Assembly: GCF_008629695.1 (NCBI RefSeq) | Contig: NZ_VWSH01000003.1 | Coordinates: 557,688 to 621,687, forward strand | From: Taibaiella lutea | GTDB taxonomy: Bacteria; Bacteroidota; Bacteroidia; Chitinophagales; Chitinophagaceae | DNA: 64,000 nt | Direction of reading: 5' to 3' | In this document: in pieces, positions 1 through 64,000 of the stretch | How positions within the stretch are numbered: position 1 is the stretch's first letter | Layout: every line of letters begins with the position of its first letter | The notes under the pieces: generated by a model | The model's input: the letters and a program-made list of their open reading frames with translations, nothing else | Database searches by the model: none | What the model was told of the DNA's origin: nothing | Translations under genes and position numbers: made by a program

Positions 1-36
1 CAGCATGTGATGTTCCAGCCAGTTAATTATTGCCAT
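1..36 (-). CDS. DUF2752 family membrane protein, N-terminal fragment
   Basis: Only the first twelve codons lie in the window, beginning at an ATG whose complement is at 34-36 and reading MAIINWLEHHML before the edge. The WLEHHxL start is typical of Bacteroidota DUF2752 proteins, which continue into a Cys-rich GIDCPGCG-type segment not visible here. It follows the CCC-motif protein gene by about 25 bp on the same strand, an arrangement I know from other Bacteroidota. The assignment rests on a very short stretch plus gene order, and the function is unknown. Confidence 0.5.
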   Translation of the reverse strand, partial: MAIINWLEHHML

Positions 37-61
37 AAATCTAAAGTTCAGGCATTAAAAT

Positions 62-415
62 TTAATGAAAGCTTTTCCACGGCATCGTTGAAATCATCGT
101 TCCCATCATAATAAAATAAATAATCATAATAAGAACGCCAACAGCAGCAAGGCTTAAGCCGATAATGGCACAAACTCTACCGGCATTCAGATTTTTATAT
201 GAGCCTTCCGTATATAAATCCGGGTTATTCAGATAAGTTCGTTTTGCTGAAGAAGCGAGCACTAATGCAATAATACTGCAGGTTAATCCCGGCACTACAT
301 AACAGAAACAACCAACTAAAGAAATGATGCCCAGAACTAAAACAGCAGTAGCATTAGGCAATTCCTGCCTTGGCGTGTTAAATATCTGGCCTGATGGTTG
401 TGTAGAGTTTTCCAT
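62..415 (-). CDS. CCC-motif / DUF4190-like small membrane protein
   Basis: This 117-residue protein has a polar N-terminus of about 20 residues and then two hydrophobic segments (about 22-55 and 79-105) separated by a polar loop with the NPDxYTEGSYKNLNAGR pattern seen in this Bacteroidota family. The first membrane segment contains a Cys-rich GCFCY stretch, the degenerate form of the CCC motif that names the family. It is probably an inner-membrane protein of unknown role. It shares a strand with the DUF2752 fragment downstream, and the two probably form a two-gene operon. The ATG at 415 is the natural start. Confidence 0.7.
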   Translation of the reverse strand: MENSTQPSGQIFNTPRQELPNATAVLVLGIISLVGCFCYVVPGLTCSIIALVLASSAKRTYLNNPDLYTEGSYKNLNAGRVCAIIGLSLAAVGVLIMIIYFIMMGTMISTMPWKSFH

Positions 416-519
416 GAATATTTACTTTTAAAAATTGTGCTTAAAACTATGTGAAAATTTCGAATCGGTAGCAGGAATCAAACAAAATATTTCTGAAGGA
501 TAACTTTGTCAGGCGTAAT

Positions 520-547
520 TTTGTGTTTCATATAAGCTGTACTTTTG
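520..547 (+). promoter_or_regulatory. Predicted Bacteroidota promoter of thyA
   Basis: TTTG at 520-523 (the -33 element) precedes TACTTTTG at 540-547, which fits the Bacteroidota -7 consensus TAnnTTTG. The two are separated by 16 bp (19 bp from TTG to TA), and transcription would start about 12 nt before the thyA ATG. A second -7-like TAACTTTG lies at 501-508 with no good -33. Confidence 0.5.
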
Positions 548-566
548 TAATTCCATACTCTTTATA

Positions 567-1361
567 ATGCAACAATACCTCCGACTGCTCCAACATATAT
601 TAGACACCGGCAACGAAAAAAGCGACCGTACCGGAACGGGAACTATCAGCGTTTTCGGGTATCAGATGCGTTTTGATTTACAAAAAGGATTCCCTTTGGT
701 AACCACTAAAAAGTTACATTTAAAATCGATTATCCATGAATTGCTTTGGTTTTTAAAGGGAGAAACAAACATCGCTTACCTGAAAGAACACAATGTAAAA
801 ATATGGGACGAATGGGCGGATGAAAATGGTGATTTAGGTCCGGTATATGGAAAACAATGGCGTAGTTGGGAAGGTGCGGACGGACAGGTTTATGACCAGA
901 TTAAAGATGTATTGCATCAAATAAAAACAAACCCCGACAGCCGCCGTATGATTGTCAATGCATGGAATGTGGCAGATTTACCAAAGATGGCTTTAAGTCC
1001 CTGTCATGCATTGTTTCAATTTTATGTTGCTGACGGAAAATTAAGTTGCCAATTGTATCAACGGAGCGCAGATGTTTTTCTCGGTGTGCCTTTCAATATT
1101 GCTTCCTATGCTTTGCTGACTATGATGATGGCACAGGTTTGCGGATTGCAATACGGTGATTTCATTCATACTTTTGGTGATGTGCATTTGTACAGCAACC
1201 ATATTGAACAGGCAAAATTGCAGTTGACACGTGAACCATTTGCATTGCCAACCATGAAATTAAATCCTGCAATAAAAGATTTATTTGATTTTACGATTGA
1301 TGATTTTACATTGGAAAATTATGAATCTCACCCGCATATTAAGGCTCCAGTAGCTGTTTAG
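567..1361 (+). CDS. thyA: Thymidylate synthase
   Basis: ThyA converts dUMP to dTMP with methylenetetrahydrofolate as methyl donor and reductant. The 264 residues equal the length of the E. coli enzyme and align to it without gaps that I can see. Visible signatures are the N-terminal phosphate-binding DRTGTGT (about 21-27), the [19 protein letters not shown] block, the nucleophile in [10 protein letters not shown] (Cys146), and [15 protein letters not shown], which contacts dUMP. Residues 167-179 supply the Arg and Asp contacts. No folA follows it here; argS is next on the same strand after about 210 bp that contain repeats. Confidence 0.97.
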
Positions 1362-1385
1362 AGGTTGTCTTTAGAAAAAATATTC

Positions 1386-1446
1386 CCCGCAGACTTCGCA
1401 GATGTATGCAGATTTTTAATCTGTGAAAATCAGTGGAATCTGCGGG
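1386..1446. repeat. Imperfect long inverted repeat (CCCGCAGA type)
   Basis: Two 29-nt arms, 1386-1414 and 1418-1446, pair at about 21 of 29 positions around a 3-nt loop. Both ends carry CCCGCAGA/TCTGCGGG, and the internal sequence is a degenerate run of GCAGAT units. This matches a dispersed intergenic palindrome I know from many Bacteroidota genomes. It sits between thyA and argS and could fold as a long RNA hairpin after the thyA stop. Confidence 0.6.
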
Positions 1447-1481
1447 CTTCTTTATAGACAAATCCAATTCTACAACATTCG

Positions 1482-1489
1482 TATCTTTG
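1482..1489 (+). promoter_or_regulatory. Candidate -7 element of argS
   Basis: TATCTTTG fits TAnnTTTG. No clear TTG lies at the expected -33 distance, so this is a weak prediction. Use of this site would give an argS leader of about 75 nt containing the TCTAA-rich stretch at 1515-1570. Confidence 0.3.
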
Positions 1490-1514
1490 CCACCTTAAAT
1501 TATTAATTGAATTC

Positions 1515-1570
1515 AGATGTAATGTCCGATATTTTATCTGATGTATAATGTCTAACGTCTAATATCTAAT
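1515..1570 (+). repeat. Degenerate TCTAAtGTCTAA-type short tandem repeat before argS
   Basis: The stretch consists of diverged 7-9 nt units of the type (A/T)AATGTCT, CTGATGTA and AATATCTA ending directly against the argS start codon. Similar low-complexity elements occur in front of genes in Bacteroidota. In this position it forms the proximal 5' leader of argS. Confidence 0.45.
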
Positions 1571-1571
1571 C

Positions 1572-3356
1572 ATGCTATCCATAGTATCTCAAATAAAAAT
1601 TGCTGCAGCACAGGCCTTGAATCATTTGTTTCCAGAAGCAAATGTTACTGATGAAGTTATTACTGTAAATGAAACCAAACCTGAATTTACAGGCGATTAT
1701 ACGGTTGTTCTTTTTCCTTTTGTAAAATCATTGCGACAAAATCCGGCTGTTTTAGGCAAAGCTTTGGGAGACTATCTGATACAGAACAATCCGATTTTTA
1801 CCGCACATTCAACCGTTGCAGGCTTTTTGAATCTGACCATTTCTGATAATTATTTTGCTTCATTTCTGAACGAAAATTATAGTGTAAAAGACTTTGGCAG
1901 AAAAGAAAGCAATGGTAAAAAAGTGATGATTGAGTATGCATCACCTAATACCAACAAACCGATTCACTTTGGACATTTAAGAAATAATTTCCTTGGCTGG
2001 TCTGTTTCCGAAATATTGAAAGCCAGCGGCTATGATGTTATCAAAGCCAATCTGGTAAACGACCGTGGCATTCACATCTGTAAATCTATGATTGCATGGA
2101 TGCGATATGCCAATGACGCCACACCAGAAAGCACAGGCATTAAAGGCGACCATTTGGTGGGTGATTATTACGTGATGTTCAATGATGTGTACAAACAGGA
2201 AGTAGCTGACTTAATCGCACAAGGCAAAGAAAAAGAAGTGGCTGAAAAGGAAGCTTCTATCTTAGTGGATGCACAAGATTTATTGCGTAAGTGGGAAGCC
2301 GGCGACCCCGAGGTTTACCGCTTATGGCAAACCATGAACAATTGGGTATATGCAGGCTTTGACGTTACGTATAATAAGCTGGGCGTTGATTTCGACCAGA
2401 TGTATTACGAAAGCAACACTTATTTGTTAGGTAAGGAAATTGTACAGGAAGGCCTTGAAAAAGGTATTTTGTTCAAGAAAGAAAACGGTTCTGTATGGAT
2501 TGATTTGACGGCTGATGGTTTAGACGAAAAACTATTGTTACGTGCTGACGGTACATCCGTTTATATGACACAAGACCTTGGCACCGCCCGTTTGAAATAC
2601 AACGATTATAAAATGGACACCAGCGCTTATGTTATTGCAGATGAGCAAAACTATCACATGCAGGTGCTGAAGCTTATTCTTCAAAAACTGGGCGAGCCTT
2701 GTGCTGAGGGCATTTATCATCTTTCTTACGGAATGGTGGAATTGCCATCAGGAAGAATGAAGAGTCGTGAAGGAACAGTGGTGGATGCCGATGATATGAT
2801 TGCAGAGATGGTACGTCTGGCAAAAGAACAGACTGAAGAAGCAGGTAAAACAGAAGGCTTTACAGAAGCAGAATTGGAACATTTGTATAATATGGTTGGC
2901 CTGGGCGCACTGAAGTTTTATTTACTTCGTGTAGAACCTAAAAAGAAGATGATTTTTGACCCTAAAGAATCTATCGATTTACATGGTTTTACAGCCACCT
3001 TTATTCAATATGCACATGCGCGTATCTGTTCTATCTTAAGCAAAAATGACATTGCTTATGGCCCTGTTTCAATTGGCAAAGACCCGTTGTTGCAACTGGA
3101 AAAAGACCTGTTGTTACAGATAGAACAATACCCTGCAATATTGGAGCAGGCCGCGAAAGAATATAATCCGGCATCTTTATGTAATTATGCCTTTCGCATT
3201 GCTCAGACATTCAATTCATTTTACGCGCAACACAGCATTGCCAATGCCGAAAGTGAAGAGAAGAAACAATTGCGTTTGATGTTAGCAACCATGACGGCAA
3301 ACACTTTGCAAAATGTAATGGCTTTGTTGGGCATTGAAGTACCGAACAAAATGTAA
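1572..3356 (+). CDS. argS: Arginyl-tRNA synthetase
   Basis: ArgS is the class I synthetase charging tRNA-Arg in the cytoplasm. The 594-residue protein has the ArgS-specific N-terminal tRNA-recognition domain (about 1-110), the catalytic motif HFGH at 132-135 within SPNTNKPIHFGHLRNN (HIGH equivalent), a KMSKS-equivalent MKSRE near 394-398, and the C-terminal anticodon-binding all-helical domain with FIQYAHAR near 475. The length is normal for Bacteroidota ArgS. A strong intrinsic terminator follows, so the gene is probably the end of its transcript. Confidence 0.97.
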   Translation: MLSIVSQIKIAAAQALNHLFPEANVTDEVITVNETKPEFTGDYTVVLFPFVKSLRQNPAVLGKALGDYLIQNNPIFTAHSTVAGFLNLTISDNYFASFLNENYSVKDFGRKESNGKKVMIEYASPNTNKPIHFGHLRNNFLGWSVSEILKASGYDVIKANLVNDRGIHICKSMIAWMRYANDATPESTGIKGDHLVGDYYVMFNDVYKQEVADLIAQGKEKEVAEKEASILVDAQDLLRKWEAGDPEVYRLWQTMNNWVYAGFDVTYNKLGVDFDQMYYESNTYLLGKEIVQEGLEKGILFKKENGSVWIDLTADGLDEKLLLRADGTSVYMTQDLGTARLKYNDYKMDTSAYVIADEQNYHMQVLKLILQKLGEPCAEGIYHLSYGMVELPSGRMKSREGTVVDADDMIAEMVRLAKEQTEEAGKTEGFTEAELEHLYNMVGLGALKFYLLRVEPKKKMIFDPKESIDLHGFTATFIQYAHARICSILSKNDIAYGPVSIGKDPLLQLEKDLLLQIEQYPAILEQAAKEYNPASLCNYAFRIAQTFNSFYAQHSIANAESEEKKQLRLMLATMTANTLQNVMALLGIEVPNKM

Positions 3357-3379
3357 TATTCATTTAATTATAATGATTT

Positions 3380-3416
3380 AAATAGCCAAAGCCACGTGTT
3401 TTGGCTATTTTTTTTG
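3380..3416 (+). terminator. Intrinsic terminator after argS
   Basis: An 11-bp stem (3380-3390 with 3400-3410, AAATAGCCAAA/TTTGGCTATTT) encloses a 9-nt loop and is followed by a run of T. It lies 24 bp after the argS stop. Confidence 0.85.
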
Positions 3417-3480
3417 TGTCAAATTATAAAAATCATTTTTTTCCATAATGAATGTTCATTAAATTCGCATAGCATCTTTT

Positions 3481-3516
3481 CTATTCCATTCATTTAGGTT
3501 TGAATGAATGGAGTAG
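3481..3516 (+). promoter_or_regulatory. Palindrome enclosing a -7 box, candidate operator/promoter of the DUF349 gene
   Basis: Arms 3481-3494 and 3503-3516 are inverted repeats matching at 13 of 14 positions. The 8-nt centre, TAGGTTTG at 3495-3502, is an exact TAnnTTTG -7 element. A further AATGAA/TTCATT palindrome lies upstream at 3447-3460 and reuses the same half-site. The downstream gene starts at 3580. Half-sites overlapping the promoter core are what a repressor operator would look like, but no regulator is identified. Confidence 0.4.
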
Positions 3517-3579
3517 ATTTATTGACTTTAAAGAACCTGAAAAATTGCAAAAAATCGTTACAGTAAATTTATTAATGTT

Positions 3580-5187
3580 ATGACTACACAGCAGCCGATT
3601 CAAAATGCAGACAATCAAATTACACCTGAAATGTGGAATGAGTTAAGCTTTGCAGGTAAAGAATTTTGTTCCCTGAATGATTCGCAGGAATTAGTTCTGA
3701 ATGCCAACAAATATGGCCCGGAAAGAATCCTTGCAGGAATTAATGCAGAGAACTTTGCAACCGTAACAACCGCTCTGGCAGAGAAGTTCAAAGAAGTGGA
3801 AGGCAAGGTTCAGGAATTGAATACCGAGTGGGAACAGACAGAAGATAAATTAAAGCTGAGCGGCAAGGTTTCCCGCTTAAAGGATTATATCCAGAGAGCA
3901 AATGCAATTGGTGATTATGTTCCGTTCTACGAAAGCCTTGAGGAGAAAGAGAAAACGGTTCAGTCTTTATATGATACACATTATGCTGAAAAATTAAAAC
4001 TGGCTGAAAAGGCAGAGTCTATACAGGATTCAGAAGATTGGAAAGCAACTACCGATGCTTACAGGGAACTGGTTGAAGAATGGAAGCATGCTAACCCGGC
4101 TGACAAAGGACGTAGCGATAAACTTTGGGAGCGTATTGAAAAGGCACGCAATCATTTTTACGAACGCAAACGTCAACACCAGGAAGGTGTGGAACAAGAT
4201 ATGATGCAAAATCTTGACCTTAAACTTGAAATCTGCGAAACGGCTGAAAAGCATGCTCAATCAGATGATTGGCGCAAATCATCTGATGTGATGAAAGAAT
4301 TGATGGACCAATGGAAAACAATTGGCCGCGTTGCATCTCATGATAAAAACGAAGAATTATGGAATCGTTTCATTAATGCACGCAATGCATTCTTTGACAG
4401 AAAGAAACTACATTTTGAACATATACAAGGCGAGCAGGAAGCGAATTATAATCTGAAACTTGCTTTGGTTGAAAAAGCTGAAACACTTAGTGACAGCATC
4501 GATTGGAAAGAAACTACACTGACGTTAGGTACTATTATGGACGAATGGAAAGCCGTTGGTAAGGTGCCTTATGAAAAAGCTGATGAGTTGTGGAACCGTT
4601 TGCAGGTTGCAAGAGATAAATTCTTCTCTGCAAAAAGACAGAGCGCCGAAACTTTCAAAGTTAATCTGGAAGATAACTACGCTCAAAAGCAAGCTTTGCT
4701 CAATCGTGCGGAAGAATTGAAAAACTCCAATAACTGGAGAGAAGCAACTGAAGAGATGAATGAGCTAATGACTGAATGGAAAAAAATAGGTCATATCCCA
4801 CGTGAATATGGAGATGTAGTTTGGGAGAAATTTATTTCTGCCCGCCATCATTTTTTCAAACGTAAGGATGAGGACAGGGATAAACGTAAAGCACGTTTCC
4901 AAAATCAATTGGATGTAAGATTGACACAAACAGAGCAATTCTTAGGTAAAATAAAGGAAGAATTGGAAGATGAAGAAGCTAAATTGGCTGAATTCACAGA
5001 ATCGCTTAAAAACACTACAGGCGAAGGCCACAAGGAAGATGAATTACGTAAGCATCTTGAAAATCTGATTCAGCAGATTGAAAAGAAATTGCCGGCACGC
5101 AGAGAAAAAGTGGAAGAAGTAAGTAAGCAACTGGAAGAATTACAGCAAAAAAGAGGGGAAGCAAAGGAAGAGAAAACGATATCTTAA
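3580..5187 (+). CDS. DUF349 repeat protein
   Basis: This 535-residue protein is acidic, mostly helical and lacks a signal peptide. It contains at least four consecutive DUF349 repeats of about 70-75 residues between about 130 and 450. Each has the pattern WKxTTxxxxxLxxEWKxxGxVxxxxxxELWxRFxxARxxFF followed by a basic stretch. The C-terminal 90 residues are Glu/Lys-rich and predicted coiled coil. DUF349 proteins are probably cytoplasmic; their biochemical role is not established. The gene stands alone between two terminators, with a palindromic promoter region upstream. Confidence 0.85.
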   Translation: MTTQQPIQNADNQITPEMWNELSFAGKEFCSLNDSQELVLNANKYGPERILAGINAENFATVTTALAEKFKEVEGKVQELNTEWEQTEDKLKLSGKVSRLKDYIQRANAIGDYVPFYESLEEKEKTVQSLYDTHYAEKLKLAEKAESIQDSEDWKATTDAYRELVEEWKHANPADKGRSDKLWERIEKARNHFYERKRQHQEGVEQDMMQNLDLKLEICETAEKHAQSDDWRKSSDVMKELMDQWKTIGRVASHDKNEELWNRFINARNAFFDRKKLHFEHIQGEQEANYNLKLALVEKAETLSDSIDWKETTLTLGTIMDEWKAVGKVPYEKADELWNRLQVARDKFFSAKRQSAETFKVNLEDNYAQKQALLNRAEELKNSNNWREATEEMNELMTEWKKIGHIPREYGDVVWEKFISARHHFFKRKDEDRDKRKARFQNQLDVRLTQTEQFLGKIKEELEDEEAKLAEFTESLKNTTGEGHKEDELRKHLENLIQQIEKKLPARREKVEEVSKQLEELQQKRGEAKEEKTIS

Positions 5188-5205
5188 TTGAATGATTTAT
5201 AAATT

Positions 5206-5243
5206 AAAACTCGCTACAATGAAATATTGTAGCGAGTTTTTTG
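5206..5243 (+). terminator. Intrinsic terminator after the DUF349 gene
   Basis: A perfect 15-bp stem (5206-5220 with 5226-5240) with a 5-nt loop is followed by TTG and more T. It closes the DUF349 transcription unit 18 bp after its stop codon. Confidence 0.9.
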
Positions 5244-5257
5244 TTGTTTAGGTATAA

Positions 5258-5290
5258 AGATTTGACAACTTTTAAAAAGTTGCCAAATCT
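5258..5290. repeat. 16-bp inverted repeat
   Basis: Arms 5258-5273 and 5275-5290 pair at 15 of 16 positions about a single A. A second, smaller palindrome lies at 5402-5424 (TTATAGGTTTT/AAAACCTATAA). Both fall between the convergent DUF349 and PolX-like genes, and either could serve as a terminator or be a relic of a dispersed palindromic repeat. Confidence 0.5.
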
Positions 5291-5465
5291 AAATTCAGAT
5301 TACTCCGGTCTATCAAAACTGAATTGCATTAATAAATGTGATTATGATGGTGTCGTTTAATTAAGAAATTGCTTTTCATACTGTTTTCTTTTAGCTAACC
5401 GTTATAGGTTTTTAAAACCTATAAGGTTTACACCAGCACTTAAAACGATATTGAAACAATAAGGA

Positions 5466-7127
5466 TTACTTTTTCCGTTCCGCCAAAAAACGCTCAAACT
5501 CCGCCAATCCCATAGAACTTAAATTACGTTCCTTAGTCAAACCGCCTTTTTGCGAAGCCAAAACACCATATTTCACCAAATCAATTCCGTCCATTGAATG
5601 TGCATCAGGATCAATAGATACCATTGCTCCTTGTTCCATTGCGTAGGATAGCCAGGACCAATCCAAATCCAGCCGACGGGGATGCGCATTTATTTCAATA
5701 ACAACATTATGTGCCACACAAGCATCTATCAGCAATTTATAATCAACCGGATAACCTTCCCTCGACAATAATAATCTTCCCGTTGGATGACCTAAAATTG
5801 TGGTATATTGATTTTGAATGGCGGTGAGTAAGCGTTGCATAGCCTTCTCTTCTGTCATTTTAAGATTACTATGGACAGAAGCAACCACTAAATCAAAGGT
5901 TGCTAAAACTTCAGGTTCATAATCCAGAGAGCCGTCGCCTAAAATATCGGACTCAATACTTTTGAAGATTTTGAAAGGCGCCATCTTTTGATTCAGCTTC
6001 TCAATTTCTTCATGTTGCGCCATCACTTTTTCAACCTGCAAACCTCCTGCATAAGATGCCGTCTTGCTATGGTCGCTTATAACCAGATATTCGTAACCCT
6101 TATCACGCGTGGCATTCGCCATCTGTTCCAAAGTATGAATACCATCGCTATAAGTGCTGTGGTTATGAATAATGCCTTTTATATCGCCGGGTTGAATAAG
6201 CATTGGCAACTCCTGTGTTGCAGCTTTCTCGAGAATCGAAGTTGTTTCCCTTAAATAAGGCGGAATGTATTGCAACTTGTTTTGAGTAAAGATTTCAGCT
6301 TCGTCTCTAATTATTTCCGGTACTTTGAATTTATTATCAAAAGCTTCCAGGAATGCCGGTGATGCGCTTGAGTAAAATTGATGCAACAGAAATTCTTCTG
6401 CATTACATAATTGAAATAAAACTAAAGGTGCATTTGGAATATGAACGGAAAGTTGTGTAGCTTCTTCTGTAAATGAAACCTCCGGAATACGCCCAAGCTG
6501 AGCTTTTAATTGCTCTATTGATAAATCAGTGATGAAATCAATGGAAGACATAGTTGGCATTTGCCGCCTGTAATCACCTGTATAATCAGTTTGATTATCG
6601 GGATAAACAGTTCTTAGTTTCTTCCAGATTTGAGTTGCAAAAGTTTCGGCTTCCGACCAGAGACAAAAACCCTGATTGCTGCGAATGAATGCAATACTTT
6701 TTAAAATGCTTTCCTGCGTTTTTGCACCAAAACCTTTTAATGCTACCAAACGGTTTTCATTACAGGCATATTCCAGTTCACCGATAGATTCCGCACCTAA
6801 CTCTTTCCAAAGCAAAGCAATTTTCTTTGGCCCTATCCCTTTAATACTCAACATTTCAACAACGCCGGGTGGTGTCTTTTCCAGATATTCCTGCAGAACA
6901 GCAAGACCGCCCGTCTCTAATATTTCCTGAATTTTCTGGACAACAGCTGCACCAATATTTGGAATAGTACTCATTTGTTCAGGCGTCATCAACGCCACCT
7001 GGTCTGCAATCTTTTCCAAACGAAAAGCAGCAATACTATATGTTTTAACCTTAAAACTATTCTCGCCATGAATTTCCATCAATTTGGCTAAAAGGTCGAA
7101 GATATCCGCGATAATCTGGTTGCTCAT
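5466..7127 (-). CDS. PolX-like protein: HhH plus degenerate Pol-beta palm plus PHP phosphoesterase
   Basis: This 553-residue protein has the full PolX layout. An N-terminal helical 8-kDa-like domain carries helix-hairpin-helix motifs (IPNIGAAVVQKI about 55-66; IKGIGPKKIALLW about 95-107; LKGFGAKTQ about 130-138). A Pol-beta-like region spans about 160-260 and a C-terminal PHP domain starts near 318 (HNHSTYSDG with H321 and H323, then ISDHS, ESDILGDG, GHPTGR, INAHPRR, DPDAHS). In PolX the palm has a GS motif and a DxD metal site. Here these read GDYRR (184-188) and SID (195-197), so the first catalytic Asp is Ser. PHP metal ligands look intact. Polymerase activity is therefore doubtful, whereas nuclease activity is plausible. 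Confidence 0.85.
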   Translation of the reverse strand: MSNQIIADIFDLLAKLMEIHGENSFKVKTYSIAAFRLEKIADQVALMTPEQMSTIPNIGAAVVQKIQEILETGGLAVLQEYLEKTPPGVVEMLSIKGIGPKKIALLWKELGAESIGELEYACNENRLVALKGFGAKTQESILKSIAFIRSNQGFCLWSEAETFATQIWKKLRTVYPDNQTDYTGDYRRQMPTMSSIDFITDLSIEQLKAQLGRIPEVSFTEEATQLSVHIPNAPLVLFQLCNAEEFLLHQFYSSASPAFLEAFDNKFKVPEIIRDEAEIFTQNKLQYIPPYLRETTSILEKAATQELPMLIQPGDIKGIIHNHSTYSDGIHTLEQMANATRDKGYEYLVISDHSKTASYAGGLQVEKVMAQHEEIEKLNQKMAPFKIFKSIESDILGDGSLDYEPEVLATFDLVVASVHSNLKMTEEKAMQRLLTAIQNQYTTILGHPTGRLLLSREGYPVDYKLLIDACVAHNVVIEINAHPRRLDLDWSWLSYAMEQGAMVSIDPDAHSMDGIDLVKYGVLASQKGGLTKERNLSSMGLAEFERFLAERKK

Positions 7128-7365
7128 AGGGCAAAGCTAAAAAGAAACAATATGAAATTCGGGATTTATCCTACTTAAAAATGCATTTATTAGCGACCTC
7201 AGCCAGGCTGACAAATAACAATTGTACTGCAATAAAGCTTTGAAAATTCTTTCCTGATTCAATAAATTTATCGGGTCACATATTTCCTGCACCTTTTCTA
7301 CTGCTTTTGCCGTAACTTTGCCGCTTGCTTTTTTCAAAAGGCCTATAGAATAGATAGCTCAGAAA

Positions 7366-10300
7366 ATGTCCCTACCAGATTTAATTAAACACGTTTATCA
7401 TAACGCCACAGACGAAGTCATCAGACGAGGAAAGAGAATCTTTCATACTTCCGGCGTACAGATGTTAGAAAATGATACACTTATCGAACAGGTTTCCTTT
7501 CGTGTTCGTAATGATGTATATAGCAATTATTATAAAGTAACAGTTCAGAATTACTTAGACCCTAAAAAGCTGAACCTGCGTTGCCAATGTCCTTACAATA
7601 TGGGAACGGTATGCAGACATGAAGCGGCGGCTTTGTTTCAGTTGAACGATTTATTGCAAAGCGGTTACTTTGACAATGTAAATTTAGCGTATGACCAAAA
7701 ACATACGACTATACGCATGCGTCAAATCACAACGCATTTCATTAAACTGTTTTCTTCCGCAGGTATTTTTGAACGCGCAGAAGCCATTATTGAAAATAAG
7801 GGTATCAAAATTCTTGAAGCAAAGAACGACGCCGTTAAAGCTGAAGTGAAAGATGCGGAAGGCAAGAAATTTGAACTTTATATTAAACAAAACGAAGAAC
7901 GTTATTTTGATACATCCTGTGATTGTGATGAGAAAAAATATCCGTTATGCGTCCACAAAGCAGCAGTGTTTTTGGATGTTTTAAATAAACATGGCGGGCA
8001 TTATTTCAGCACATTACGCAACTGGGATACGCAAAAAGAAAAGTTATTGAACCTGTATGGTTACAGCTTGAAAGACGATTTGACCAACAAGTTCGACTTT
8101 TCTTATCATGATGGAAAACCATTCCTGCGTGTCCTGGATACTTCCATCAAGAAAATCGCAATGGCCGCACCACAGCCAGTTTCAACCTACAAAAGAGAAG
8201 AAAAGGTTTTTGCAGTTGCAGATACGCCTACTTCCAAACGCAGGATGGGCGTACTGATGGAAGCAAGCCAGAGCCAATATTTTCCTTTTACAAATTTTGA
8301 TTTATTAAGCGGAGAGCCTGATGAAAATGGCGAAGGCTATACCGGCACTGTTGAGAAAATTGAAGCGACTGCTTATATCAATCCCGCAGGTTTGCAAGAC
8401 CGCGATAAATTGTTAGTAACAGCATTGAGGAAACAAAGTCCTGATGAGTTGTTTAAATTTATAAAACGCGATACGCCATTCGGTGAGTTCTGGGATTCTT
8501 TGCCAAAAGAATTGATGGAAGTGCCGAATGATGAATTACGTAAGCAAGTCTGGGATTTCTATTTACCACGCTACCAACGTTTATGTGAACATTTTTCCAG
8601 TTATCCTTTTGTATATTATTTACCCGAAGGAAAATACTTTGTTACAGGTAATCTTGTAAAAGCACATTTCTCCCAAAAGCTTTTCCAGACACAGATTCAT
8701 GTTGCACCTTCGGCAGAAGACAATGGTGATGTGATGCTGGAAGTTCGTTTTGCATTAGGCGAAGATGTCTTTCATTATAACGATGTAACAGTTGTAAACA
8801 GCGCCCTTATCCGTATCGATAATAATTATCATACAGCAGAAAACCTGGATGTTGTTGCCGTAATGGAGCAATTCAATAAAGACGGTATCGTCAGAATTGC
8901 AGCAGAAGATTGGGCTGATTATCTCAAAAATGAATTATTGCCATTGTCCGGAAATACAGCTATCATTTTTGATGAAGCATTGAAAGAAACGGCAACAGAA
9001 GTAGATCCTGAACTGAAATTATACCTCCGTGAAACTGACAAGATGATGGTATTCAAACCCATCTTTGATTACGACGGCGTAGAAAAACAATGGCTTGATT
9101 ATACACCTGCAGTGACGGCTGTCAATGGGAAAGTTGTAGTGCACGAACGCAACGAGGCTACAGAACAAACTTTCCTCACCATGCTGCGGCATTTGCACCC
9201 ATTAATGCAGGAAAGCAGAAAATCGCATTCCTTTTTATTGCCTTCAAATGAAGCCCTGAAAGGAAACTGGTATTTCAGTTTTATGGATACTTTAGCGGAG
9301 GCCAATGTGAAAATATTGGGTTATGAAACGTTGAAGCAATTACGTATCAATCCTAATAAACCAAAAATGCAATTGCAGATAAGCAGCGGCATTGATTGGT
9401 TTGATGCCGATTTGGAATTGAGCTTTGGTGACGAAGGCGTAAGCATTGCCGATGTAAAAAAGGCATTAGGTAAAAAACAAAATTTCGTAAACCTGAAAGA
9501 TGGCAGTATTGGTTTATTGTCTGAAGACTGGATGGAGAAATATGCTTTAATGATAAAATTGGGAACCACCACAGCTCCTAATAAAATACGTTTAAAGAAA
9601 TTCCATTTCTCTGCTATCGAAGGCTTGAGCGAAGAAATCAGTGACTTGCAGGTATTGTCTGAATTGGCAGAGAAACGTGAAAAATTATTGGATTTCGATT
9701 TTGAAAATGTCACGACTCCAATTGGTTATCCTGACAACGTTCATGCAGAGCTAAGGCCATACCAACAGGCTGGTTTCCAGTGGATGTCATTCCTGAGTGA
9801 GATTGGCTGGGGCGGTATTCTGGCAGATGACATGGGTCTTGGTAAAACCTTGCAGACCTTGACCTTCCTGCAGCATTATCAAAACCAGAACCCGCAGGCA
9901 AAATTCCTTGTTGCATGTCCTACAACATTGATTTATAACTGGGAAAACGAGATAAAGAAATTCACACCGGATATTACCTACCAGATTCATCATGGCCCGC
10001 AACGCCGCAATAAGATGGAAGATTTTGGCGATACGCGCTTAATCATTACTACTTATGGCACTTTACGCAGTGATATTAAAATGTTGTCGCAGGTACAGTT
10101 TGATTATGTAGTACTCGATGAATCGCAAGCTATAAAAAATCCGACATCGCAAGTGGCGAAAGCTTCTTTGTTGCTGCAAAGCAAAAACAGGCTTGCATTG
10201 AGCGGTACGCCGGTTCAGAATAATACGTTCGACTTATATGCACAAATGAACTTCCTGAATCCCGGTATGCTGGGTTCCATGGAATTTTTCAGAAATGAAT

Positions 10301-11142
10301 TTGCGACGCCGATTGATAAAATGCAGGAAGATGATGCAAAGAAACATTTGCGTAAACTGATACATCCTTTCTTATTACGTCGTACCAAAGAGCAAGTGGC
10401 GCCTGATTTGCCTGAAAAATCCGAAATGGTTTTATTCTGCGAAATGGGTACGAAACAACGTAAGATTTACGATGCTTACCGCAATAGCTTCCGCAGTAAA
10501 ATATTGGGTGAAATTGATGAAAAAGGTATGGAGCGTTCGCAACTAAGCATCCTGACAGGATTGATGAAACTACGCCAGATTTGCGATTCTCCTGCTATCC
10601 TTAATGAAGATGAAAAATATGAAAATCATTCCGTTAAGATTGAAGAACTGGTGCGTGAACTAACAGAAAATACCGGCAACCACAAAGCTTTGGTGTTCTC
10701 TCAATTCTTAGGCATGCTTGGTTTGATTAAAGATGAATTAGAAAAGCAGAGCATTCCTTATGTTTACTTTGATGGCAGCACATCTTCCACAGAAAGAGAA
10801 AAGGCTATTCAGGCCTTTCAGCATGAAGAAGATTGCCGTGTATTTCTTATTTCATTGAAAGCAGGTGGTGTAGGTCTTAACTTAACAGCGGCAGATTATG
10901 TTTATATCGTTGATCCTTGGTGGAACCCGGCAGTAGAGCAGCAAGCCATTGACCGTACGCACCGTATCGGACAGACGAAAAACATTTTTGCATACCGCCT
11001 GATTTGTAAAGACACCATCGAAGAAAAAATCATGTTGCTGCAGGAACGTAAACTCACCCTTGTAAAAGAACTGATTGCAGATGACGGCAATGCCTTCATG
11101 AAACAACTGACACGAGACGATTTATCTTACTTATTGAGTTAA
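7366..11142 (+). CDS. SNF2-family ATPase with N-terminal SWIM zinc fingers
   Basis: This 1258-residue cytoplasmic protein is a double-stranded-DNA translocase of the SNF2/RapA class. A SWIM zinc finger (CxC...CxH) lies at about 74-88 (RCQCPYNMGTVCRH), and a second CxC...CxH occurs at about 185-197 (SCDCDEKKYPLCVH). The ATPase core begins near 815: motif I DDMGLGKT (about 821-828), motif II DESQ (about 918) and motif III SGTPVQNN. The second RecA fold has VFSQFLG, GGVGLNLT and WWNPAVEQQAIDRTHRIGQ (about 1185-1203). It diverges from the PolX-like gene. A TAACTTTG -7 box lies at 7313-7320. Its substrate is unknown; roles in transcription recycling or repair are possible. Confidence 0.93.
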   Translation: MSLPDLIKHVYHNATDEVIRRGKRIFHTSGVQMLENDTLIEQVSFRVRNDVYSNYYKVTVQNYLDPKKLNLRCQCPYNMGTVCRHEAAALFQLNDLLQSGYFDNVNLAYDQKHTTIRMRQITTHFIKLFSSAGIFERAEAIIENKGIKILEAKNDAVKAEVKDAEGKKFELYIKQNEERYFDTSCDCDEKKYPLCVHKAAVFLDVLNKHGGHYFSTLRNWDTQKEKLLNLYGYSLKDDLTNKFDFSYHDGKPFLRVLDTSIKKIAMAAPQPVSTYKREEKVFAVADTPTSKRRMGVLMEASQSQYFPFTNFDLLSGEPDENGEGYTGTVEKIEATAYINPAGLQDRDKLLVTALRKQSPDELFKFIKRDTPFGEFWDSLPKELMEVPNDELRKQVWDFYLPRYQRLCEHFSSYPFVYYLPEGKYFVTGNLVKAHFSQKLFQTQIHVAPSAEDNGDVMLEVRFALGEDVFHYNDVTVVNSALIRIDNNYHTAENLDVVAVMEQFNKDGIVRIAAEDWADYLKNELLPLSGNTAIIFDEALKETATEVDPELKLYLRETDKMMVFKPIFDYDGVEKQWLDYTPAVTAVNGKVVVHERNEATEQTFLTMLRHLHPLMQESRKSHSFLLPSNEALKGNWYFSFMDTLAEANVKILGYETLKQLRINPNKPKMQLQISSGIDWFDADLELSFGDEGVSIADVKKALGKKQNFVNLKDGSIGLLSEDWMEKYALMIKLGTTTAPNKIRLKKFHFSAIEGLSEEISDLQVLSELAEKREKLLDFDFENVTTPIGYPDNVHAELRPYQQAGFQWMSFLSEIGWGGILADDMGLGKTLQTLTFLQHYQNQNPQAKFLVACPTTLIYNWENEIKKFTPDITYQIHHGPQRRNKMEDFGDTRLIITTYGTLRSDIKMLSQVQFDYVVLDESQAIKNPTSQVAKASLLLQSKNRLALSGTPVQNNTFDLYAQMNFLNPGMLGSMEFFRNEFATPIDKMQEDDAKKHLRKLIHPFLLRRTKEQVAPDLPEKSEMVLFCEMGTKQRKIYDAYRNSFRSKILGEIDEKGMERSQLSILTGLMKLRQICDSPAILNEDEKYENHSVKIEELVRELTENTGNHKALVFSQFLGMLGLIKDELEKQSIPYVYFDGSTSSTEREKAIQAFQHEEDCRVFLISLKAGGVGLNLTAADYVYIVDPWWNPAVEQQAIDRTHRIGQTKNIFAYRLICKDTIEEKIMLLQERKLTLVKELIADDGNAFMKQLTRDDLSYLLS

Positions 11143-11145
11143 ATT

Positions 11146-11180
11146 TTAAAGGCAATCCAAACGGGTTGCCTTAATTTTAA
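11146..11180 (+). terminator. Hairpin after the SNF2 gene
   Basis: AAGGCAA at 11149-11155 pairs with TTGCCTT at 11166-11172, and flanking A/T extends the stem to AAATTTTAAAGGCAA/TTGCCTTAATTTT. It begins a few bases after the stop codon. A diverged copy of its right half recurs at about 11308-11347. Confidence 0.5.
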
Positions 11181-11307
11181 GATTTGTTTTTTATAAATAA
11201 AACTTGCTATTACCGCAAATCGGGGGATAAAAGACTCTCTGAATCTTACTAATTTAGCCTTTAAAAGAAATCGTAATTTCAATTTCTTTAATAGATAAAC
11301 TATAAAG

Positions 11308-11347
11308 TAATTCAGATGGGCTGCCTTAATTTTATAATTCGTTTTTA
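11308..11347 (+). repeat. Diverged direct repeat of 11153-11192
   Basis: The segments 11153-11192 and 11308-11347 share an almost identical core, GGG(T/C)TGCCTTAATTTTA, followed by related T-rich sequence. The copies are about 155 bp apart, and the AT-rich DNA between them shows no supported gene. This looks like a small local duplication ending just before the 108-residue unknown gene. Confidence 0.4.
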
Positions 11348-11378
11348 AATACTTTTCATTTATAATACTCCTAATTGT

Positions 11379-11705
11379 ATGTCGGGACAAGAAATGAATT
11401 TGAATATCAGATATGATGCAGGTAAAAATGTTTGGGATAAAATGCCGGATATCTATCAGCAACTTGAAGGTTGGTTAGGATTTGGAGAAGGAGGTTCGAT
11501 GGGAGAAGTTAATATACCATATTGGTTTAGTTTTAATGAAAATGAAAAACACATCTTAGCTTCTGTAGAACCAGGCGGACTTCATTTCTCCGGATTTATG
11601 AATGACGAAGAATGGTTGATATGGTCAAAAAAGATTAAAGAAATTGCAACAAATATCTTAGGCTTTAAAGTTGGTGAAATAGAGTTGGGAGAGGTAGAAG
11701 GATAA
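11379..11705 (+). CDS. Unrecognised small acidic protein
   Basis: This 108-residue protein has no signal peptide or membrane segment and is acidic, with many aromatic residues (MGEVNIPYWFSF, EEWLIWSKKIKEI). The EPGGLHFSG and NDEEWLIW patterns and the overall size remind me of small immunity-type proteins of polymorphic toxin systems, but I cannot name a family and there is no toxin nearby. A second in-frame ATG five codons in (11394) is an alternative start. It precedes murI by 28 bp on the same strand and may be co-transcribed with it. Confidence 0.65.
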   Translation: MSGQEMNLNIRYDAGKNVWDKMPDIYQQLEGWLGFGEGGSMGEVNIPYWFSFNENEKHILASVEPGGLHFSGFMNDEEWLIWSKKIKEIATNILGFKVGEIELGEVEG

Positions 11706-11733
11706 AAACATCAAGAAAAAAATAAAAAATCAA

Positions 11734-12555
11734 ATGCAACCCATTGGCATATTCGATTCAGGTTATGGCGGGCTAACCGTTTTCCGTTCTATTGCAGATA
11801 AGATGCCTCAATACGATTATATCTATCTGGGAGATAATGCACGTGCGCCCTATGGCAATCGTTCTTTCGAAACCGTTTATGAATATACCCTGGAATGTGT
11901 TGAATGGTTTTTTGAGCAAGGTTGTCCGTTAGTGATTGTAGCTTGCAATACCGCATCTGCAAAAGCGCTGCGCAGCATTCAGCAAAATGATTTGCCGGAT
12001 TTAAATCCTGAAAACAGAGTCTTGGGTGTAATAAGGCCCAGTGCTGAAATTATTGGTGAATATACCCAAACAAAGAAAGTAGGTATTTTGGCAACAAAAG
12101 GTACAGTCACATCCGAATCTTATCTGAAAGAAATTGCTAACTTCTATCCCGATATTCAGGTGTTTCAACATGCCTGTCCCTTATGGGTGCCCTTTGTCGA
12201 AAGCGGCGATTATAAAAGTGATGCAGTCGATAAAATTATTCAACAGGATATTGAGCAACTGTTTAAGCAAGATGCAAACATTGATACCGTATTGTTAGCC
12301 TGCACACACTACCCTTTATTGAAAGATAAAATTGAAAAATATTTACCCGGAAATGTAAAGCTTATTTCACAAGGTCCGATTGTGGCAAACAGCCTGGTAG
12401 ATTATCTGCAAAGGCATTCAACGTTGGACAACCGTATTACCAAAACCGGGTTTAAAGCATTTTACACAACTGACGATGTAAAAGACTTTGAAGAGCATGC
12501 AACTACATTTTTCGGAGAAGCAGTCAAAGCACAACATGTACATTTAGAGTTATAA
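11734..12555 (+). CDS. murI: Glutamate racemase
   Basis: MurI interconverts L- and D-glutamate, supplying D-Glu for peptidoglycan. The 273-residue protein has the N-terminal IGIFDSGYGGLTV motif, where the Asp and Ser contact substrate, and YLGDNARAPYG. The two catalytic cysteines are in ACNTAS (about 69-74) and LACTHYP (about 188-194), a symmetric arrangement typical of the family. The length is normal. An OmpA-family gene starts 5 bp after its stop, so murI and the two OmpA-like genes probably form one operon with a shared link to cell-wall metabolism. Confidence 0.95.
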   Translation: MQPIGIFDSGYGGLTVFRSIADKMPQYDYIYLGDNARAPYGNRSFETVYEYTLECVEWFFEQGCPLVIVACNTASAKALRSIQQNDLPDLNPENRVLGVIRPSAEIIGEYTQTKKVGILATKGTVTSESYLKEIANFYPDIQVFQHACPLWVPFVESGDYKSDAVDKIIQQDIEQLFKQDANIDTVLLACTHYPLLKDKIEKYLPGNVKLISQGPIVANSLVDYLQRHSTLDNRITKTGFKAFYTTDDVKDFEEHATTFFGEAVKAQHVHLEL

Positions 12556-12560
12556 ATTCT

Positions 12561-13427
12561 ATGGTTAAAAATCTTATTTTATTATTTCTTGGCTTCCTGT
12601 TTTCGATACAAGCCTCTGCTCAGAATTTCGAGCTGATACAATTATATTACACGAAAGATTCGTTTAAACTCAACAACCATCAAAGACACTTATTAGATTC
12701 CGTCGTTGAAAATTTCAGCAACAGAAGAATACTGATTGACGGTCATGCTGATTACAACGGTAATGAAAACAGCAATAATCTCGTTTCGGCCAAAAGAGCG
12801 AACGCCGTTTTAAGATACTTAGTTGACAGAGGATTTCCTGAAACACAGGTTATACATTCTATCGGAGTAGGCCAGCCTGTTGAAACCATGAATAAAGAAT
12901 TCAAAGAAAACTCCAAAAACAGAAGAGTGGATATTTTCATAACAAAAGGAACATTGATAAAAAGTACATTAAAATCGTTGCCGGTTCCCGATGTTCATAC
13001 CATAGTTAAAATAGAGCCTGTCAAAAAAGTAACCGAAATCGATTATAAGAAACTAAAAGTAGGAGATATTATTACCCTCAAAAATATAAGTTTCGTTCCC
13101 GGCACAGATACTGTCTTACCTGCCTCGTTTGACGAGCTGAACAATCTATATGATATATTGAGCCAGCATCCTACATTGAAAATAAAACTGGAAGGACACG
13201 TTTGCTGCAGTCTTTACCCTGATGGTTTTTTTGAAGATACCCCGAATTGGATCTTATCCGTAAAGCGCGCCTTAATGGTAAAAACATTACTTACAATAAA
13301 AGGCATCAATCCCGAAAGACTTTCCTACGTTGGCTTTGGGCATACCAAACCCATTTTTCAGCAGGAGATACAACCCGACCAGGCACAGGCCAACAGAAGG
13401 GTAGAAATAAGGATAATGGAAAAGTAG
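12561..13427 (+). CDS. Secreted protein with two OmpA-like peptidoglycan-binding domains (copy 1)
   Basis: The 288-residue protein has a signal peptide (about 1-20, ending SIQASAQ) and no beta-barrel. Domain 1 (about 25-130) has DGHADYNGNENSNN, AKRANAVLRYLVDRGF and NRRVDIFI. Domain 2 (about 170-288) has LEGHVCC, VKRALMVKTLLTIKGI, LSYVGFGHTKP and NRRVEIRI. Each keeps the Asn-Arg-Arg end of OmpA_C domains, which bind diaminopimelate in peptidoglycan. Domain 2 has an unusual Cys pair and an inserted YPDGFFEDTP segment. It starts 5 bp after murI and is followed by a paralogue. The role is inferred as periplasmic or outer-membrane peptidoglycan binding. Confidence 0.85.
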   Translation: MVKNLILLFLGFLFSIQASAQNFELIQLYYTKDSFKLNNHQRHLLDSVVENFSNRRILIDGHADYNGNENSNNLVSAKRANAVLRYLVDRGFPETQVIHSIGVGQPVETMNKEFKENSKNRRVDIFITKGTLIKSTLKSLPVPDVHTIVKIEPVKKVTEIDYKKLKVGDIITLKNISFVPGTDTVLPASFDELNNLYDILSQHPTLKIKLEGHVCCSLYPDGFFEDTPNWILSVKRALMVKTLLTIKGINPERLSYVGFGHTKPIFQQEIQPDQAQANRRVEIRIMEK

Positions 13428-13472
13428 TATTTTCCGTTATATTTATATCCCGAATCTATCAATTGCAAGGCT

Positions 13473-14351
13473 ATGCTAAAATTCATCTTCCTTATCTTCT
13501 CTTTGTTTTTAGCACTTAATGGCCATGCACAATACTTCGACACCATTCAGTTACATTATACCATCGGCACATCCCAATTAGATAACAAAGACAAACAACT
13601 CCTTGATTCAATCATCGCCAACTTCAGCAATAACCGGATGCTGATATACGGCCATGCAGATTATTTAGGCAATGAAGACCCCAATCTTTTATTGTCGGAA
13701 AAGAGAGCAAAAACTGTGTTGCATTATCTTGTGGTCAACGGTTTTCCCGAAACAAACATCATGCAATGCGTTGGTGCCGGTCAGGTTACCGCAAAAAAAT
13801 CCGGTGAAGATGGCGACCCTGAAAGCAGAAGAACAGACATCTTTATTATAAAATCAACATCTGCCAATACAAATATAAAACCTCAAAAACCACTACCTAA
13901 AACATCAGCGCCCCCTTTACTTGATAAAACACCTGCAAATACTGCCCAGAACATAACCGCCATTGATTATGACAACCTTAAAATAGGAGATACCATCAAC
14001 CTGAAAAATATTAGTTTCTATCCCGGCTTAAAAATAATTCTCCCCGCTTCCTATCCAGAAGTAGATAACCTTATTCAGGTATTAAAATCACATCCTACAT
14101 TAAAGATAAGATTGGAGGGCCACGTCTGCTGCTGCATTTACCCGGATGGTTATTTTGAAAATACACCCCACTGGCAGCTATCCGTAGCCAGGGCAGCAGA
14201 ACTGCGCGCCGTTTTGATAAAACATGGCATAAGCCCTGAAAGACTTGAGTACACAGGGTTCGGACGTACACACCCTATTCTTGATAATGAACAGACATCC
14301 GAACAAGGGCAAATAAACCGCAGAGTCGAAATAAGAATTTTAGAGAAATAA
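13473..14351 (+). CDS. Secreted protein with two OmpA-like peptidoglycan-binding domains (copy 2)
   Basis: This 292-residue protein is a paralogue of the preceding gene product throughout: signal peptide (1-19, ending NGHAQ), domain 1 with YGHADYLGNED, and domain 2 with LEGHVCCCIYPDGYFENTP and NRRVEIRI. The linker is longer and rich in Pro/Thr/Lys (about 130-160). Domain 1 has lost part of the NRRVDI end (here SRRTDIFI), so it may bind weakly. The pair arose by tandem duplication of a gene that already contained an internal domain duplication. It ends 3 bp from the convergent DUF3298 gene, with no obvious terminator between them. Confidence 0.85.
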   Translation: MLKFIFLIFSLFLALNGHAQYFDTIQLHYTIGTSQLDNKDKQLLDSIIANFSNNRMLIYGHADYLGNEDPNLLLSEKRAKTVLHYLVVNGFPETNIMQCVGAGQVTAKKSGEDGDPESRRTDIFIIKSTSANTNIKPQKPLPKTSAPPLLDKTPANTAQNITAIDYDNLKIGDTINLKNISFYPGLKIILPASYPEVDNLIQVLKSHPTLKIRLEGHVCCCIYPDGYFENTPHWQLSVARAAELRAVLIKHGISPERLEYTGFGRTHPILDNEQTSEQGQINRRVEIRILEK

Positions 14352-14354
14352 GCT

Positions 14355-15536
14355 TTAATTCAATTTCAGCCTTTCCGCAAACCACGGTTGAATATATTTT
14401 CTTAAATCCGAATAAGGCACAAACACAAATATAGAGCCATCCGCATAAGAAGCTACCTCATAAGGAAGATACGTGAAGCCTATACCTGTCGGCGTAAAAT
14501 AAAAATTATCAGTCGTCGCCAAATGATTTTCAAACAATATTTCGTTCAGCGAATCAGTTGGGCCTAAATGCCGGTCTCTCCTGAATGCAGCTTCCACTAT
14601 AGGTTGCAGTTGTGCTGAATCAGCGCTGAGAATATCATATATTCCAAGCTTCTTTTTATGCTGAACATCAAAACAATAATAACTATCACCGCCAAAACCA
14701 TGCGCCCCTCCCGTATAACTGTAAAAAGAATTGTCGATAACCAAAAAGTCATTTTCGTTATACAAAATGGAAAGCTGCAATAAATCATCATAACCGAAAC
14801 GTTCCGAAATATCAAACCCATCCGCTTTGGCCTCTTTCAAATCAGCCTCATAACCCTTAGCAAAAACAGCATTCAATTTTTTCCCTGCATCCGCAATATC
14901 ATTACTCTTTGACAGAGTATCGCCGTTAATAATTTTTACTATCTGAACCGACAGCCATTCATTGGCTGCCCTATCATTCTCCGGAATAATCAGGCTTTTA
15001 TTAACAGTTGCAACAGGCGAACTGTCAACACCCGGAATGGCTTGTATTTCCTGCCGCAAACTCAGTACAGAAAATTTCATGCTGCCCTGAGGATATATTT
15101 CTTTAAGCTCAATCAAATAACTTTTCTTACCATCAGCACTTCGCCAGCTACCCTTTATCTGTCCTGATTCATATACACAATCCAATGCAGGATAATTGTC
15201 GCTTTCATTTTCATCACTATACTCCTTCAACCGGAAATTACCTGGGTGAAGACTATCCAATGTTCCCGTCAACGTTATCAGTTTACCCTGTTTTACATAG
15301 TAATAAGTTCCCTGCAATTCTCCTTTATAACAATGCAGATGCATTACTACAGGCTGATTCGCAATAGTTCCTTCCAGTCTTTTATAAAAATCCAAAGACA
15401 GATTTTCGCCCGCACTTTCCGTCGGTATGCTTGTCCCATTAGTATTTGAAGACTTGTTATTTCCACAGGAAAGGCTGAAAATGCTCACCGTAATCAGTGC
15501 AGCTATAAAAGAAATTATGCGATTTGACAGTTTCAT
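14355..15536 (-). CDS. DUF3298 (RsiV-like) lipoprotein
   Basis: This 393-residue protein starts with a lipoprotein signal (hydrophobic 9-22, then FSLSC with Cys24) followed by a Ser/Asn/Thr-rich linker. The region about 45-130 is a beta-rich domain with Gly/Tyr repeats (GELQGTYYYVKQGK). The C-terminal half contains the DUF3298 signature YTGGAHG (about 285-291) and FTPTGIGFTYLPYEVASYADG, as in RsiV and PdaC-type proteins. It is presumably attached to a membrane facing the periplasm. RsiV relatives bind lysozyme, but no sigma-factor partner is present here, so that role is not inferred. Confidence 0.75.
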   Translation of the reverse strand: MKLSNRIISFIAALITVSIFSLSCGNNKSSNTNGTSIPTESAGENLSLDFYKRLEGTIANQPVVMHLHCYKGELQGTYYYVKQGKLITLTGTLDSLHPGNFRLKEYSDENESDNYPALDCVYESGQIKGSWRSADGKKSYLIELKEIYPQGSMKFSVLSLRQEIQAIPGVDSSPVATVNKSLIIPENDRAANEWLSVQIVKIINGDTLSKSNDIADAGKKLNAVFAKGYEADLKEAKADGFDISERFGYDDLLQLSILYNENDFLVIDNSFYSYTGGAHGFGGDSYYCFDVQHKKKLGIYDILSADSAQLQPIVEAAFRRDRHLGPTDSLNEILFENHLATTDNFYFTPTGIGFTYLPYEVASYADGSIFVFVPYSDLRKYIQPWFAERLKLN

Positions 15537-15578
15537 TGATATGTATCCTTTATAAAAAAGTAAAAGACCTCTTTGATA

Positions 15579-17141
15579 TTATTCAAAGCCTAACAAAGCT
15601 TTCATCTTCTCTCCCACCTCCGTTTCCATCAGCCACTGCTTTACCTTCCCAAGACGTTCATAAGATGGAGTATCTTCTACAAATGGCGGCGCCAGCACAC
15701 TCAGTTCATCATACATCCAACGCGTTGCCGGCGAAAGCTTTTCAACAAAACCCTTATAATGAATAGCCTGTATAATTGCCAAAGCGTGTACCGATAATAT
15801 CTCAAACGTATTTTCAATAACCTTGCTGCAAATCAATGCCGCATTGGTTCCCATGCTTACTATATCCTGATTGTCGTTGTTATTCGGAATACTGTGAATA
15901 TACATCGGATTACTCAACGTCTGATTTTCCGCCACATTTGAAACAGCGGGATACTGCATGCCCTGCACTCCGAAATTCAACCCTAACACACCCGCGTTTA
16001 TAAACGCAGGCAATTTTTTATTCAGGCTCGGGTTCAACAAAAAGTTCAGTTGCCTGTCTGCCAGCATGCCTAATTTCGTAACAGCAATCTTCAATTTATC
16101 CATCTCAAGAGACACATAATCTCCGTGAAAATTACCCCCGTGAAAAATGTTCTTGTTCTTATAATCTATAACAGGATTATCATTCACCGAGTTTAATTCC
16201 TGCGTTATTATTTTTGCACTGTATTCAATCGTATCATAAACCGGGCCAAGAATCTGCGGCACACACCTCAAAGAATAATACTCCTGCACCTTATCCTCCA
16301 GTACACTTTCCGTAACCTTTTTATCATAAAGATATTCATGCCGTTTGCGTAGCAACTGACTTTTATTCGAGATGACACGCATTGCCTTCGCAACCCGTTG
16401 CTGGCCTTTATGCAGCTTTACACCATTCAGCTCTTCAGAGAAATGATCATCATAAGCCTCCATAATTTCATTTACCATCAATGAAAATAAAATCTGCCCC
16501 GTCAGTAACTTCCTTGCATGCACAACATTAATAGCGCCGATTCCCGTCATCGAAGAAGTCCCGTTCAGCATAGCCAAACCTTCTCTGATACGCACTTGCA
16601 GCGGTTTTAGCTTCAACGTTTCATAAACAACACTTGCCTTTACAATTTCCCCCCTGAACTGAAAATGCCCTTCCCCAATCAAGCCCAAAGCCAGATGAGC
16701 CAGTTGTACCAAATCACCGCTCGCGCCTACCCCTCCATGCTGATAAATACAAGGATAAGCTTCATGGTTAATCAGTTCAGCCATAAGCTTCACCACATCC
16801 GTATGAATGCCCGAATAAGCGCGCATCATAGTATTAAGCCTCGCCAGCATAGTTGCCCGCGCCTGCAAAGGACTTAACAACTGTCCCATGCCGCTGCTAT
16901 GGCTTCTGATAAGATTCAGTTGCAACTGAATACGCTCTTTGTCTTCAATCCTGTATTGCGCCATAGGCCCAAAACCGGTATTGATACCATATATAAGCTT
17001 GTCCTGCGCAAAAGCTTCCAAAAAATCAAAACAATCATTAACCGCATCCAATGCAGATGCGTTAAGACTTACCGTTTCCTTTTGCAATACAATTTGCTCC
17101 AGCGTTTCTAATTCCAATATAGCGTTGCCAATGGGGGCCAT
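15579..17141 (-). CDS. Aromatic amino acid ammonia-lyase, probably tyrosine-type (MIO enzyme)
   Basis: The 520-residue enzyme is a HAL/PAL/TAL-family lyase. Its MIO cofactor forms from Ala140-Ser141-Gly142 in GGVGASGDLVQLAHL. Standard annotation would call it hutH, but the later active-site motif is NNNDNQDIVSMG (about 420-431), as in PAL/TAL enzymes, not the QEDHVSMG of histidine lyases. From memory it closely resembles the characterised tyrosine ammonia-lyase of Flavobacterium johnsoniae along its length (YGxNTGFGPMAQYRI, NLIRSHSSGxG, GGNFHGDY). A His (452) sits where both HutH and the Flavobacterium enzyme have Glu. No hut genes are nearby. A TACATTTG -7 box lies at 17186-17193 on the complement. 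The likely product is 4-coumarate. Confidence 0.8.
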   Translation of the reverse strand: MAPIGNAILELETLEQIVLQKETVSLNASALDAVNDCFDFLEAFAQDKLIYGINTGFGPMAQYRIEDKERIQLQLNLIRSHSSGMGQLLSPLQARATMLARLNTMMRAYSGIHTDVVKLMAELINHEAYPCIYQHGGVGASGDLVQLAHLALGLIGEGHFQFRGEIVKASVVYETLKLKPLQVRIREGLAMLNGTSSMTGIGAINVVHARKLLTGQILFSLMVNEIMEAYDDHFSEELNGVKLHKGQQRVAKAMRVISNKSQLLRKRHEYLYDKKVTESVLEDKVQEYYSLRCVPQILGPVYDTIEYSAKIITQELNSVNDNPVIDYKNKNIFHGGNFHGDYVSLEMDKLKIAVTKLGMLADRQLNFLLNPSLNKKLPAFINAGVLGLNFGVQGMQYPAVSNVAENQTLSNPMYIHSIPNNNDNQDIVSMGTNAALICSKVIENTFEILSVHALAIIQAIHYKGFVEKLSPATRWMYDELSVLAPPFVEDTPSYERLGKVKQWLMETEVGEKMKALLGFE

Positions 17142-17336
17142 GTGATTCAGGTTATTTCTTTCTGTTAATTTTATAGTGCTGACCGCAAATGTAATATTAA
17201 AATACTTTGATTAAGACCCAAATTGTTCCTAAAGAAAAATGGCAACCTTCATGATTTTATTTCTGAAGATTACCATTATCAATATATTGTAAAATTTATT
17301 CGCCTTGCTATATACACGTTCGCCACACATATCCAC

Positions 17337-17386
17337 AAGTCCTGAAAGGACGACACAGAAAAGGATAGGGTTTCACCCTATCCTCT
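17337..17386 (-). terminator. Hairpin in a CCTGAAAGGACGA-type dispersed repeat, terminator of the coiled-coil protein gene
   Basis: A 10-bp perfect stem (17362-17371 with 17375-17384, AGGATAGGGT/ACCCTATCCT) has a 3-nt loop; reading the minus strand it is followed by TTTTCTGTGT. Upstream in the same element is the smaller GTCCTGAAAGGAC hairpin (about 17339-17351). The combination resembles an intergenic repeat found many times in some Bacteroidota genomes. It lies after the 17412-18044 gene and before the lyase. Confidence 0.55.
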
Positions 17387-17411
17387 AAAAAATATACATT
17401 CAAATCCCATT

Positions 17412-18044
17412 CTATTGCTTCATTCCATCAAGCTTTTGCTTGTGTTGCTCTAATTCCTGACGCTTGGATTGCACCTCAGAACTTTGTTGTACTATTTTAT
17501 TCTCTAACTTTTGCTTTTGATTAACCAGATCAGTACTGTCGCTAATAGCATTGTTATAACGCTTTTCCGCGTCAGCTACCATTTCCTGTTGTGCTTTCAC
17601 ATCCAATGCAAACTGAACATCCGTAGCAGTGCTTTCAAGGTCCTTTAAGAACTCTCTGACCGTATTTATAATTTCAGGATCCGTAGCCGAACTTGTGAAA
17701 TTGTTATATCCTTTCGACACCAATACCGTAATCGTAGATTTGCTTTTGTTGCCATCTACTTTAAAATAAATATCAAGCGATAAATTTCCGGTACGCTTCC
17801 AATGTATATTGATATAAGACCAATAACCCTTCTTTTTATCATACTTCCCGAACCCCTCTTTATCCACCTGCGCTTTCAATGCATCCTCCATAACCGATTC
17901 AGGCCGCTTATACTCGGCAACAATCGCGTTTACATTATTTTTATCAAATTTTACAGTTGTTTCCTGTATAGACTGTGCATTCACGGTAGCATTCACCAGT
18001 AAAAATGCAATACCCGATAAGGTAATTAATTGCTGTATTTTCAT
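17412..18044 (-). CDS. Unrecognised secreted protein with C-terminal coiled coil
   Basis: This 210-residue protein has a signal peptide (1-23, ending NATVNAQ). A globular part of about 25-140 contains aromatic beta-strand-like stretches (YWSYINIHWKR, LSLDIYFKV). The Gln/Lys/Glu-rich C-terminus (about 145-210) is a predicted coiled coil (QKQKLENKIVQQ, KRQELEQHKQKL). I do not recognise a family. Export to the periplasm or outer membrane is likely. It is followed by a hairpin terminator and preceded by the amidohydrolase gene on the same strand, 57 bp apart. Confidence 0.7.
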   Translation of the reverse strand: MKIQQLITLSGIAFLLVNATVNAQSIQETTVKFDKNNVNAIVAEYKRPESVMEDALKAQVDKEGFGKYDKKKGYWSYINIHWKRTGNLSLDIYFKVDGNKSKSTITVLVSKGYNNFTSSATDPEIINTVREFLKDLESTATDVQFALDVKAQQEMVADAEKRYNNAISDSTDLVNQKQKLENKIVQQSSEVQSKRQELEQHKQKLDGMKQ

Positions 18045-18101
18045 TTCTCTATTTGATTATATATTTACTATAATCAAATAGCGTGCCAGAAATTAATTTT
18101 C

Positions 18102-19268
18102 TTACAAAATTCTTTCAATTTTATTTTCTCTAATAAGTACCAGGCCGGGCCTTTTACCCTTCTCAATCAAACCTATTGTGTTCATTTGCAATGCCTTTGC
18201 TCCATTATAAGTAGCCCAGGTCAACAAAATTTCCAGGCCTATTTCGGGAAAATATTTTTGAATGCACTCTATTTCGCTCCAGATATTCAGCTCATGATTC
18301 GAAGAATAACTATCTGTTCCCAAGCAAACAGGTAAGCCGCTTTCCATAAAAAGCTTTACCGGCGGCATCCTTTGTTCTATATACCAATTGGCATTCGGGC
18401 ATACACATAAGTAAAATTCCCTCCCACTCTCTTTCAATACCTTTACATCCTCCGCATTCATAAAAGTATTATGAACCAACATCAGCGGATGCGATTTTGC
18501 CAGCCAGGGAAGATAAGTCTGCAACGAAGTCTTGCCCGAAGCCTCAAAGAAACCCGCATCAATCTTCAATGTTTCATAAAGCTCAAACATCTGGCCCGTC
18601 CCCTCTTCATAAAATTCATTCTCCGCAGCCGTTTCTTCATTATGTATGGAAATCAGGCTGCCCTCATCAAACCCATCAATTGCTTTAAACATTCCTTCCG
18701 AAACAGAATAAGGCGCATGAGGCACAATAGATTGCCTTAAAATCTGCCCTTCCCTTACCGATTGCTGAGCAGCGAATTGCCGATAAACATTTTCAGGCCA
18801 TGCAAACCGCTGCTCAATATTTTCATTTGAAAATCCAAGCGCCTCTACAAAAGTATGGATATGAAAATCAGCCTCCGTCCTGTAAGGCAACGTATCCGTA
18901 CCATTTGCAATATCGCCTACAGCTACAATGCCATTCTCCCTCATCTCCTTCAAAGCAGATACAATACCCGCTTGTTTATCTTCCTCCGTAAACTTGTTCC
19001 GCTCCGACACCACACTTTGCAAAAAAGGAACAAGACCTGTCCCTTCTTTCACAACCCCTTTCATGTGCGACAATTCTATATGGCAATGCGCATTTACGAA
19101 ACCCGGACAAAGCACACCCTCCAGATGTATAATATCCGCTGCAGGAATATCATTTTCCGATAACACATCCATAACCGTTCCATCATCTGATATGGCAATT
19201 ACACTGCCCTGTGGCAGCCATTGTTTACCATTATGTATTTGCGAAGCGCTGTAATATTTCAATTTCAT
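18102..19268 (-). CDS. Amidohydrolase-superfamily deaminase/hydrolase
   Basis: This cytoplasmic enzyme of about 388 residues belongs to the metal-dependent amidohydrolases. The first metal motif, NAHCHIELSHMKG, gives HxH after CPGFV. Later ligands are the His in SIHNEE, LVHNTF, and Asp in GTDSYSSN. The fold and the ELSHMKG signature resemble the ATZ/TRZ-type deaminases rather than HutI. The substrate cannot be set from sequence. I start it at the ATG at 19268 (MKLKYYSASQ); an ATG six codons upstream (19286) is possible. Its start abuts the 21-bp repeat array, with divergent csaA beyond. Confidence 0.82.
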   Translation of the reverse strand: MKLKYYSASQIHNGKQWLPQGSVIAISDDGTVMDVLSENDIPAADIIHLEGVLCPGFVNAHCHIELSHMKGVVKEGTGLVPFLQSVVSERNKFTEEDKQAGIVSALKEMRENGIVAVGDIANGTDTLPYRTEADFHIHTFVEALGFSNENIEQRFAWPENVYRQFAAQQSVREGQILRQSIVPHAPYSVSEGMFKAIDGFDEGSLISIHNEETAAENEFYEEGTGQMFELYETLKIDAGFFEASGKTSLQTYLPWLAKSHPLMLVHNTFMNAEDVKVLKESGREFYLCVCPNANWYIEQRMPPVKLFMESGLPVCLGTDSYSSNHELNIWSEIECIQKYFPEIGLEILLTWATYNGAKALQMNTIGLIEKGKRPGLVLIRENKIERIL

Positions 19269-19390
19269 TCGTTTTATAATACCCATGCAAATTTGGAAGG
19301 ATAATTCCGTATCCCGAAAATTTATTTTACATTCTTTGTTTCCCGTTTTAACACATTTGTTCCCGCTTTTTGAATAATTATTCTATTTAT

Positions 19391-19642
19391 TAATAAAAAA
19401 CTTCCCTATATTATTAAAACAGTTTCGTATATTAACAAAAGAGTCCCGTATATTTATAAAAGAGTTTCGTGTACTAACAAAAAAGTTTCGTATACTAACA
19501 AAAGAGTTTCCTGAATTAATAAAAGAATCCCGCATATTTATAAAACAGTTCCGTGCATTTACAAAAGAGTTCCCTGAACTAACAAAAGAGTCCCGTGTAT
19601 TTAAAAAAGAGTTCCGTGCATTAATAAAAGAATCCCGTGTAC
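19391..19642 (+). repeat. Tandem array of twelve 21-bp units
   Basis: Twelve consecutive units of exactly 21 bp (consensus about TAACAAAAGAGTTCCGTGTAT) fill 252 bp with no length variation, although individual units differ at several positions. A thirteenth decayed unit follows at 19643-19663, and degenerate units may extend back to about 19335. One forward frame stays open from 19378 to a TGA at 19645-19647. It reads as heptads of the form [TI]K[EQK][FS][RP]x[LF], but it has no ATG, GTG or TTG start and is preceded by TAA. An AAAA tract recurs every 21 bp, close to two helical turns, which would favour intrinsic curvature. The array fills most of the gap between the divergent amidohydrolase and csaA genes; 19664-19815 holds only a 7-bp hairpin (19705-19726). 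Confidence 0.9.
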
Positions 19643-19815
19643 TATGAAAATGATTTCAGGTTTTACAAAAATCACCTCATGCATCAATACACCATTCATT
19701 CACGTTTCACTTACGCTACAGTGAAATCAACCATTATTCTTTTACAGAAATCATCTTATTCACCGCAACCTACAACATCTTGTTTCCGTATATTTAGCCC
19801 ATAATATTACATACA

Positions 19816-20151
19816 ATGCAACCGATTACCTGGAACGATTTTGAAAAAGTAGAATTACGCGCAGGCACTATTCTGGAAGTTCATCCATTCCCCAAAGCAA
19901 GAAAACCGGCTTATAAACTAATAATAGACTTCGGCCCCTGCGGCATCCTTAAAAGCAGTGCTCAAATCACAAAGCATTATACGCCCGAAACCTTAATCGG
20001 TAAACAGATTGTAGCCGTCATCAACTTTCCTGAGAAACAAATAGCCGATTTCCTGTCCCAATGCCTCGTAACAGGTTTTGCAGATGAAAATGGCGATATT
20101 GTTTTGACAGCTTTGGATAAAACAGTGGCAAATGGAACGAAGATTGCCTGA
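19816..20151 (+). CDS. csaA: CsaA-type tRNA-binding domain protein
   Basis: This 111-residue protein is a single EMAP-II-like OB-fold domain of the CsaA family. It shows FEKVELRAGTILEVHPFPKARKPAYKL in segments typical of the family (VELRxGxI near 11-18, KARKPAYKL near 31-39), SSAQIT, and the C-terminal KxVxNGxKIA ending. CsaA proteins bind tRNA and have been described as secretion-related chaperones in Bacillus; the physiological role here is uncertain. The length is full for the family. It lies alone downstream of the 21-bp array and diverges from the amidohydrolase gene. Confidence 0.92.
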   Translation: MQPITWNDFEKVELRAGTILEVHPFPKARKPAYKLIIDFGPCGILKSSAQITKHYTPETLIGKQIVAVINFPEKQIADFLSQCLVTGFADENGDIVLTALDKTVANGTKIA

Positions 20152-20290
20152 ACAATTATCACAAACTTAGTGTTGGAAAGTCTTTATGATTCCCAGAAAA
20201 ACAAATTATGAAGTCCTTTAGAATATTTTACTATATTTATGTGTAATAAAATCCTTTTTGGAATATATTATGACATAAATATTTAAAAAG

Positions 20291-22066
20291 ATGAAACAAC
20301 TTTTAGCTTCCTTTCTCTTGATGCTCCCCTGCCTTTGCGTAGCACAAGACAATATGGAATTTATTAAAAACAGTGATTTAAGCACATTCCATATTGACAG
20401 TGCCAAATACTCCGAAAGCACATCAGCTGTCAGGCTTAAAAATAACAACATAATGCTGGGTGGCTTTTATCGTAAGGATAAAGAAAGATTATCTTGTATC
20501 TTATTGTTCAACCCTGAAGGAAAGCGTTTGAAAAATGCATACAAAAGCGATTTTCTAAGCTTTTACCTGTATGAAGAAAATGAAAATTTCGTATCAGATT
20601 TGGCTAATGCCAAAGATGGAGGTGTTTATCTGTTGGGTACAACAGCACAAAGCAATTATTATACCGGCTACCTTGTAAAATTGAGTAACGATGCAGAAAT
20701 TGATGAACACTTTCAAATACCAAATTCAACTGATACCGGCTTCATCAATATTCACAATTATAGCATAGCCGAACCTCATACCGAAAATAAATTGCAGGAA
20801 CTGATTGACACCACGTATTCAGAACCCAAAAAACTTTTAATTCAACCGGACGGAAAAATACTCATTGTAGCCGTAACCAGAAAACAAAATACCGAAGCAA
20901 ATTATGCAGATGGAGAATCCTATGTGATGCGACTGTTTCCCAATGGGCTTGTTGACAGTAGTTTCGGGCTGAACGGCATTGCTCACATTAACCTATCTGA
21001 TAAATGCGACGATGTAGTAACAGCACTCCTCGATGATGAGGGGCGGATTGTTTTATTTGGAAAATATAATCACGACTATACAACTGGTGTAGTGGAACCG
21101 GTCTTACAAACATTTATAACCAGACTTACAACCCGGGGAAGGATAGATAAAAGTTTTGGCAATTCGGGAAGCTATATTTTTGAATATCCCGACAGTAAAA
21201 TACGTCCTGTAAAGGCGTTGCTGTCAGGCAATAGCTCAATGTTGTTTTTTAGTAATATAGAAACACACGCTGAAAATGGACGTTTTTATTACCGCCTGAA
21301 TATTTTGAAACTGGAGAAAGACGGCGTTCCGGATCTGGCATTTCATGATCAAGGCGTGCAGATTATTGGGAAAATGGGAATTGCTTTCGCTAATGACATA
21401 CAACCCACCCCCGACAAAAAATTCCTCATATGCGGTACCAATCAGAATCTATTAAAAGACCATCTGGATGGAGACGAGGAAATATTATTCAGAAAAAATG
21501 AATCATCTACCCCTTCAATAGAATACACCGAAGAAGCCTTAAATAATCCGGCCGCAGTTGGCTTCCTCATGCGTTTGGATAGTGACTGTAACATAGATAC
21601 TACCTTCCCTAAAAACGGAGGCTATTTTACTTCCCGCAATGACTTGACAGAAGAAATATTTTTTTCAGATTTATTAATCTCCGATGCAAATCACTTTACG
21701 GTTTTCGGGGCAGGTCAATCAGAAGAAATGCATGGGAAAACAGGATTTCTGGTCCAACGGGTAGTTACTGAATTGAACCTTGGAGAGATTGCCTGTAAAA
21801 AAGATATGGGTTTATCCTTTTATCCCAACCCCATAAAAGACATTGTGAATGTTGAGTTTGACTTATGTCAGCCAGGACAGGTAAGCGCATCATTATATAG
21901 TATGAGTGGACAGTCCGTTCAGGATTTTTTTCTGAATAAAAGCTTTTCAAAAGGACATCAGAAAGAAGTTTTACAAATAAATAAAACCCTTGCACCTGGT
22001 GTATATATACTAGTGTTGCGCAGCAAAGATCATTCCAAATCAGTAAAAGTCATTGTTGCGCAGTAA
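20291..22066 (+). CDS. Type IX-secreted protein with delta-60 repeats
   Basis: The 591-residue protein has a signal peptide (1-19, ending CLCVAQ). Its central part (about 40-480) consists of repeats of about 60 residues of the delta-60 type, recognisable by QPDGKILIVAV, RLFPNGLVDSSFGLNGIA, TRGRIDKSFGNSG and MRLDSDCNIDTTFPKNGG. These probably form a beta-propeller. The last 75 residues form a type A sorting domain: FYPNPIKDIVNVEF, LYSMSGQSV, LAPGVYILVLRSKDHSKSVKVIV. It should cross the outer membrane through the SprA translocon encoded at 34.6-42.1 kb and be cell-surface attached or released. Its ligand or substrate is unknown. Confidence 0.9.
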   Translation: MKQLLASFLLMLPCLCVAQDNMEFIKNSDLSTFHIDSAKYSESTSAVRLKNNNIMLGGFYRKDKERLSCILLFNPEGKRLKNAYKSDFLSFYLYEENENFVSDLANAKDGGVYLLGTTAQSNYYTGYLVKLSNDAEIDEHFQIPNSTDTGFINIHNYSIAEPHTENKLQELIDTTYSEPKKLLIQPDGKILIVAVTRKQNTEANYADGESYVMRLFPNGLVDSSFGLNGIAHINLSDKCDDVVTALLDDEGRIVLFGKYNHDYTTGVVEPVLQTFITRLTTRGRIDKSFGNSGSYIFEYPDSKIRPVKALLSGNSSMLFFSNIETHAENGRFYYRLNILKLEKDGVPDLAFHDQGVQIIGKMGIAFANDIQPTPDKKFLICGTNQNLLKDHLDGDEEILFRKNESSTPSIEYTEEALNNPAAVGFLMRLDSDCNIDTTFPKNGGYFTSRNDLTEEIFFSDLLISDANHFTVFGAGQSEEMHGKTGFLVQRVVTELNLGEIACKKDMGLSFYPNPIKDIVNVEFDLCQPGQVSASLYSMSGQSVQDFFLNKSFSKGHQKEVLQINKTLAPGVYILVLRSKDHSKSVKVIVAQ

Positions 22067-22092
22067 ATTTCATGCATCAAAAAGGAAACAAA

Positions 22093-23025
22093 TTACTTTA
22101 CAATCCTATAGCAATGATGAATCTGCTTATTCCTGAAATCTTCCGGAATAGTCTGTAGCGAAATATCTTTGATAGACGAAACCTTCAGGCTCTCAAACTG
22201 AGGTTCAAACCCTCTTAAATTATTGGAGAAATAAATAACCCCGCCCGGCTTAACCTGTTTCAGAATGTAATGCAACATCGTAGCATGGTCGCGTTGCGTA
22301 TCCCATGTCCCTTTCAGGCGCTTGCTGTTGCTAAATGCCGGAGGGTCAACAAATACCAGATCATATAACGTCTCCGGTTCTTGTTTCAGGAATAACATCA
22401 CATCACTTTGAATGAAAGTATGTTTGTCATTCATCAGGTTATTAAGCTCCATATTTTCCTGTGACCATTGCAAATACGTCTTGCTCAGGTCAACCGTAGT
22501 TACAGATGCAGCGCCACCATCGGCGGCATATACACTAAAGGCCCCGGTATAAGAAAACAGGTTCAATACATTTTTATCCCTTGCCTCCTCCCTGAACGCT
22601 TTGCGCAAAGGCCGGTGGTCCAGAAAAAGACCCGTATCCAGATAATCCGTAAGATTTACTTTAAACTTTAACCCCTGTTCTTCCGCAATAATCAATTTGC
22701 TTTCTTCCGAAACTTTTTCATATTGTTCCGTGCGGCGCGAAAGCCTGCGACGCTCCTTCAGATAGATATTTTCAGGTACTACCTGCAATGTGTCCGCAAT
22801 CGTATCCATACATTGCTGCAACCAGATGTCATGGTCCTCATCCGACATTTTATGATTAGCCTTATATTCAGCAATGTGCAGGTATTCGCCATACCGGTCA
22901 ATGCAGAAAGGAAATTCAGGCATATCCAAATCATAGATTCTGAAGCAAGTAATATCCTGCCTTTTAGCCCATTTTGAAATATGCCGGTTCACCTTGTGCA
23001 AGCGATTCGCAAACGATTGCATCAT
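22093..23025 (-). CDS. RlmK/RlmI-type SAM-dependent 23S rRNA methyltransferase
   Basis: The 310-residue protein matches the C-terminal methyltransferase module of RlmL (the RlmK part that makes m7G2069) and RlmI. A short RNA-binding N-terminal domain comes first (about 1-130). Then come the SAM-binding motif NLFSYTGAFSVYAADGGA (about 163-180), TTVDLS and the catalytic-loop motif VFVDPPAFSNSKR (about 232-244). It lacks the PUA domain of RlmI and the THUMP/RlmL half of the E. coli fusion, so it is probably a free-standing RlmK homologue. The exact target nucleotide is inferred, not shown. Confidence 0.85.
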   Translation of the reverse strand: MMQSFANRLHKVNRHISKWAKRQDITCFRIYDLDMPEFPFCIDRYGEYLHIAEYKANHKMSDEDHDIWLQQCMDTIADTLQVVPENIYLKERRRLSRRTEQYEKVSEESKLIIAEEQGLKFKVNLTDYLDTGLFLDHRPLRKAFREEARDKNVLNLFSYTGAFSVYAADGGAASVTTVDLSKTYLQWSQENMELNNLMNDKHTFIQSDVMLFLKQEPETLYDLVFVDPPAFSNSKRLKGTWDTQRDHATMLHYILKQVKPGGVIYFSNNLRGFEPQFESLKVSSIKDISLQTIPEDFRNKQIHHCYRIVK

Positions 23026-23040
23026 TTTTCTCGAAAAAGA

Positions 23041-23084
23041 TTTAAAAAAAACATTCCCGCAGCGACACCGCGCCGCTGCGGGAA
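23041..23084 (-). terminator. Intrinsic terminator after the PSP1 gene
   Basis: A perfect 11-bp GC-rich stem (23054-23064 with 23074-23084, TTCCCGCAGCG/CGCTGCGGGAA) is followed on the minus strand by a run of eight T. It lies about 30 bp after the PSP1-domain gene stop codon. Confidence 0.88.
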
Positions 23085-23111
23085 ATATTATGAAAGAAAA
23101 TTATTTACAGA

Positions 23112-24812
23112 TTAAGACGCTGCCGGAGGCGGTGCATTATTATCGTTTTTAGGCCTTGGCGGACGGTTGTTAAACTTTTTGCGTTGCTGATGCGAACGTT
23201 CCTGTTTATTATGATGGTCGCCGTCTCCCTTTGGCTCAGCACTTTCACCTTCAGGCCTTTCCCCGCTTGCTGCCGCCTGTGGCCTTGGCTGTTGTGGTGG
23301 TCTTGATTGTTGTGGTTTCTGTGGCCTTGGTTGATTTGCGTTTGCTTCCTTATTTACATCAGGCGCTGCTACCCCATCCCCATTTGTATCCTGTGGCCTT
23401 GGTTGTCTTTGCGGCCTTGGCGGTTTGGGTCCGTTTTGCTTCTGCTGCTGCGGCTTTAGTTGCGGAGCTGCGGCTTGTTGCGCATTCCTTTGTTCCGGTT
23501 TCAGTTGTGCCGCTCCGGCCTCATTACCTTGCTGGGCAGGCCTTGGCGGACGCTGTTGTTGATTTCCGGCACGCTTTTGTTGAAGCGGTTGTCCGGGTTT
23601 TGCTGCTTCTGCCGGAGCATTTGCTCCTTTATTAGGCTGCTGTCCCTTTGCTTGTTGCTGCGGACGTTGTTTATTATTCTGCTGACTTGAAGACTTTTTC
23701 TTGTTGGATTTTGACAAAGAACTTAATGTAAGCTGACCCACGTCATTTACAAAGCCCATATCAACCGTCTTCTCTGCATTCTTTGTTTTGATTTGTAACT
23801 CTTCTGCACCTAAATCTTCAGGTTTTTTACCCTCTGCATTTAATGCAAGAATTTCGATAACACGTTCTATAGCAAGCGGATATTGTTTATTGCTACCCCC
23901 AAAACTGTACCACATCAGGTTTCTGAAAATATCTTTCTTCTGAAGATAAGCTCTGCCGGAAGCAACTTCCAGTTGTTCTGCGCCTTCGGGAAAATGATGA
24001 AGCGCATCCATATATGTATCTAACTCATAATTCAAACAACATTTCAAACGGCCGCACTGACCTGAAAGCTTGGTTTGATTGATAGAAAGATTCTGATAAC
24101 GTGCCGCAGTTGTGTTCACCGTTTTGAAATCAGTCAGCCAGGTACTGCAACACAATTCCCGTCCGCAGGAACCAATGCCGCCCACTTTTCCGCTTTCCTG
24201 ACGCGCACCAATCTGGCGCATTTCTACTTTAGCTTTAAATTCTCCTGCAAAAACCTTAATTAATTCCCTGAAATCTACGCGGCTGTCAGCTGTATAAAAG
24301 AAGGTAACCTTCTTGGCATCTGCCTGAAATTCAACCTCCGCAATCTTCATTTCGAGGTTCAGCTCCTTTGCAATGGCGCGCGAACGAACCATTGTCTCCA
24401 TTTCTTTTTGTTTGGAAACCTGATAAACTTCCATGTCACGTTCATTGGCAGGACGAAGCACACGCTTCATTTCCGTTTCCTCTGTAACGCCGTATTTTTT
24501 CATTTGAAGTTTCACCAATTCTCCGGTAAGACTGATTTGACCAACGTCATACCCTCCTGAACCTTCAACGGCCACCCAACTGTCCTTATCAAATATATGA
24601 TTGGTATTATTCCGGAAAAAATCTTTCCGGCTTCCTTTATTGAAGGTGATTTCCATAATCGGATAAGGCTTGCCCAAATCACTGAAAGGCACATCCGATA
24701 ACCAATTGAAGACATTTAACCTGTTACAGCCGCCTGTGCTGCAGCCGCCATTGCTTTGGCAACCTGAGGGTTTGCCGTCGGCAGAACTTGTTCCGCAACT
24801 TCCACATCCCAT
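23112..24812 (-). CDS. PSP1/RicT-like protein with Cys-rich head and Gln/Pro-rich tail
   Basis: This 566-residue protein combines three parts. An N-terminal head of about 30 residues has five cysteines (3, 6, 18, 24, 29). A PSP1 (YaaT/RicT) domain occupies about 45-300, with the conserved cysteines in GIGSCGRELCCSTWL and LSGQCGRLKCCLNYE. A low-complexity tail (about 365-566) is rich in Gln, Pro, Asn, Lys and Arg. In Bacillus, RicT is part of a complex carrying [4Fe-4S] clusters that affects RNase Y. RicA and RicF are not in this window, so that function is only suggested. The basic disordered tail could bind RNA. It is followed by a strong terminator and preceded by a GldI-like FKBP gene. Confidence 0.88.
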   Translation of the reverse strand: MGCGSCGTSSADGKPSGCQSNGGCSTGGCNRLNVFNWLSDVPFSDLGKPYPIMEITFNKGSRKDFFRNNTNHIFDKDSWVAVEGSGGYDVGQISLTGELVKLQMKKYGVTEETEMKRVLRPANERDMEVYQVSKQKEMETMVRSRAIAKELNLEMKIAEVEFQADAKKVTFFYTADSRVDFRELIKVFAGEFKAKVEMRQIGARQESGKVGGIGSCGRELCCSTWLTDFKTVNTTAARYQNLSINQTKLSGQCGRLKCCLNYELDTYMDALHHFPEGAEQLEVASGRAYLQKKDIFRNLMWYSFGGSNKQYPLAIERVIEILALNAEGKKPEDLGAEELQIKTKNAEKTVDMGFVNDVGQLTLSSLSKSNKKKSSSQQNNKQRPQQQAKGQQPNKGANAPAEAAKPGQPLQQKRAGNQQQRPPRPAQQGNEAGAAQLKPEQRNAQQAAAPQLKPQQQKQNGPKPPRPQRQPRPQDTNGDGVAAPDVNKEANANQPRPQKPQQSRPPQQPRPQAAASGERPEGESAEPKGDGDHHNKQERSHQQRKKFNNRPPRPKNDNNAPPPAAS

Positions 24813-25030
24813 GAATAAAAAAATTTATATTGACGTGCAAGCTTTGCTATCTGAAATTATTTAGAATGTCCCCTGTAGTACAAATCGGTTCCGTAAAACC
24901 AAAATCCGGTTTGTAAAAAGATACAAACACACAAGGTATGAGAATGTGAAATTTCAAAAAATAACCAAAGCCTTTACACGAAAAGATTGTGTAAAAAGAT
25001 ATTTATCCTGACAAAGATAAAATTAATCGG

Positions 25031-25522
25031 CTAAGGATTGCTAAAATTTATCAATTCGATAGAAAAAATGAGAATTGAGTTTGGCGGAATGCCATTAATT
25101 TCATTGGCACCATAGGCAAAAGAAGGCGGAAGATATAACGTTACTTTACCATTTTTACCAACAAGAGGGACACCTATTTTCCAACCTATTATTAAATCGG
25201 CAAGATTGAACTGAACATCTTTTGCCTGATCGAAAACCTTCCCGCTGGTCAGCGTCCCAACATAATTAATAGTAATATTTGCACATGGCAAAGGCTTGCT
25301 GTAACCGCCTGTTGTATCAATTTTATAATAAAAGCCTCTCGGATCCTGAATGGCATCAATGCTGTCATGCTCAATATATTGCGTTAAAGCATTTACTTCT
25401 CCTCCCGGCGCATATGTATTATTTAAATCTGATTGAGAGTAAGGACATGTTAATGCCTCCTTTTTGTTACAACCGAAAAAGACACCTGTACAAACTAATA
25501 TTATAACTAAGATTTTCTTCAT
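25031..25522 (-). CDS. FKBP-type peptidyl-prolyl isomerase lipoprotein (GldI-like)
   Basis: This 163-residue lipoprotein has a signal ending GVFFGC (Cys18), a spacer of about 60 residues, and an FKBP domain from about 75 to 160: ITINYVGTLTSGKVFDQA, GWKIGVPLVGKNGKVTLYLPPSFAYGANEIN and IPPNSILIFSIEL. The motif order is that of the MIP/FKBP family, with the central Trp replaced by Ile-Gly context as in many periplasmic members. It should assist folding of exported proteins in the periplasm. Bacteroidota homologues such as GldI support gliding and type IX secretion, but that link is only by analogy here. Confidence 0.88.
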   Translation of the reverse strand: MKKILVIILVCTGVFFGCNKKEALTCPYSQSDLNNTYAPGGEVNALTQYIEHDSIDAIQDPRGFYYKIDTTGGYSKPLPCANITINYVGTLTSGKVFDQAKDVQFNLADLIIGWKIGVPLVGKNGKVTLYLPPSFAYGANEINGIPPNSILIFSIELINFSNP

Positions 25523-25633
25523 TAACGCTTTTATTGTCTGATATGCGAAATTACCCTATTTCTGCAAGATAGACGAGATTAATGGGAAAATGATTGGTTT
25601 AGTCTTTGGTTTCTTTGCTCAATAACACCAGAT

Positions 25634-26194
25634 TTACAATCCCACATTCTGCTTAAAAATCTTAACCGCAATAGCAATCAGAATAACTCCGAAAAACTTA
25701 CGCACCACCATAATACCTGAAGGCCCCAAAAGTTTCTCGATTAAATTAAGCGAACGCAAACAAAGAAAAATAATAACAAGATTTATAACGATGCCTATCA
25801 GTATATTGGAATAATGATAACTGGCTTTAAGAGACATAATAGTGGTTAACGTTCCGGAACCGGCAATAAGCGGAAAGGCAATCGGAACGATGCTACCTGA
25901 TTTACTTCCATTTTCAGTCTTAAAAAATTCGAGGCCCATAATCATTTCCATTCCTAAAAAGAAAATGATAATAGACCCGGCAATTGCAAAAGATGCAATA
26001 TCCAGACCCATGAAATTGAGCATTTCGCCACCGGCAAAAAAGAATACCAGCATCAATCCGCCTGAAACCAATGTGGCCTGCAGGCTGTTTATTTCGCCCA
26101 TTTTCTTTTTCAAACCAATCAATACAGGAATAGAACCAAGAATATCTATAACCGCAAAAAGAGTTATAAAAACCGTAATAATTTCCGAAAGCAT
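25634..26194 (-). CDS. MarC-family integral membrane protein
   Basis: This protein of about 186 residues has six hydrophobic segments in the MarC pattern: FITLFAVIDILGSIPVLI near the N-terminus with the conserved Asp-Pro-like turn, IIFFLGMEMIMGLEFF, and SIVPIAFPLIAGSGTLTTIMSL with the conserved PLxAGPG-type loop. I take the ATG at 26194 (MLSEIITVF) because homologues begin with the first membrane helix; an ATG seven codons upstream (26215) is possible. The family is often annotated as antibiotic-resistance related, but the function of MarC is unproven. The gene lies downstream of a split toxin gene on the same strand. Confidence 0.88.
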   Translation of the reverse strand: MLSEIITVFITLFAVIDILGSIPVLIGLKKKMGEINSLQATLVSGGLMLVFFFAGGEMLNFMGLDIASFAIAGSIIIFFLGMEMIMGLEFFKTENGSKSGSIVPIAFPLIAGSGTLTTIMSLKASYHYSNILIGIVINLVIIFLCLRSLNLIEKLLGPSGIMVVRKFFGVILIAIAVKIFKQNVGL

Positions 26195-26251
26195 TATATC
26201 CTGTAATCCCGGCATATTTATTAATTTAAAAGGTAAAATTAAAAAGCAGTG

Positions 26252-26559
26252 TTATTTAAACTTAAGCTTTGCCGGATGCCGGTAAGTATTCCAGAATAAT
26301 AATAGCTCTAATATTTTTGTTTTAGGTTTAACTCTATATATCAGTAAAACCCTTTTGTGCAATACCGTTTGTCTGATATTTAACTGCATTTTTTTTGGGG
26401 ACTTCCGGTTTCAGGGTGAGTAGATAATAATAAAATCTTCTCTTCAACAATAGATGCAAATTGATTGACTTCTCTTTGTGTCCATTTTTGCTGTAAATAT
26501 TTCAGGTTTTCCAAAAAACTCTCGATTGCTTTAGGAGTCCAGACTATTTCATAAACCAT
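26252..26559 (-). pseudogene. RelE/ParE-type toxin interrupted at an A8 run
   Basis: The ATG at 26559 opens a 59-codon frame (MVYEIVWTPKAIESFLENL...) that ends at TAA (26382-26380) just after eight consecutive A on the coding strand. Re-reading one A (-1 shift) restores a 102-residue product ending at 26252, whose second half (IRQTVLHKRVLLIYRV, ILELLLFWNTYRHPAKL) is the standard C-terminus of Bacteroidota RelE/ParE toxins. The toxin start overlaps the last 16 nt of the antitoxin gene, a usual toxin-antitoxin arrangement. Either a base was lost and the toxin is dead, or the A AAA AAA heptamer allows programmed -1 frameshifting. Confidence 0.8.
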
Positions 26560-26786
26560 TGTGGAAATTTTTGTTTAATTTCTTTATGGCTTATTGTTTC
26601 CCCTTTATCGGCTTGTTCTATCGCCGTTTGCACATCAATTTTTATATTATCAGGCATGGAATCCCACCAATCATTTTCAGAATCAACTTCCAGCATAGCA
26701 TGTATCATTTTCACAACTTTATCATCAGCCTGGTCAATATATTGTTTCACTTCTTCTCTGATTTCTTTAATTGAAACAGTTTTCAT
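26544..26786 (-). CDS. Antitoxin of a RelE/ParE-type toxin-antitoxin pair
   Basis: I place the start at the ATG at 26786, giving 80 residues (MKTVSIKEIREEVKQYIDQAD...QKFPQWFMK). An upstream in-frame ATG (26879) would overlap the mfd promoter and start and is unlikely. The protein is small, acidic and helical; the N-terminal part may dimerise, and the C-terminal TISHKEIKQKFPQWF is the usual toxin-contacting end in Bacteroidota antitoxins of this size. It overlaps the toxin gene by 16 nt. The pair lies head-to-head with mfd, so its promoter must lie within about 90 bp upstream. Confidence 0.78.
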   Translation of the reverse strand: MKTVSIKEIREEVKQYIDQADDKVVKMIHAMLEVDSENDWWDSMPDNIKIDVQTAIEQADKGETISHKEIKQKFPQWFMK

Positions 26787-26862
26787 AATCAACGCTGTTT
26801 TATGCAAATTTATTGATTTTATTTCAGCGAATAACAGCTCTTTCAATCTCAACCATTGTCCG

Positions 26863-26870
26863 TAACTTTG
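26863..26870 (+). promoter_or_regulatory. -7 box of mfd, implying a nearly leaderless mRNA
   Basis: TAACTTTG fits TAnnTTTG and is followed by GCCGCCTC and then the mfd ATG at 26878. A start 4-7 nt after the box would put the mRNA 5' end within about 3 nt of the ATG. The -33 match is poor. The same TAACTTTGCCGC sequence occurs at 7313-7324 ahead of the SNF2 gene. Confidence 0.4.
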
Positions 26871-26877
26871 CCGCCTC

Positions 26878-29800
26878 ATGAACCTGCAAACTTTGCTGGG
26901 ATTTTATCAAAACGATAACCGCATAAAACAAATTGCGGCAGGCATCTCATTGCCTGATCCCAAAATGCGCTTACAATTGCGCAATCTCAAAGGCTCTTCC
27001 GTTTCGTTTATTGCAACTGCTGTCTGGCAACAATCCAATGTTAACCATGTATTCGTATTGAACGACCATGAAGAAGCCGCTTATTTTCATAATGATATAG
27101 AAGGCCTGACACAAGCGCTGGATATTTGTTATTTTCCCGATTCCTTTAAGAAAACCGGAGATTACAAAAACCTGAACAGCAGCCATATCATGCTGCGAAC
27201 AGAAGCTTTGGCTAAATTCGGAAATTCAACCGTTTACGGCGAAGGGAAAGGCATACCGCACAAAAAAGTACTTGTTACTTATCCCGAGGCTTTGTTCGAA
27301 AAAGTAGTAAATGCCAGTTCGCTTTCCACCAACATGATTCACATCAAAACAAGCGAAACCCTGAAAGTGGATGCATTAATGCAAAAACTGGTGGAACTTG
27401 GCTTTAAACGTGAAGACTTTGTATATGAACCCGGGCAGTTTGCCATACGTGGCGGCATTCTTGATATCTATTCATTCGGAAACGAGCATCCTTACCGTGT
27501 GGAACTTTTTGGAAATGAAGTGGACAGCATCCGTATTTTCAATCCGGAAACACAATTATCTGAAAGAAAACTATTACAGGTTTCCATTCTTCCGAATATC
27601 GAAACCAAATTTGAAACGGAAGAGAAGATTTCATTACTGGAATATCTTCCGGCAAACACCGTTTTCTGGTTTAAGGACCTGACATTTACGATTGAAAAAT
27701 TAGAGAAGTTAGCAGAAGAGGCGCGGGAGAAAATAACGGAAACAGGCATTGCATCTGTAGAACAGGAAGATCAGATCATAAAACAAATCAGCCTTGAGGA
27801 TTTTGAAGAAATAAACACATGGAAATCACATTTGCTGGAACGGCACATTCTGCAATGGAGCGAAATAGAATCTGATATTGAAACAGAAAGTAAAGACATT
27901 ACTTTCATTGATTTCAAAACAGAGCATCAACCTGTTTTCAACCGGAATTTCGATTTGCTGATTGCCAATCTGAAACGTCAGTCCGAGGCAGGTTATACAT
28001 CCTATATATTTGCGGAAAATGCAAAACAATTAGAACGGTTAAGAACCATTTTTGAAGATTCCGGCGCCCAGATAAATTTTGTTCCTATCCCTTCTTCCAT
28101 AAGCAAAGGCTTTGTAGATAACGAAAGCAAAATCCTGGCTTATACCGATCATCAGATTTTCCAACGCTACCATAAATACAAAGTAAAGCAAGCTTACAGC
28201 AAAGGCAAGGCCATTACGCTAAAAGCATTAAAGGAACTGCAACCCGGCGATTATGTTACGCACATAGATCATGGAGTAGGTGTTTACAGCGGCTTGCAGA
28301 AAATTGAAGTCAATGGCAATATGCAGGAAGCCGTTCGCATCCTTTACAGGGATAATGACGTGCTGTATGTCAATATTAATTCCCTCCATAAAATCAGTAA
28401 ATATACCGGCAAAGAAGGAACCGTTCCAAAAGTAAACAAGATAGGCAGCGAAGCCTGGGAAAAGTTAAAAAACAAGACCAAGAAACAGGTAAAAGATATT
28501 GCAGCCGATTTGATAAAGCTATATGCCAAGCGCAAAGCCTCGGAAGGATTTGCGCATTCGCCGGACAGCTATCTGCAAACCGAACTGGAAGCTTCTTTCT
28601 TTTATGAAGATACACCTGATCAGAGCAAGGCCACTGCCGATGTAAAACGCGATATGGAAGCCACTGCACCTATGGATCGGCTTGTTTGTGGCGATGTAGG
28701 ATTTGGCAAAACAGAAATTGCAGTACGTGCTGCATTTAAAACCGTTGGCGATAGTAAACAGGCAGCTATATTGGTGCCAACTACAATCCTTGCTTATCAA
28801 CATTTTCAGACATTCAGCGAACGCTTAAAAGATTTCCCCGCCAATGTAGATTTCATTAACCGATTTAAATCGGCAAAAGAAAAACGGGAAACCTTAAAAA
28901 GGGTGGAAGAAGGCAAGATTGACATTATTATCGGAACACATGCCTTACTTGGCAAAGATGTGAAGTTTAAAGATTTAGGTTTACTTATTATTGATGAAGA
29001 ACAAAAATTTGGTGTCGGTGCGAAGGAAAAACTAAGAGAAAGAAAAGCCAATGTCGACACGCTTACATTGACCGCAACACCCATTCCGCGCACGTTACAA
29101 TTCTCTTTGATGAATGCAAGGGATTTAAGTATAATGAATACACCACCACCTAATCGCCAGCCTGTGCATACAGAGGTAATGGGTTTTGACGAACAGGCCA
29201 TACGCGAAGCTATTTATTACGAAACAGAAAGAGGCGGACAGGTTTATTTTATTCATAATCGCGTACAAAGCTTGCCGGCTATGGCTGCCAAGCTTAAAGA
29301 ACTCTGTCCTGATATTGAAATAGAAGTTGCGCACGGACAAATGGATGGCGCAAAACTGGAGAAGACCTTATTGGATTTTATGAGCAATAAATTTGATGTG
29401 CTTTGCTGTTCTAATATTGTTGAAAGCGGCGTGGACATTTCCAATGCAAATACCATTATCATCAACAATGCGCATCAATTCGGCTTGAGCGATCTGCACC
29501 AGCTGCGCGGCCGCGTAGGGCGTAGCAATAAGAAAGCATTCTGTTATCTTGTTGCACCGTCTTTAATTACTTTGCCTAACGACAGCCGTAAACGTTTACA
29601 AACGCTGGAACAATTCAATGAGCTTGGAAGCGGCTTCCAGATTGCCATGCGTGATTTGGATATCCGTGGTGCAGGTAATATTCTGGGTGGCGAGCAAAGC
29701 GGATTTATCGCAGAGATTGGTTTTGAAATGTATCAGAAAATATTAGCCGAAGCTATACATGAATTGAAAATTACCGACTTTAAAGAAGTGTTTGCAGAGG

Positions 29801-30282
29801 AAATGAACCGCAAACACGATTACGTTTCAGATTGTACCGTAGATACAGATCTGGAGATATTAATTCCTGACACTTATATTGAAAATATCACAGAACGTTT
29901 ATCCGTTTACACACAGCTGGACGATATAGAAGAAGACATGGAATTACAGATTTTTGAAGAAGAACTTGTAGACAGATTCGGTCCTGTTCCTCCGCAAGTA
30001 AAAGATTTATTTACGGCCATCCGATGCCGCAAAATGGCGAAGGAACTGGGTTTCGAGAAATTGATATTGAAAAACAGGCAATTGAGACTTTATTTCATCA
30101 ATAATCCTGATTCCCCTTACTTCGAAAGTGAAACATTTCATCACATCATGCAATGCATTCAGACGCAATTGGCAAATGCAAGGCTTAAACAAGTAGGAAA
30201 GAATTTCATGTTAATAATAGAACATGTAGGTTCAATGGACGATGTTGAATGGATTTTAAAAGGATTGACTATTAACAAATAG
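26878..30282 (+). CDS. mfd: Transcription-repair coupling factor
   Basis: Mfd removes stalled RNA polymerase and recruits UvrA to lesions. The 1134-residue protein shows the UvrB-homology region (about 1-320) and the RNA-polymerase-interacting CarD-like domain (about 453-520: LQPGDYVTHIDHGVGVYSG). The translocase core has Walker A GDVGFGKT (about 604-611), DEEQ (about 706), TATPIPRTLQFSLM, and GRVGRSNKKAFCYLV. TRG-region elements (RDLDIRGAGNILGGEQSG) and a C-terminal D7 domain complete it. All expected motifs are intact. The gene is transcribed alone, divergent from the toxin-antitoxin pair. Confidence 0.96.
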   Translation: MNLQTLLGFYQNDNRIKQIAAGISLPDPKMRLQLRNLKGSSVSFIATAVWQQSNVNHVFVLNDHEEAAYFHNDIEGLTQALDICYFPDSFKKTGDYKNLNSSHIMLRTEALAKFGNSTVYGEGKGIPHKKVLVTYPEALFEKVVNASSLSTNMIHIKTSETLKVDALMQKLVELGFKREDFVYEPGQFAIRGGILDIYSFGNEHPYRVELFGNEVDSIRIFNPETQLSERKLLQVSILPNIETKFETEEKISLLEYLPANTVFWFKDLTFTIEKLEKLAEEAREKITETGIASVEQEDQIIKQISLEDFEEINTWKSHLLERHILQWSEIESDIETESKDITFIDFKTEHQPVFNRNFDLLIANLKRQSEAGYTSYIFAENAKQLERLRTIFEDSGAQINFVPIPSSISKGFVDNESKILAYTDHQIFQRYHKYKVKQAYSKGKAITLKALKELQPGDYVTHIDHGVGVYSGLQKIEVNGNMQEAVRILYRDNDVLYVNINSLHKISKYTGKEGTVPKVNKIGSEAWEKLKNKTKKQVKDIAADLIKLYAKRKASEGFAHSPDSYLQTELEASFFYEDTPDQSKATADVKRDMEATAPMDRLVCGDVGFGKTEIAVRAAFKTVGDSKQAAILVPTTILAYQHFQTFSERLKDFPANVDFINRFKSAKEKRETLKRVEEGKIDIIIGTHALLGKDVKFKDLGLLIIDEEQKFGVGAKEKLRERKANVDTLTLTATPIPRTLQFSLMNARDLSIMNTPPPNRQPVHTEVMGFDEQAIREAIYYETERGGQVYFIHNRVQSLPAMAAKLKELCPDIEIEVAHGQMDGAKLEKTLLDFMSNKFDVLCCSNIVESGVDISNANTIIINNAHQFGLSDLHQLRGRVGRSNKKAFCYLVAPSLITLPNDSRKRLQTLEQFNELGSGFQIAMRDLDIRGAGNILGGEQSGFIAEIGFEMYQKILAEAIHELKITDFKEVFAEEMNRKHDYVSDCTVDTDLEILIPDTYIENITERLSVYTQLDDIEEDMELQIFEEELVDRFGPVPPQVKDLFTAIRCRKMAKELGFEKLILKNRQLRLYFINNPDSPYFESETFHHIMQCIQTQLANARLKQVGKNFMLIIEHVGSMDDVEWILKGLTINK

Positions 30283-30437
30283 CTATAAAACAAAATCAAA
30301 CCTTAAACTTTAGAAGTTTTACTATTTAGCAAAACTTAATGAAAAAGTTCTTGTAATTATAAATATATTAGCAAATTAAATAGAAAATGTAGTTTTACAC
30401 ATAACGTTGCAATTGACCATTAAACAATTAACCAGAT

Positions 30438-31535
30438 ATGAAGACTTTACTTAAAACCACCTTGGTTTTTAGTATAACTGTAGGCATAATTCTTTCTGTT
30501 TTTCCTACGACATTACTTCAGGCAAAGGTCAAAAGAGTCAGTATTTCTTCCGCGGGAAGCGATTTGGCTCTTAACCACTTCCATATAACAAAAGTGATTG
30601 ATGAAAGACTGGATACAACAAATGTCGGATATATCACAACAGGTGCCAGCGCAGCTTTTCTTACAGCCAATTTTGAAGATGGACTTACCGCGGAATTCAC
30701 CGGATTTCTGAGAGAAAATGTAAAACAAAATGCAGGTTCAGAAGCGCTTTCCCTGCATGTGTTAAATTTCAACCTGTTTGAAAAAACTTCCTTTAAAGGA
30801 GCAGAAATAGGATTGACAACACATTTTGCATTATACAATAAGGATGGTGAAAAACTGTTTGACTATGTGGTAACCGACACACGCAATACGGGTATGAACA
30901 TGGCGGGATTTGCAGGTGAATTAATGCGGCGTGTAATAATGAATTTCCTTATGGATTCAGACAAAAATTTACCCTCATTACTCGCTATGTATAAAAACAA
31001 TGAGCCATTAAAAGTTAATTTATACCTTGATAAAGACCCGGAGCAGAAAAACCTGTTGCCATATAACCCGCAAAGGCCGTTAAATCCTTTTAATTTTGTC
31101 GCTGCTCCTCCTTCAAAGCCTGCTACCCCTTCCGGATCCGTAACAGGTTTGAGAATTAATTACCAGATAAGAAATCTTGAAGGAAAACCCGAAGGCTTTA
31201 TTGAATTATTGCCTTATTTCGATCAGGCAAAATCATGGATACTTACAAAAGAAAATGCACGGCAAGTGCTGAAATATGAACAGATAAGATTCAAGGTTGC
31301 TGCTTATGCCAATAATGAATTCTTAAAAGAACTTCAAACCAAAACCTTTACACTGGCTACCTTTCATGATGATATTGTTGCCTATCGGACTAAATACGAT
31401 GCAATGATAAAAGACTTGCAAGCACAGATGGATAAAGAAACCGGCTATGGAACCAATACTGACGCCGTAGATAATTGGAACCGAAAAGTTTCATTTTATG
31501 ATGCTTTCTCAAAAGACCTTAATAAACTCGATTAG
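30438..31535 (+). CDS. Unrecognised exported protein
   Basis: This 365-residue protein has an N-terminal hydrophobic export signal (about 7-29, ending TTLLQAK). A mixed alpha/beta part follows (ITKVIDERLDTTNVGYITTG, FTGFLRENVKQNAG, LSLHVLNFNLFEKTSF, FALYNKDGEKLFDYVVTDTR) that looks like a periplasmic domain. A Pro-rich linker (about 195-240, NPQRPLNPFN, PPSKPATPSG) and a second domain complete it. I cannot assign a family. The gene is monocistronic, bounded by a perfect palindromic terminator, and probably acts in the periplasm or at the outer membrane. Confidence 0.7.
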   Translation: MKTLLKTTLVFSITVGIILSVFPTTLLQAKVKRVSISSAGSDLALNHFHITKVIDERLDTTNVGYITTGASAAFLTANFEDGLTAEFTGFLRENVKQNAGSEALSLHVLNFNLFEKTSFKGAEIGLTTHFALYNKDGEKLFDYVVTDTRNTGMNMAGFAGELMRRVIMNFLMDSDKNLPSLLAMYKNNEPLKVNLYLDKDPEQKNLLPYNPQRPLNPFNFVAAPPSKPATPSGSVTGLRINYQIRNLEGKPEGFIELLPYFDQAKSWILTKENARQVLKYEQIRFKVAAYANNEFLKELQTKTFTLATFHDDIVAYRTKYDAMIKDLQAQMDKETGYGTNTDAVDNWNRKVSFYDAFSKDLNKLD

Positions 31536-31552
31536 TTTATTAATTTTATAGT

Positions 31553-31588
31553 AAAAGAGCCATACAGCAATTGCTGTATGGCTCTTTT
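31553..31588. terminator. Perfect 36-bp palindromic bidirectional terminator
   Basis: Arms 31553-31570 and 31571-31588 are perfect reverse complements (18 bp, no spacer); a few central bases form the loop when folded. A and T runs at the outer ends give U-tracts in both directions. It separates the convergent exported-protein and gltX genes. Confidence 0.9.
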
Positions 31589-31609
31589 AAATACTTTTCC
31601 TTTTACCGG

Positions 31610-33133
31610 TTACAATTGACTCAATGCAAACTGAATTCTTTCTTTAGTAGCCTCTTTGCCAATCATCTCCACAATATCAAATACATGCGGGCCAAATTTA
31701 CCGCCAACCAGCATGATACGTAATGGCAACATCAATTCACCTTTCTTAATGCCCATTTCCGTAGCAAGGTTTCCGAAAGAAAGTTCCAGTGCTTCATGGT
31801 TCAAATCAGTATTATCCAATTGTGTCATCCACGTTTGGAAGAAGGCTGTTTTTTGTTCGTTCCATTTGCTTTTGAACGCATCTAAATCCAATGTTTGCGG
31901 AGCTTCGAAAAAGAACCTGCTTTGTGCCGGCAGTTCAGATAATAAATGCACACGCTCCTTAACCATACCGATTACTTTGGCCAAATGTGCTTTATCGGGA
32001 TTAATATTTTCTTTCTGGTAAAATGGCAAAGCCAGCGTTGCCAGACGATCATTGTCTGCACGCTGAATATGCTGATGATTGAACCATTTTGCCTTTTCAT
32101 AATCAAATTTAGCCCCGCCTTTATGTACTCTTTCCAAAGAGAATATTTCACCTAACTCCTCTAAAGAAAATATCTCCTGCTCTGTACCAGGATTCCAGCC
32201 CAATAATGCCAAAAGGTTTACAAATGCTTCCGGCAGGAAACCATGTTCCCTGAAACCAACGGTTACTTCTCCGGACTTCGGATCTTTCCAATCCATTGCA
32301 AATACAGGGAAGCCTAAACGATCGCCATCACGTTTGCTTAGTTTACCGTTTCCATCAGGTTTCAAAATCAATGGAAGATGCGCCCATTTGGGCATATCTT
32401 TTTCCCATCCGAAATAACGCCAAAGCAGAATATGAATCGGTGCGCTCGGCAGCCATTCTTCACCACGGAAAGCATGGGTTATCTTCATCAGGTAATCATC
32501 TACCACAACAGCCAGATGGTAAGTCGGCATTCCATCTCCTTTCAACAATACTTTATCATCAACCAGATTGGTATCATTACTGATTTCACCACGAATGATA
32601 TCTGTAAAAGTTACGGTTTCATTTTCCGGAACTTTGATACGTACTACATAAGGTGTGCCGCCTAAAACCAATGCGCGTGTTTCTTCTTCTGAAAGTGTAA
32701 GGGAGTTACGCATATGGCCTCTCACTTTAGCATCGTATTGCGGATTCGGATTTTCAGGTGTCTTCAGGTCGGTACGCATTTTCTCCAGCTCTTCCGGTGT
32801 ATCGAAAGCATAATACGCATGTCCTTGTTCCAAAAGTCTTTCTACATAATCTTTATAAATAGCCTTGCGTTCACTTTGGCGGTAAGGCGCATATTCACCT
32901 TCTTTACGCAAACTTTCATCAGGTGTTAGGCCGCACCAGTCAAGACAATCGAAGATATATTCTTCAGCACCCGGCACATAACGCCCCTGGTCGGTATCTT
33001 CGATACGCAATACAAAAGTGCCGTTGTTTTTTCTTGCAAAAAGGTAATTGAACAAAACCGTACGCACACCACCCAGGTGTAAACCACCCGTAGGGCTGGG
33101 CGCAAAACGTACTCTTACATTATTAGAACTCAT
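31610..33133 (-). CDS. gltX: Glutamyl-tRNA synthetase
   Basis: GltX is the class I synthetase charging tRNA-Glu in the cytoplasm. The 507-residue protein has the HIGH-type motif in RFAPSPTGGLHLGGVRT (about 9-25), RIEDTDQ (about 43-49), and the KMSKS-type motif KLSKRDGD (about 265-272). It also has an extended C-terminal anticodon-binding region. The length is normal for Bacteroidota GltX. Whether it also charges tRNA-Gln cannot be judged because no glnS or gatCAB gene lies in the window. It is read alone, convergent with the preceding unknown gene. Confidence 0.97.
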   Translation of the reverse strand: MSSNNVRVRFAPSPTGGLHLGGVRTVLFNYLFARKNNGTFVLRIEDTDQGRYVPGAEEYIFDCLDWCGLTPDESLRKEGEYAPYRQSERKAIYKDYVERLLEQGHAYYAFDTPEELEKMRTDLKTPENPNPQYDAKVRGHMRNSLTLSEEETRALVLGGTPYVVRIKVPENETVTFTDIIRGEISNDTNLVDDKVLLKGDGMPTYHLAVVVDDYLMKITHAFRGEEWLPSAPIHILLWRYFGWEKDMPKWAHLPLILKPDGNGKLSKRDGDRLGFPVFAMDWKDPKSGEVTVGFREHGFLPEAFVNLLALLGWNPGTEQEIFSLEELGEIFSLERVHKGGAKFDYEKAKWFNHQHIQRADNDRLATLALPFYQKENINPDKAHLAKVIGMVKERVHLLSELPAQSRFFFEAPQTLDLDAFKSKWNEQKTAFFQTWMTQLDNTDLNHEALELSFGNLATEMGIKKGELMLPLRIMLVGGKFGPHVFDIVEMIGKEATKERIQFALSQL

Positions 33134-33377
33134 CCGTAGATTTTTTTAGTTTTTGCCGAGATAAAATCGCATACTTGTTTTCATTGTGTGAAAAACGCAC
33201 ACAGCCTCAGTTTGATGGCGCGAAAATAAGCAGAAATGTTGAATGCTCCCGATTCATCGTGTCAGAGCCCTCTTAAGGATGTTATACACTCTTTATTGGC
33301 TTTGCATGAAAGCTATTTTCAAATGAAGCATTCAGCATCATTTACCGGAAGCTCTTCATTAATATTGCTTCTAAACC

Positions 33378-33405
33378 AGGCTACCTATTGCGGTATAGGT
33401 AGCCT
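33378..33405 (-). terminator. Hairpin after yiaA
   Basis: A perfect 11-bp stem (33378-33388 with 33395-33405, AGGCTACCTAT/ATAGGTAGCCT) has a 6-nt loop. On the minus strand it lies 22 bp after the yiaA stop; the following sequence is only weakly T-rich. The rest of 33134-33377 shows no gene I can support. Confidence 0.6.
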
Positions 33406-33426
33406 TATATTAAAAACAGTATCGCC

Positions 33427-33864
33427 TTAATGGTTTATTGCAGCCTGCTCCTCTCCGTTTTTATCTCCGGCAATTCTGCTATCACGGGTATTTTTCTGAA
33501 CGGCGATGGCAGCAAAAATGCTGAGTATAAACGACATAGCGTAAAAACCTTTTTCGCTCAGGGTAAGATTGGCATTCCATAATCCTACTGTCATTAATAC
33601 AAGACAGAGAATAGTAGCAAACCAGGCAAGGCCATAATAAAGATTGGTAACCGGAATACCTTCCAACTGATCGCGTACTGCTTTTTGTACTGAAATAGCA
33701 GCGAATAATCCGAACATGAGCACCGTGAAATAATAACCCTTTTCATTCAGCAACATGTTGGCGTTCCATAAGCCAATATTATAAGCGCATACACCAATAA
33801 AGAGCGTGGCCCATGATGCTCCTATGAAGGCAGCAGACGGTTTTTGAAATTGCTTTGATTCCAT
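33427..33864 (-). CDS. yiaA: YiaA/YiaB-family inner-membrane protein
   Basis: This 145-residue protein consists of two tandem copies of the YiaAB two-helix unit. Each ends with GLWNANMLLNEKGYYFTVLMFGLFAAISVQK or its second-copy counterpart, recognisable by GLWNANxxLxEKGxY (about 31-45 and 93-107), giving four membrane helices. The function is unknown; E. coli YiaA has been linked to stress responses. It lies immediately downstream of a Crp/Fnr regulator on the same strand, with its own TAGCTTTG -7 box (33884-33891) and an FNR-type palindrome centred about 42 bp before the predicted start of transcription, so it is probably a direct target of that regulator. Confidence 0.85.
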   Translation of the reverse strand: MESKQFQKPSAAFIGASWATLFIGVCAYNIGLWNANMLLNEKGYYFTVLMFGLFAAISVQKAVRDQLEGIPVTNLYYGLAWFATILCLVLMTVGLWNANLTLSEKGFYAMSFILSIFAAIAVQKNTRDSRIAGDKNGEEQAAINH

Positions 33865-33883
33865 ATTTTTTATTTTGTTGAAA

Positions 33884-33927
33884 CAAAGCTACATTGCCCT
33901 AAGGCTGTATTATTTGATATTGATCAA
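33884..33927 (-). promoter_or_regulatory. Promoter of yiaA with a perfect FNR-type binding site
   Basis: TTGATATTGATCAA at 33914-33927 is an exact match to TTGATnnnnATCAA. The -7 element TAGCTTTG (complement of 33884-33891) lies downstream, and the box centre (33920.5) falls at about -42 relative to a start near 33878, the usual class II activator position. The site overlaps the stop codon of the Crp/Fnr gene. Confidence 0.6.
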
Positions 33928-34508
33928 AAAGAGTTTCCGTTTTGCGCATGTTGTTTCCTAACCCGGCTCAGCGTTTCCTGCGTAATACCCAGATAGGAAG
34001 ATATATAACCTAAAGGGACGCGGTTGAGCATCTGCGGCGATTTCTCCATAAGGTCGGCATACAATTCATTGGCTGTCTTAAATTGCAGATTGACATAGCG
34101 CTCTTCAAGTTGCATGTAGTATCTCTCGTAAATAATACGCACCATGCGCTCCACCTCATGGAATTCATCAAAAAGATGGGTGATATCTTTCTTTGATATC
34201 GCCCACAAACAACTGTCTTCCATAAACTGAATATGTTCCAGGGCTGGCTTTTCAGTGGTATAGCTGTGAAAAGAGGTAACAAAAGTATTTTCAAAACCAA
34301 ACCAGTTTGTTATTTCGCGTTCATTGAGATGATAAAAGCCGCGTAAAGCTCCTTCCTCCAAAAAATACAAATGGCTGCATACTCTTCCTTTCTTTATCAG
34401 GTAGTCATTTTTCGAAAAAGTTACTTCCTGCAGGCGGTCTGTTAATGCCGCAATGGCTTCGTTACTCAATGGATAATAATTCCTGAGATGCTGAATCAGT
34501 TGTTCCAT
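33924..34508 (-). CDS. Crp/Fnr-family transcriptional regulator
   Basis: This 194-residue protein has an N-terminal cyclic-nucleotide-binding-like beta-roll (about 10-120; LIKKGRVCSHLYFLEEGALRG) and a C-terminal winged HTH (about 140-190). The recognition helix reads ITQETLSRVRK, with Glu178, Ser181 and Arg182 matching the E-x-x-S-R pattern that makes FNR read TTGAT. It has only two cysteines (44, 100), so it cannot hold an FNR-type iron-sulfur cluster, and the effector is unknown. A perfect FNR-type box overlaps its stop codon and precedes yiaA. The gene is probably separately transcribed from yiaA. Confidence 0.88.
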   Translation of the reverse strand: MEQLIQHLRNYYPLSNEAIAALTDRLQEVTFSKNDYLIKKGRVCSHLYFLEEGALRGFYHLNEREITNWFGFENTFVTSFHSYTTEKPALEHIQFMEDSCLWAISKKDITHLFDEFHEVERMVRIIYERYYMQLEERYVNLQFKTANELYADLMEKSPQMLNRVPLGYISSYLGITQETLSRVRKQHAQNGNSF

Positions 34509-34591
34509 AATGCTGCTGCAATATAAGGAAGGGGAATTATTTTGCCGATAGATATAATTATATTCATCGGTATTTCTGTTTATTGAAATTT

Positions 34592-37500
34592 TTATTGCGG
34601 AGCAAACAGGAACCTCAATGTTACTCCGGCCCTTGTCGTGGTTATAGGGTAAGAGGAAGAAAGAGCAGGAATACTTTGCCTCCGGTCATAGAAGAACCTC
34701 AATTGCAGGTTATCGTTCACTATATAATCTACTGTCGGAGAAATAGAAATCACTTTTTGTCCTCTGGTCGGAATAATGGTGTTCTGAGCCAGATAACTAT
34801 TCGTGGTTAAATCGTTTCTATACCCGACGGAGAAGTTAATGTTCAAATCATTCTTAAGTTTACGGACGCCAAACACAGCAAATGGCAATACAAGTCCTTT
34901 AACCCTTGCCCCGCCACCAACTATCAGTTCAGAAGACTTGGTTTCGCTCACCTGATAATCAATCAGGCTAAGACTTACCATTCTTTGTTTATTATAGGAA
35001 ATTCTCAGGTTGAGTCCGTTTTTAAATGCTGCATCAAAACCCAATAATGGCCCCAGGTTTTCCGTAATGGTAACGTTCGGTACCTGGAAGAATGGTACAA
35101 AATTATTGGATGTCGAATCGATGAACGAGGGGAATCCTACTCCTAATAAATCCTGATAATAGAACGAGCTTAAGAAACTGTTCATCGACAATGTTCCTAT
35201 ATAGCTATGGTTTATCGTGAAATTAGTCAGGTATTCACTAAAGAAAGGAAGCTTGGTCAATCCATTATAAGTTAATTTCCAGTTTGGTAACGGGAAATAA
35301 GATCCGAAAGGATTACTGCGGAGATCTGAATTGTCATTCTTCATCAACGGAATAGTGCTTGCATCACCGCCTGTATAAGCAGCAAGGAAAGCCGGAATCA
35401 AAACATCCTGCGAATATTTGGTATAACCTTTGCTGTAATTAGGATCGTTAGGATCAGGAGCCCCGGCAGTATATGGATTTATATTACCTAATCTCTTTGA
35501 AACAGTCGGACCGTTATTCAAAAATTCCAGATAAGTAGATGACAATTCATTGGCATTACTTGACCTGAACATCGTTCCAAGTCCGATATAAGTAATGCTA
35601 TAAGTACCCATGCTGTAAGGGCTGTAATGTTCATAATCGTTTACAGCTGGATCACTATTGTATTTATATGTTTCAGAATAGTTTTTACTGAATGTTTTAT
35701 TCCAGGTAAGATCAACCCTTAAATTAGGTATAGGCTCCAGCGTCGCAGCAATATTATAATTCTGCGAATACGTTTGCTGTATCTGCCCATTGAACAATGA
35801 ATCTCTTGATATACGCTGCAACTGCGCCTGTCTCTCAAACCAAAGCCTGTCAGGTTGCCCGCCAAATGCAAAGTCATACCAACCATCGCTTGATCTTGAA
35901 TTAACACCAAGGAATTGCGTACTGTCCATAAATCCGGGAAGAATCGTTCCCCCCGTTTCAGCATAACTGAAGGTTACACGTTTCAGCATGGTTACCAATC
36001 TTCCTCCAAAGCGTACTCCGTCGGAAATATATGGTACTGTTGCCCTACGCTTTGCACGCCATGCTTTCAATTCTTTTTTGAAAGCAATTTTATTAGCATG
36101 TTTAAGGCTATGATAAATGGAATCCAGCTGTCTGGAGGCCATAGTATCTGCACCCGGAATCCTGCTTTTATCCACCTCTTTCCTTTTGGGTCGGGGTGGT
36201 AATTTATTTTGTTCCCGTCTTCTTTCCTCTTCTTCCTTGCGTTGTCTTCTTTGTTCTTTAGGGCTTAAAGGAGGTGCGTCTTCGCTGCTTCCGTCCTGAT
36301 TCGATTTTATGTTACCACCACCCCCTGCAATATCCAGACCGCCTTTACTTACCGATTTGCTCGATTTGTCACCTGCATTAAATGCACCACCGGACTTTTT
36401 CAGTGGTTCAGGCGGAGCATTGATCGCCTTCAGGAACCTGTTTTTATTATAAAGCTGCGTGAAATTAAGCTCTCCGTTTATCTGTTTGTTTTGCGTATTT
36501 GCAATGGTATTACCCTGGCTGTAAGCAAGTAAAGAAGCTGCGGTATAGCTATAGGTTGAACCATAACTTGCCGTTGCCCTGGTCCAGTCAAGGAAAGGAA
36601 TCTTTGTTGTTGGCAAAGTATAAGTTGCACTTAAGGATTGGGTAAAGAAAGTATTCCTGCCGAAATGCGATAAGTTACGAAGCAAAGTATCACGCTTTTC
36701 TTTTGAATCGATTTTACCATAAGGCTCATCAATACGCGATTGATTATTAGCCGTGTAATTCAACGACAACGATTTGGCTAACTCCCAGCGAAGATTGTAA
36801 TCTCTGCTCCATGTGAAATTTTTGTAGAAAGTAGAAGGAATGGCATACGGCCCTCCGTCAATATTTCTCACTTGTGTTTCGTCAACCACTCTGTGCAAAT
36901 CGGAGCGGAAAGAGAAACTCGAAGGCAGAAGATTAAAATTAAAATCTTTAATAGGTTGATACCATTTAGATTTCGACTTAATTATTTTCTTAAAAGGTTC
37001 TATGAATTTGGTTTTGATAGAATAATTATATCCTAATCCCAGGCGTTGCTCCACCAACTCATCTTTTTCCAATAAAGGACTACGCTTAAATGCACGGTTA
37101 TAGGAATAACTACCATCAAAATTTCTCAGGCTCCATGGCATAATGGTTGCAGGCTGCTTTTCAGGATTACCTAAATAACGAATGTTAGCGAGATTAAAGC
37201 TCGTTACAGATGTAAAATCTTGCCCTGCTTTCCTGATAGAATCACGTTGTGCCGCGCTTTGCGCCCCATCCATCTTATCTGTAAAAAGTACATCCTTATC
37301 ATAAGGATCATACTTAGGGTTACTTACAGTTCTGGAATAGCCTGCAAATACCGGCAATTGAAGGCCGAACGTCCGGGGCATTAGCTTTCCAAAATTCAGG
37401 TTTGTATTAGCATCATAAGCATAGTAATTATCACGGAAACGCTGATCCACCTTCTGATCAATATTTCCGTAACCATCCGTATGCATATTGGCTCCCACAT

Positions 37501-40500
37501 GCACACTTCCTAAATCAGCCAGTTGAATATCGGCCTGACCCGATGCTGCATAGGCCGGAGATTCATCCGGATCTACCAATCTTAATTCATCAAACCAGAC
37601 TTCAGTGCATTTACGCATTCCATCATCAGTCGGCGTTTGTAATGTTTTCTTCGGATTGGAAACACCCAACATAATATCTTTTACTTCTCCGAAATTCGGA
37701 TGGCCGACCACTACTAATGTATTACCTGCAGCATCTGTTGCTGTGTAGGGTAAATAAGAAGGATAATTCTGTCCGTCTCTCTGAAGTTTCAGATTGGTAA
37801 GCGTTGCCATCTCCAAATCAAAATTATTGGCTGCAGGCCATACAAGCTCAGGTGTTGTAGATAAGGGATTGGTAACCGTAAGCGGAATACGGTATTCATA
37901 ATAGTTGCTGATAAAATCACTACCGATTCTGATAATAGCCTGCAAATCACCATCTCTTAAAGGTGACTGGTTTGGCTGAGATTCGGCATGAATAAACATA
38001 CGCAATCTTTTATATTGACGCATGTCTAACGTCATTTCTTTAAAGACAGCCCTTGTGTCTCCATCTTTCAGGCCGCAAACCTGCAGCGAAAGCGATTGTT
38101 CATCCTGTGCAAGGCTTTGACCTGTATTGGCAGGAGCCAATTGTCTGGCTACTCCCGGAGGCAAAACATAAGGAATCGGACTTCGTTGCGAGTTCTGTTC
38201 CAGACTTACAGCCGTTAATGCGAAAGACGTGGTATTCAAGTCTTCCTGAGGAATATTCTCGCCGGGCGACATCAGAGAATATTTATACTGGCGCCAATAA
38301 TTTCTGTCCAGTTGCAACTGGGCAAAACGAACAATCGTCGTATCGTTAAATCCGTTCAGGAACAAACGCACGAATCTGATGGAGCGGAAATCGCTGATGC
38401 CGCCGACTGTCTTTTCATATTCGGAAATAGGTATTTTAAACTGATACCAGGTTTCGTCCTGAATACGGCCGTTATCCAACTTGACAGAAGATACTTTTTT
38501 ATCAACTATAAAATTACTTCCGACACTCATCCGGGGATCGGTAGATGGAGCCAGGTGAACTTTATATTGATAATAAGCCTCTGTTTCGTTAAGCGCATTA
38601 TCCCTGTTAATATCTTCTGATTCAGGAATGGTGGAACCTGAAGTTGTGTACTGTGTATTAAGATCCGTTACAGGTGAATTACCATGCGGATTATTAAAAT
38701 TGATATAACGTTGGAAAGCCAGGCCCTGACCGGTCAGCGAATCATAATCCGTGCCCCTGAAATGATGGAAATCATCCGAAGCTGGGTCATCATTCAATTT
38801 TTGCATAGCAGCTGCTGTAATGCCCGGAATATTGGACATTGCTGTAAGGAAAGCTCCGAATTTCTTTTTTTCTTCCGTATTATCCAGTTCATCATATCCC
38901 ACATCCTGAATACCACGAACAGCAGGATCATTATCGAATGAGCGGGTAACCTGCTGTTGCAACCGAGGCACGTAACCCCATTGCGTTTCATCAAGTTTTG
39001 AGAAATCTTTGGGTGAAGGAATACCATTCTCAAAGGAAATCCTTGAATCTTTCAATACATCTTCCGAAACATTACCCAGGTTAATGTATAAATCACCACT
39101 GTTGCTATTTTTGTATATAAAAGGATCCAGCATCCAGAAAGTGATATATTCCACATTCTGTGCTTCAAAGTCACTGGAGTTGTTATCTAACGAGCGTTGA
39201 ATACCACCCCATTTTGTAATCGGGTTTGTAAAGTTGCCATTGATGTCAAATTCTCCCGGACTCGAATTGAAGTTATACGGCCCGCGGGTTTTAGGATAAT
39301 ATCCAATGTCAAAAGTCTGCAACCCGCCCTGACCTGCAACATAAGTCTTCTGAGGAAATACATCTTTCTGCTGAACCAGTCTCCAATAATCCTGATATCC
39401 GGTATCCGCTTTAATATTGGTCGGGGCACTGCTTTTATCAATAAGTGTAGGCTCTAAAGTGTACCAGGCAATCTTCGCCCTGTTATTATTGCTCGTCAGA
39501 TCCGTATTATGACTTGACTCCGGAAACATGGAGGGCGTACTTGACAAAGTCCAGCTTGAATAAGGAAAGCGTAAATCAATAGAGCTGTTCGCGCCTTCAA
39601 AATTATCGATGGATACAGAACCTTCCGGATCAAGATAGTCGATAAAACGCTGGTGTCCAGGGAAAATACCTGCGACTTCACCTCTTAATGAAATTAAAGA
39701 CGGCGCAGAAGTACTGTATATCGGTAATAAATCTAATTTCTTAGTCAGCCATGGAAATTCACTCTGATAGTTTGCATCAAGACCCATCACGGTATTCTTT
39801 ATCGGGTCTTCACCATAATTTACAATCTGGGTAAAAGGCCTTTCTGTAAGGCGCATGATAGTTCCGCCCAAAGTCAGCTTATCATTGGCATAATAGTCGA
39901 ATCGCGTACCCCAGAAATTCTGTTGTACCAAACCAAAGGTTGCGTTGTCCTCGTAAGAAATACTGATTGGAATACCCGAAGCCAATATACCCTGGTTCAA
40001 TATTTTTACGGAACCATTACTGTAATCAACCTGATAATCTACGTTTTCAGAAAGGCGTTGCCCTCCGGCAGTTACCGTTACCGAACCTTGCGGAATATTA
40101 TAACCGCCTAAATTCACCTGAGAGCCGCCGGCGGCTCCTTTATAATTTCCTTCCAGTACAAACCTGTTGTTTTGCTGGAACTGGCGGGCAATGGTTTTTG
40201 TAGAATCGTATAATATCTGATACAGGTATCTGCGTTCAAGAATATCATCGCCACCCAATGCAGGCTTCAGGTCTTTACCAAAAGGTTGCAGGGTAGGGAA
40301 AATGATTTTACCATATTGTGAATTGACTGTAATATTTTCAACATAGTCAAACACTCCGTCAGGCGAAGGATCCCGTTGGGCATTCAGCCTGTCAAGATTC
40401 ATTAAGGTAAGCAAAGGCACCCCTTCTTTAGGGCCTTCCGGCAAATATCTTTTTTCTCCGCCACCCGGATCCTGATACATGACGTTCATCCTGAATCCAT

Positions 40501-42097
40501 CCTGTGTAATGTTTCCGCCACCAATAGAATAGATGTTTTTCATCATCAAATTCCAGATAGGTAATCTTGGTAATGCAGAAACACTTTTCAGCATTTTCAG
40601 GTACAGCACTTTGCCGCTGGAAGAATCGGGTGAAACTAATTCGGGAAGATCACCAACTGTATAAATTTGCCCGTTTACGGTATATTGATAGGCCACACCG
40701 ATGATATCATCGGCATTTACTTGCGTATTCAACGAAATGTAACCTAATTGCGGCTGAAAGGAATATTCCGAGCTATTCAACTTACGCATGGTTGCAACCG
40801 TATAATCCCTTCCCTGTGTGGAATCAAGACCGATGGAAACCAATGCTGCTCTGGTTTGTGGGCCCTGTTGCCTTAATGCCGGATTTTGATCGAGTAAAGT
40901 CCACAACCGGTTAACCTTATTGTCCGGATACCCTCTCGGATTGGAAGCAGGATCAGCCAAAGAGGCCTGGTAGGGCGTTTTCTCACCAAGATCAGTGAAG
41001 TTAATTGTATTTCTGACATTGGTTGTAGCGCCTGTCCTGTTGGTAACCCAAACGTCCACGCGGGTAATAACTATCTGTGAATTGATTACCGGATAATTTA
41101 AAAGGGCATTATCATAAGTATTATAGAAATATTGACCTAACAGGAAGTTACGGTTTTCTTCATAATCATCTGCCTTTATATTAAATGTCTGCGTTTGAGC
41201 GCCTCCCTGCAGATTAATGGTTTTACGCTGCGACTTTTGTTGGGAAAGTACGCCGGTCACAAATAATTTTCCGAATTGCAATTGGGTTTTCAAACCGAAT
41301 AATGCAAGCGGGCCGGTAAGCAAATTGCTTTTCAAGGGAAAGCTTACTGTTCCTGCTTCTATCTTTTTTATGATATCATCTTCTTTACCTGTGTATTCCA
41401 GTTTCTGAAGATTTTGTTCGCCGAAAGAAGGTTGTGTGTTATTACTGATATTCAGTTTGAGCTTGTCACCTATTTGTGCCAGCAGGTTTACATTCATCTG
41501 CATGTCAAAATCGAAGATACCATACTTCTGCGCCCTTTGGGTCAGGTTGGGATTCTTCATATTTTGCCAGTTACCACCAAAAGTCAGATCGAGGTTACCC
41601 TGTGGTTTTACACTGATTTTATTGGATCCGAAAAGGCGGTCAAAAACACCATCTCTGGTCATTTCAGGCAATACCGGCTTTTGGTTGAACATACTCAACG
41701 CTTCCAGTCTTTGCTTCCAGTAGCCGGTTTCATCTTCCTGAGACTTCAGTTTCATGTACTCATCAGGCGTAAGATAGGTCGGGTTTTTTATGTCTTTTCC
41801 GCCAACGCGTTCATGCAAAATATATTTGTCTTCATCCGGATCGTACTCTATCGTTTTTTCAACATTTGCAGGATCCTGCAGATTGATAGCAGGCTGATTA
41901 GATGTAGAAGGTTCTATTTGTTCATTTTGCTCAATAGGAAAATGTAATTCCGGAGTATCCGTTGGGGGAGGTGGCGGTGGCGGATCAAAATAAGGATCAT
42001 AGAAACCACGGGCAGTAAATACCTGAGCCAATGTTATTATGGTAATAACAAAGGCCAGAAGTTTATAGCCAAAATGTGTATGCTGCTTATTTGCCAA
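34592..42097 (-). CDS. sprA: Type IX secretion outer-membrane translocon SprA (Sov)
   Basis: SprA is the giant 36-strand outer-membrane barrel that carries type IX cargo to the cell surface and in flavobacteria is needed for gliding. The 2501 residues are typical. There is an N-terminal export signal (about 10-30), then a Pro-run (FDPPPPPPP, about 37-45) and long repeats of beta-strands rich in Tyr/Asn/Asp. A Gly/Ser then Lys/Glu/Arg-rich insertion lies at about 1905-1980 (EQRRQRKEEEERRREQ). ruvA lies directly upstream on the same strand, an arrangement I know from Flavobacterium. A TATTTTTG -7 box at 42149-42156 (complement) could drive sprA separately. Two cargo proteins are encoded at 20.3 and 60.1 kb. 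Confidence 0.96.
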   Translation of the reverse strand: MANKQHTHFGYKLLAFVITIITLAQVFTARGFYDPYFDPPPPPPPTDTPELHFPIEQNEQIEPSTSNQPAINLQDPANVEKTIEYDPDEDKYILHERVGGKDIKNPTYLTPDEYMKLKSQEDETGYWKQRLEALSMFNQKPVLPEMTRDGVFDRLFGSNKISVKPQGNLDLTFGGNWQNMKNPNLTQRAQKYGIFDFDMQMNVNLLAQIGDKLKLNISNNTQPSFGEQNLQKLEYTGKEDDIIKKIEAGTVSFPLKSNLLTGPLALFGLKTQLQFGKLFVTGVLSQQKSQRKTINLQGGAQTQTFNIKADDYEENRNFLLGQYFYNTYDNALLNYPVINSQIVITRVDVWVTNRTGATTNVRNTINFTDLGEKTPYQASLADPASNPRGYPDNKVNRLWTLLDQNPALRQQGPQTRAALVSIGLDSTQGRDYTVATMRKLNSSEYSFQPQLGYISLNTQVNADDIIGVAYQYTVNGQIYTVGDLPELVSPDSSSGKVLYLKMLKSVSALPRLPIWNLMMKNIYSIGGGNITQDGFRMNVMYQDPGGGEKRYLPEGPKEGVPLLTLMNLDRLNAQRDPSPDGVFDYVENITVNSQYGKIIFPTLQPFGKDLKPALGGDDILERRYLYQILYDSTKTIARQFQQNNRFVLEGNYKGAAGGSQVNLGGYNIPQGSVTVTAGGQRLSENVDYQVDYSNGSVKILNQGILASGIPISISYEDNATFGLVQQNFWGTRFDYYANDKLTLGGTIMRLTERPFTQIVNYGEDPIKNTVMGLDANYQSEFPWLTKKLDLLPIYSTSAPSLISLRGEVAGIFPGHQRFIDYLDPEGSVSIDNFEGANSSIDLRFPYSSWTLSSTPSMFPESSHNTDLTSNNNRAKIAWYTLEPTLIDKSSAPTNIKADTGYQDYWRLVQQKDVFPQKTYVAGQGGLQTFDIGYYPKTRGPYNFNSSPGEFDINGNFTNPITKWGGIQRSLDNNSSDFEAQNVEYITFWMLDPFIYKNSNSGDLYINLGNVSEDVLKDSRISFENGIPSPKDFSKLDETQWGYVPRLQQQVTRSFDNDPAVRGIQDVGYDELDNTEEKKKFGAFLTAMSNIPGITAAAMQKLNDDPASDDFHHFRGTDYDSLTGQGLAFQRYINFNNPHGNSPVTDLNTQYTTSGSTIPESEDINRDNALNETEAYYQYKVHLAPSTDPRMSVGSNFIVDKKVSSVKLDNGRIQDETWYQFKIPISEYEKTVGGISDFRSIRFVRLFLNGFNDTTIVRFAQLQLDRNYWRQYKYSLMSPGENIPQEDLNTTSFALTAVSLEQNSQRSPIPYVLPPGVARQLAPANTGQSLAQDEQSLSLQVCGLKDGDTRAVFKEMTLDMRQYKRLRMFIHAESQPNQSPLRDGDLQAIIRIGSDFISNYYEYRIPLTVTNPLSTTPELVWPAANNFDLEMATLTNLKLQRDGQNYPSYLPYTATDAAGNTLVVVGHPNFGEVKDIMLGVSNPKKTLQTPTDDGMRKCTEVWFDELRLVDPDESPAYAASGQADIQLADLGSVHVGANMHTDGYGNIDQKVDQRFRDNYYAYDANTNLNFGKLMPRTFGLQLPVFAGYSRTVSNPKYDPYDKDVLFTDKMDGAQSAAQRDSIRKAGQDFTSVTSFNLANIRYLGNPEKQPATIMPWSLRNFDGSYSYNRAFKRSPLLEKDELVEQRLGLGYNYSIKTKFIEPFKKIIKSKSKWYQPIKDFNFNLLPSSFSFRSDLHRVVDETQVRNIDGGPYAIPSTFYKNFTWSRDYNLRWELAKSLSLNYTANNQSRIDEPYGKIDSKEKRDTLLRNLSHFGRNTFFTQSLSATYTLPTTKIPFLDWTRATASYGSTYSYTAASLLAYSQGNTIANTQNKQINGELNFTQLYNKNRFLKAINAPPEPLKKSGGAFNAGDKSSKSVSKGGLDIAGGGGNIKSNQDGSSEDAPPLSPKEQRRQRKEEEERRREQNKLPPRPKRKEVDKSRIPGADTMASRQLDSIYHSLKHANKIAFKKELKAWRAKRRATVPYISDGVRFGGRLVTMLKRVTFSYAETGGTILPGFMDSTQFLGVNSRSSDGWYDFAFGGQPDRLWFERQAQLQRISRDSLFNGQIQQTYSQNYNIAATLEPIPNLRVDLTWNKTFSKNYSETYKYNSDPAVNDYEHYSPYSMGTYSITYIGLGTMFRSSNANELSSTYLEFLNNGPTVSKRLGNINPYTAGAPDPNDPNYSKGYTKYSQDVLIPAFLAAYTGGDASTIPLMKNDNSDLRSNPFGSYFPLPNWKLTYNGLTKLPFFSEYLTNFTINHSYIGTLSMNSFLSSFYYQDLLGVGFPSFIDSTSNNFVPFFQVPNVTITENLGPLLGFDAAFKNGLNLRISYNKQRMVSLSLIDYQVSETKSSELIVGGGARVKGLVLPFAVFGVRKLKNDLNINFSVGYRNDLTTNSYLAQNTIIPTRGQKVISISPTVDYIVNDNLQLRFFYDRRQSIPALSSSYPITTTRAGVTLRFLFAPQ

Positions 42098-42210
42098 TGC
42101 TCTCTTCTAAAATTCTCTTATTTGATATAAAAATGCCATTATAAAAGGCAAAAATAAAGGTATTCATCTCTAATGAAATCGATATGTATTTCAGCTAAGA
42201 GATTAGTACC

Positions 42211-42810
42211 TTATAAATTTTTCAAGGCTGTCTTAATTAAATCCTCAACGCTACCGACACCGGTTCCTGTAAGAGCATTTGCTTTTTTAATCGCAGATTC
42301 TGCCATTGCTTTGCTGATACCAAGACCTAACAATGCATTTAACGCGTCAGATTCCATAGTATTGTGTGGCAAGTTATTAAATTCTGGGCTAACAGCATCG
42401 GGCAACTTACCTTTTAATTCAAGAATAATGCGTTGGGCTGTCTTTCCTCCCACACCTTTCACTTTTTCCAATGCCTTACTATCTCCATTTGCCACAATCC
42501 TGCTGAGGTCCTGAGATGTTAAAGAAGACAGGATAAGCCTTGATGTTCCTGAACCGACGCCTGATATGGAAAGTAATTTTCTGAATGTTTCGCGCTCTGC
42601 TTCTGTGGCAAAACCATACAGCACCCAGCCATCTTCTCTTACCTGCAAGTGCGTATAGAGCAGACAGCTTTCCTTACCTGAAATAAGTTCATAAGTATTT
42701 AATGTGATTTGTATATCGTAACCGACACCGGCGACATCCAGATATGTGTGAGTGGGTGTAAGACCAACCAATTTTCCTTCTAAGTAACCAAACATATTTT
42801 TAATGGCCAA
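42211..42810 (-). CDS. ruvA: Holliday junction branch-migration protein RuvA
   Basis: RuvA binds four-way junctions as a tetramer and directs the RuvB motor. The 199-residue protein has the N-terminal OB domain (MFGYLEGKLVGLTPTHTYLDVAGVGYDIQI), the two helix-hairpin-helix motifs (LLSISGVGSGTSRLIL about 72-87; VKGVGGKTAQRIILELKGK about 107-125), and the C-terminal RuvB-contacting domain III (EALNALLGLG type, about 155-199). ruvB is not in the window. A TATATTTG -7 box lies at 42863-42870 on the complement, beside the terminator of the upstream gene. Confidence 0.96.
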   Translation of the reverse strand: MAIKNMFGYLEGKLVGLTPTHTYLDVAGVGYDIQITLNTYELISGKESCLLYTHLQVREDGWVLYGFATEAERETFRKLLSISGVGSGTSRLILSSLTSQDLSRIVANGDSKALEKVKGVGGKTAQRIILELKGKLPDAVSPEFNNLPHNTMESDALNALLGLGISKAMAESAIKKANALTGTGVGSVEDLIKTALKNL

Positions 42811-42876
42811 CAGAACCCGAATGATTCTGTATTTATAATAATGGTTTATTTTTCGAACAAAGCAAATATATAAATT

Positions 42877-42911
42877 AAAAAAACGCTGTATGAATCTTAC
42901 AGCGTTTTTTT
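42877..42911 (-). terminator. Intrinsic terminator after the PorG-like gene
   Basis: A 14-bp stem (42877-42890 with 42898-42911) with CGCTGTA/TACAGCG core and a 7-nt loop ends in T runs on either strand. It lies about 45 bp after the PorG-like gene stop. Confidence 0.85.
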
Positions 42912-42956
42912 AATTACATTCTATATGGTCAGGAGTAGTAATCTCCTTGTGAATTA

Positions 42957-44024
42957 TTAATAAGTACTCCACCAAGGGCTGTTTCTTTTTTTGATTTTCC
43001 AATAAAACATAATGGAAACCGTAGAATACATATCCTTGTTATCAGGATTACCACGCAAACTGCCTGCTTTATTTTTATTACCTGCAATTATTTCGCTGGA
43101 ACGGTCAGACATTTTATTTGAAAGATCTGCTTTTCCCGGATTGCCAAGGAATGCAACTTGTTGATCCAAAGGATCTATGTAAGCGCCGCTTACATCATCA
43201 AGGTAGTCGGTAAATGTGTAACGTAATTGATATTCCAACCCAAGTCCCAATCCTTTACCTACATCAAATTTGAATCCGATACCGCCAATACCTGCATAAG
43301 AAAACAGGCTGTAACTCTTAGGGAATGTTTTACCGGGTGCATTGAAACCTTCGCCTTCTGTACGCAATGGTTGCAAATCAACCGTTTTACTAACACCCGT
43401 TTCCAGATCTTTTACTGTACCGCGTGGATTGAAGAAGAACCCGCCGAAGCCAACTAAAATATATGGCTGGAAGCGCATTTTGCTCAATTTACCAAACTCC
43501 CAGTTACTAAGTCTTAAAGGAGAAATCTCTACAAGGAAGTTACTTTCCCAGATATTGGTTTTTACATCCAGATTACGAACATATCGTTGGTAATAATCAT
43601 CTGAAATATAAGTTGCCTTTAATGCTTTTTCAGTATTCCACTCATCTGTTGCATATAACGAACCGTAGTTGACTCCCAAACGAAATGAAATGCCCGGAAT
43701 ATAAGTATATCTTACAAACATGCCGCCCATGAAGCGCATGCTTTTGAAGATATCCTTAGTATAAACATTATTGTTGTAATGGTCAATAACTCCCTTGGTA
43801 CCTACATCTCCCCATAAATCTGCCTGACCAATGTTGAAGCCAATTGAAAAACCTCTTTGCTCAATATAAGGAATGTCAGGATTGCCCCAGTCATAATGAT
43901 GTGAGTTTCTCCATTGGTTTTTCTCGTATCTGTTATCTTGCGCACTCGCTTGAATAGCAGTCAGGGTAGTAATACCCGCTGTCATCAAACCGGCAATAAA
44001 AATACTTTGTAATGATTTCCGCAT
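42957..44024 (-). CDS. Outer-membrane beta-barrel protein, DUF6089/PorG-like
   Basis: This 355-residue protein has a signal peptide (1-28, ending IQASAQ). Alternating aromatic/hydrophobic strands are typical of a small barrel: FSIGFNIGQADLWGDVG, FMGGMFVRYTYIPGISFRLGVNYG, and LGLGLEYQLRYTFTDYLDDVSG. The GDxG-type first strand and TDYLDDVSGxY ending resemble DUF6089 proteins, which include PorG, a barrel that works with the type IX secretion ring. Its position one gene from sprA is compatible with that role but not proof. It could instead be a general OmpW-like barrel. Confidence 0.72.
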   Translation of the reverse strand: MRKSLQSIFIAGLMTAGITTLTAIQASAQDNRYEKNQWRNSHHYDWGNPDIPYIEQRGFSIGFNIGQADLWGDVGTKGVIDHYNNNVYTKDIFKSMRFMGGMFVRYTYIPGISFRLGVNYGSLYATDEWNTEKALKATYISDDYYQRYVRNLDVKTNIWESNFLVEISPLRLSNWEFGKLSKMRFQPYILVGFGGFFFNPRGTVKDLETGVSKTVDLQPLRTEGEGFNAPGKTFPKSYSLFSYAGIGGIGFKFDVGKGLGLGLEYQLRYTFTDYLDDVSGAYIDPLDQQVAFLGNPGKADLSNKMSDRSSEIIAGNKNKAGSLRGNPDNKDMYSTVSIMFYWKIKKRNSPWWSTY

Positions 44025-44116
44025 GATGGAACAAAAATTTGAGCGATGAAAATAAAAAAAAACTTATTCCCTTGTATGCTTTTTCTCGTTTTTATTTTGT
44101 TTTAACTGAAAAATAT

Positions 44117-44147
44117 TTGCTGAGGACGGATTAATCTGCCTCAACAA
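44117..44147 (-). terminator. Possible terminator after the TlpA-like gene
   Basis: TTGCTGAGG... at 44117-44132 and ...CCTCAACAA at 44133-44147 form a bulged stem; reading the minus strand it is followed by AATATTTTTC. It is about 140 bp after the redoxin gene stop and the match is imperfect. The rest of 44025-44289 is AT-rich without a recognisable gene. Confidence 0.35.
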
Positions 44148-44289
44148 CTATGGACCCAAGTCATACAATACCGGAGCAAGATAAAAAGATTAATTAAAAA
44201 TTGCAATTTTTTTGCGACGCCGATGGTTACATTTTTTATATACGCTTTCTTTTATCTGAAATATTGCATCCTGCAATCGGGATATTTTT

Positions 44290-45753
44290 CTACAAAAGTC
44301 CTTCGATTAATCGTATTACTTCATCTGTCTGGCTTGGCCTTGGCGTTTTATTGACAACAAATTTTCCGTTTTTATCAATAAGAAAATAAGAAGGGACGCT
44401 TTGAACTTCGTAAAGCCTTGCTATTTCTCCTCCCCAGCCCGGTGTTCTGGTATGCATACCTGCAATATTCAGATTATTAATACCGTTTTTCCAGGCATCT
44501 TCTTTTTCGTCAATAGATACATACAGGAAAACCACATTTTCGTTGTCTTTAAAATGCTCTTTTACTCGTTTTGCGAACGGCATTTCTCCTTTACAGGGGC
44601 CGCACCAGCTTGCCCAAAAATCCATATAAACCACTTTGCCTTTTAAATCAGAAAGTTTCATTTCTTTTCCTTCCAGCGTTTTAAAAGAAAAATCGGCAGC
44701 GGGCTCGCCCGGATAAAATTTCTTTATTTCTTTCAATACATTTTCAAGCTCCGCATTATAACCACTTTTTGGAAAATGCGTTTTAAAACCGGCAGCATAA
44801 GTTTCAAAAGTTTGTAAGGGCCATGTTTTTGATTCTGTTGCAATGATTCTTCCTGCTGCAAAAGAGGCTGTTCCCGAAGGCATATTTTTATATACCAGTT
44901 TTAAGACACTGTCTGTTTGCTGTAATGCTTTGCTTCTCTCTTCTGTGCCGTCAGGGTTCCTGATTACCTGATTGCTGAATCCTTCCGCACTCAATTTATT
45001 ACCGTAAAAAGTCTGCACATAGGTCTGATAAAAAGGAATGCTCAATAACTTATCATCGAATTTTGCAGGAACCTGACGTATAATATCAAATAACGGTTTG
45101 GGAATGTTCTGCAGTTCTGTTGGCTGGTGTAATATCATCTGATGCGTAAGCGGATAATTAAGCATGGCATCATAAACAGAATATTCTAAAAAGGAATGCC
45201 AGAAATCAGTAAAGTCTTTTGGAAACTTATTCTTTTTAGACATCCATGCAATATCATAAATAGCCTGTTCTTTTTGTTTAAGCGAGTCAATACCTTGCTT
45301 ATAATCGGAAGGCTCTCTTTGTCCCATCTGCTGCAAGCTACCGTAGTAAGCCATAATGCCGCCTCTGCTTTTAACGGCAGCAGCAAAGTAATTGGGAATT
45401 TCCATTCCTCTTCCTGTAAAATGAGCTGTAGTATCGAAATGTGCGCCATCGGCAGTCAGCATTAAACTACTTCCTTCTTCGGCAAAGAAATCAAGTCTTA
45501 TATTGTTGTGTACCAATATCAGCCAGTTATATTGCTCTGTTACAGGTATGGTGATTTTAAATGCCCCGCTTGAATCCAATATCAGTTTTTCCTGTTTATT
45601 TTCAGGAACGATCCTGGTATTGCTGGCATTTACGGCAATAATATTATCTGATGCGGGATTCGTTATTTTACCCGAAATCGTAATGCTCTTTTGACAGAAG
45701 GCAGCACCTGCAGTTATAAGACATAACAGCAATGCTGCTATTGATTTAGTCAT
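44290..45753 (-). CDS. TlpA-family thiol-disulfide oxidoreductase with DUF4369-like N-terminus
   Basis: The 487-residue protein has a signal peptide (1-20, ending AAFCQ) and an N-terminal beta-sandwich (about 22-110, ISGKITNPASDNIIAV). A helical middle region follows, then a C-terminal thioredoxin fold (about 345-487) with ADFSFKTLEGKEMKLSDLKGK, the redox motif FWASWCGPCKGEMP (Cys about 383 and 386) and the cis-Pro loop VQSVPSYFLID. It should act in the periplasm as a reductase of exported disulfides. This domain set is common in Bacteroidota. A TAAGTTTG -7 element lies at 45779-45786 on the complement. Confidence 0.9.
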   Translation of the reverse strand: MTKSIAALLLCLITAGAAFCQKSITISGKITNPASDNIIAVNASNTRIVPENKQEKLILDSSGAFKITIPVTEQYNWLILVHNNIRLDFFAEEGSSLMLTADGAHFDTTAHFTGRGMEIPNYFAAAVKSRGGIMAYYGSLQQMGQREPSDYKQGIDSLKQKEQAIYDIAWMSKKNKFPKDFTDFWHSFLEYSVYDAMLNYPLTHQMILHQPTELQNIPKPLFDIIRQVPAKFDDKLLSIPFYQTYVQTFYGNKLSAEGFSNQVIRNPDGTEERSKALQQTDSVLKLVYKNMPSGTASFAAGRIIATESKTWPLQTFETYAAGFKTHFPKSGYNAELENVLKEIKKFYPGEPAADFSFKTLEGKEMKLSDLKGKVVYMDFWASWCGPCKGEMPFAKRVKEHFKDNENVVFLYVSIDEKEDAWKNGINNLNIAGMHTRTPGWGGEIARLYEVQSVPSYFLIDKNGKFVVNKTPRPSQTDEVIRLIEGLL

Positions 45754-45873
45754 TTTATAAGTTTTAAAAATTCTTTTTCAAACTTACGAACATTTTTAAG
45801 GCAAAATTAAAAAGCCGGAAATTAAACCTTCCAGAACGCATACAAACACGTTGGTGATAAGTATAAAAACTAT

Positions 45874-45921
45874 GAAACAGAACCGGCTGTCTTAAAATCT
45901 AAGACAACCGGTTCTGTTTTA
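45874..45921 (-). terminator. Intrinsic terminator after the OmpA-family gene
   Basis: Long arms at 45875-45894 and 45900-45920 (AAACAGAACCGG-CTGTCTTA with TAAGACA-ACCGGTTCTGTTT) pair almost completely. A runs (minus-strand T) border the stem. It is about 25 bp after the gene at 45945-46781. Confidence 0.85.
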
Positions 45922-45944
45922 ATCTTTGTATTAAATAACTCGTA

Positions 45945-46781
45945 TTACTTTGTTTGCGCGCCCTCAATCAATTGCATCAATTCATCCAATTTAGGAGCAA
46001 GGATGATTTCTGTTCTGCGATTTTTGGTACGGCCTTCAGGCGTTGCATTGTCAGCTACAGGTTCGTATTGGCTACGGCCGCTTGCTGTGATGCGCACGGG
46101 GTCAACATTATAAGTTGATGTAAGTAAGCGCACAATAGCGGTTGAACGGGCTACACTCAATGCCCAGTTGTCTTCAAATTTTATTTTGATGGGAATGGAA
46201 TCGGTATGCCCTTCAATATTTACATTGATATCCCTGTTTTCATTTAAAGCCTGTGCCACTTTTTCCAGTGCCATTTTACCATCGCTGTTTACTACAGCGC
46301 TGCCCGAAGGGAATAATAATTTTTCGGAAAGGCTTACATATACTTTACCGTTTTTTGTGAACACAGATAACTGATCGGAAGAGAAATTACCTAAAGCCTG
46401 TGCCATCTTCTGGCGAAGCGCTTCTGTTTGTGCCGATTGCTTGTCAATCATGGATTGCAGCTGCTGCAACCTTGCCTGCTGATCGGCAAGCGCCTGCGCT
46501 TTTGCATCGATTTCTTTCTGGTTTTCGCTAATGGTTTTATCTTTTTGGTCAAGCTGGTCTGCGGCAGATGCATTGGCATCTTCCATTAGCTGCAACCTGC
46601 TTTTGGTATTAGCCAGATCGTCGTTCAATTCATTGATTTTAGTTCTGGCATCGCGTAATGAAGATTGTGATTCATTGAACTTTTTGTTGGAAACACAGGA
46701 ACTTAGCAATATTGCAGAAAAAGCAAAGCCGGTTATTTTCATTAAAGTGGTATTCATATTCATAAATTGATTGATTTTCAA
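45945..46781 (-). CDS. OmpA-family lipoprotein with coiled coil
   Basis: This 278-residue lipoprotein has a signal ending ILLSSC (Cys29 from the longest start). Several ATG codons lie at the front, and translation may begin a few codons later at MNMNTTL. A Gln/Asp-rich coiled coil follows (about 40-135, LNDDLANTKSRLQLMED, QKEIDAKAQALADQQARLQQLQ). The C-terminal OmpA domain (about 155-270) has VNIEGHTDSIPI, NWALSVARSTAIVRLL, ITASGRSQYEP and RTKNRRTEIIL. It is anchored in the outer membrane and spans the periplasm by the coiled coil to bind peptidoglycan. Confidence 0.92.
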   Translation of the reverse strand: MKINQFMNMNTTLMKITGFAFSAILLSSCVSNKKFNESQSSLRDARTKINELNDDLANTKSRLQLMEDANASAADQLDQKDKTISENQKEIDAKAQALADQQARLQQLQSMIDKQSAQTEALRQKMAQALGNFSSDQLSVFTKNGKVYVSLSEKLLFPSGSAVVNSDGKMALEKVAQALNENRDINVNIEGHTDSIPIKIKFEDNWALSVARSTAIVRLLTSTYNVDPVRITASGRSQYEPVADNATPEGRTKNRRTEIILAPKLDELMQLIEGAQTK

Positions 46782-46877
46782 AGAGATTATAAAATTAAGG
46801 TAAGCAAAAGAAACAGCCGAATAAATTAATTAAGCCTGAAACAAATATCTTTACTGCAAAAATTGTCTGCTTCTTTT

Positions 46878-48284
46878 ATGATTCCTGGTTTTAAAAATGA
46901 TTTATCTGTACGAATTACGGTTTTCCTTCTTTTTGTCAGCCTGCTTATCGGGTCTATGTACTATTATAAAGAACGGATGATGTTTTGCGATGCCGCACAT
47001 ATTTTTTTTGATGTAGTCAATAATCATCATTTTCAACTTTCTGCCGTTGGCAGAATAGGGTCATTCATTACTCAAATTTTCCCTCTAACAGCAAGTCTTT
47101 TTCATCTGCCATTTGAAACAGTACTTTTGCTCTACTCTATTAGCTTTAACTTATTTTATCTGACAGTCGCGACTATACTGCTGTTTAAGTTTAAGAACAC
47201 AAAACTGGCCGTTTTGTTTGCATTGTATTTTGTCTTGTTTGTTTCCGATACTTATTTCTGGACCAATAACGAAATTCATCAGGCTATGGGCTGGTGTTTT
47301 TTACTGTTCGGTATCATTCAGAATTACAAACAACACCCAAAGCATCCTTTATTTCATTTTACAATTGTATTAATACTTGCTTTTCTCAGCTTATTTACGC
47401 ATCCATTAATGCTTTTCATTTTTCCGTTTCTGTGGCTGTTTACTGTTCAGGAAAAAGACCTGAATCCCTACAATAAAAGGCAAATACTCTTTTTAAGTCT
47501 TGCTTTTGTTATCATTTTAGGGTTAAAATATTACAGTATGAGCAATAGCGGATACGATGCAGGTAAGATTCATAGTGCAACTCATTTTTCTTTTTTGGAT
47601 TTATGGCATGCATTCAGTTCTCCTATGTCAAAAGCTATATCAGAAAAATTAATCAAAGATTATTTTTTCGTACCTGTTCTGTTTGGCTTAGGTTTGATTG
47701 CCGCTGTTCTTAAAAATAAGTACAAACAAATTGCTTTGGTCCTCCTTTTTGCTGTTCCTTATTACCTTGCGGTATGCCTTACCTACAGCGACTTTCTTAC
47801 TTTTTATATAGAAAGTGAATGGATGCCTTTTTCTATAATTACGGGTATTCTTTTCGTTTATTATTTTGTTCCGATGATTGATGTCAAATGGATAGCAGTT
47901 TCGTTACTTGTTGTATTTGCCGTGCGCATTAATTTCATTGTCTGTTCTGCAAAAAAATTTGAAGCCCGCAATAACTGGATATTTGCCACAGTAGGAAAGA
48001 TGAAGCAAGAAGGAATTATGAAAGGGTATATTTATATGAATGATTCGATTCAACAAATGTTACTCATAAATTGGGGTGGCCCTGTTGAAAGTATGATAGC
48101 ATCCAGATTAATGGGGGAAAGCCCTCAAAGAACTTTTATCGTAGATACCAAAGAAGTGATTGATCAAAGGTTAATTCCGGCAAAAGATACTTTAATAGGC
48201 CCATTTGCGGGAATTAGTTATAAAAATTTAAACGCTCATTATTTTATCATGGATACAGTTCAGCAATACCAACAGGTAAAGTAA
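46878..48284 (+). CDS. GT-C-like multi-pass membrane protein
   Basis: I start this at the ATG at 46878 (MIPGFKNDLSVRI); a TTG 15 bp earlier is possible. The protein has about 468 residues with roughly ten hydrophobic segments and a C-terminal polar domain (about 380-468). After the first membrane helix the loop reads MMFCDAAHIFFDVV, with an acidic residue as in GT-C glycosyltransferases. I do not recognise a family. It is the first gene of the co-oriented block up to 56041, which also holds a GT9 transferase and three similar membrane proteins, so a role in transferring or making lipid-linked sugars is inferred. Confidence 0.6.
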   Translation: MIPGFKNDLSVRITVFLLFVSLLIGSMYYYKERMMFCDAAHIFFDVVNNHHFQLSAVGRIGSFITQIFPLTASLFHLPFETVLLLYSISFNLFYLTVATILLFKFKNTKLAVLFALYFVLFVSDTYFWTNNEIHQAMGWCFLLFGIIQNYKQHPKHPLFHFTIVLILAFLSLFTHPLMLFIFPFLWLFTVQEKDLNPYNKRQILFLSLAFVIILGLKYYSMSNSGYDAGKIHSATHFSFLDLWHAFSSPMSKAISEKLIKDYFFVPVLFGLGLIAAVLKNKYKQIALVLLFAVPYYLAVCLTYSDFLTFYIESEWMPFSIITGILFVYYFVPMIDVKWIAVSLLVVFAVRINFIVCSAKKFEARNNWIFATVGKMKQEGIMKGYIYMNDSIQQMLLINWGGPVESMIASRLMGESPQRTFIVDTKEVIDQRLIPAKDTLIGPFAGISYKNLNAHYFIMDTVQQYQQVK

Positions 48285-48359
48285 TTCAATATTGAAAATC
48301 GAATCTTGGTGTTCCTCTTTTAAAATTTTACTTTTATTCCCTAATATCTGAAAATCACT

Positions 48360-49514
48360 TTGAACTTAAAACAAAAACAATTTCTTGACAGATATATTGG
48401 GTTTCCTCTTATTTATCTCAATATATTATTGGCCAGATTTTTGGGATTTTTATTGAGGCGCAATCATGGGATACAAAAACACCCTGAAGAAATTTGCATT
48501 ATAAAATTATTAGGCTTTGGGAGTGTTATTATGGCTTCGGATGCTATTTACAGCCTTAAATTAAAATATCCGGAAGCCAGATTATCTATTATATGCTCAA
48601 AAGGTATTGAACAGGGCATCCAATCTATCCATCTCTTTGAAACAATATACGTAATTGATGATAGTAACTTTTTCAGATTATTGAATTCGTCTATCGGCAC
48701 TCTTTTAAAGTTAATGATAAAAAGAAAACTTTGGGTTGCTGATCTTGAGGTTTATTCCAAACTAACGGGAACATTGTCATTATGGACAAGAGCAATAAAC
48801 AGATTCGGATTTTATTTTAATCAGGTGCCTGTCCGATATAATTTATATACCCATAACATCTATTTCAATACGGTAATTAATGTCGAAGACAATTATGAAG
48901 AATTAGTAAGAGCAATGGGGGTATCTGAATTTAAGGCTTATACTATAAAAGGATTTCCTTCTCGTCAGCCCGGAAAACATTACTCTTTTATAGCAATTAA
49001 TAATACCTGTAGCGAACTGGCACAGGAAAGAAAATTGACAAATAAACAATTGAACGAGATATGTAACTGGATAATTACTAATACCTCATATAAAGTAGCC
49101 TTATTAGGTGCTCCATCTGATAAAAAAGCGAATGATAAATTTATTCTCGATTATAATTTAAATAAAGATATAATTGTAAACTGTGCCGGCAAATATGAAT
49201 TTGAAGACTATTATAGGTTTTTATATGATAATTGCGCATTTGTGATAACCATTGATTCTGCACCTTTGCATATTGCCAACAAACTCAATATTCCTAACAT
49301 TTCTATTTGGGGGCCAACATCTCCTCAAAGCAGAATAGACTTGAATTCTGGAAATGAATTTATTTATCTGGCAGTAAAATGCTCTCCTTGCGCTCATTTC
49401 GTCGATAAGTTACCTTGTGGCGGAGATAATTTTTGCATCAAAAACATTACAATGGAGCTTGTATCAGAAAAAATCGAAATGCTCATATCACAATCAACAA
49501 TAAATGGACAGTAA
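48360..49514 (+). CDS. Glycosyltransferase family 9 (heptosyltransferase-like)
   Basis: This 384-residue protein has a membrane-associated N-terminal helix (about 13-33) and a two-domain GT-B fold. N-terminal motif IIKLLGFGSVIMASDAIYSL (about 46-65) is followed by C-terminal FVITIDSAPLHIANKL and NISIWGPTSPQSR, the GT9 pattern in which the GPT loop binds the nucleotide. A Cys cluster near the end (KCSPCAH, LPCGGDNFC) is common in the family. The start is a TTG at 48360, since the frame is closed upstream and the next ATG is too far in. It probably uses an ADP-heptose-type or related donor on the cytoplasmic face. Confidence 0.88.
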   Translation: MNLKQKQFLDRYIGFPLIYLNILLARFLGFLLRRNHGIQKHPEEICIIKLLGFGSVIMASDAIYSLKLKYPEARLSIICSKGIEQGIQSIHLFETIYVIDDSNFFRLLNSSIGTLLKLMIKRKLWVADLEVYSKLTGTLSLWTRAINRFGFYFNQVPVRYNLYTHNIYFNTVINVEDNYEELVRAMGVSEFKAYTIKGFPSRQPGKHYSFIAINNTCSELAQERKLTNKQLNEICNWIITNTSYKVALLGAPSDKKANDKFILDYNLNKDIIVNCAGKYEFEDYYRFLYDNCAFVITIDSAPLHIANKLNIPNISIWGPTSPQSRIDLNSGNEFIYLAVKCSPCAHFVDKLPCGGDNFCIKNITMELVSEKIEMLISQSTINGQ

Positions 49515-50829
49515 TAAAAAGTTCTATCAGCGTCCCATATTTTGGATTATCTTTTTTTTCGTGTACGCTATTATAGCATCAAGATACGTCAAAATCGATA
49601 TTCATGATCCGGGATTTGGCAGGTCCTGGTATTTCGGAGACAGTTCGAGTGAGGGAAATGTTGAAAGCGCTGCAAAATTTTATATGGAAAAAGGGTTCAG
49701 GCCTAATGCCGGATTACCCACTTATAACCATTTAGATACCATTCCTGATAATGATTATGTGTATACACATTATCCACCGATGGCAGAATGGATAGCCGGA
49801 GTTACGGCACAAATCACCCATAATTATAAAGACCATTGTACAAGCGTGCTTCCTCTTCTGTTGTCTGTAGTACTGTTCTTTATGATTTTTTACATCTTGG
49901 CACGATGGCTTAATAACGATATTGCAGCATTTATAGGTGCGTCGGTTTTGGTTTTATCTAATTACTTCATTTCCTGGGCTGATGACACACATCAACATTT
50001 ATACATAGAATTTTTCAGGTGGTCTTTTGTGTATTTGTGGTGGTGGTATCTGACTATTCACAATAAAAAATATATTATTCCGATATTAGCCATCTGCAGT
50101 GCTATGATGTGCCTGCTATCGTTTGAACCTTACATTTATATCCTTATTATTATTATTGGTTTTCCGTTGGCATTGAGGCAAAAGATACTTCGTTGGGAAG
50201 TAATAGTATTGCTTCTTGTTCCTGCATTTTCTTTTAGTTTAAGGCTTTACCTTAATGCTGAATACTTCGGTGGTTTTACGGCAATGTTGCATGATATGAA
50301 AGGAGCATTTCTGAACCGTACCGGAGCTTCTGCTGATGTAAGCGAGTTACAACGGACAATGCATTTTTCCGATTACGTCTACTTGCTTCCGAAAACCAGG
50401 TTACACCGTTTAGGACATTTTTATATTTTTCCTTCTCTCGTAATAATATTGTTTGGCATCTTGGGTCTTATACAATTAAAAAAACACTTTCCTTCGTTTT
50501 ATAGGATAGCTGTTGTTATTTATATAGCGTCTGTAAGTTGGGCTTTTGTAATGCCTCAACATGCATTGATACATATTTTTACATTAAGGCATATTGGTAT
50601 ATTTATTGGTATTGTTATCGGATTTGGACTGATAAAATATAAGGAAATCCTTGTTTTACACTGGAAATCTAAAAATTATTTATTGCTTTCCGGACATGTA
50701 ATCATTTTAGGATACTCCGTTTTTTACATTGCAATTAATACGGTGTATTTTGTTTACTTAAAATATGGGCTATTATATCCACATTTAGGTACTGACAATT
50801 TTGAATTATTTGATTACTTTCTAATGTAA
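49504..50829 (+). CDS. GT-C-like membrane protein
   Basis: This 441-residue polytopic protein overlaps the GT9 gene by 11 bp. After the first membrane helix comes a periplasmic loop with DSSSEGNVESAAKFYMEKGF and YTHYPPMAEW, the E/D-rich first loop plus HYPP pattern of GT-C glycosyltransferases of the ArnT/PMT class. About nine further membrane segments follow, with ADDTHQHLYIEFFRW in a loop. Such enzymes use polyprenyl-phosphate sugars on the periplasmic side. The substrate cannot be read from sequence. Confidence 0.7.
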   Translation: MDSNKKFYQRPIFWIIFFFVYAIIASRYVKIDIHDPGFGRSWYFGDSSSEGNVESAAKFYMEKGFRPNAGLPTYNHLDTIPDNDYVYTHYPPMAEWIAGVTAQITHNYKDHCTSVLPLLLSVVLFFMIFYILARWLNNDIAAFIGASVLVLSNYFISWADDTHQHLYIEFFRWSFVYLWWWYLTIHNKKYIIPILAICSAMMCLLSFEPYIYILIIIIGFPLALRQKILRWEVIVLLLVPAFSFSLRLYLNAEYFGGFTAMLHDMKGAFLNRTGASADVSELQRTMHFSDYVYLLPKTRLHRLGHFYIFPSLVIILFGILGLIQLKKHFPSFYRIAVVIYIASVSWAFVMPQHALIHIFTLRHIGIFIGIVIGFGLIKYKEILVLHWKSKNYLLLSGHVIILGYSVFYIAINTVYFVYLKYGLLYPHLGTDNFELFDYFLM

Positions 50830-50979
50830 AAGCCTCATTTTTATTACATGTGTGCGTATGTAGCTATATTCTTCAATTTATTTTTGCCCATCCCTGTATA
50901 AATTAGTGTGCCTGCTGAAAATATACATCCTGAGATGTAATAATATTGTCCAAGACATTGACTTATTAAGATATTTTTC

Positions 50980-52821
50980 ATGATAAAAAAGATACTTCTC
51001 CTACTTATTCTTTCCATATCACTGCTTTTTGCATTAAACTTTAAAAAACCGGGAGGAGGCAGTATTTTCTATGGTGATGCATTGGGCTATTATATGTATT
51101 TGCCGGCTGCCTTCATTTATCATAATCTGGATTCTATAACAAATTTTCCAGAGGAAGCATATATCCATCCTGATATCATGTGGTATGCCAATGAAATGAA
51201 CGGCTCAAGCATCACTCCAAAGGGACATGTGCTTGACCAATATACATTTGGTGTTGCTTTTATGGAAATGCCTTTCTTTTTCGCCGGACATGCTTATGCA
51301 AAAATAACCGGGCAACAGACTAATGGCTTTTCAGCCCCTTATCAAAATGCCATAAGATGGTCTTCTGTTTTTTATACTTTAATGGGGCTAATATTGCTCT
51401 ATAAAATACTCCGGCGTTATTTTACGGATAATGTCTCGATAAGCGCTATCGCCATCTTATTTTTAGGCAGTAATCTTTTCTGGTTTACGCTTTATCAGGC
51501 GGGCATGTCGCATATTCCGCTGTTCTTTCTTTTTTCATTATTGCTTTACCTCACTGTCAAACTTTATGAAAAGCCGACAGTAATAATGTTTTTACTGGTT
51601 GGCCTTGTCTGTGGGCTGATTACCTACATCAGGCCTGCCGATATTGTTTGTGTATTTATTCCTTTGTTTTATAACGTAACAGACAAAGCATCCTGGAAAA
51701 ACAAAATAGGCTTTATAAAAGAGCATAAAGGAAAGCTGTTGCTGGCCATGTTAATCTGTTTTCTCATTTGGGTGCCGCAAATGGTCTATTGGAAAATAAT
51801 GAGCGGTTCTTTTCTTTACGATTCTTACGGCGGCAAACAAACTTTCCATTTCAATAAACCCAAAATATGGGAAGGGCTTTTCTCTGCTTCTAACGGATGG
51901 CTGTTTTATTCGCCCGCCCTGCTTATCTTTTTTGCAGGTTTATTCTTCTGGAAGAAATACAGGCCTTTTTCCACGGTGGTTTTTATCATGATACCGGTAT
52001 ATTTCTATCTTATCTATTCCTGGTTTGTGCCGAATTATATTAATGGCCTTGGCTCGAGGCCTATGGTGGATGTTTGTGCTGTAGTCTCCTTGCCGGTTGC
52101 AGCCTTTACGGCACACATCTTTACGTTGAAAATATGGAAACGCATATTATTTGCCTGCACCATGGTCTTTTGCATTGCTGTTAATTTCAGTTTTTGTATC
52201 CAAGAGCATATGGGTGTGTCGAGAAGCGAATACAACAACAGCGTATTTGTACGTCAGATGCTTTTCCGTTATAATTTAAGGTATAATGACCTGATTGTAA
52301 ATGATATCGGAGAAAGACAGCCTGACCAGCCAACGCTAAAACCTGTCGGAGCCCGCATATATGCTTCATTGAATGATACTATGAAGAATGTTACGAAAGA
52401 CAGCTTGGGAGTCTTAATCTATAACGTGCCGGTTGATGAAGAAATAACACCTCTGCAAATGCACATTACTTATCATGAAAAAACAATGAAAACCGTGCAT
52501 TGGATAAAAGGTTCCGGCATATTCAAAGCTACAGACCCGGCCGATACATGGACATGTCAGGCATTTGTTTTTACAGTAGAACGCAAAGATGAAACCCTGA
52601 AATGGAAGGGCGTCAGAATTAACAACAAAATAGGTCGTATGAATATTAATCTGGACGGCTCCAGAATATATGAATACAAAGTAAATAAATGGGGCGAAGT
52701 TTCTTTTTACACCTCATTACCGGACGATATAGAAGAAGGTGATGAAATTATAATGAAGATAACCAATAGCGGCAAAAATACGATGCAGGCAAAGAATGTT
52801 TATATTCAGATGTTTGAATGA
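50980..52821 (+). CDS. GT-C-like membrane protein with C-terminal soluble domain
   Basis: This 613-residue protein has an N-terminal helix, then GGGSIFYGDALGYYMYLPAAF, an Asp-containing first loop of GT-C type, and about ten membrane helices up to residue 410. The remaining 200 residues form a soluble, beta-rich domain (KPVGARIYASLND, WTCQAFVFTVERK, EGDEIIMKITNSG) presumably in the periplasm. I do not recognise a family for either part. It shares orientation with the flanking glycan genes; the 150 bp upstream hold no evident feature. Confidence 0.6.
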   Translation: MIKKILLLLILSISLLFALNFKKPGGGSIFYGDALGYYMYLPAAFIYHNLDSITNFPEEAYIHPDIMWYANEMNGSSITPKGHVLDQYTFGVAFMEMPFFFAGHAYAKITGQQTNGFSAPYQNAIRWSSVFYTLMGLILLYKILRRYFTDNVSISAIAILFLGSNLFWFTLYQAGMSHIPLFFLFSLLLYLTVKLYEKPTVIMFLLVGLVCGLITYIRPADIVCVFIPLFYNVTDKASWKNKIGFIKEHKGKLLLAMLICFLIWVPQMVYWKIMSGSFLYDSYGGKQTFHFNKPKIWEGLFSASNGWLFYSPALLIFFAGLFFWKKYRPFSTVVFIMIPVYFYLIYSWFVPNYINGLGSRPMVDVCAVVSLPVAAFTAHIFTLKIWKRILFACTMVFCIAVNFSFCIQEHMGVSRSEYNNSVFVRQMLFRYNLRYNDLIVNDIGERQPDQPTLKPVGARIYASLNDTMKNVTKDSLGVLIYNVPVDEEITPLQMHITYHEKTMKTVHWIKGSGIFKATDPADTWTCQAFVFTVERKDETLKWKGVRINNKIGRMNINLDGSRIYEYKVNKWGEVSFYTSLPDDIEEGDEIIMKITNSGKNTMQAKNVYIQMFE

Positions 52822-52924
52822 TAATTACTATAATTAATATCTTATAAATATCCTGGTTTTGGAAAACTGACGGTTTCAATTAATTGATTATTTTGCAAGC
52901 CCAAAACACAAACAAAAACCACCA

Positions 52925-54427
52925 ATGAATACTCAGGCACAAATAAAGGAACCCGGTTTCTTTGAATACATTTTCAGAAATAAGCAAAACCAACGATTAT
53001 TGCTGATTGCATTTGCGGCAAATATCATTATGTTTTTCATTTTTAAAATGTTTTGCCCGAATGCCTTTTTTGTTTCAGATTCAAATGCCTATGTGCTTGC
53101 CGCCATACAATCGAATGAGGTCATGTACAGGCCTTATGGCTTCTCTAAGTTTTTGCAATTGGTCCATTCTTTTTCAAACGGGCTGGATTTCTTTATATGG
53201 GTTCAGTTTTTGCTGCTTTTTGTTGCAGGCCAGTTTGCCTTTTATAGCGTAGATTACTTATTCCGGTTTAAAAATGAAATCTTTAAGAAGGTTTCCTGGT
53301 TTTTTATAACCTTCAATCCTATTCTTTTCCTGCTTGCTAATTTTGTATTGTCTGATGCTGTTTTTACAGCGCTCACAGTTGTTTATATCACACTATTATT
53401 ATGGGTTGTCAGCCGTCCTAACTGGTGGGTAATTATATTACAGGCTATTGTCTTGTACTGGGCTTTTCAGATCCGGTATGCTGCCTTATACTATCCGGTT
53501 CTGACTGTAATTGCTTTTCTTTTAAGCAACAAATCCAACATTGCAACAAAAGCAATAGGAATGCTGGTGACATTTCTGTTGATATTTGCTTCGTATAAGC
53601 ATATCAAATCTCAGGTAAATGAAGTTACGGGTGTTGATGTTTTCAGCGGATTCAGCGGGTGGCAAATGGCAAACAATGTGTTGGGTTTGTATCCTCATAT
53701 AAATACTTCGGCGGATGAGTTTGACACACCCGAAGAAAAATTATTAGATTCTATTTCCCATATTTATGTTGATTCCATCGATGAAAAAAGCTTACAAATA
53801 GTAAAAGACGGGAAACTTATATCCGGTTTTTTGTGGGACAAGAAGGGTCCTTTAAAAGTCTATCTTTTTAATCATATTTATAAATACCGGGTTAACTATT
53901 TTACCTCCTGGTATCAGGTATCGGAAATTTTCGGCGATTTCGGAAAAACCGTAATCAAAAATCATCCCGGAGCCTTTTTCGAATATTATCTATGGCCTAA
54001 TACTAAAAATTATTTCTGGCCGGATTCGGAAGATTTTGGCGCATATACAGTAAGCAACGGACTAATACCTGATGATACAAAGGAATGGTTTGATATAAAG
54101 ACCAAACAAGATTTGGACAGTATTCCCGATTTTCAAAAAGTTGTATCCATCTATTCAACAGCATTAAACTGCCTGCTTGCATTTTTGAATCTTATATTGC
54201 CGGTATTATATTACATCAATAGAAAGAAAATACTAACGCAAGACACCACAAATGAAAAAAAATCGGTTATTTTTTGGTGGTTAATGGTTGGTTGTAACAT
54301 GGCTTTTAGTATTTTCGCGGCGATGATTGTATTACGATATGAATGTTTATTGTTAATTATAGGATTTGGATTTCCTATGATAATGCTCGACAGATTGTTT
54401 ACAATGAGAAAAACAACCCAATCCTAA
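52925..54427 (+). CDS. GT-C-like membrane protein
   Basis: This 500-residue protein has about ten membrane helices. The first loop after the first helix is FFVSDSNAYVLAAIQ, an acidic GT-C-like site, followed by YRPYGFSKFLQLV. A periplasmic loop lies at about 235-370 (VNEVTGVDVFSGFSGWQMANN, DEFDTPEEKLLDSISHIYVD). The function is unknown. It lies 15 bp before the FAD oxidoreductase gene, so they are probably co-transcribed. Confidence 0.6.
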   Translation: MNTQAQIKEPGFFEYIFRNKQNQRLLLIAFAANIIMFFIFKMFCPNAFFVSDSNAYVLAAIQSNEVMYRPYGFSKFLQLVHSFSNGLDFFIWVQFLLLFVAGQFAFYSVDYLFRFKNEIFKKVSWFFITFNPILFLLANFVLSDAVFTALTVVYITLLLWVVSRPNWWVIILQAIVLYWAFQIRYAALYYPVLTVIAFLLSNKSNIATKAIGMLVTFLLIFASYKHIKSQVNEVTGVDVFSGFSGWQMANNVLGLYPHINTSADEFDTPEEKLLDSISHIYVDSIDEKSLQIVKDGKLISGFLWDKKGPLKVYLFNHIYKYRVNYFTSWYQVSEIFGDFGKTVIKNHPGAFFEYYLWPNTKNYFWPDSEDFGAYTVSNGLIPDDTKEWFDIKTKQDLDSIPDFQKVVSIYSTALNCLLAFLNLILPVLYYINRKKILTQDTTNEKKSVIFWWLMVGCNMAFSIFAAMIVLRYECLLLIIGFGFPMIMLDRLFTMRKTTQS

Positions 54428-54442
54428 AATTTTCAATATTAA

Positions 54443-56041
54443 ATGAGTCAACAAAAATATGCAATAATTGCGGGCGCAGGTCCGGCAGGATTAACTGCTG
54501 CTTACGAATTATTGCTACGCACTGATATTATTCCTGTTATTTACGAAAAAAGTGAAGATATAGGTGGTATCAGCAAAACCGTAAATTATAAAGGCAATCG
54601 TATTGATATAGGCGGGCATCGTTTCTTCTCCAAATCCGACAGGGTAATGGATTGGTGGCTGCATATCCTTCCAATGGAAGATACGCATGAAGAAAACGTA
54701 AAGATTCAATATCAGAATAAAACAAAGGTTTTAGATACGCATCATGTTGAACTGACAGATGATAAAGATGCTGACAAAGTAATGTTGGTCCGCAGCCGGT
54801 TGTCGCGTATCTACTTTTTAAAACAATTCTTTAGTTATCCTGTAACATTATCGGGCGAAACATTGAAGGGGCTTGGCTTATGGCGTACCATGAAAATAGG
54901 CATGTCTTATATGTTTACCCAAATGATGCCGAAGCGTAAAGAAGTATCTCTGGAAGATTTTTTCATAAATCGTTTTGGCAGAGAGCTTTATCTTACCTTC
55001 TTTAAAGATTATACAGAAAAGGTATGGGGCCAGAAATGCAGTGAAATATCGGCTGACTGGGGTGCGCAGCGTATTAAAGGTTTGTCTATTCTGAAGGCGC
55101 TTCAGCATGCTGTAAAATCCAAAAAGAAAAAGCCATCGGGAGATGTAAGCCAGAAGGAAGTAGAAACGAGCCTGATTGAACGTTTCTTATATCCCAAATT
55201 CGGCCCGGGCCAGATGTGGGAAGAAGTAGCCCGTCTTGTGCTTGCAAAAGGCGGCCAGATTCACATGGGATATGAGGTTTCAAGTATTCAGACAGAAGGA
55301 AATAAAGTAAAATCGGTAACGGTTAAAAATAGCAAAACCGGCGAACAGCGTACGGAAAACTGTGATTACTTTTTCTCTACCATGCCAGTAAAACAATTGC
55401 TTACCAATTTGCAACCGGCAGCTCCTGCCAATATCAGTAAAATTGCAGAAGGCTTGTTGTACCGTGATTTCATTACCGTTGGTTTGCTGATGGATAAATT
55501 AAAAATCCGCAACGACAAAACGCAACCGGCATCAAAAGACAATACCGTAAAAGATAACTGGATTTACATTCAGGAAAGAGAAGTGAAAGTAGGCCGTCTG
55601 CAGATATTTAATAACTGGAGCCCGTTTATGGTGGCTAATCCTAACCATGTATGGATTGGTATGGAATATTTCTGTAATGAAGGCGATCCATTATGGAATA
55701 TGAAAGATGAAGATTTGATGAAATTAGGTATTAAGGAACTTTCCGATATCGAAATCATCAGTAAAGAAGATGTTCTGGACAGTACGGTATTGCGTATGGA
55801 AAAAGCCTATCCTGCTTATTTCGGTACTTACAATCAGTTTGACGAATTGAAAGACTTCACCGACCAATTCGAAAATCTGTATTTGGTGGGCCGTAATGGC
55901 ATGCACAAATACAATAACAGCGATCATAGCATGTTAACTGCCATGACAGCGGTTGACAACATTGTTGCAGGAAGAAAAGACAAGAAAAATATTTGGGAAA
56001 TCAATACCGAAATGGATTATCACGAAGAAAAGGATAAATAA
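54443..56041 (+). CDS. NAD(P)/FAD-dependent oxidoreductase (UGM/protoporphyrinogen-oxidase-like)
   Basis: The 532-residue flavoprotein has the dinucleotide-binding [14 protein letters not shown] (about 10-23) and the family motif [34 protein letters not shown] in segments (about 35-70). The C-terminal flavin-contacting region reads [24 protein letters not shown] (about 482-505). The fold is that of amine oxidases and UDP-galactopyranose mutase. In surface-glycan loci such proteins often act on nucleotide or lipid-linked sugars, but the substrate here is unknown. It closes the glycan block and is followed by a strong terminator. Confidence 0.85.
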
Positions 56042-56053
56042 ATTGATCTTATT

Positions 56054-56085
56054 AAGGGGCCAACTTTTTAAAGTTGGCCCCTTTT
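56054..56085. terminator. Bidirectional intrinsic terminator
   Basis: A perfect 14-bp stem (56054-56067 with 56070-56083, AAGGGGCCAACTTT/AAAGTTGGCCCCTT) with a very short loop is followed by T. It separates the glycan block from the convergent small secreted protein. Confidence 0.9.
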
Positions 56086-56090
56086 TTATT

Positions 56091-56567
56091 TCAGAAACGC
56101 AACGCGAGCCCGACTCCATTATTCGAGACCAAAAACATCAATTCTTTCTTATTTAAAAAGGAAGTAGTTTTTAATCCGGCATTGTATAATTGTGCAGCCT
56201 CTTTTGCTTTTTTACCGGATATTATTCCAAATGGAATTGAAATACCGACTACTCCGACTCCGACTCCCAACATAGCCCATTCCGGATCTTTCTTGCCGCC
56301 TATAGCTTGCCCCAAAGGATAGCCAATCAGGAAACCACCGGCACATGCAAAAACCGTACTAAATCCATTATAGGTTCTGGAAGCTTTCATCTTTTTAAAA
56401 GCAGCCTCATTCGGTTGCATCAGGCGAAGCATGTCTGTCGGTTTCAAGGTTACATCATGATACCAGAAATTACCTCTTTTAGCAATTATGGAATCGCTTT
56501 TCAATTGACAAAAGCCCGTGTTAAATGCTGATAGTAACAATAGAAATAATAATCCTTTTTTAATCAT
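56091..56567 (-). CDS. Unrecognised small exported protein with glycine-zipper segment
   Basis: I start at the ATG at 56567, which begins a clean signal peptide (MIKKGLLFLLLLSAFNTGFCQ); an upstream ATG (56618) would put 17 polar residues before it. The mature part of about 137 residues has a polar N-terminal region (LKPTDMLRLMQPNEAAFKKM) and a Gly-rich hydrophobic middle (FACAGGFLIGYPLGQAIGG and GVGVGVVGISIPFGIISG) that could insert in or associate with a membrane. No family is recognised. A periplasmic or outer-membrane location is inferred. Confidence 0.65.
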   Translation of the reverse strand: MIKKGLLFLLLLSAFNTGFCQLKSDSIIAKRGNFWYHDVTLKPTDMLRLMQPNEAAFKKMKASRTYNGFSTVFACAGGFLIGYPLGQAIGGKKDPEWAMLGVGVGVVGISIPFGIISGKKAKEAAQLYNAGLKTTSFLNKKELMFLVSNNGVGLALRF

Positions 56568-56702
56568 AGGGTTGTTTTTATGATGATTTGATTTTATAGG
56601 AATCAAATTACCGAACAATTTGAAAAAGGAACAAATTTATTTACTGTTTAACTATCAAACACTTAGAATACAAATTGAAGTTATTTTGGAAAAGGCAATC
56701 TA

Positions 56703-57719
56703 TTATAATTTCCGGATCAAATAATTAGGGTCCAATAATTTTTGCGCCAATTCGTTTGCCCAATAGGGACCTGAAGAAAAGCCACGTGTGCCCAATCCGT
56801 TAAAAATAGCGATTGTTTTATATTCAGGATGAAAGCCAACAAATGGAATTTGTCCAGCCGTAGTAGGTCTTTGTGCCACAATATGATTCTTTATTTCAAA
56901 TGGAATTTTAAGCCAGGATTTTAATTCGGCTTCCGATTCCTTTCTCCATTGTTCATCCGGCAATAAATCTTCAAAATCCCATTTATAGTTACTGCCGCAC
57001 CAAAACTGATGGTTGCCTTTGGGAACCAATCTTAATTTTTGGTGATACACGGCATCTTCCGGTAATGCGGGAATGTCGAGCATTAAAACCTCGCCTCTGT
57101 TTTTTGTAAAAGGTAACGATTGAAAGAAACGGCCGGTTGCAGCTGATACTCCGTTGCAAAAAATAATTTTAGAAGCACTGATATTTTTGTAATGAACTTT
57201 ATCTTCCTCTATTTCCAATAAATTTTCATCAAAATCTTCTTCAATGAATGCATCTTGTGCCAGTAAATAGCTTTTTACCGAAGAAAGCAATAACGGGGCA
57301 TTGATAACAGAAACTCCGCTGATTATTCCGCAGCAATACAAGGCATTAAAATAAGGTGATTCACTATCTGCAATGGATAAATATTGTGGAAATAATTCTT
57401 GCTTTTGCTCAAATTGCAACTGCTTTTCTTCAGACTCATGAAAGACATACAGCTTTGTTTCCTGCAGTATTGAAATGCTCAAAAGTTTCTCTATGTTGCT
57501 GTAAACTCCATGGGCTTTTGGTAAAAACAACGCAGCCTGTGGTGAAGGCGACCAATGTTTGCCGGCCATCGGATTCAAAACGGCACCGGCTACCAAACTC
57601 GATTTATAAGGATTTTCTTTATCGATTACCAATACCTTTTTGCCATGCTTTATCAATTCAAGGCTTAACAAAGTTCCGGCAATGCCCTGGCCAATAATCA
57701 GGAAGTCTGTCTGTATCAA
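56703..57719 (-). CDS. FAD-dependent oxidoreductase of the DAO family
   Basis: This 338-residue protein has the N-terminal FAD motif IIGQGIAGTLLSLELIKHGKKVLVIDKE (about 7-34) in segments, VAGAVLNPMAGKHW, and the C-terminal FNGLGTRGFSSGPYWANELA (about 308-327), as in glycine and D-amino-acid oxidases and the C-terminal half of MnmC. It is shorter than typical DAO proteins but has both ends of the fold. Substrate not predictable. A TATCTTTG -7 box lies at 57741-57748 on the complement, about 20 bp before the start. It is downstream of the tRNA terminator on the same strand. Confidence 0.85.
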   Translation of the reverse strand: MIQTDFLIIGQGIAGTLLSLELIKHGKKVLVIDKENPYKSSLVAGAVLNPMAGKHWSPSPQAALFLPKAHGVYSNIEKLLSISILQETKLYVFHESEEKQLQFEQKQELFPQYLSIADSESPYFNALYCCGIISGVSVINAPLLLSSVKSYLLAQDAFIEEDFDENLLEIEEDKVHYKNISASKIIFCNGVSAATGRFFQSLPFTKNRGEVLMLDIPALPEDAVYHQKLRLVPKGNHQFWCGSNYKWDFEDLLPDEQWRKESEAELKSWLKIPFEIKNHIVAQRPTTAGQIPFVGFHPEYKTIAIFNGLGTRGFSSGPYWANELAQKLLDPNYLIRKL

Positions 57720-57752
57720 GTTTCAGGAGAGAATAGTAACCAAAGATAGCAA

Positions 57753-57783
57753 AAAAGAAAGGTTGCTTTATTCAAGCAACCTT
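57753..57783 (-). terminator. Intrinsic terminator after tRNA-Met
   Basis: A 10-bp stem (57759-57768 with 57774-57783, AAGGTTGCTT/AAGCAACCTT) has a 5-nt loop and is followed on the minus strand by TTCTTTTTT. It is 26 bp downstream of the tRNA 3' end. Confidence 0.88.
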
Positions 57784-57809
57784 ATAATCAAGGATATTTC
57801 ACCTTTTCG

Positions 57810-57883
57810 TAGCGAGATCGGGAATTGAACCCGAGACCTCAGGGTTATGAATCCTGCGCTCTAACCGCCTGAGCTACCTCGCC
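57810..57883 (-). tRNA. tRNA-Met (CAU), elongator type
   Basis: The complement folds as a 74-nt cloverleaf. The acceptor stem is GGCGAGG with TCTCGCT, with G-U pairs at 1-72 and 7-66. The D arm is GCTC...GAGC and the anticodon loop TTCATAA gives CAU. The T arm is TCGGG-TTCAATT-CCCGA and the discriminator is A. The anticodon stem CAGGA/CCCTG has an A-C mismatch at 31-39. The CCA end is not encoded. Its sequence fits the usual elongator tRNA-Met of Bacteroidota rather than initiator (which has a C1-A72 mismatch); a lysidine-modified tRNA-Ile cannot be fully excluded. Confidence 0.93.
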
Positions 57884-57892
57884 AATGGGCGG

Positions 57893-57923
57893 CAAAAGTA
57901 AGAAGGGTTTTTGAATTAAACAA
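57893..57923 (-). promoter_or_regulatory. Promoter of tRNA-Met
   Basis: On the minus strand TTG (57923-57921) is followed after 20 bp by TACTTTTG (57900-57893), a good Bacteroidota promoter. Transcription would start about 4 nt before the mature tRNA 5' end, so almost no 5' leader is made. The -33 element overlaps the last codons of the next gene. Confidence 0.6.
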
Positions 57924-58416
57924 AAAAATTCCATTCATCTTCATATTCATCTTTTTTGAAAGTAGCAATCCACTCAATGAATAATTCACGGAATTTTTCG
58001 ATATCCAGCCTCACCGCATCCGCATGTTCTTCCTCAATAGAACCCATCAATACCATTGAACTTAATTGCGTCTGAATATAAATCGCGTTTTTACGGACAA
58101 CAGCAGCGTTTTCCATCAGCAATACATACATGTCCACTTCGGCAGAAGTTTTAATTTTTACGGCAATTTGTATGGCATCGCCTATCATAAGTTCTTTTTG
58201 ATCCTCAAAAAAACCTTCCGGCATATCCGGATTTTTTTCAGCGTAAGATAACAAAGCATAAATCCCGGTCATTACTTCCCGCCATTGATTATACAATGCT
58301 TTCGCCGATGTTCTTAATGCAGCATTTTTCCAGGCTTCCCCGCTTTCATAACCTTTGTTATCAAAATCATTGTCATCCCATTCGGGCAACTGGCTCAAAT
58401 TGTCTAAAATATCCAT
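57916..58416 (-). CDS. Unrecognised acidic helical protein
   Basis: This 166-residue protein is acidic, mostly helical and has no export signal. It starts MDILDNLSQLPEWDDNDFDNKGYESGEAW and ends KKDEYEDEWNFFV (quoted in part). The sequence has conserved-looking EAWKNAALRTSAKALYNQW and SIEEEHADAVRLDIEKFRELF stretches. I cannot place it in a family. It starts 11 bp after the stop of the oligopeptide-binding lipoprotein gene and so is probably co-transcribed with it. Confidence 0.7.
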   Translation of the reverse strand: MDILDNLSQLPEWDDNDFDNKGYESGEAWKNAALRTSAKALYNQWREVMTGIYALLSYAEKNPDMPEGFFEDQKELMIGDAIQIAVKIKTSAEVDMYVLLMENAAVVRKNAIYIQTQLSSMVLMGSIEEEHADAVRLDIEKFRELFIEWIATFKKDEYEDEWNFFV

Positions 58417-58427
58417 CTGTATGTTTT

Positions 58428-60056
58428 CTAATTCTTTTTTACTCTTCTCAAATCAATAATGTTCAGCGCATTTGTCTGGAATCCTGTAATATTCTTTTGT
58501 GTAAAATGCAATATTTCATCATAAAACAGTGGTACGACGGGAGCTTCGCTGCTTACCAGACTATCCATTTTTGCATATAATTGAAGCCGAAACGTATCAT
58601 CATTGATTTTCAAACTTTGCTGATACCAATCATCAAAAACCTTGCTTTTAAATTGTGTATAATTCGGAGGAGAGGGAAATCCACTGTAAAAACAAGCTAA
58701 AAATGTTTCCGCATCAGGATAATCGGCTACCCAACCGGCTTTAAAAAAGGGTAATTGATTTTTTGTCATCATCTGCCGCATAAGTCCCTTCAGCATTATT
58801 TGTATTTCGGTATGAATACCCACTTCATTTAACTGTGTGGCTACAAAGTTGCAGATATCCACATCGGCATCAGGAACGGTCAATGTAATTACCGGTAAAT
58901 TTTTACCATTGGGAAATCCAGCTTCGGCCAATAGTTGCAAAGCTTTTGAAGGATTATACTCGTAACCTTCCACCACCTTATATTTATCAGGAATCATTAC
59001 AGAAGGAATAAATCCACCTTTCTCCGCAGGAATCCCAATGCCGTTTCTGAAATAAGTAACAATTTTTTTCCGATCGATAGCATAATTAATTGCCTGCCTT
59101 ATTTTCCGCAATCGAACAGGATTATTTTTCACCAAATCATTGGCCGAATCCATTACAAAACCTATGTATTCATCATATAAATAGCTATGCTTTAAAAGAT
59201 TCATACTGTTTGAAAACCCGGGCTGCAAAGTGCCGTGCCTGGTAAGTACCATATCCTTCATAGACCCATCAATACGATACATGAAATCCGTTTTCTTTTG
59301 TTTGAACAAAAGAAACTCCAATGCTTTGGTATCATTGAATGAAACCTGAATGGCATCTAAATAAGGCAACCGCACCCGGCTTTCGTCAAATTCCCAGTAA
59401 TGCGGATTTTTATACAAAACCATGGTTGTGCCTTCGTCCCAGTATTTCAATTGAAAAGGACCGGTGCCACAAGGATGATTCCTGAAATCTTTACCCCATT
59501 TTTCAACCACCTCTTTGGGTACCACAGCACAATATTGCATGGTCAATATTTGTGGCAAGGGCCGGAAAGGCTCTTTTAGCGTAATTAATACCGTCGTATC
59601 ATCCAAAGCCTGAAATGGTTTATCTTTTGAAACCCTGTCATTAAAAACCCAGGCTCCGGCGGCGGCCACATCCGGATTTATCAATCTCCGGAATGTGTAA
59701 ACAACATCGGCAGCAGTCATCTTTCTTCCTTTTCCATTTGGAAAGGCATCATTATCCTGAAAATAAACATCGTTTCTCAAATGAAAAGTATATTGTAAAC
59801 CATCGGCAGAGCATTCCCAACTTTTAGCAAGCGAGGGAACTGTTTGCAGTCCGGAATCAACTTCCAGCAGCGTATTGAAAATAAAATGAGTACCCCACAT
59901 AATGGCAATACTTTTTGCAAAAGCTGGGTCAAGGGTTTCAATGCCTTCAATCTGGTTATACCGGAAGATCATTTTCTTTTCTTCCCTATGCGTTTTACAA
60001 GCCGCAAAAAAAGAAAGCAGGATAATTAAAAAGGTTATTTTTTTTCTGAAAAACAT
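58428..60056 (-). CDS. Oligopeptide-type ABC transporter substrate-binding lipoprotein
   Basis: I start at the ATG at 60056, giving about 542 residues that begin MFFRKKITFLIILLSFFAAC, a lipoprotein signal; an upstream ATG (60116) adds 20 residues without a signal-like role. The rest is a family-5 solute-binding protein (DppA/OppA class): IEGIETLDPAFAKS, LAKSWECSADGLQYTFHLR, TAADVVYTFRRL, PHYWEF, and NYAIDRKKIV. It should bind peptides or a related solute at the periplasmic face. No permease or ATPase genes are adjacent, so its transporter is elsewhere or it acts as an orphan receptor. Confidence 0.92.
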   Translation of the reverse strand: MFFRKKITFLIILLSFFAACKTHREEKKMIFRYNQIEGIETLDPAFAKSIAIMWGTHFIFNTLLEVDSGLQTVPSLAKSWECSADGLQYTFHLRNDVYFQDNDAFPNGKGRKMTAADVVYTFRRLINPDVAAAGAWVFNDRVSKDKPFQALDDTTVLITLKEPFRPLPQILTMQYCAVVPKEVVEKWGKDFRNHPCGTGPFQLKYWDEGTTMVLYKNPHYWEFDESRVRLPYLDAIQVSFNDTKALEFLLFKQKKTDFMYRIDGSMKDMVLTRHGTLQPGFSNSMNLLKHSYLYDEYIGFVMDSANDLVKNNPVRLRKIRQAINYAIDRKKIVTYFRNGIGIPAEKGGFIPSVMIPDKYKVVEGYEYNPSKALQLLAEAGFPNGKNLPVITLTVPDADVDICNFVATQLNEVGIHTEIQIMLKGLMRQMMTKNQLPFFKAGWVADYPDAETFLACFYSGFPSPPNYTQFKSKVFDDWYQQSLKINDDTFRLQLYAKMDSLVSSEAPVVPLFYDEILHFTQKNITGFQTNALNIIDLRRVKKN

Positions 60057-60069
60057 GCAGCCACAATAT

Positions 60070-60113
60070 AAACCAAAAAGAAAAGAGATGCCGCTTATGC
60101 AAGACATCTCTTT
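60070..60113 (-). terminator. Intrinsic terminator after the small type IX cargo gene
   Basis: A 9-bp stem (60082-60090 with 60105-60113, AAAGAGATG/CATCTCTTT) has a 14-nt loop and is followed on the minus strand by TCTTTTTGG. It lies 20 bp after the gene at 60133-60855 and just upstream of the binding-lipoprotein start. Confidence 0.65.
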
Positions 60114-60132
60114 CAAAATAAATTCAATTCTT

Positions 60133-60855
60133 TTATTGTTTAATAAACTTAGAAGAAGCCACTCCTTTATCTGTGTCCATTTTAAGGAAGTACATGCCTC
60201 GTGGCAATGTGGCGATATCCAACTTTATTTCTCCGGCAGGAGCAACTGTCTTTTTAACAACAATTCTTCCTGAAATATCTGTAATAGTTACATTGTTCAC
60301 TTTCAGATCTTTTGTTTCCAATTGAAGTACATCTGTGGCTGGATTTGGAAAAAGCGTAAAGTCAAGTATTTCACCATTTACATTATGAATGGCTGTACCG
60401 CCATTTATGCCGCAAGGTTTGTATGTTATAGTGTTCTGATCAGTATTATTAGTCAAAACTTCGTCAATAAAAGCACCTGTACCGTCCGGATTGCTTACAA
60501 TTTTTACATAAAAATTTACAGTCTCGTCATTTTCGTTCTGATTAATATTATTCAATGTTCCGAAGCTGACATTCACACTACTACCCATCGGAATAGAATC
60601 TTCCAGAATGTAAGTATTATAAGAGACTAAAGGAATGGTTGGAATATTGTAAAACAGCGTATCACCAATGTTCAGCGTATTAGGGCCGTTGTTTGTAATT
60701 TTTGCGTCGAGATTATATTGTGCATAGGCCGGAATAACTTGTCCTTCCGAAGGTGATATCAGCTCAATATTCATTTCGCACTTTCTTTGCTGCGCCTGTA
60801 ATGTCCAGGTTCCGGCCATCAGCAATGCAAAGCCAAGTAGTTTTCTAAGGTTCAT
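60133..60855 (-). CDS. Small type IX-secreted protein with sorting domain
   Basis: This 240-residue protein has a signal peptide (1-21, ending WTLQAQ), one immunoglobulin-like domain (about 30-145, YNLDAKITNNGPNTLNIGD, VNFYVKIVSNPDG) and a type A sorting domain (about 165-240: FTLFPNPATDVLQLE, ITDISGRIVVKKTV, LPRGMYFLKMDTDKGVASSKFIK). The central domain resembles CARDB-like adhesion domains. It should be exported to the cell surface by the SprA system. The ligand is unknown. Confidence 0.88.
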   Translation of the reverse strand: MNLRKLLGFALLMAGTWTLQAQQRKCEMNIELISPSEGQVIPAYAQYNLDAKITNNGPNTLNIGDTLFYNIPTIPLVSYNTYILEDSIPMGSSVNVSFGTLNNINQNENDETVNFYVKIVSNPDGTGAFIDEVLTNNTDQNTITYKPCGINGGTAIHNVNGEILDFTLFPNPATDVLQLETKDLKVNNVTITDISGRIVVKKTVAPAGEIKLDIATLPRGMYFLKMDTDKGVASSKFIKQ

Positions 60856-61074
60856 TTTTTCTGATTTTGGTTAAAATTACAAACAAATATGCTAAGAATA
60901 GTTCAATATTATGTTTGTAACAGTTCAAATTTTTAAACTTTACAATAAAATATTCCGGAAAATTTTTTCAACAAAAAGTAACCAACCGATTCATTATTAA
61001 ATATTGTTGACAAAAAACAAGCAATTGAAACAATTTTTTTTCTGCCCATAATCAATTCTTTTGATATAAACACG

Positions 61075-61103
61075 TTGGTTTTCCAATTTTTCCATTACAT
61101 TTG
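61075..61103 (+). promoter_or_regulatory. Promoter of the PpiD-like gene
   Basis: TTG at 61075-61077 and TACATTTG at 61096-61103 are separated by 18 bp, a good Bacteroidota promoter. Transcription should start near 61110, about 27 nt before the start codon. The rest of 60856-61074 is AT-rich with nothing recognisable. Confidence 0.6.
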
Positions 61104-61136
61104 CGCACTTTCGATAATTCTGTACTTTAATTTTTT

Positions 61137-63266
61137 ATGGCAGTAATTCAAAAAATCAGGGATAAATATGCGAAGCTGGCGGGCGGTGTAATCGTTGTTG
61201 CTTTGTTGGGTTTTATATTAATGGACTATGGTAAAGGTGGCGGCAGAGGCCCTTCTACAACCATCGGCAAGATAAACGGTGACAAAATTGATGTCAACGA
61301 GTATCAGGCTGTTGTGGACCAGAAAGAAACCGAAATGAAGCGTCAAAGTCAGGGGCAACCTATTGATGATAATACGCAGGCACAATTACGCGATCAGGCA
61401 TGGACTGATTTGGTAAACGACAAATTATTATCGGATGCTGAAGATAAACTTGGAATTGTAGTTACTACAGCCGAAGTAAATGACTTATTAACCGGTTCAA
61501 ATCCTGATCCAACAGTTCTTCAGGCATTTACTAATCCGCAAACAGGCGTTTTTAATCCTCAGGAAGTAAAATCTACGATTGCGCAACTGAAAAAAGATCC
61601 GCAAAGAAAAGGAGACTGGCAGGCTTTTGAAAACAGCCTGATCAAACGCCGTCATCAGGAGAAATTCAACGGTATGATTAACGGGTCTGTTTATACGCCG
61701 AAATTTGTTTTGGATGATATCAATAACAGCCGCAACACTATTGCAAAAATCAACTATGTAAAATTACCATACACATTGATTCCCGATGCTCAGGTAAAAG
61801 TTACAGATGATGAAATAAAAAAGTACATGGAAGCTCATAAAGCCATGTTTACGGTTAAAGACGCCACACGTTCTGTTGATTTTGTTGCTTTCAATATTGT
61901 TCCTTCTGCAGAAGATTCGGCAAAAGCGTTTGCTGATTTGGCGAAAATCAAAGAAGAATTTACTACAACTACCGACATAGATGCTTTTGTAGCACGTAAC
62001 TCTCAGGCTCAGATTCCTGTTGCTTTTTATACTAAAGAACAATTGAAAAGCCTTCCGAATGTGGATGAATTGATGAGTGCACCTGCAGGTAGTATTGTAG
62101 GACCATTTTATGATGGCAGCAACTATACTTTAGCTAAAATTCAGGAAACAAAAACTTTGCCCGATTCGGTTAAATGCCGTCACATACTTGTCGGATTAAA
62201 AGATCCGCAAACAGGACAGGAAAAATTAACGGATGCACAGGCGAAAGCAAAAATTGACAGCATCGTTGCAATGGCAAACGGTGGTGTTCCTTTCGATACA
62301 TTAGCTGCACGTTTCTCTGATGATTTGGGAAGCAAAGATAAAGGTGGTGAATACGAATTCACATTGGCAAACAGATCCGGTCAGAATCCTTTAGCCCCTG
62401 AATTCGGTGACTTCGTTTTTGAAGGCCATACAGGTGAAAAGAAAGTGGTAAAGACAGAATTTGGTTATCACTATATTGAAATCCTGAGTCAAAAAGCACC
62501 AACAACTACCAGCAAAATCGCTTTTGTTGCACGTCCGTTTAATTACAGCGAAACAACAAATAATGCGCTTTATGCTACTGCTTCTCAGTTTTCAGGCAGT
62601 GCCAAAAACGCAAAAATGTTTGACAATCTTGCCAAATCAAAAGGTTATAATATTCAAAGCGCTGATGGTTTAAATCAAAACAGCTTCCTTGTAAACGGAC
62701 TTGGCTCTTCCCGCGATTTGGTAAAATGGGCATACAGTGCGAAACTTGGCGACGTTTCAACCGTTTATACGATTGGAGACAGATACATCGTTGCAAAACT
62801 TTCGAGCGTTATGGATGCAGGTTTGGCTCCGGTAAATGATAAAACACGTCCGTTCATTGAACAATATGTGATGAAAAACAAAAAAGCTGAAGCTTTGAAA
62901 AACAAAATCAAAGGTCAGGCTTCATTGGAAGCTATTGCACAAAGTCAGGGTCAGGCAGTAGGTACTGCAGATTCTGTAAACTTTGTTCAAGGTTTTATTC
63001 CGGGTGTTGGCCAGGAACCAAAAGTCGTTGGCTATGCATTTTTCAAATCATTCAATGCAAACACAGTAAGCCCTGCAATTTCAGGACAAGACGCTGTTTA
63101 TGTAATCAGCTTATTGGGAAAAACAAATCTTCCGGCCGCTCCGCGTGATATCAACATGGAACGTAAAATGCAGGATTATCAATTGAAAGCAAATGCTGCT
63201 CAAATGGTAATGGCAGGTATGAAAGATGCTGCAGAAGTTAAAGATCAAAGATCTGACATATACTAA
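61137..63266 (+). CDS. ppiD: PpiD-like periplasmic foldase (SurA_N plus parvulin domains)
   Basis: This 709-residue protein is anchored by one N-terminal membrane helix (about 13-30, LAGGVIVVALLGFILM). A SurA/PpiD-type N-terminal chaperone region follows (about 40-230, INGDKIDVNEYQAVVDQ). The parvulin domain (about 345-450) reads VKCRHILVGLKDP, FDTLAARFSDDLGSKDKGGEYEF, and EFGYHYIEIL. The C-terminal half resembles the degenerate second parvulin domain of PpiD. It should assist folding of exported proteins at the outer face of the inner membrane. It has its own promoter and a strong terminator. Confidence 0.92.
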   Translation: MAVIQKIRDKYAKLAGGVIVVALLGFILMDYGKGGGRGPSTTIGKINGDKIDVNEYQAVVDQKETEMKRQSQGQPIDDNTQAQLRDQAWTDLVNDKLLSDAEDKLGIVVTTAEVNDLLTGSNPDPTVLQAFTNPQTGVFNPQEVKSTIAQLKKDPQRKGDWQAFENSLIKRRHQEKFNGMINGSVYTPKFVLDDINNSRNTIAKINYVKLPYTLIPDAQVKVTDDEIKKYMEAHKAMFTVKDATRSVDFVAFNIVPSAEDSAKAFADLAKIKEEFTTTTDIDAFVARNSQAQIPVAFYTKEQLKSLPNVDELMSAPAGSIVGPFYDGSNYTLAKIQETKTLPDSVKCRHILVGLKDPQTGQEKLTDAQAKAKIDSIVAMANGGVPFDTLAARFSDDLGSKDKGGEYEFTLANRSGQNPLAPEFGDFVFEGHTGEKKVVKTEFGYHYIEILSQKAPTTTSKIAFVARPFNYSETTNNALYATASQFSGSAKNAKMFDNLAKSKGYNIQSADGLNQNSFLVNGLGSSRDLVKWAYSAKLGDVSTVYTIGDRYIVAKLSSVMDAGLAPVNDKTRPFIEQYVMKNKKAEALKNKIKGQASLEAIAQSQGQAVGTADSVNFVQGFIPGVGQEPKVVGYAFFKSFNANTVSPAISGQDAVYVISLLGKTNLPAAPRDINMERKMQDYQLKANAAQMVMAGMKDAAEVKDQRSDIY

Positions 63267-63286
63267 TATTGACAGGATAAGAATAT

Positions 63287-63316
63287 AAAAAAGGGGCTTT
63301 ATTGCCCCTTTTTTAA
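63287..63316 (+). terminator. Intrinsic terminator after ppiD
   Basis: An 11-bp stem (63287-63297 with 63304-63314, AAAAAAGGGGC/GCCCCTTTTTT) has a 6-nt loop and ends in T. It lies 20 bp after the stop codon. Confidence 0.9.
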
Positions 63317-63362
63317 TAGCTGAACTTATTTGTCTCTGCAGGAATAAGATAAATCTGAAATA

Positions 63363-64000
63363 TTGAAAAATAAAAAAATCATACTGACTGTCATTAATGA
63401 TCTGAATTTTGATCAGCGAATGATTCGTATTTGCACTTCACTTGCAAATGCAGGTTATGATGTGGAACTGGTAGGCAGATCACATAAAAACAGCAAGCCG
63501 CTTTCTAAAAAATCTTTTCAGCAAAAACGTTTTGCTATTGGTCCCGATAAAGGGAAAATGATGTATTTATTATTCTGGATCCGGTTGTTTTTTTATCTCT
63601 TATTTCAAAAAGCGGACGCTCTTTGTGCGATAGATTTGGACACGATTTTACCGGTATATTTTGTTTCAAGAATCAGACGCATCAAACGTGTTTATGATGC
63701 CCATGAATTGTTTACAGAAATGCAGGAAGTTGTAACACGACCGCGAGAAAAGAAAATGTGGGATTGGATTGAAAAAGTTACAGTCCCAAACTTTCCGGTT
63801 GGCTATACTATTGGGGAATGTTATGCCGATGTGTTCAGAGAAAAATATGACGTGCAATATTCAATTGTGCGCAACGCCACTATATTAAGGCCTTTCAGCA
63901 TTCCGCCCAAGCCGGATAAATATATTTTGTATCAGGGAGCTGTAAATGTAGGGCGTTGCTTTGAGTTTCTGATTCCGGCAATGCAACATATAGAAATGCC
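63363..64000 (+). CDS. Glycosyltransferase family 4, N-terminal part
   Basis: Translation from a TTG at 63363 (the frame is closed by TAA 18 bp upstream) gives MKNKKIILTVINDLNFDQR and then 212 residues to the window edge. There is a GT-B N-terminal domain: ILTVINDLNFDQRMIRIC, LANAGYDVELVGR, ALCAIDLDTILPVYF and YDAHELFTEMQEV. The YDAHELF motif and spacing are those of Bacteroidota GT4 enzymes. The C-terminal nucleotide-binding half lies beyond the edge. It probably builds a surface polysaccharide and may be the start of a second glycan locus. Confidence 0.8.
   Translation, partial: MKNKKIILTVINDLNFDQRMIRICTSLANAGYDVELVGRSHKNSKPLSKKSFQQKRFAIGPDKGKMMYLLFWIRLFFYLLFQKADALCAIDLDTILPVYFVSRIRRIKRVYDAHELFTEMQEVVTRPREKKMWDWIEKVTVPNFPVGYTIGECYADVFREKYDVQYSIVRNATILRPFSIPPKPDKYILYQGAVNVGRCFEFLIPAMQHIEM

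Follow-up and report, generated by a model that had tools for sequence, protein, structure and literature searches.

What maintains a tandem array whose units keep an exact length of 21 bp while their bases change? The question arises in Taibaiella lutea, where such an array occupies the intergenic stretch between two divergent genes, an amidohydrolase gene on the minus strand and a csaA-like gene on the plus strand (csaA being the name that we assume for the tRNA_bind gene). The window analysed here is a stretch of 64,000 nucleotides of this genome, and the features at the locus are collected in Table 1. From a comparison of this locus with the rest of the genome and with other genomes, we consider it probable that the window array is a protein-specific operator array in an orphan (trans) position, a copy of an autoregulatory parent array in front of a helix-turn-helix (HTH) gene elsewhere in the T. 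lutea genome.

Table 1. Features at the amidohydrolase/csaA locus of T. lutea, in window coordinates
Feature	Position	Strand	Remark
Amidohydrolase gene (PF01979)	18102..19286	-	Divergent neighbour
Distal leader of the array (two in-register 21-bp units and 9 bp upstream)	19326..19376	+	Local alignment to the C4 array spans 19326-19381
Thirteen head-to-tail 21-bp units without indels, consensus about AGAGTTCCGTGTATTAACAAA; proposed binding-site array	19377..19649	+	
Decayed or weak continuation of the array, in register	19650..19681	+	End of the lag-21 segment
Promoter-like box GTATATTTAGC before csaA	19788..19798	+	About 140 bp downstream of the array; putative promoter
csaA-like gene (tRNA_bind, PF01588)	19816..20151	+	Right-hand neighbour of the array

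The array and its surroundings

Tandem Repeats Finder (TRF) reports 12.1 copies of period 21 at 19388-19641 with 74% matches and 0% indels, and the lag-21 score of the intergenic stretch is 79.8, compared to at most 7.4 in 1000 base shuffles, which bears out the initial annotation in its description of strictly 21-bp units with diverged bases between divergent genes. The units adjoin directly, without spacers. Leader units at 19335 and 19356 carry the register upstream, giving 15 units at 19335-19649, and downstream of these a weaker in-register similarity persists for a short distance (Table 1). Higher-order repeats of 42 and 63 bp are seen in the window array and one of 126 bp (six units) in the related array described in the next section (L009:1861-2114), which suggests that arrays grow by blocks of several units. 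An Rfam scan of the window reached the gathering score only for a tRNA and gave no CRISPR or structured-RNA match for the array.

Judging from two genus mates (L058 and L059), the amidohydrolase more likely starts at 19268 (MKLKYY) than at 19286; in the same two genus mates csaA is preceded by CGTATTTTAGC. The distance from the array end to csaA is 166 bp, more than separates most HTH-linked arrays from their gene. The gap between the amidohydrolase gene and csaA measures 529 bp in the window, whereas in G002 and G003, two of its genus mates, it is about 80 bp. A 21-bp array is missing from this site in all three genus mates searched.

A second array in the same genome lies in front of an HTH gene

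Another array of the T. lutea genome starts at C4:119806 and extends to about 120129 (hereafter the C4 array). The window leader aligns to its start (G000:C4:119806-119861) with 82% identity over 56 bp (E 8.8e-9), the first leader unit (unit 0) being identical at 20 and the second (unit 1) at 16 of 21 positions. Across the two arrays, units agree on average at 11.6 of 21 positions in register, compared to 4.1-7.8 in the other 20 registers, and they have a TTYCGTG part in common; column 20 of the C4 array is T in 9 of 13 units. When compared with the unit profiles of 39 arrays, the window profile is nearest to that of C4 (r=0.76; next best 0.61, reverse strand 0.21).

The C4 array lies directly upstream of a gene for a 118-aa protein of the Cro/C1 type, the sole Pfam match of which is HTH_26. 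A protein search finds two paralogues of this protein in the same genome, each with an upstream 21-bp array made of its own unit, for example AATTGTGTACCTCTTAAGTGT. The same genome carries an array at C2:172229-172500 that is unrelated to the window and C4 arrays. The gene has no match in the three genus mates, in which the corresponding interval, bounded by genes that we take to be paaE and comM, is short and holds no array. With exact 21-bp spacing, diverged units and a match to an HTH-linked array of its own genome, the window array resembles the HTH_26-linked arrays in all but its downstream gene: it is followed by csaA while the C4 copy is followed by the HTH gene, and for this reason it is filed as an orphan.

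Beyond T. lutea the trail of this particular sequence is short. A BLASTN search of the window array against 59 genomes (its own and 58 relatives) returned only short matches outside its own genome, the best at E 0.002. The leader pattern, allowing for at most 3 mismatches, is present in 13 of 394 family genomes, and of these matches the 12 that do not come from T. lutea fall at loci without a 21-bp array, several of them visibly in one homologous coding stretch, so that within the searched range the leader is not conserved outside its own genome.

A family of HTH genes preceded by 21-bp arrays

Relatives of the C4 HTH protein were gathered by protein search, in which the arrays played no part. 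Among 127 family genomes, 16 matches in 8 genomes belong to this protein family (E<=2e-21); after these comes a gap, generic HTH proteins beginning at E>=5e-10. Four of the loci with generic HTH matches (L119, L126, L128 and L135) show a weak 21-bp periodicity with scores of 11-12, which may be noise or decayed arrays. A scan of named genomes yielded 79 loci among the best 80 matches, 59 in Bacteroidota and 20 mostly in other phyla by record title, and since the 59 were drawn from the best 80 matches these counts are not a measure of prevalence. The Bacteroidota members come from Flavobacterium, Pedobacter, Chitinophagaceae, Bacteroidales, Reichenbachiella, Aquimarina and others.

After exclusion of a partial locus at a contig end (L149) and of duplicates (L145=L188, L146=L177, L147=L165), 72 distinct loci were available, and 20 HTH_26 genes with short HTH matches, mostly from other phyla (L222-L241), served as controls. 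Periods of 8-41 were compared in up to 600 bp upstream of each gene against 200 dinucleotide shuffles; N was counted as a mismatch in the final scoring, one background locus holding an N run. A period of 21 was best in 56 of the 72 members and in 2 of the 20 controls, all 200 shuffles were beaten by 51 members and by no control (p<=0.05 in 65 and 4, respectively), and scores of at least 20 were reached by 38 members, the highest control score being 8.2. For L221 and 9 of the 20 controls the protein match begins within the gene, and the stretch tested for them is partly coding. In 92 background loci (284 kb) the maximum was 14.3, and scores of at least 11 occurred in 8 of them compared to 46 of the 72 members. 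The loci are not independent of one another; thinning of proteins at least 80% alike leaves 51, for which a period of 21 is best in 42, all shuffles are beaten in 40 and a score of at least 20 is reached in 33.

For the 38 strong arrays the median length is 245 bp (122-467); their proximal ends lie at a median distance of 40 bp from the ATG, and 27 of them lie within 60 bp of it. A TAnnTTTG box occurs in only 13 of 46 loci, with 4.9 expected. An array is not obligatory for the family, since 21 of the 72 members miss p<=0.005 (L150, L175, many of L187-L208, L211, L218, L220 and L221), and weak arrays cannot safely be separated from noise, since 4 of the 20 controls pass p<=0.05 and 8 of the 92 background loci score at least 11. 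In Aquimarina sediminis (L211) the HTH gene lacks an upstream array, and an array 2.2 kb away (L211:98-321) precedes a Crp-type gene. In many Bacteroidota, as far as can be read from these genomes, this small HTH family is thus encoded directly behind such an array, with an own unit for each paralogue.

Fixed spacing, changing units and the link to the protein

Spacing is kept where sequence is not, as had been noted for the window array, and the same holds for the related arrays. When 39 arrays were aligned to their own profiles with gaps allowed, 2847 mismatches and 9 indels were counted over 10,036 positions, 34 of the 39 arrays being free of indels; units are thus about 28% mismatched to their consensus while the 21-bp spacing holds, although the indel count must be taken with caution, since the fixed 21-bp register of the profiles biases it downward. 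For the 126-bp alignment of the C4 array TRF gives 3% indels, whereas the profile alignment finds none. Arrays of fewer than 7 units were excluded from the profile alignment and from the Mantel tests described below. The orthologous loci L182-L185, with proteins 98-100% identical, have arrays that align without internal gaps while their bases differ, and L163 and L166 are separated by a single 42-bp gap, which amounts to two units. Dyad symmetry at p<0.05 was found in only 1 of the 39 HTH-linked arrays, a set that includes C4 and to which the window array is external, making head-to-tail binding likelier than binding to palindromic dimer sites.

Across paralogues the unit sequences differ, as judged from the arrays compared, and the spacing is constant. 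The more identical two proteins are, the more similar are their unit profiles (Mantel r=0.59, p=0.0002); on the reverse strand the correlation is weaker yet significant (r=0.31, p=0.0002), and below 70% protein identity it is 0.41 forward and 0.22 reverse. The recognition-helix region (residues 27-43), with an entropy of 2.39, varies more than the remaining parts of the HTH domain (1.30 and 1.41), but the C-terminal linker varies just as much (2.42). In partial Mantel tests the recognition helix given the rest yields r=0.30 and the rest given the recognition helix 0.29, so the helix is not singled out, and these near-equal values together with the variable linker mean that shared descent or general drift may account for part of the tracking.

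Orphan arrays and possible movement of the module

Five array types (C4, L091, L092, L173 and L174) were compared with their own genomes, and a clear orphan array was found for three of them (C4, L092 and L174). For the C4 type this is the window array, the direction of the search having been from the window to C4. The L092 type has an orphan of about 9 units at L154:1516-1704 (genome G022), upstream of coaBC and 80% identical to the L092 array, and the L174 type of Pedobacter planticolens has one at L251:1501-1710, upstream of fabV; the top ranking of L154 and L251 is circular, since each was found with the array that it then matches best. In all three orphan/parent pairs the units point the same way with respect to the right-hand gene. 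A further array of P. planticolens (L252:1285-1536, minus strand) precedes a DUF1569 gene and shares with L174 the leader and more than 200 bp of flank but not the units, which differ strongly and for which L174 is not the best match. No orphan array was found for the L091 type in its own genome, where a match at C2:499947 falls within a kinase-like ORF and was taken as chance, and for the L173 type of Flavobacterium gelidilacus the best 3 of 12 off-target matches include no second array.

The extent of a possible movable unit is seen most clearly in L182 and L185, the HTH proteins of which are 98% identical: similarity begins at the distal array end and breaks off 12 bp past the gene. Among the 8 pairs compared, it also ends at or near the gene end in L163/L166 and L200/L201, while the other five pairs share further flank. 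L182-L184 differ in their 5' flanks and have a further stretch in common some 390 bp past the HTH gene, which may be a dispersed repeat or belong to the movable unit. When the neighbouring genes were clustered into families (left unnamed), none occurred in more than three of the 72 loci, nor was there a recurrent transposase, recombinase, motor or partner gene, so the movable unit is most simply the gene with its array. The aligned loci thus indicate that gene and array can occupy different sites as a cassette.

Alternative explanations

The main rival to a regulatory operator array is a selfish or mobile cassette consisting of array and HTH gene, in which case orphans would be remnants without a role for their neighbours and the array might be needed for spreading, for instance as a recombination target. 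Such a cassette would account for the absence of both T. lutea arrays (window and C4) from the same sites in the three genus mates searched, for the patchy distribution among family genomes, for the sharp boundaries in L182/L185, for the lack of a recurrent neighbour family and for the shared leader and flank, with differing units, of the Pedobacter loci L174 and L252. However, the module has no recurrent transposase or recombinase next to it, and strict spacing together with the tracking between unit and protein implies a selected binding function even if the module is mobile; we consider this explanation unlikely, albeit the one to be reckoned with.

A structural rather than transcriptional role, with the HTH protein coating the arrays as centromere-like or nucleoid-organising sites, is improbable. 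The dispersed orphans are in line with it, and autoregulation normally needs fewer than the 10-20 contiguous phased sites present here, but there is no recurrent motor gene, few arrays per genome were seen and most strong arrays end near the start of their own gene.

For the array as a neutral product of slippage and tandem duplication that nothing maintains, the chances are slimmer still. Similarity is higher between blocks of 2, 3 or 6 units, as after unequal exchange, and L163 and L166 differ in the number of whole units, yet the arrays are tied to one protein family in many genera and hold their spacing at about 28% mismatch while their motif tracks the protein, which contradicts neutrality for the family. 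The initial annotation would have considered the array a chance local duplication if it were absent from all relatives and did not vary in copy number; it is indeed absent at this site in three genus mates, but related arrays exist in its own genome and in other genera, and the two-unit difference between L163 and L166 is a variation in copy number.

The two explanations that had been derived from the window array alone fare worst, because the C4 array shares its leader and register but not its AAAA tract, and has stops in the frame. Curved DNA, in which no dedicated protein would be needed for phased A-tracts to bend the promoter region between the amidohydrolase gene and csaA, has in its favour that columns 5-8 (in the phase of the initial annotation) are A in 12 of 12 window units, but the C4 units keep TTYCGTG while AAAA has mostly become ATAA, and the consensus of many other arrays lacks AAAA, which leaves this explanation very doubtful. 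A coding heptad repeat or its remnant has practically no probability left: the one frame is open through all 12 units of the window array, as had been claimed, with stops immediately outside, but C4 has stops in the matching frame and the frame is not kept open across related arrays (any open frame in 16 of 44, compared to 32% of column-permuted arrays).

Relation to known systems

An AlphaFold model of the protein shows an HTH domain with a helical tail (pLDDT 85.6, pTM 0.65). The only PDB sequence matches at E<0.001 are to Stl of SaPI2 (8q86, E 7e-5; 8qe9, E 2e-4), the subject of PMC11846896, and are limited to profile residues 1-81. In a Foldseek search Stl, CylR2 and VanUg rank at the top, none of them at E<=0.001. 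Cro/C1-type repressors with operator clusters (SaPI2 Stl, CylR2, SinR and P22 c2) are alike in their HTH fold and in having sites before their own gene. Cro/C1 proteins bind few palindromic operators as dimers, whereas here about 10-20 contiguous, direct and non-palindromic 21-bp units are found, with orphan arrays elsewhere, and in lacking dyad symmetry (1 of 39) the HTH-linked arrays depart from classical Cro/C1 operators.

Iterons of plasmid origins are directly repeated units of about two helical turns, arranged in tandem next to the gene of the protein that binds them, and the arrays resemble them in unit length, in direct orientation and in the adjacent gene of the presumed binder; here, however, Pfam assigns HTH_26 only, so that the Rep initiator domain expected next to an origin is missing, as is a recurrent partner gene. 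Partition centromeres of the parC/ParR type combine a small ribbon-helix-helix DNA-binding protein with an adjacent direct-repeat array. The likeness lies in the small DNA-binding protein adjoining the array, whereas here the protein is of the HTH_26 type and no ParA/ParM-type motor gene recurs next to it.

Closest among the published systems listed are TAACTGA direct repeats in intergenic DNA of Beggiatoaceae, Cyanobacteria and some Bacteroidetes, which according to the abstract of PMC4679880 also form arrays upstream of genes with a patchy distribution suggesting horizontal transfer; those have 7-bp units of one fixed sequence, and the abstract names no dedicated adjacent gene, whereas the arrays studied here vary in the sequence of their 21-bp units and have an HTH gene dedicated to them. 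Searches of collections of phages, plasmids and viruses returned no more than partial HTH matches; in PHROGs the matches were weak and to transcription regulators (best E 3e-4), PADLOC gave two weak ones from one of 5 proteins, and hence no link to defence or phages was found in these sets; NCBIfam returned nothing at E<=0.1 for 7 proteins of the HTH family. Among the open-access matches listed, as represented by title and start of the abstract, HTH-linked 21-bp arrays are not described, which is weak evidence of absence with preprints and most subscription papers outside this set.

A proposed autoregulator and its operator arrays

Of the explanations put forward for the window array, a DNA-binding protein, already contemplated in the initial annotation, is judged the best account. 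In the operator-array model favoured here, the HTH protein would bind each asymmetric unit head to tail, and since 21 bp correspond to two helical turns, binding would always take place on one face of the helix, with the array being covered cooperatively. Most arrays end near the start codon of the HTH gene, and there the protein would repress its own expression; at orphan arrays the same protein, bound upstream of another gene, may modulate that gene's expression, which in T. lutea would concern csaA and the divergent amidohydrolase gene. Gene and array would move between genomic sites as a cassette.

A more far-reaching version of this model is tentative, and we hold it to be rather less likely than its local counterpart: across the phylum, small HTH proteins with a variable recognition helix, each accompanied by its own array of about 10-20 sites, might form mobile self-addressing modules in which specificities co-diversify, the cassette moves, orphans are seeded in trans and the protein coats its array as a phased filament. 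If this reading is true, the co-evolution of recognition helix and site would be readable from many natural protein-array pairs.

Taken together, a regulator with its operator array is a known kind of system, and the module described here is widespread in Bacteroidota. It explains an array that could easily have been dismissed as a peculiarity of one locus, and it raises the question of what role orphan arrays play beside csaA, coaBC and fabV. As each locus places a regulator beside many variants of its presumed binding site, and as such loci occur in several orders of Bacteroidota, they constitute a natural data set for the evolution of DNA-binding specificity and might supply orthogonal regulator-operator pairs.
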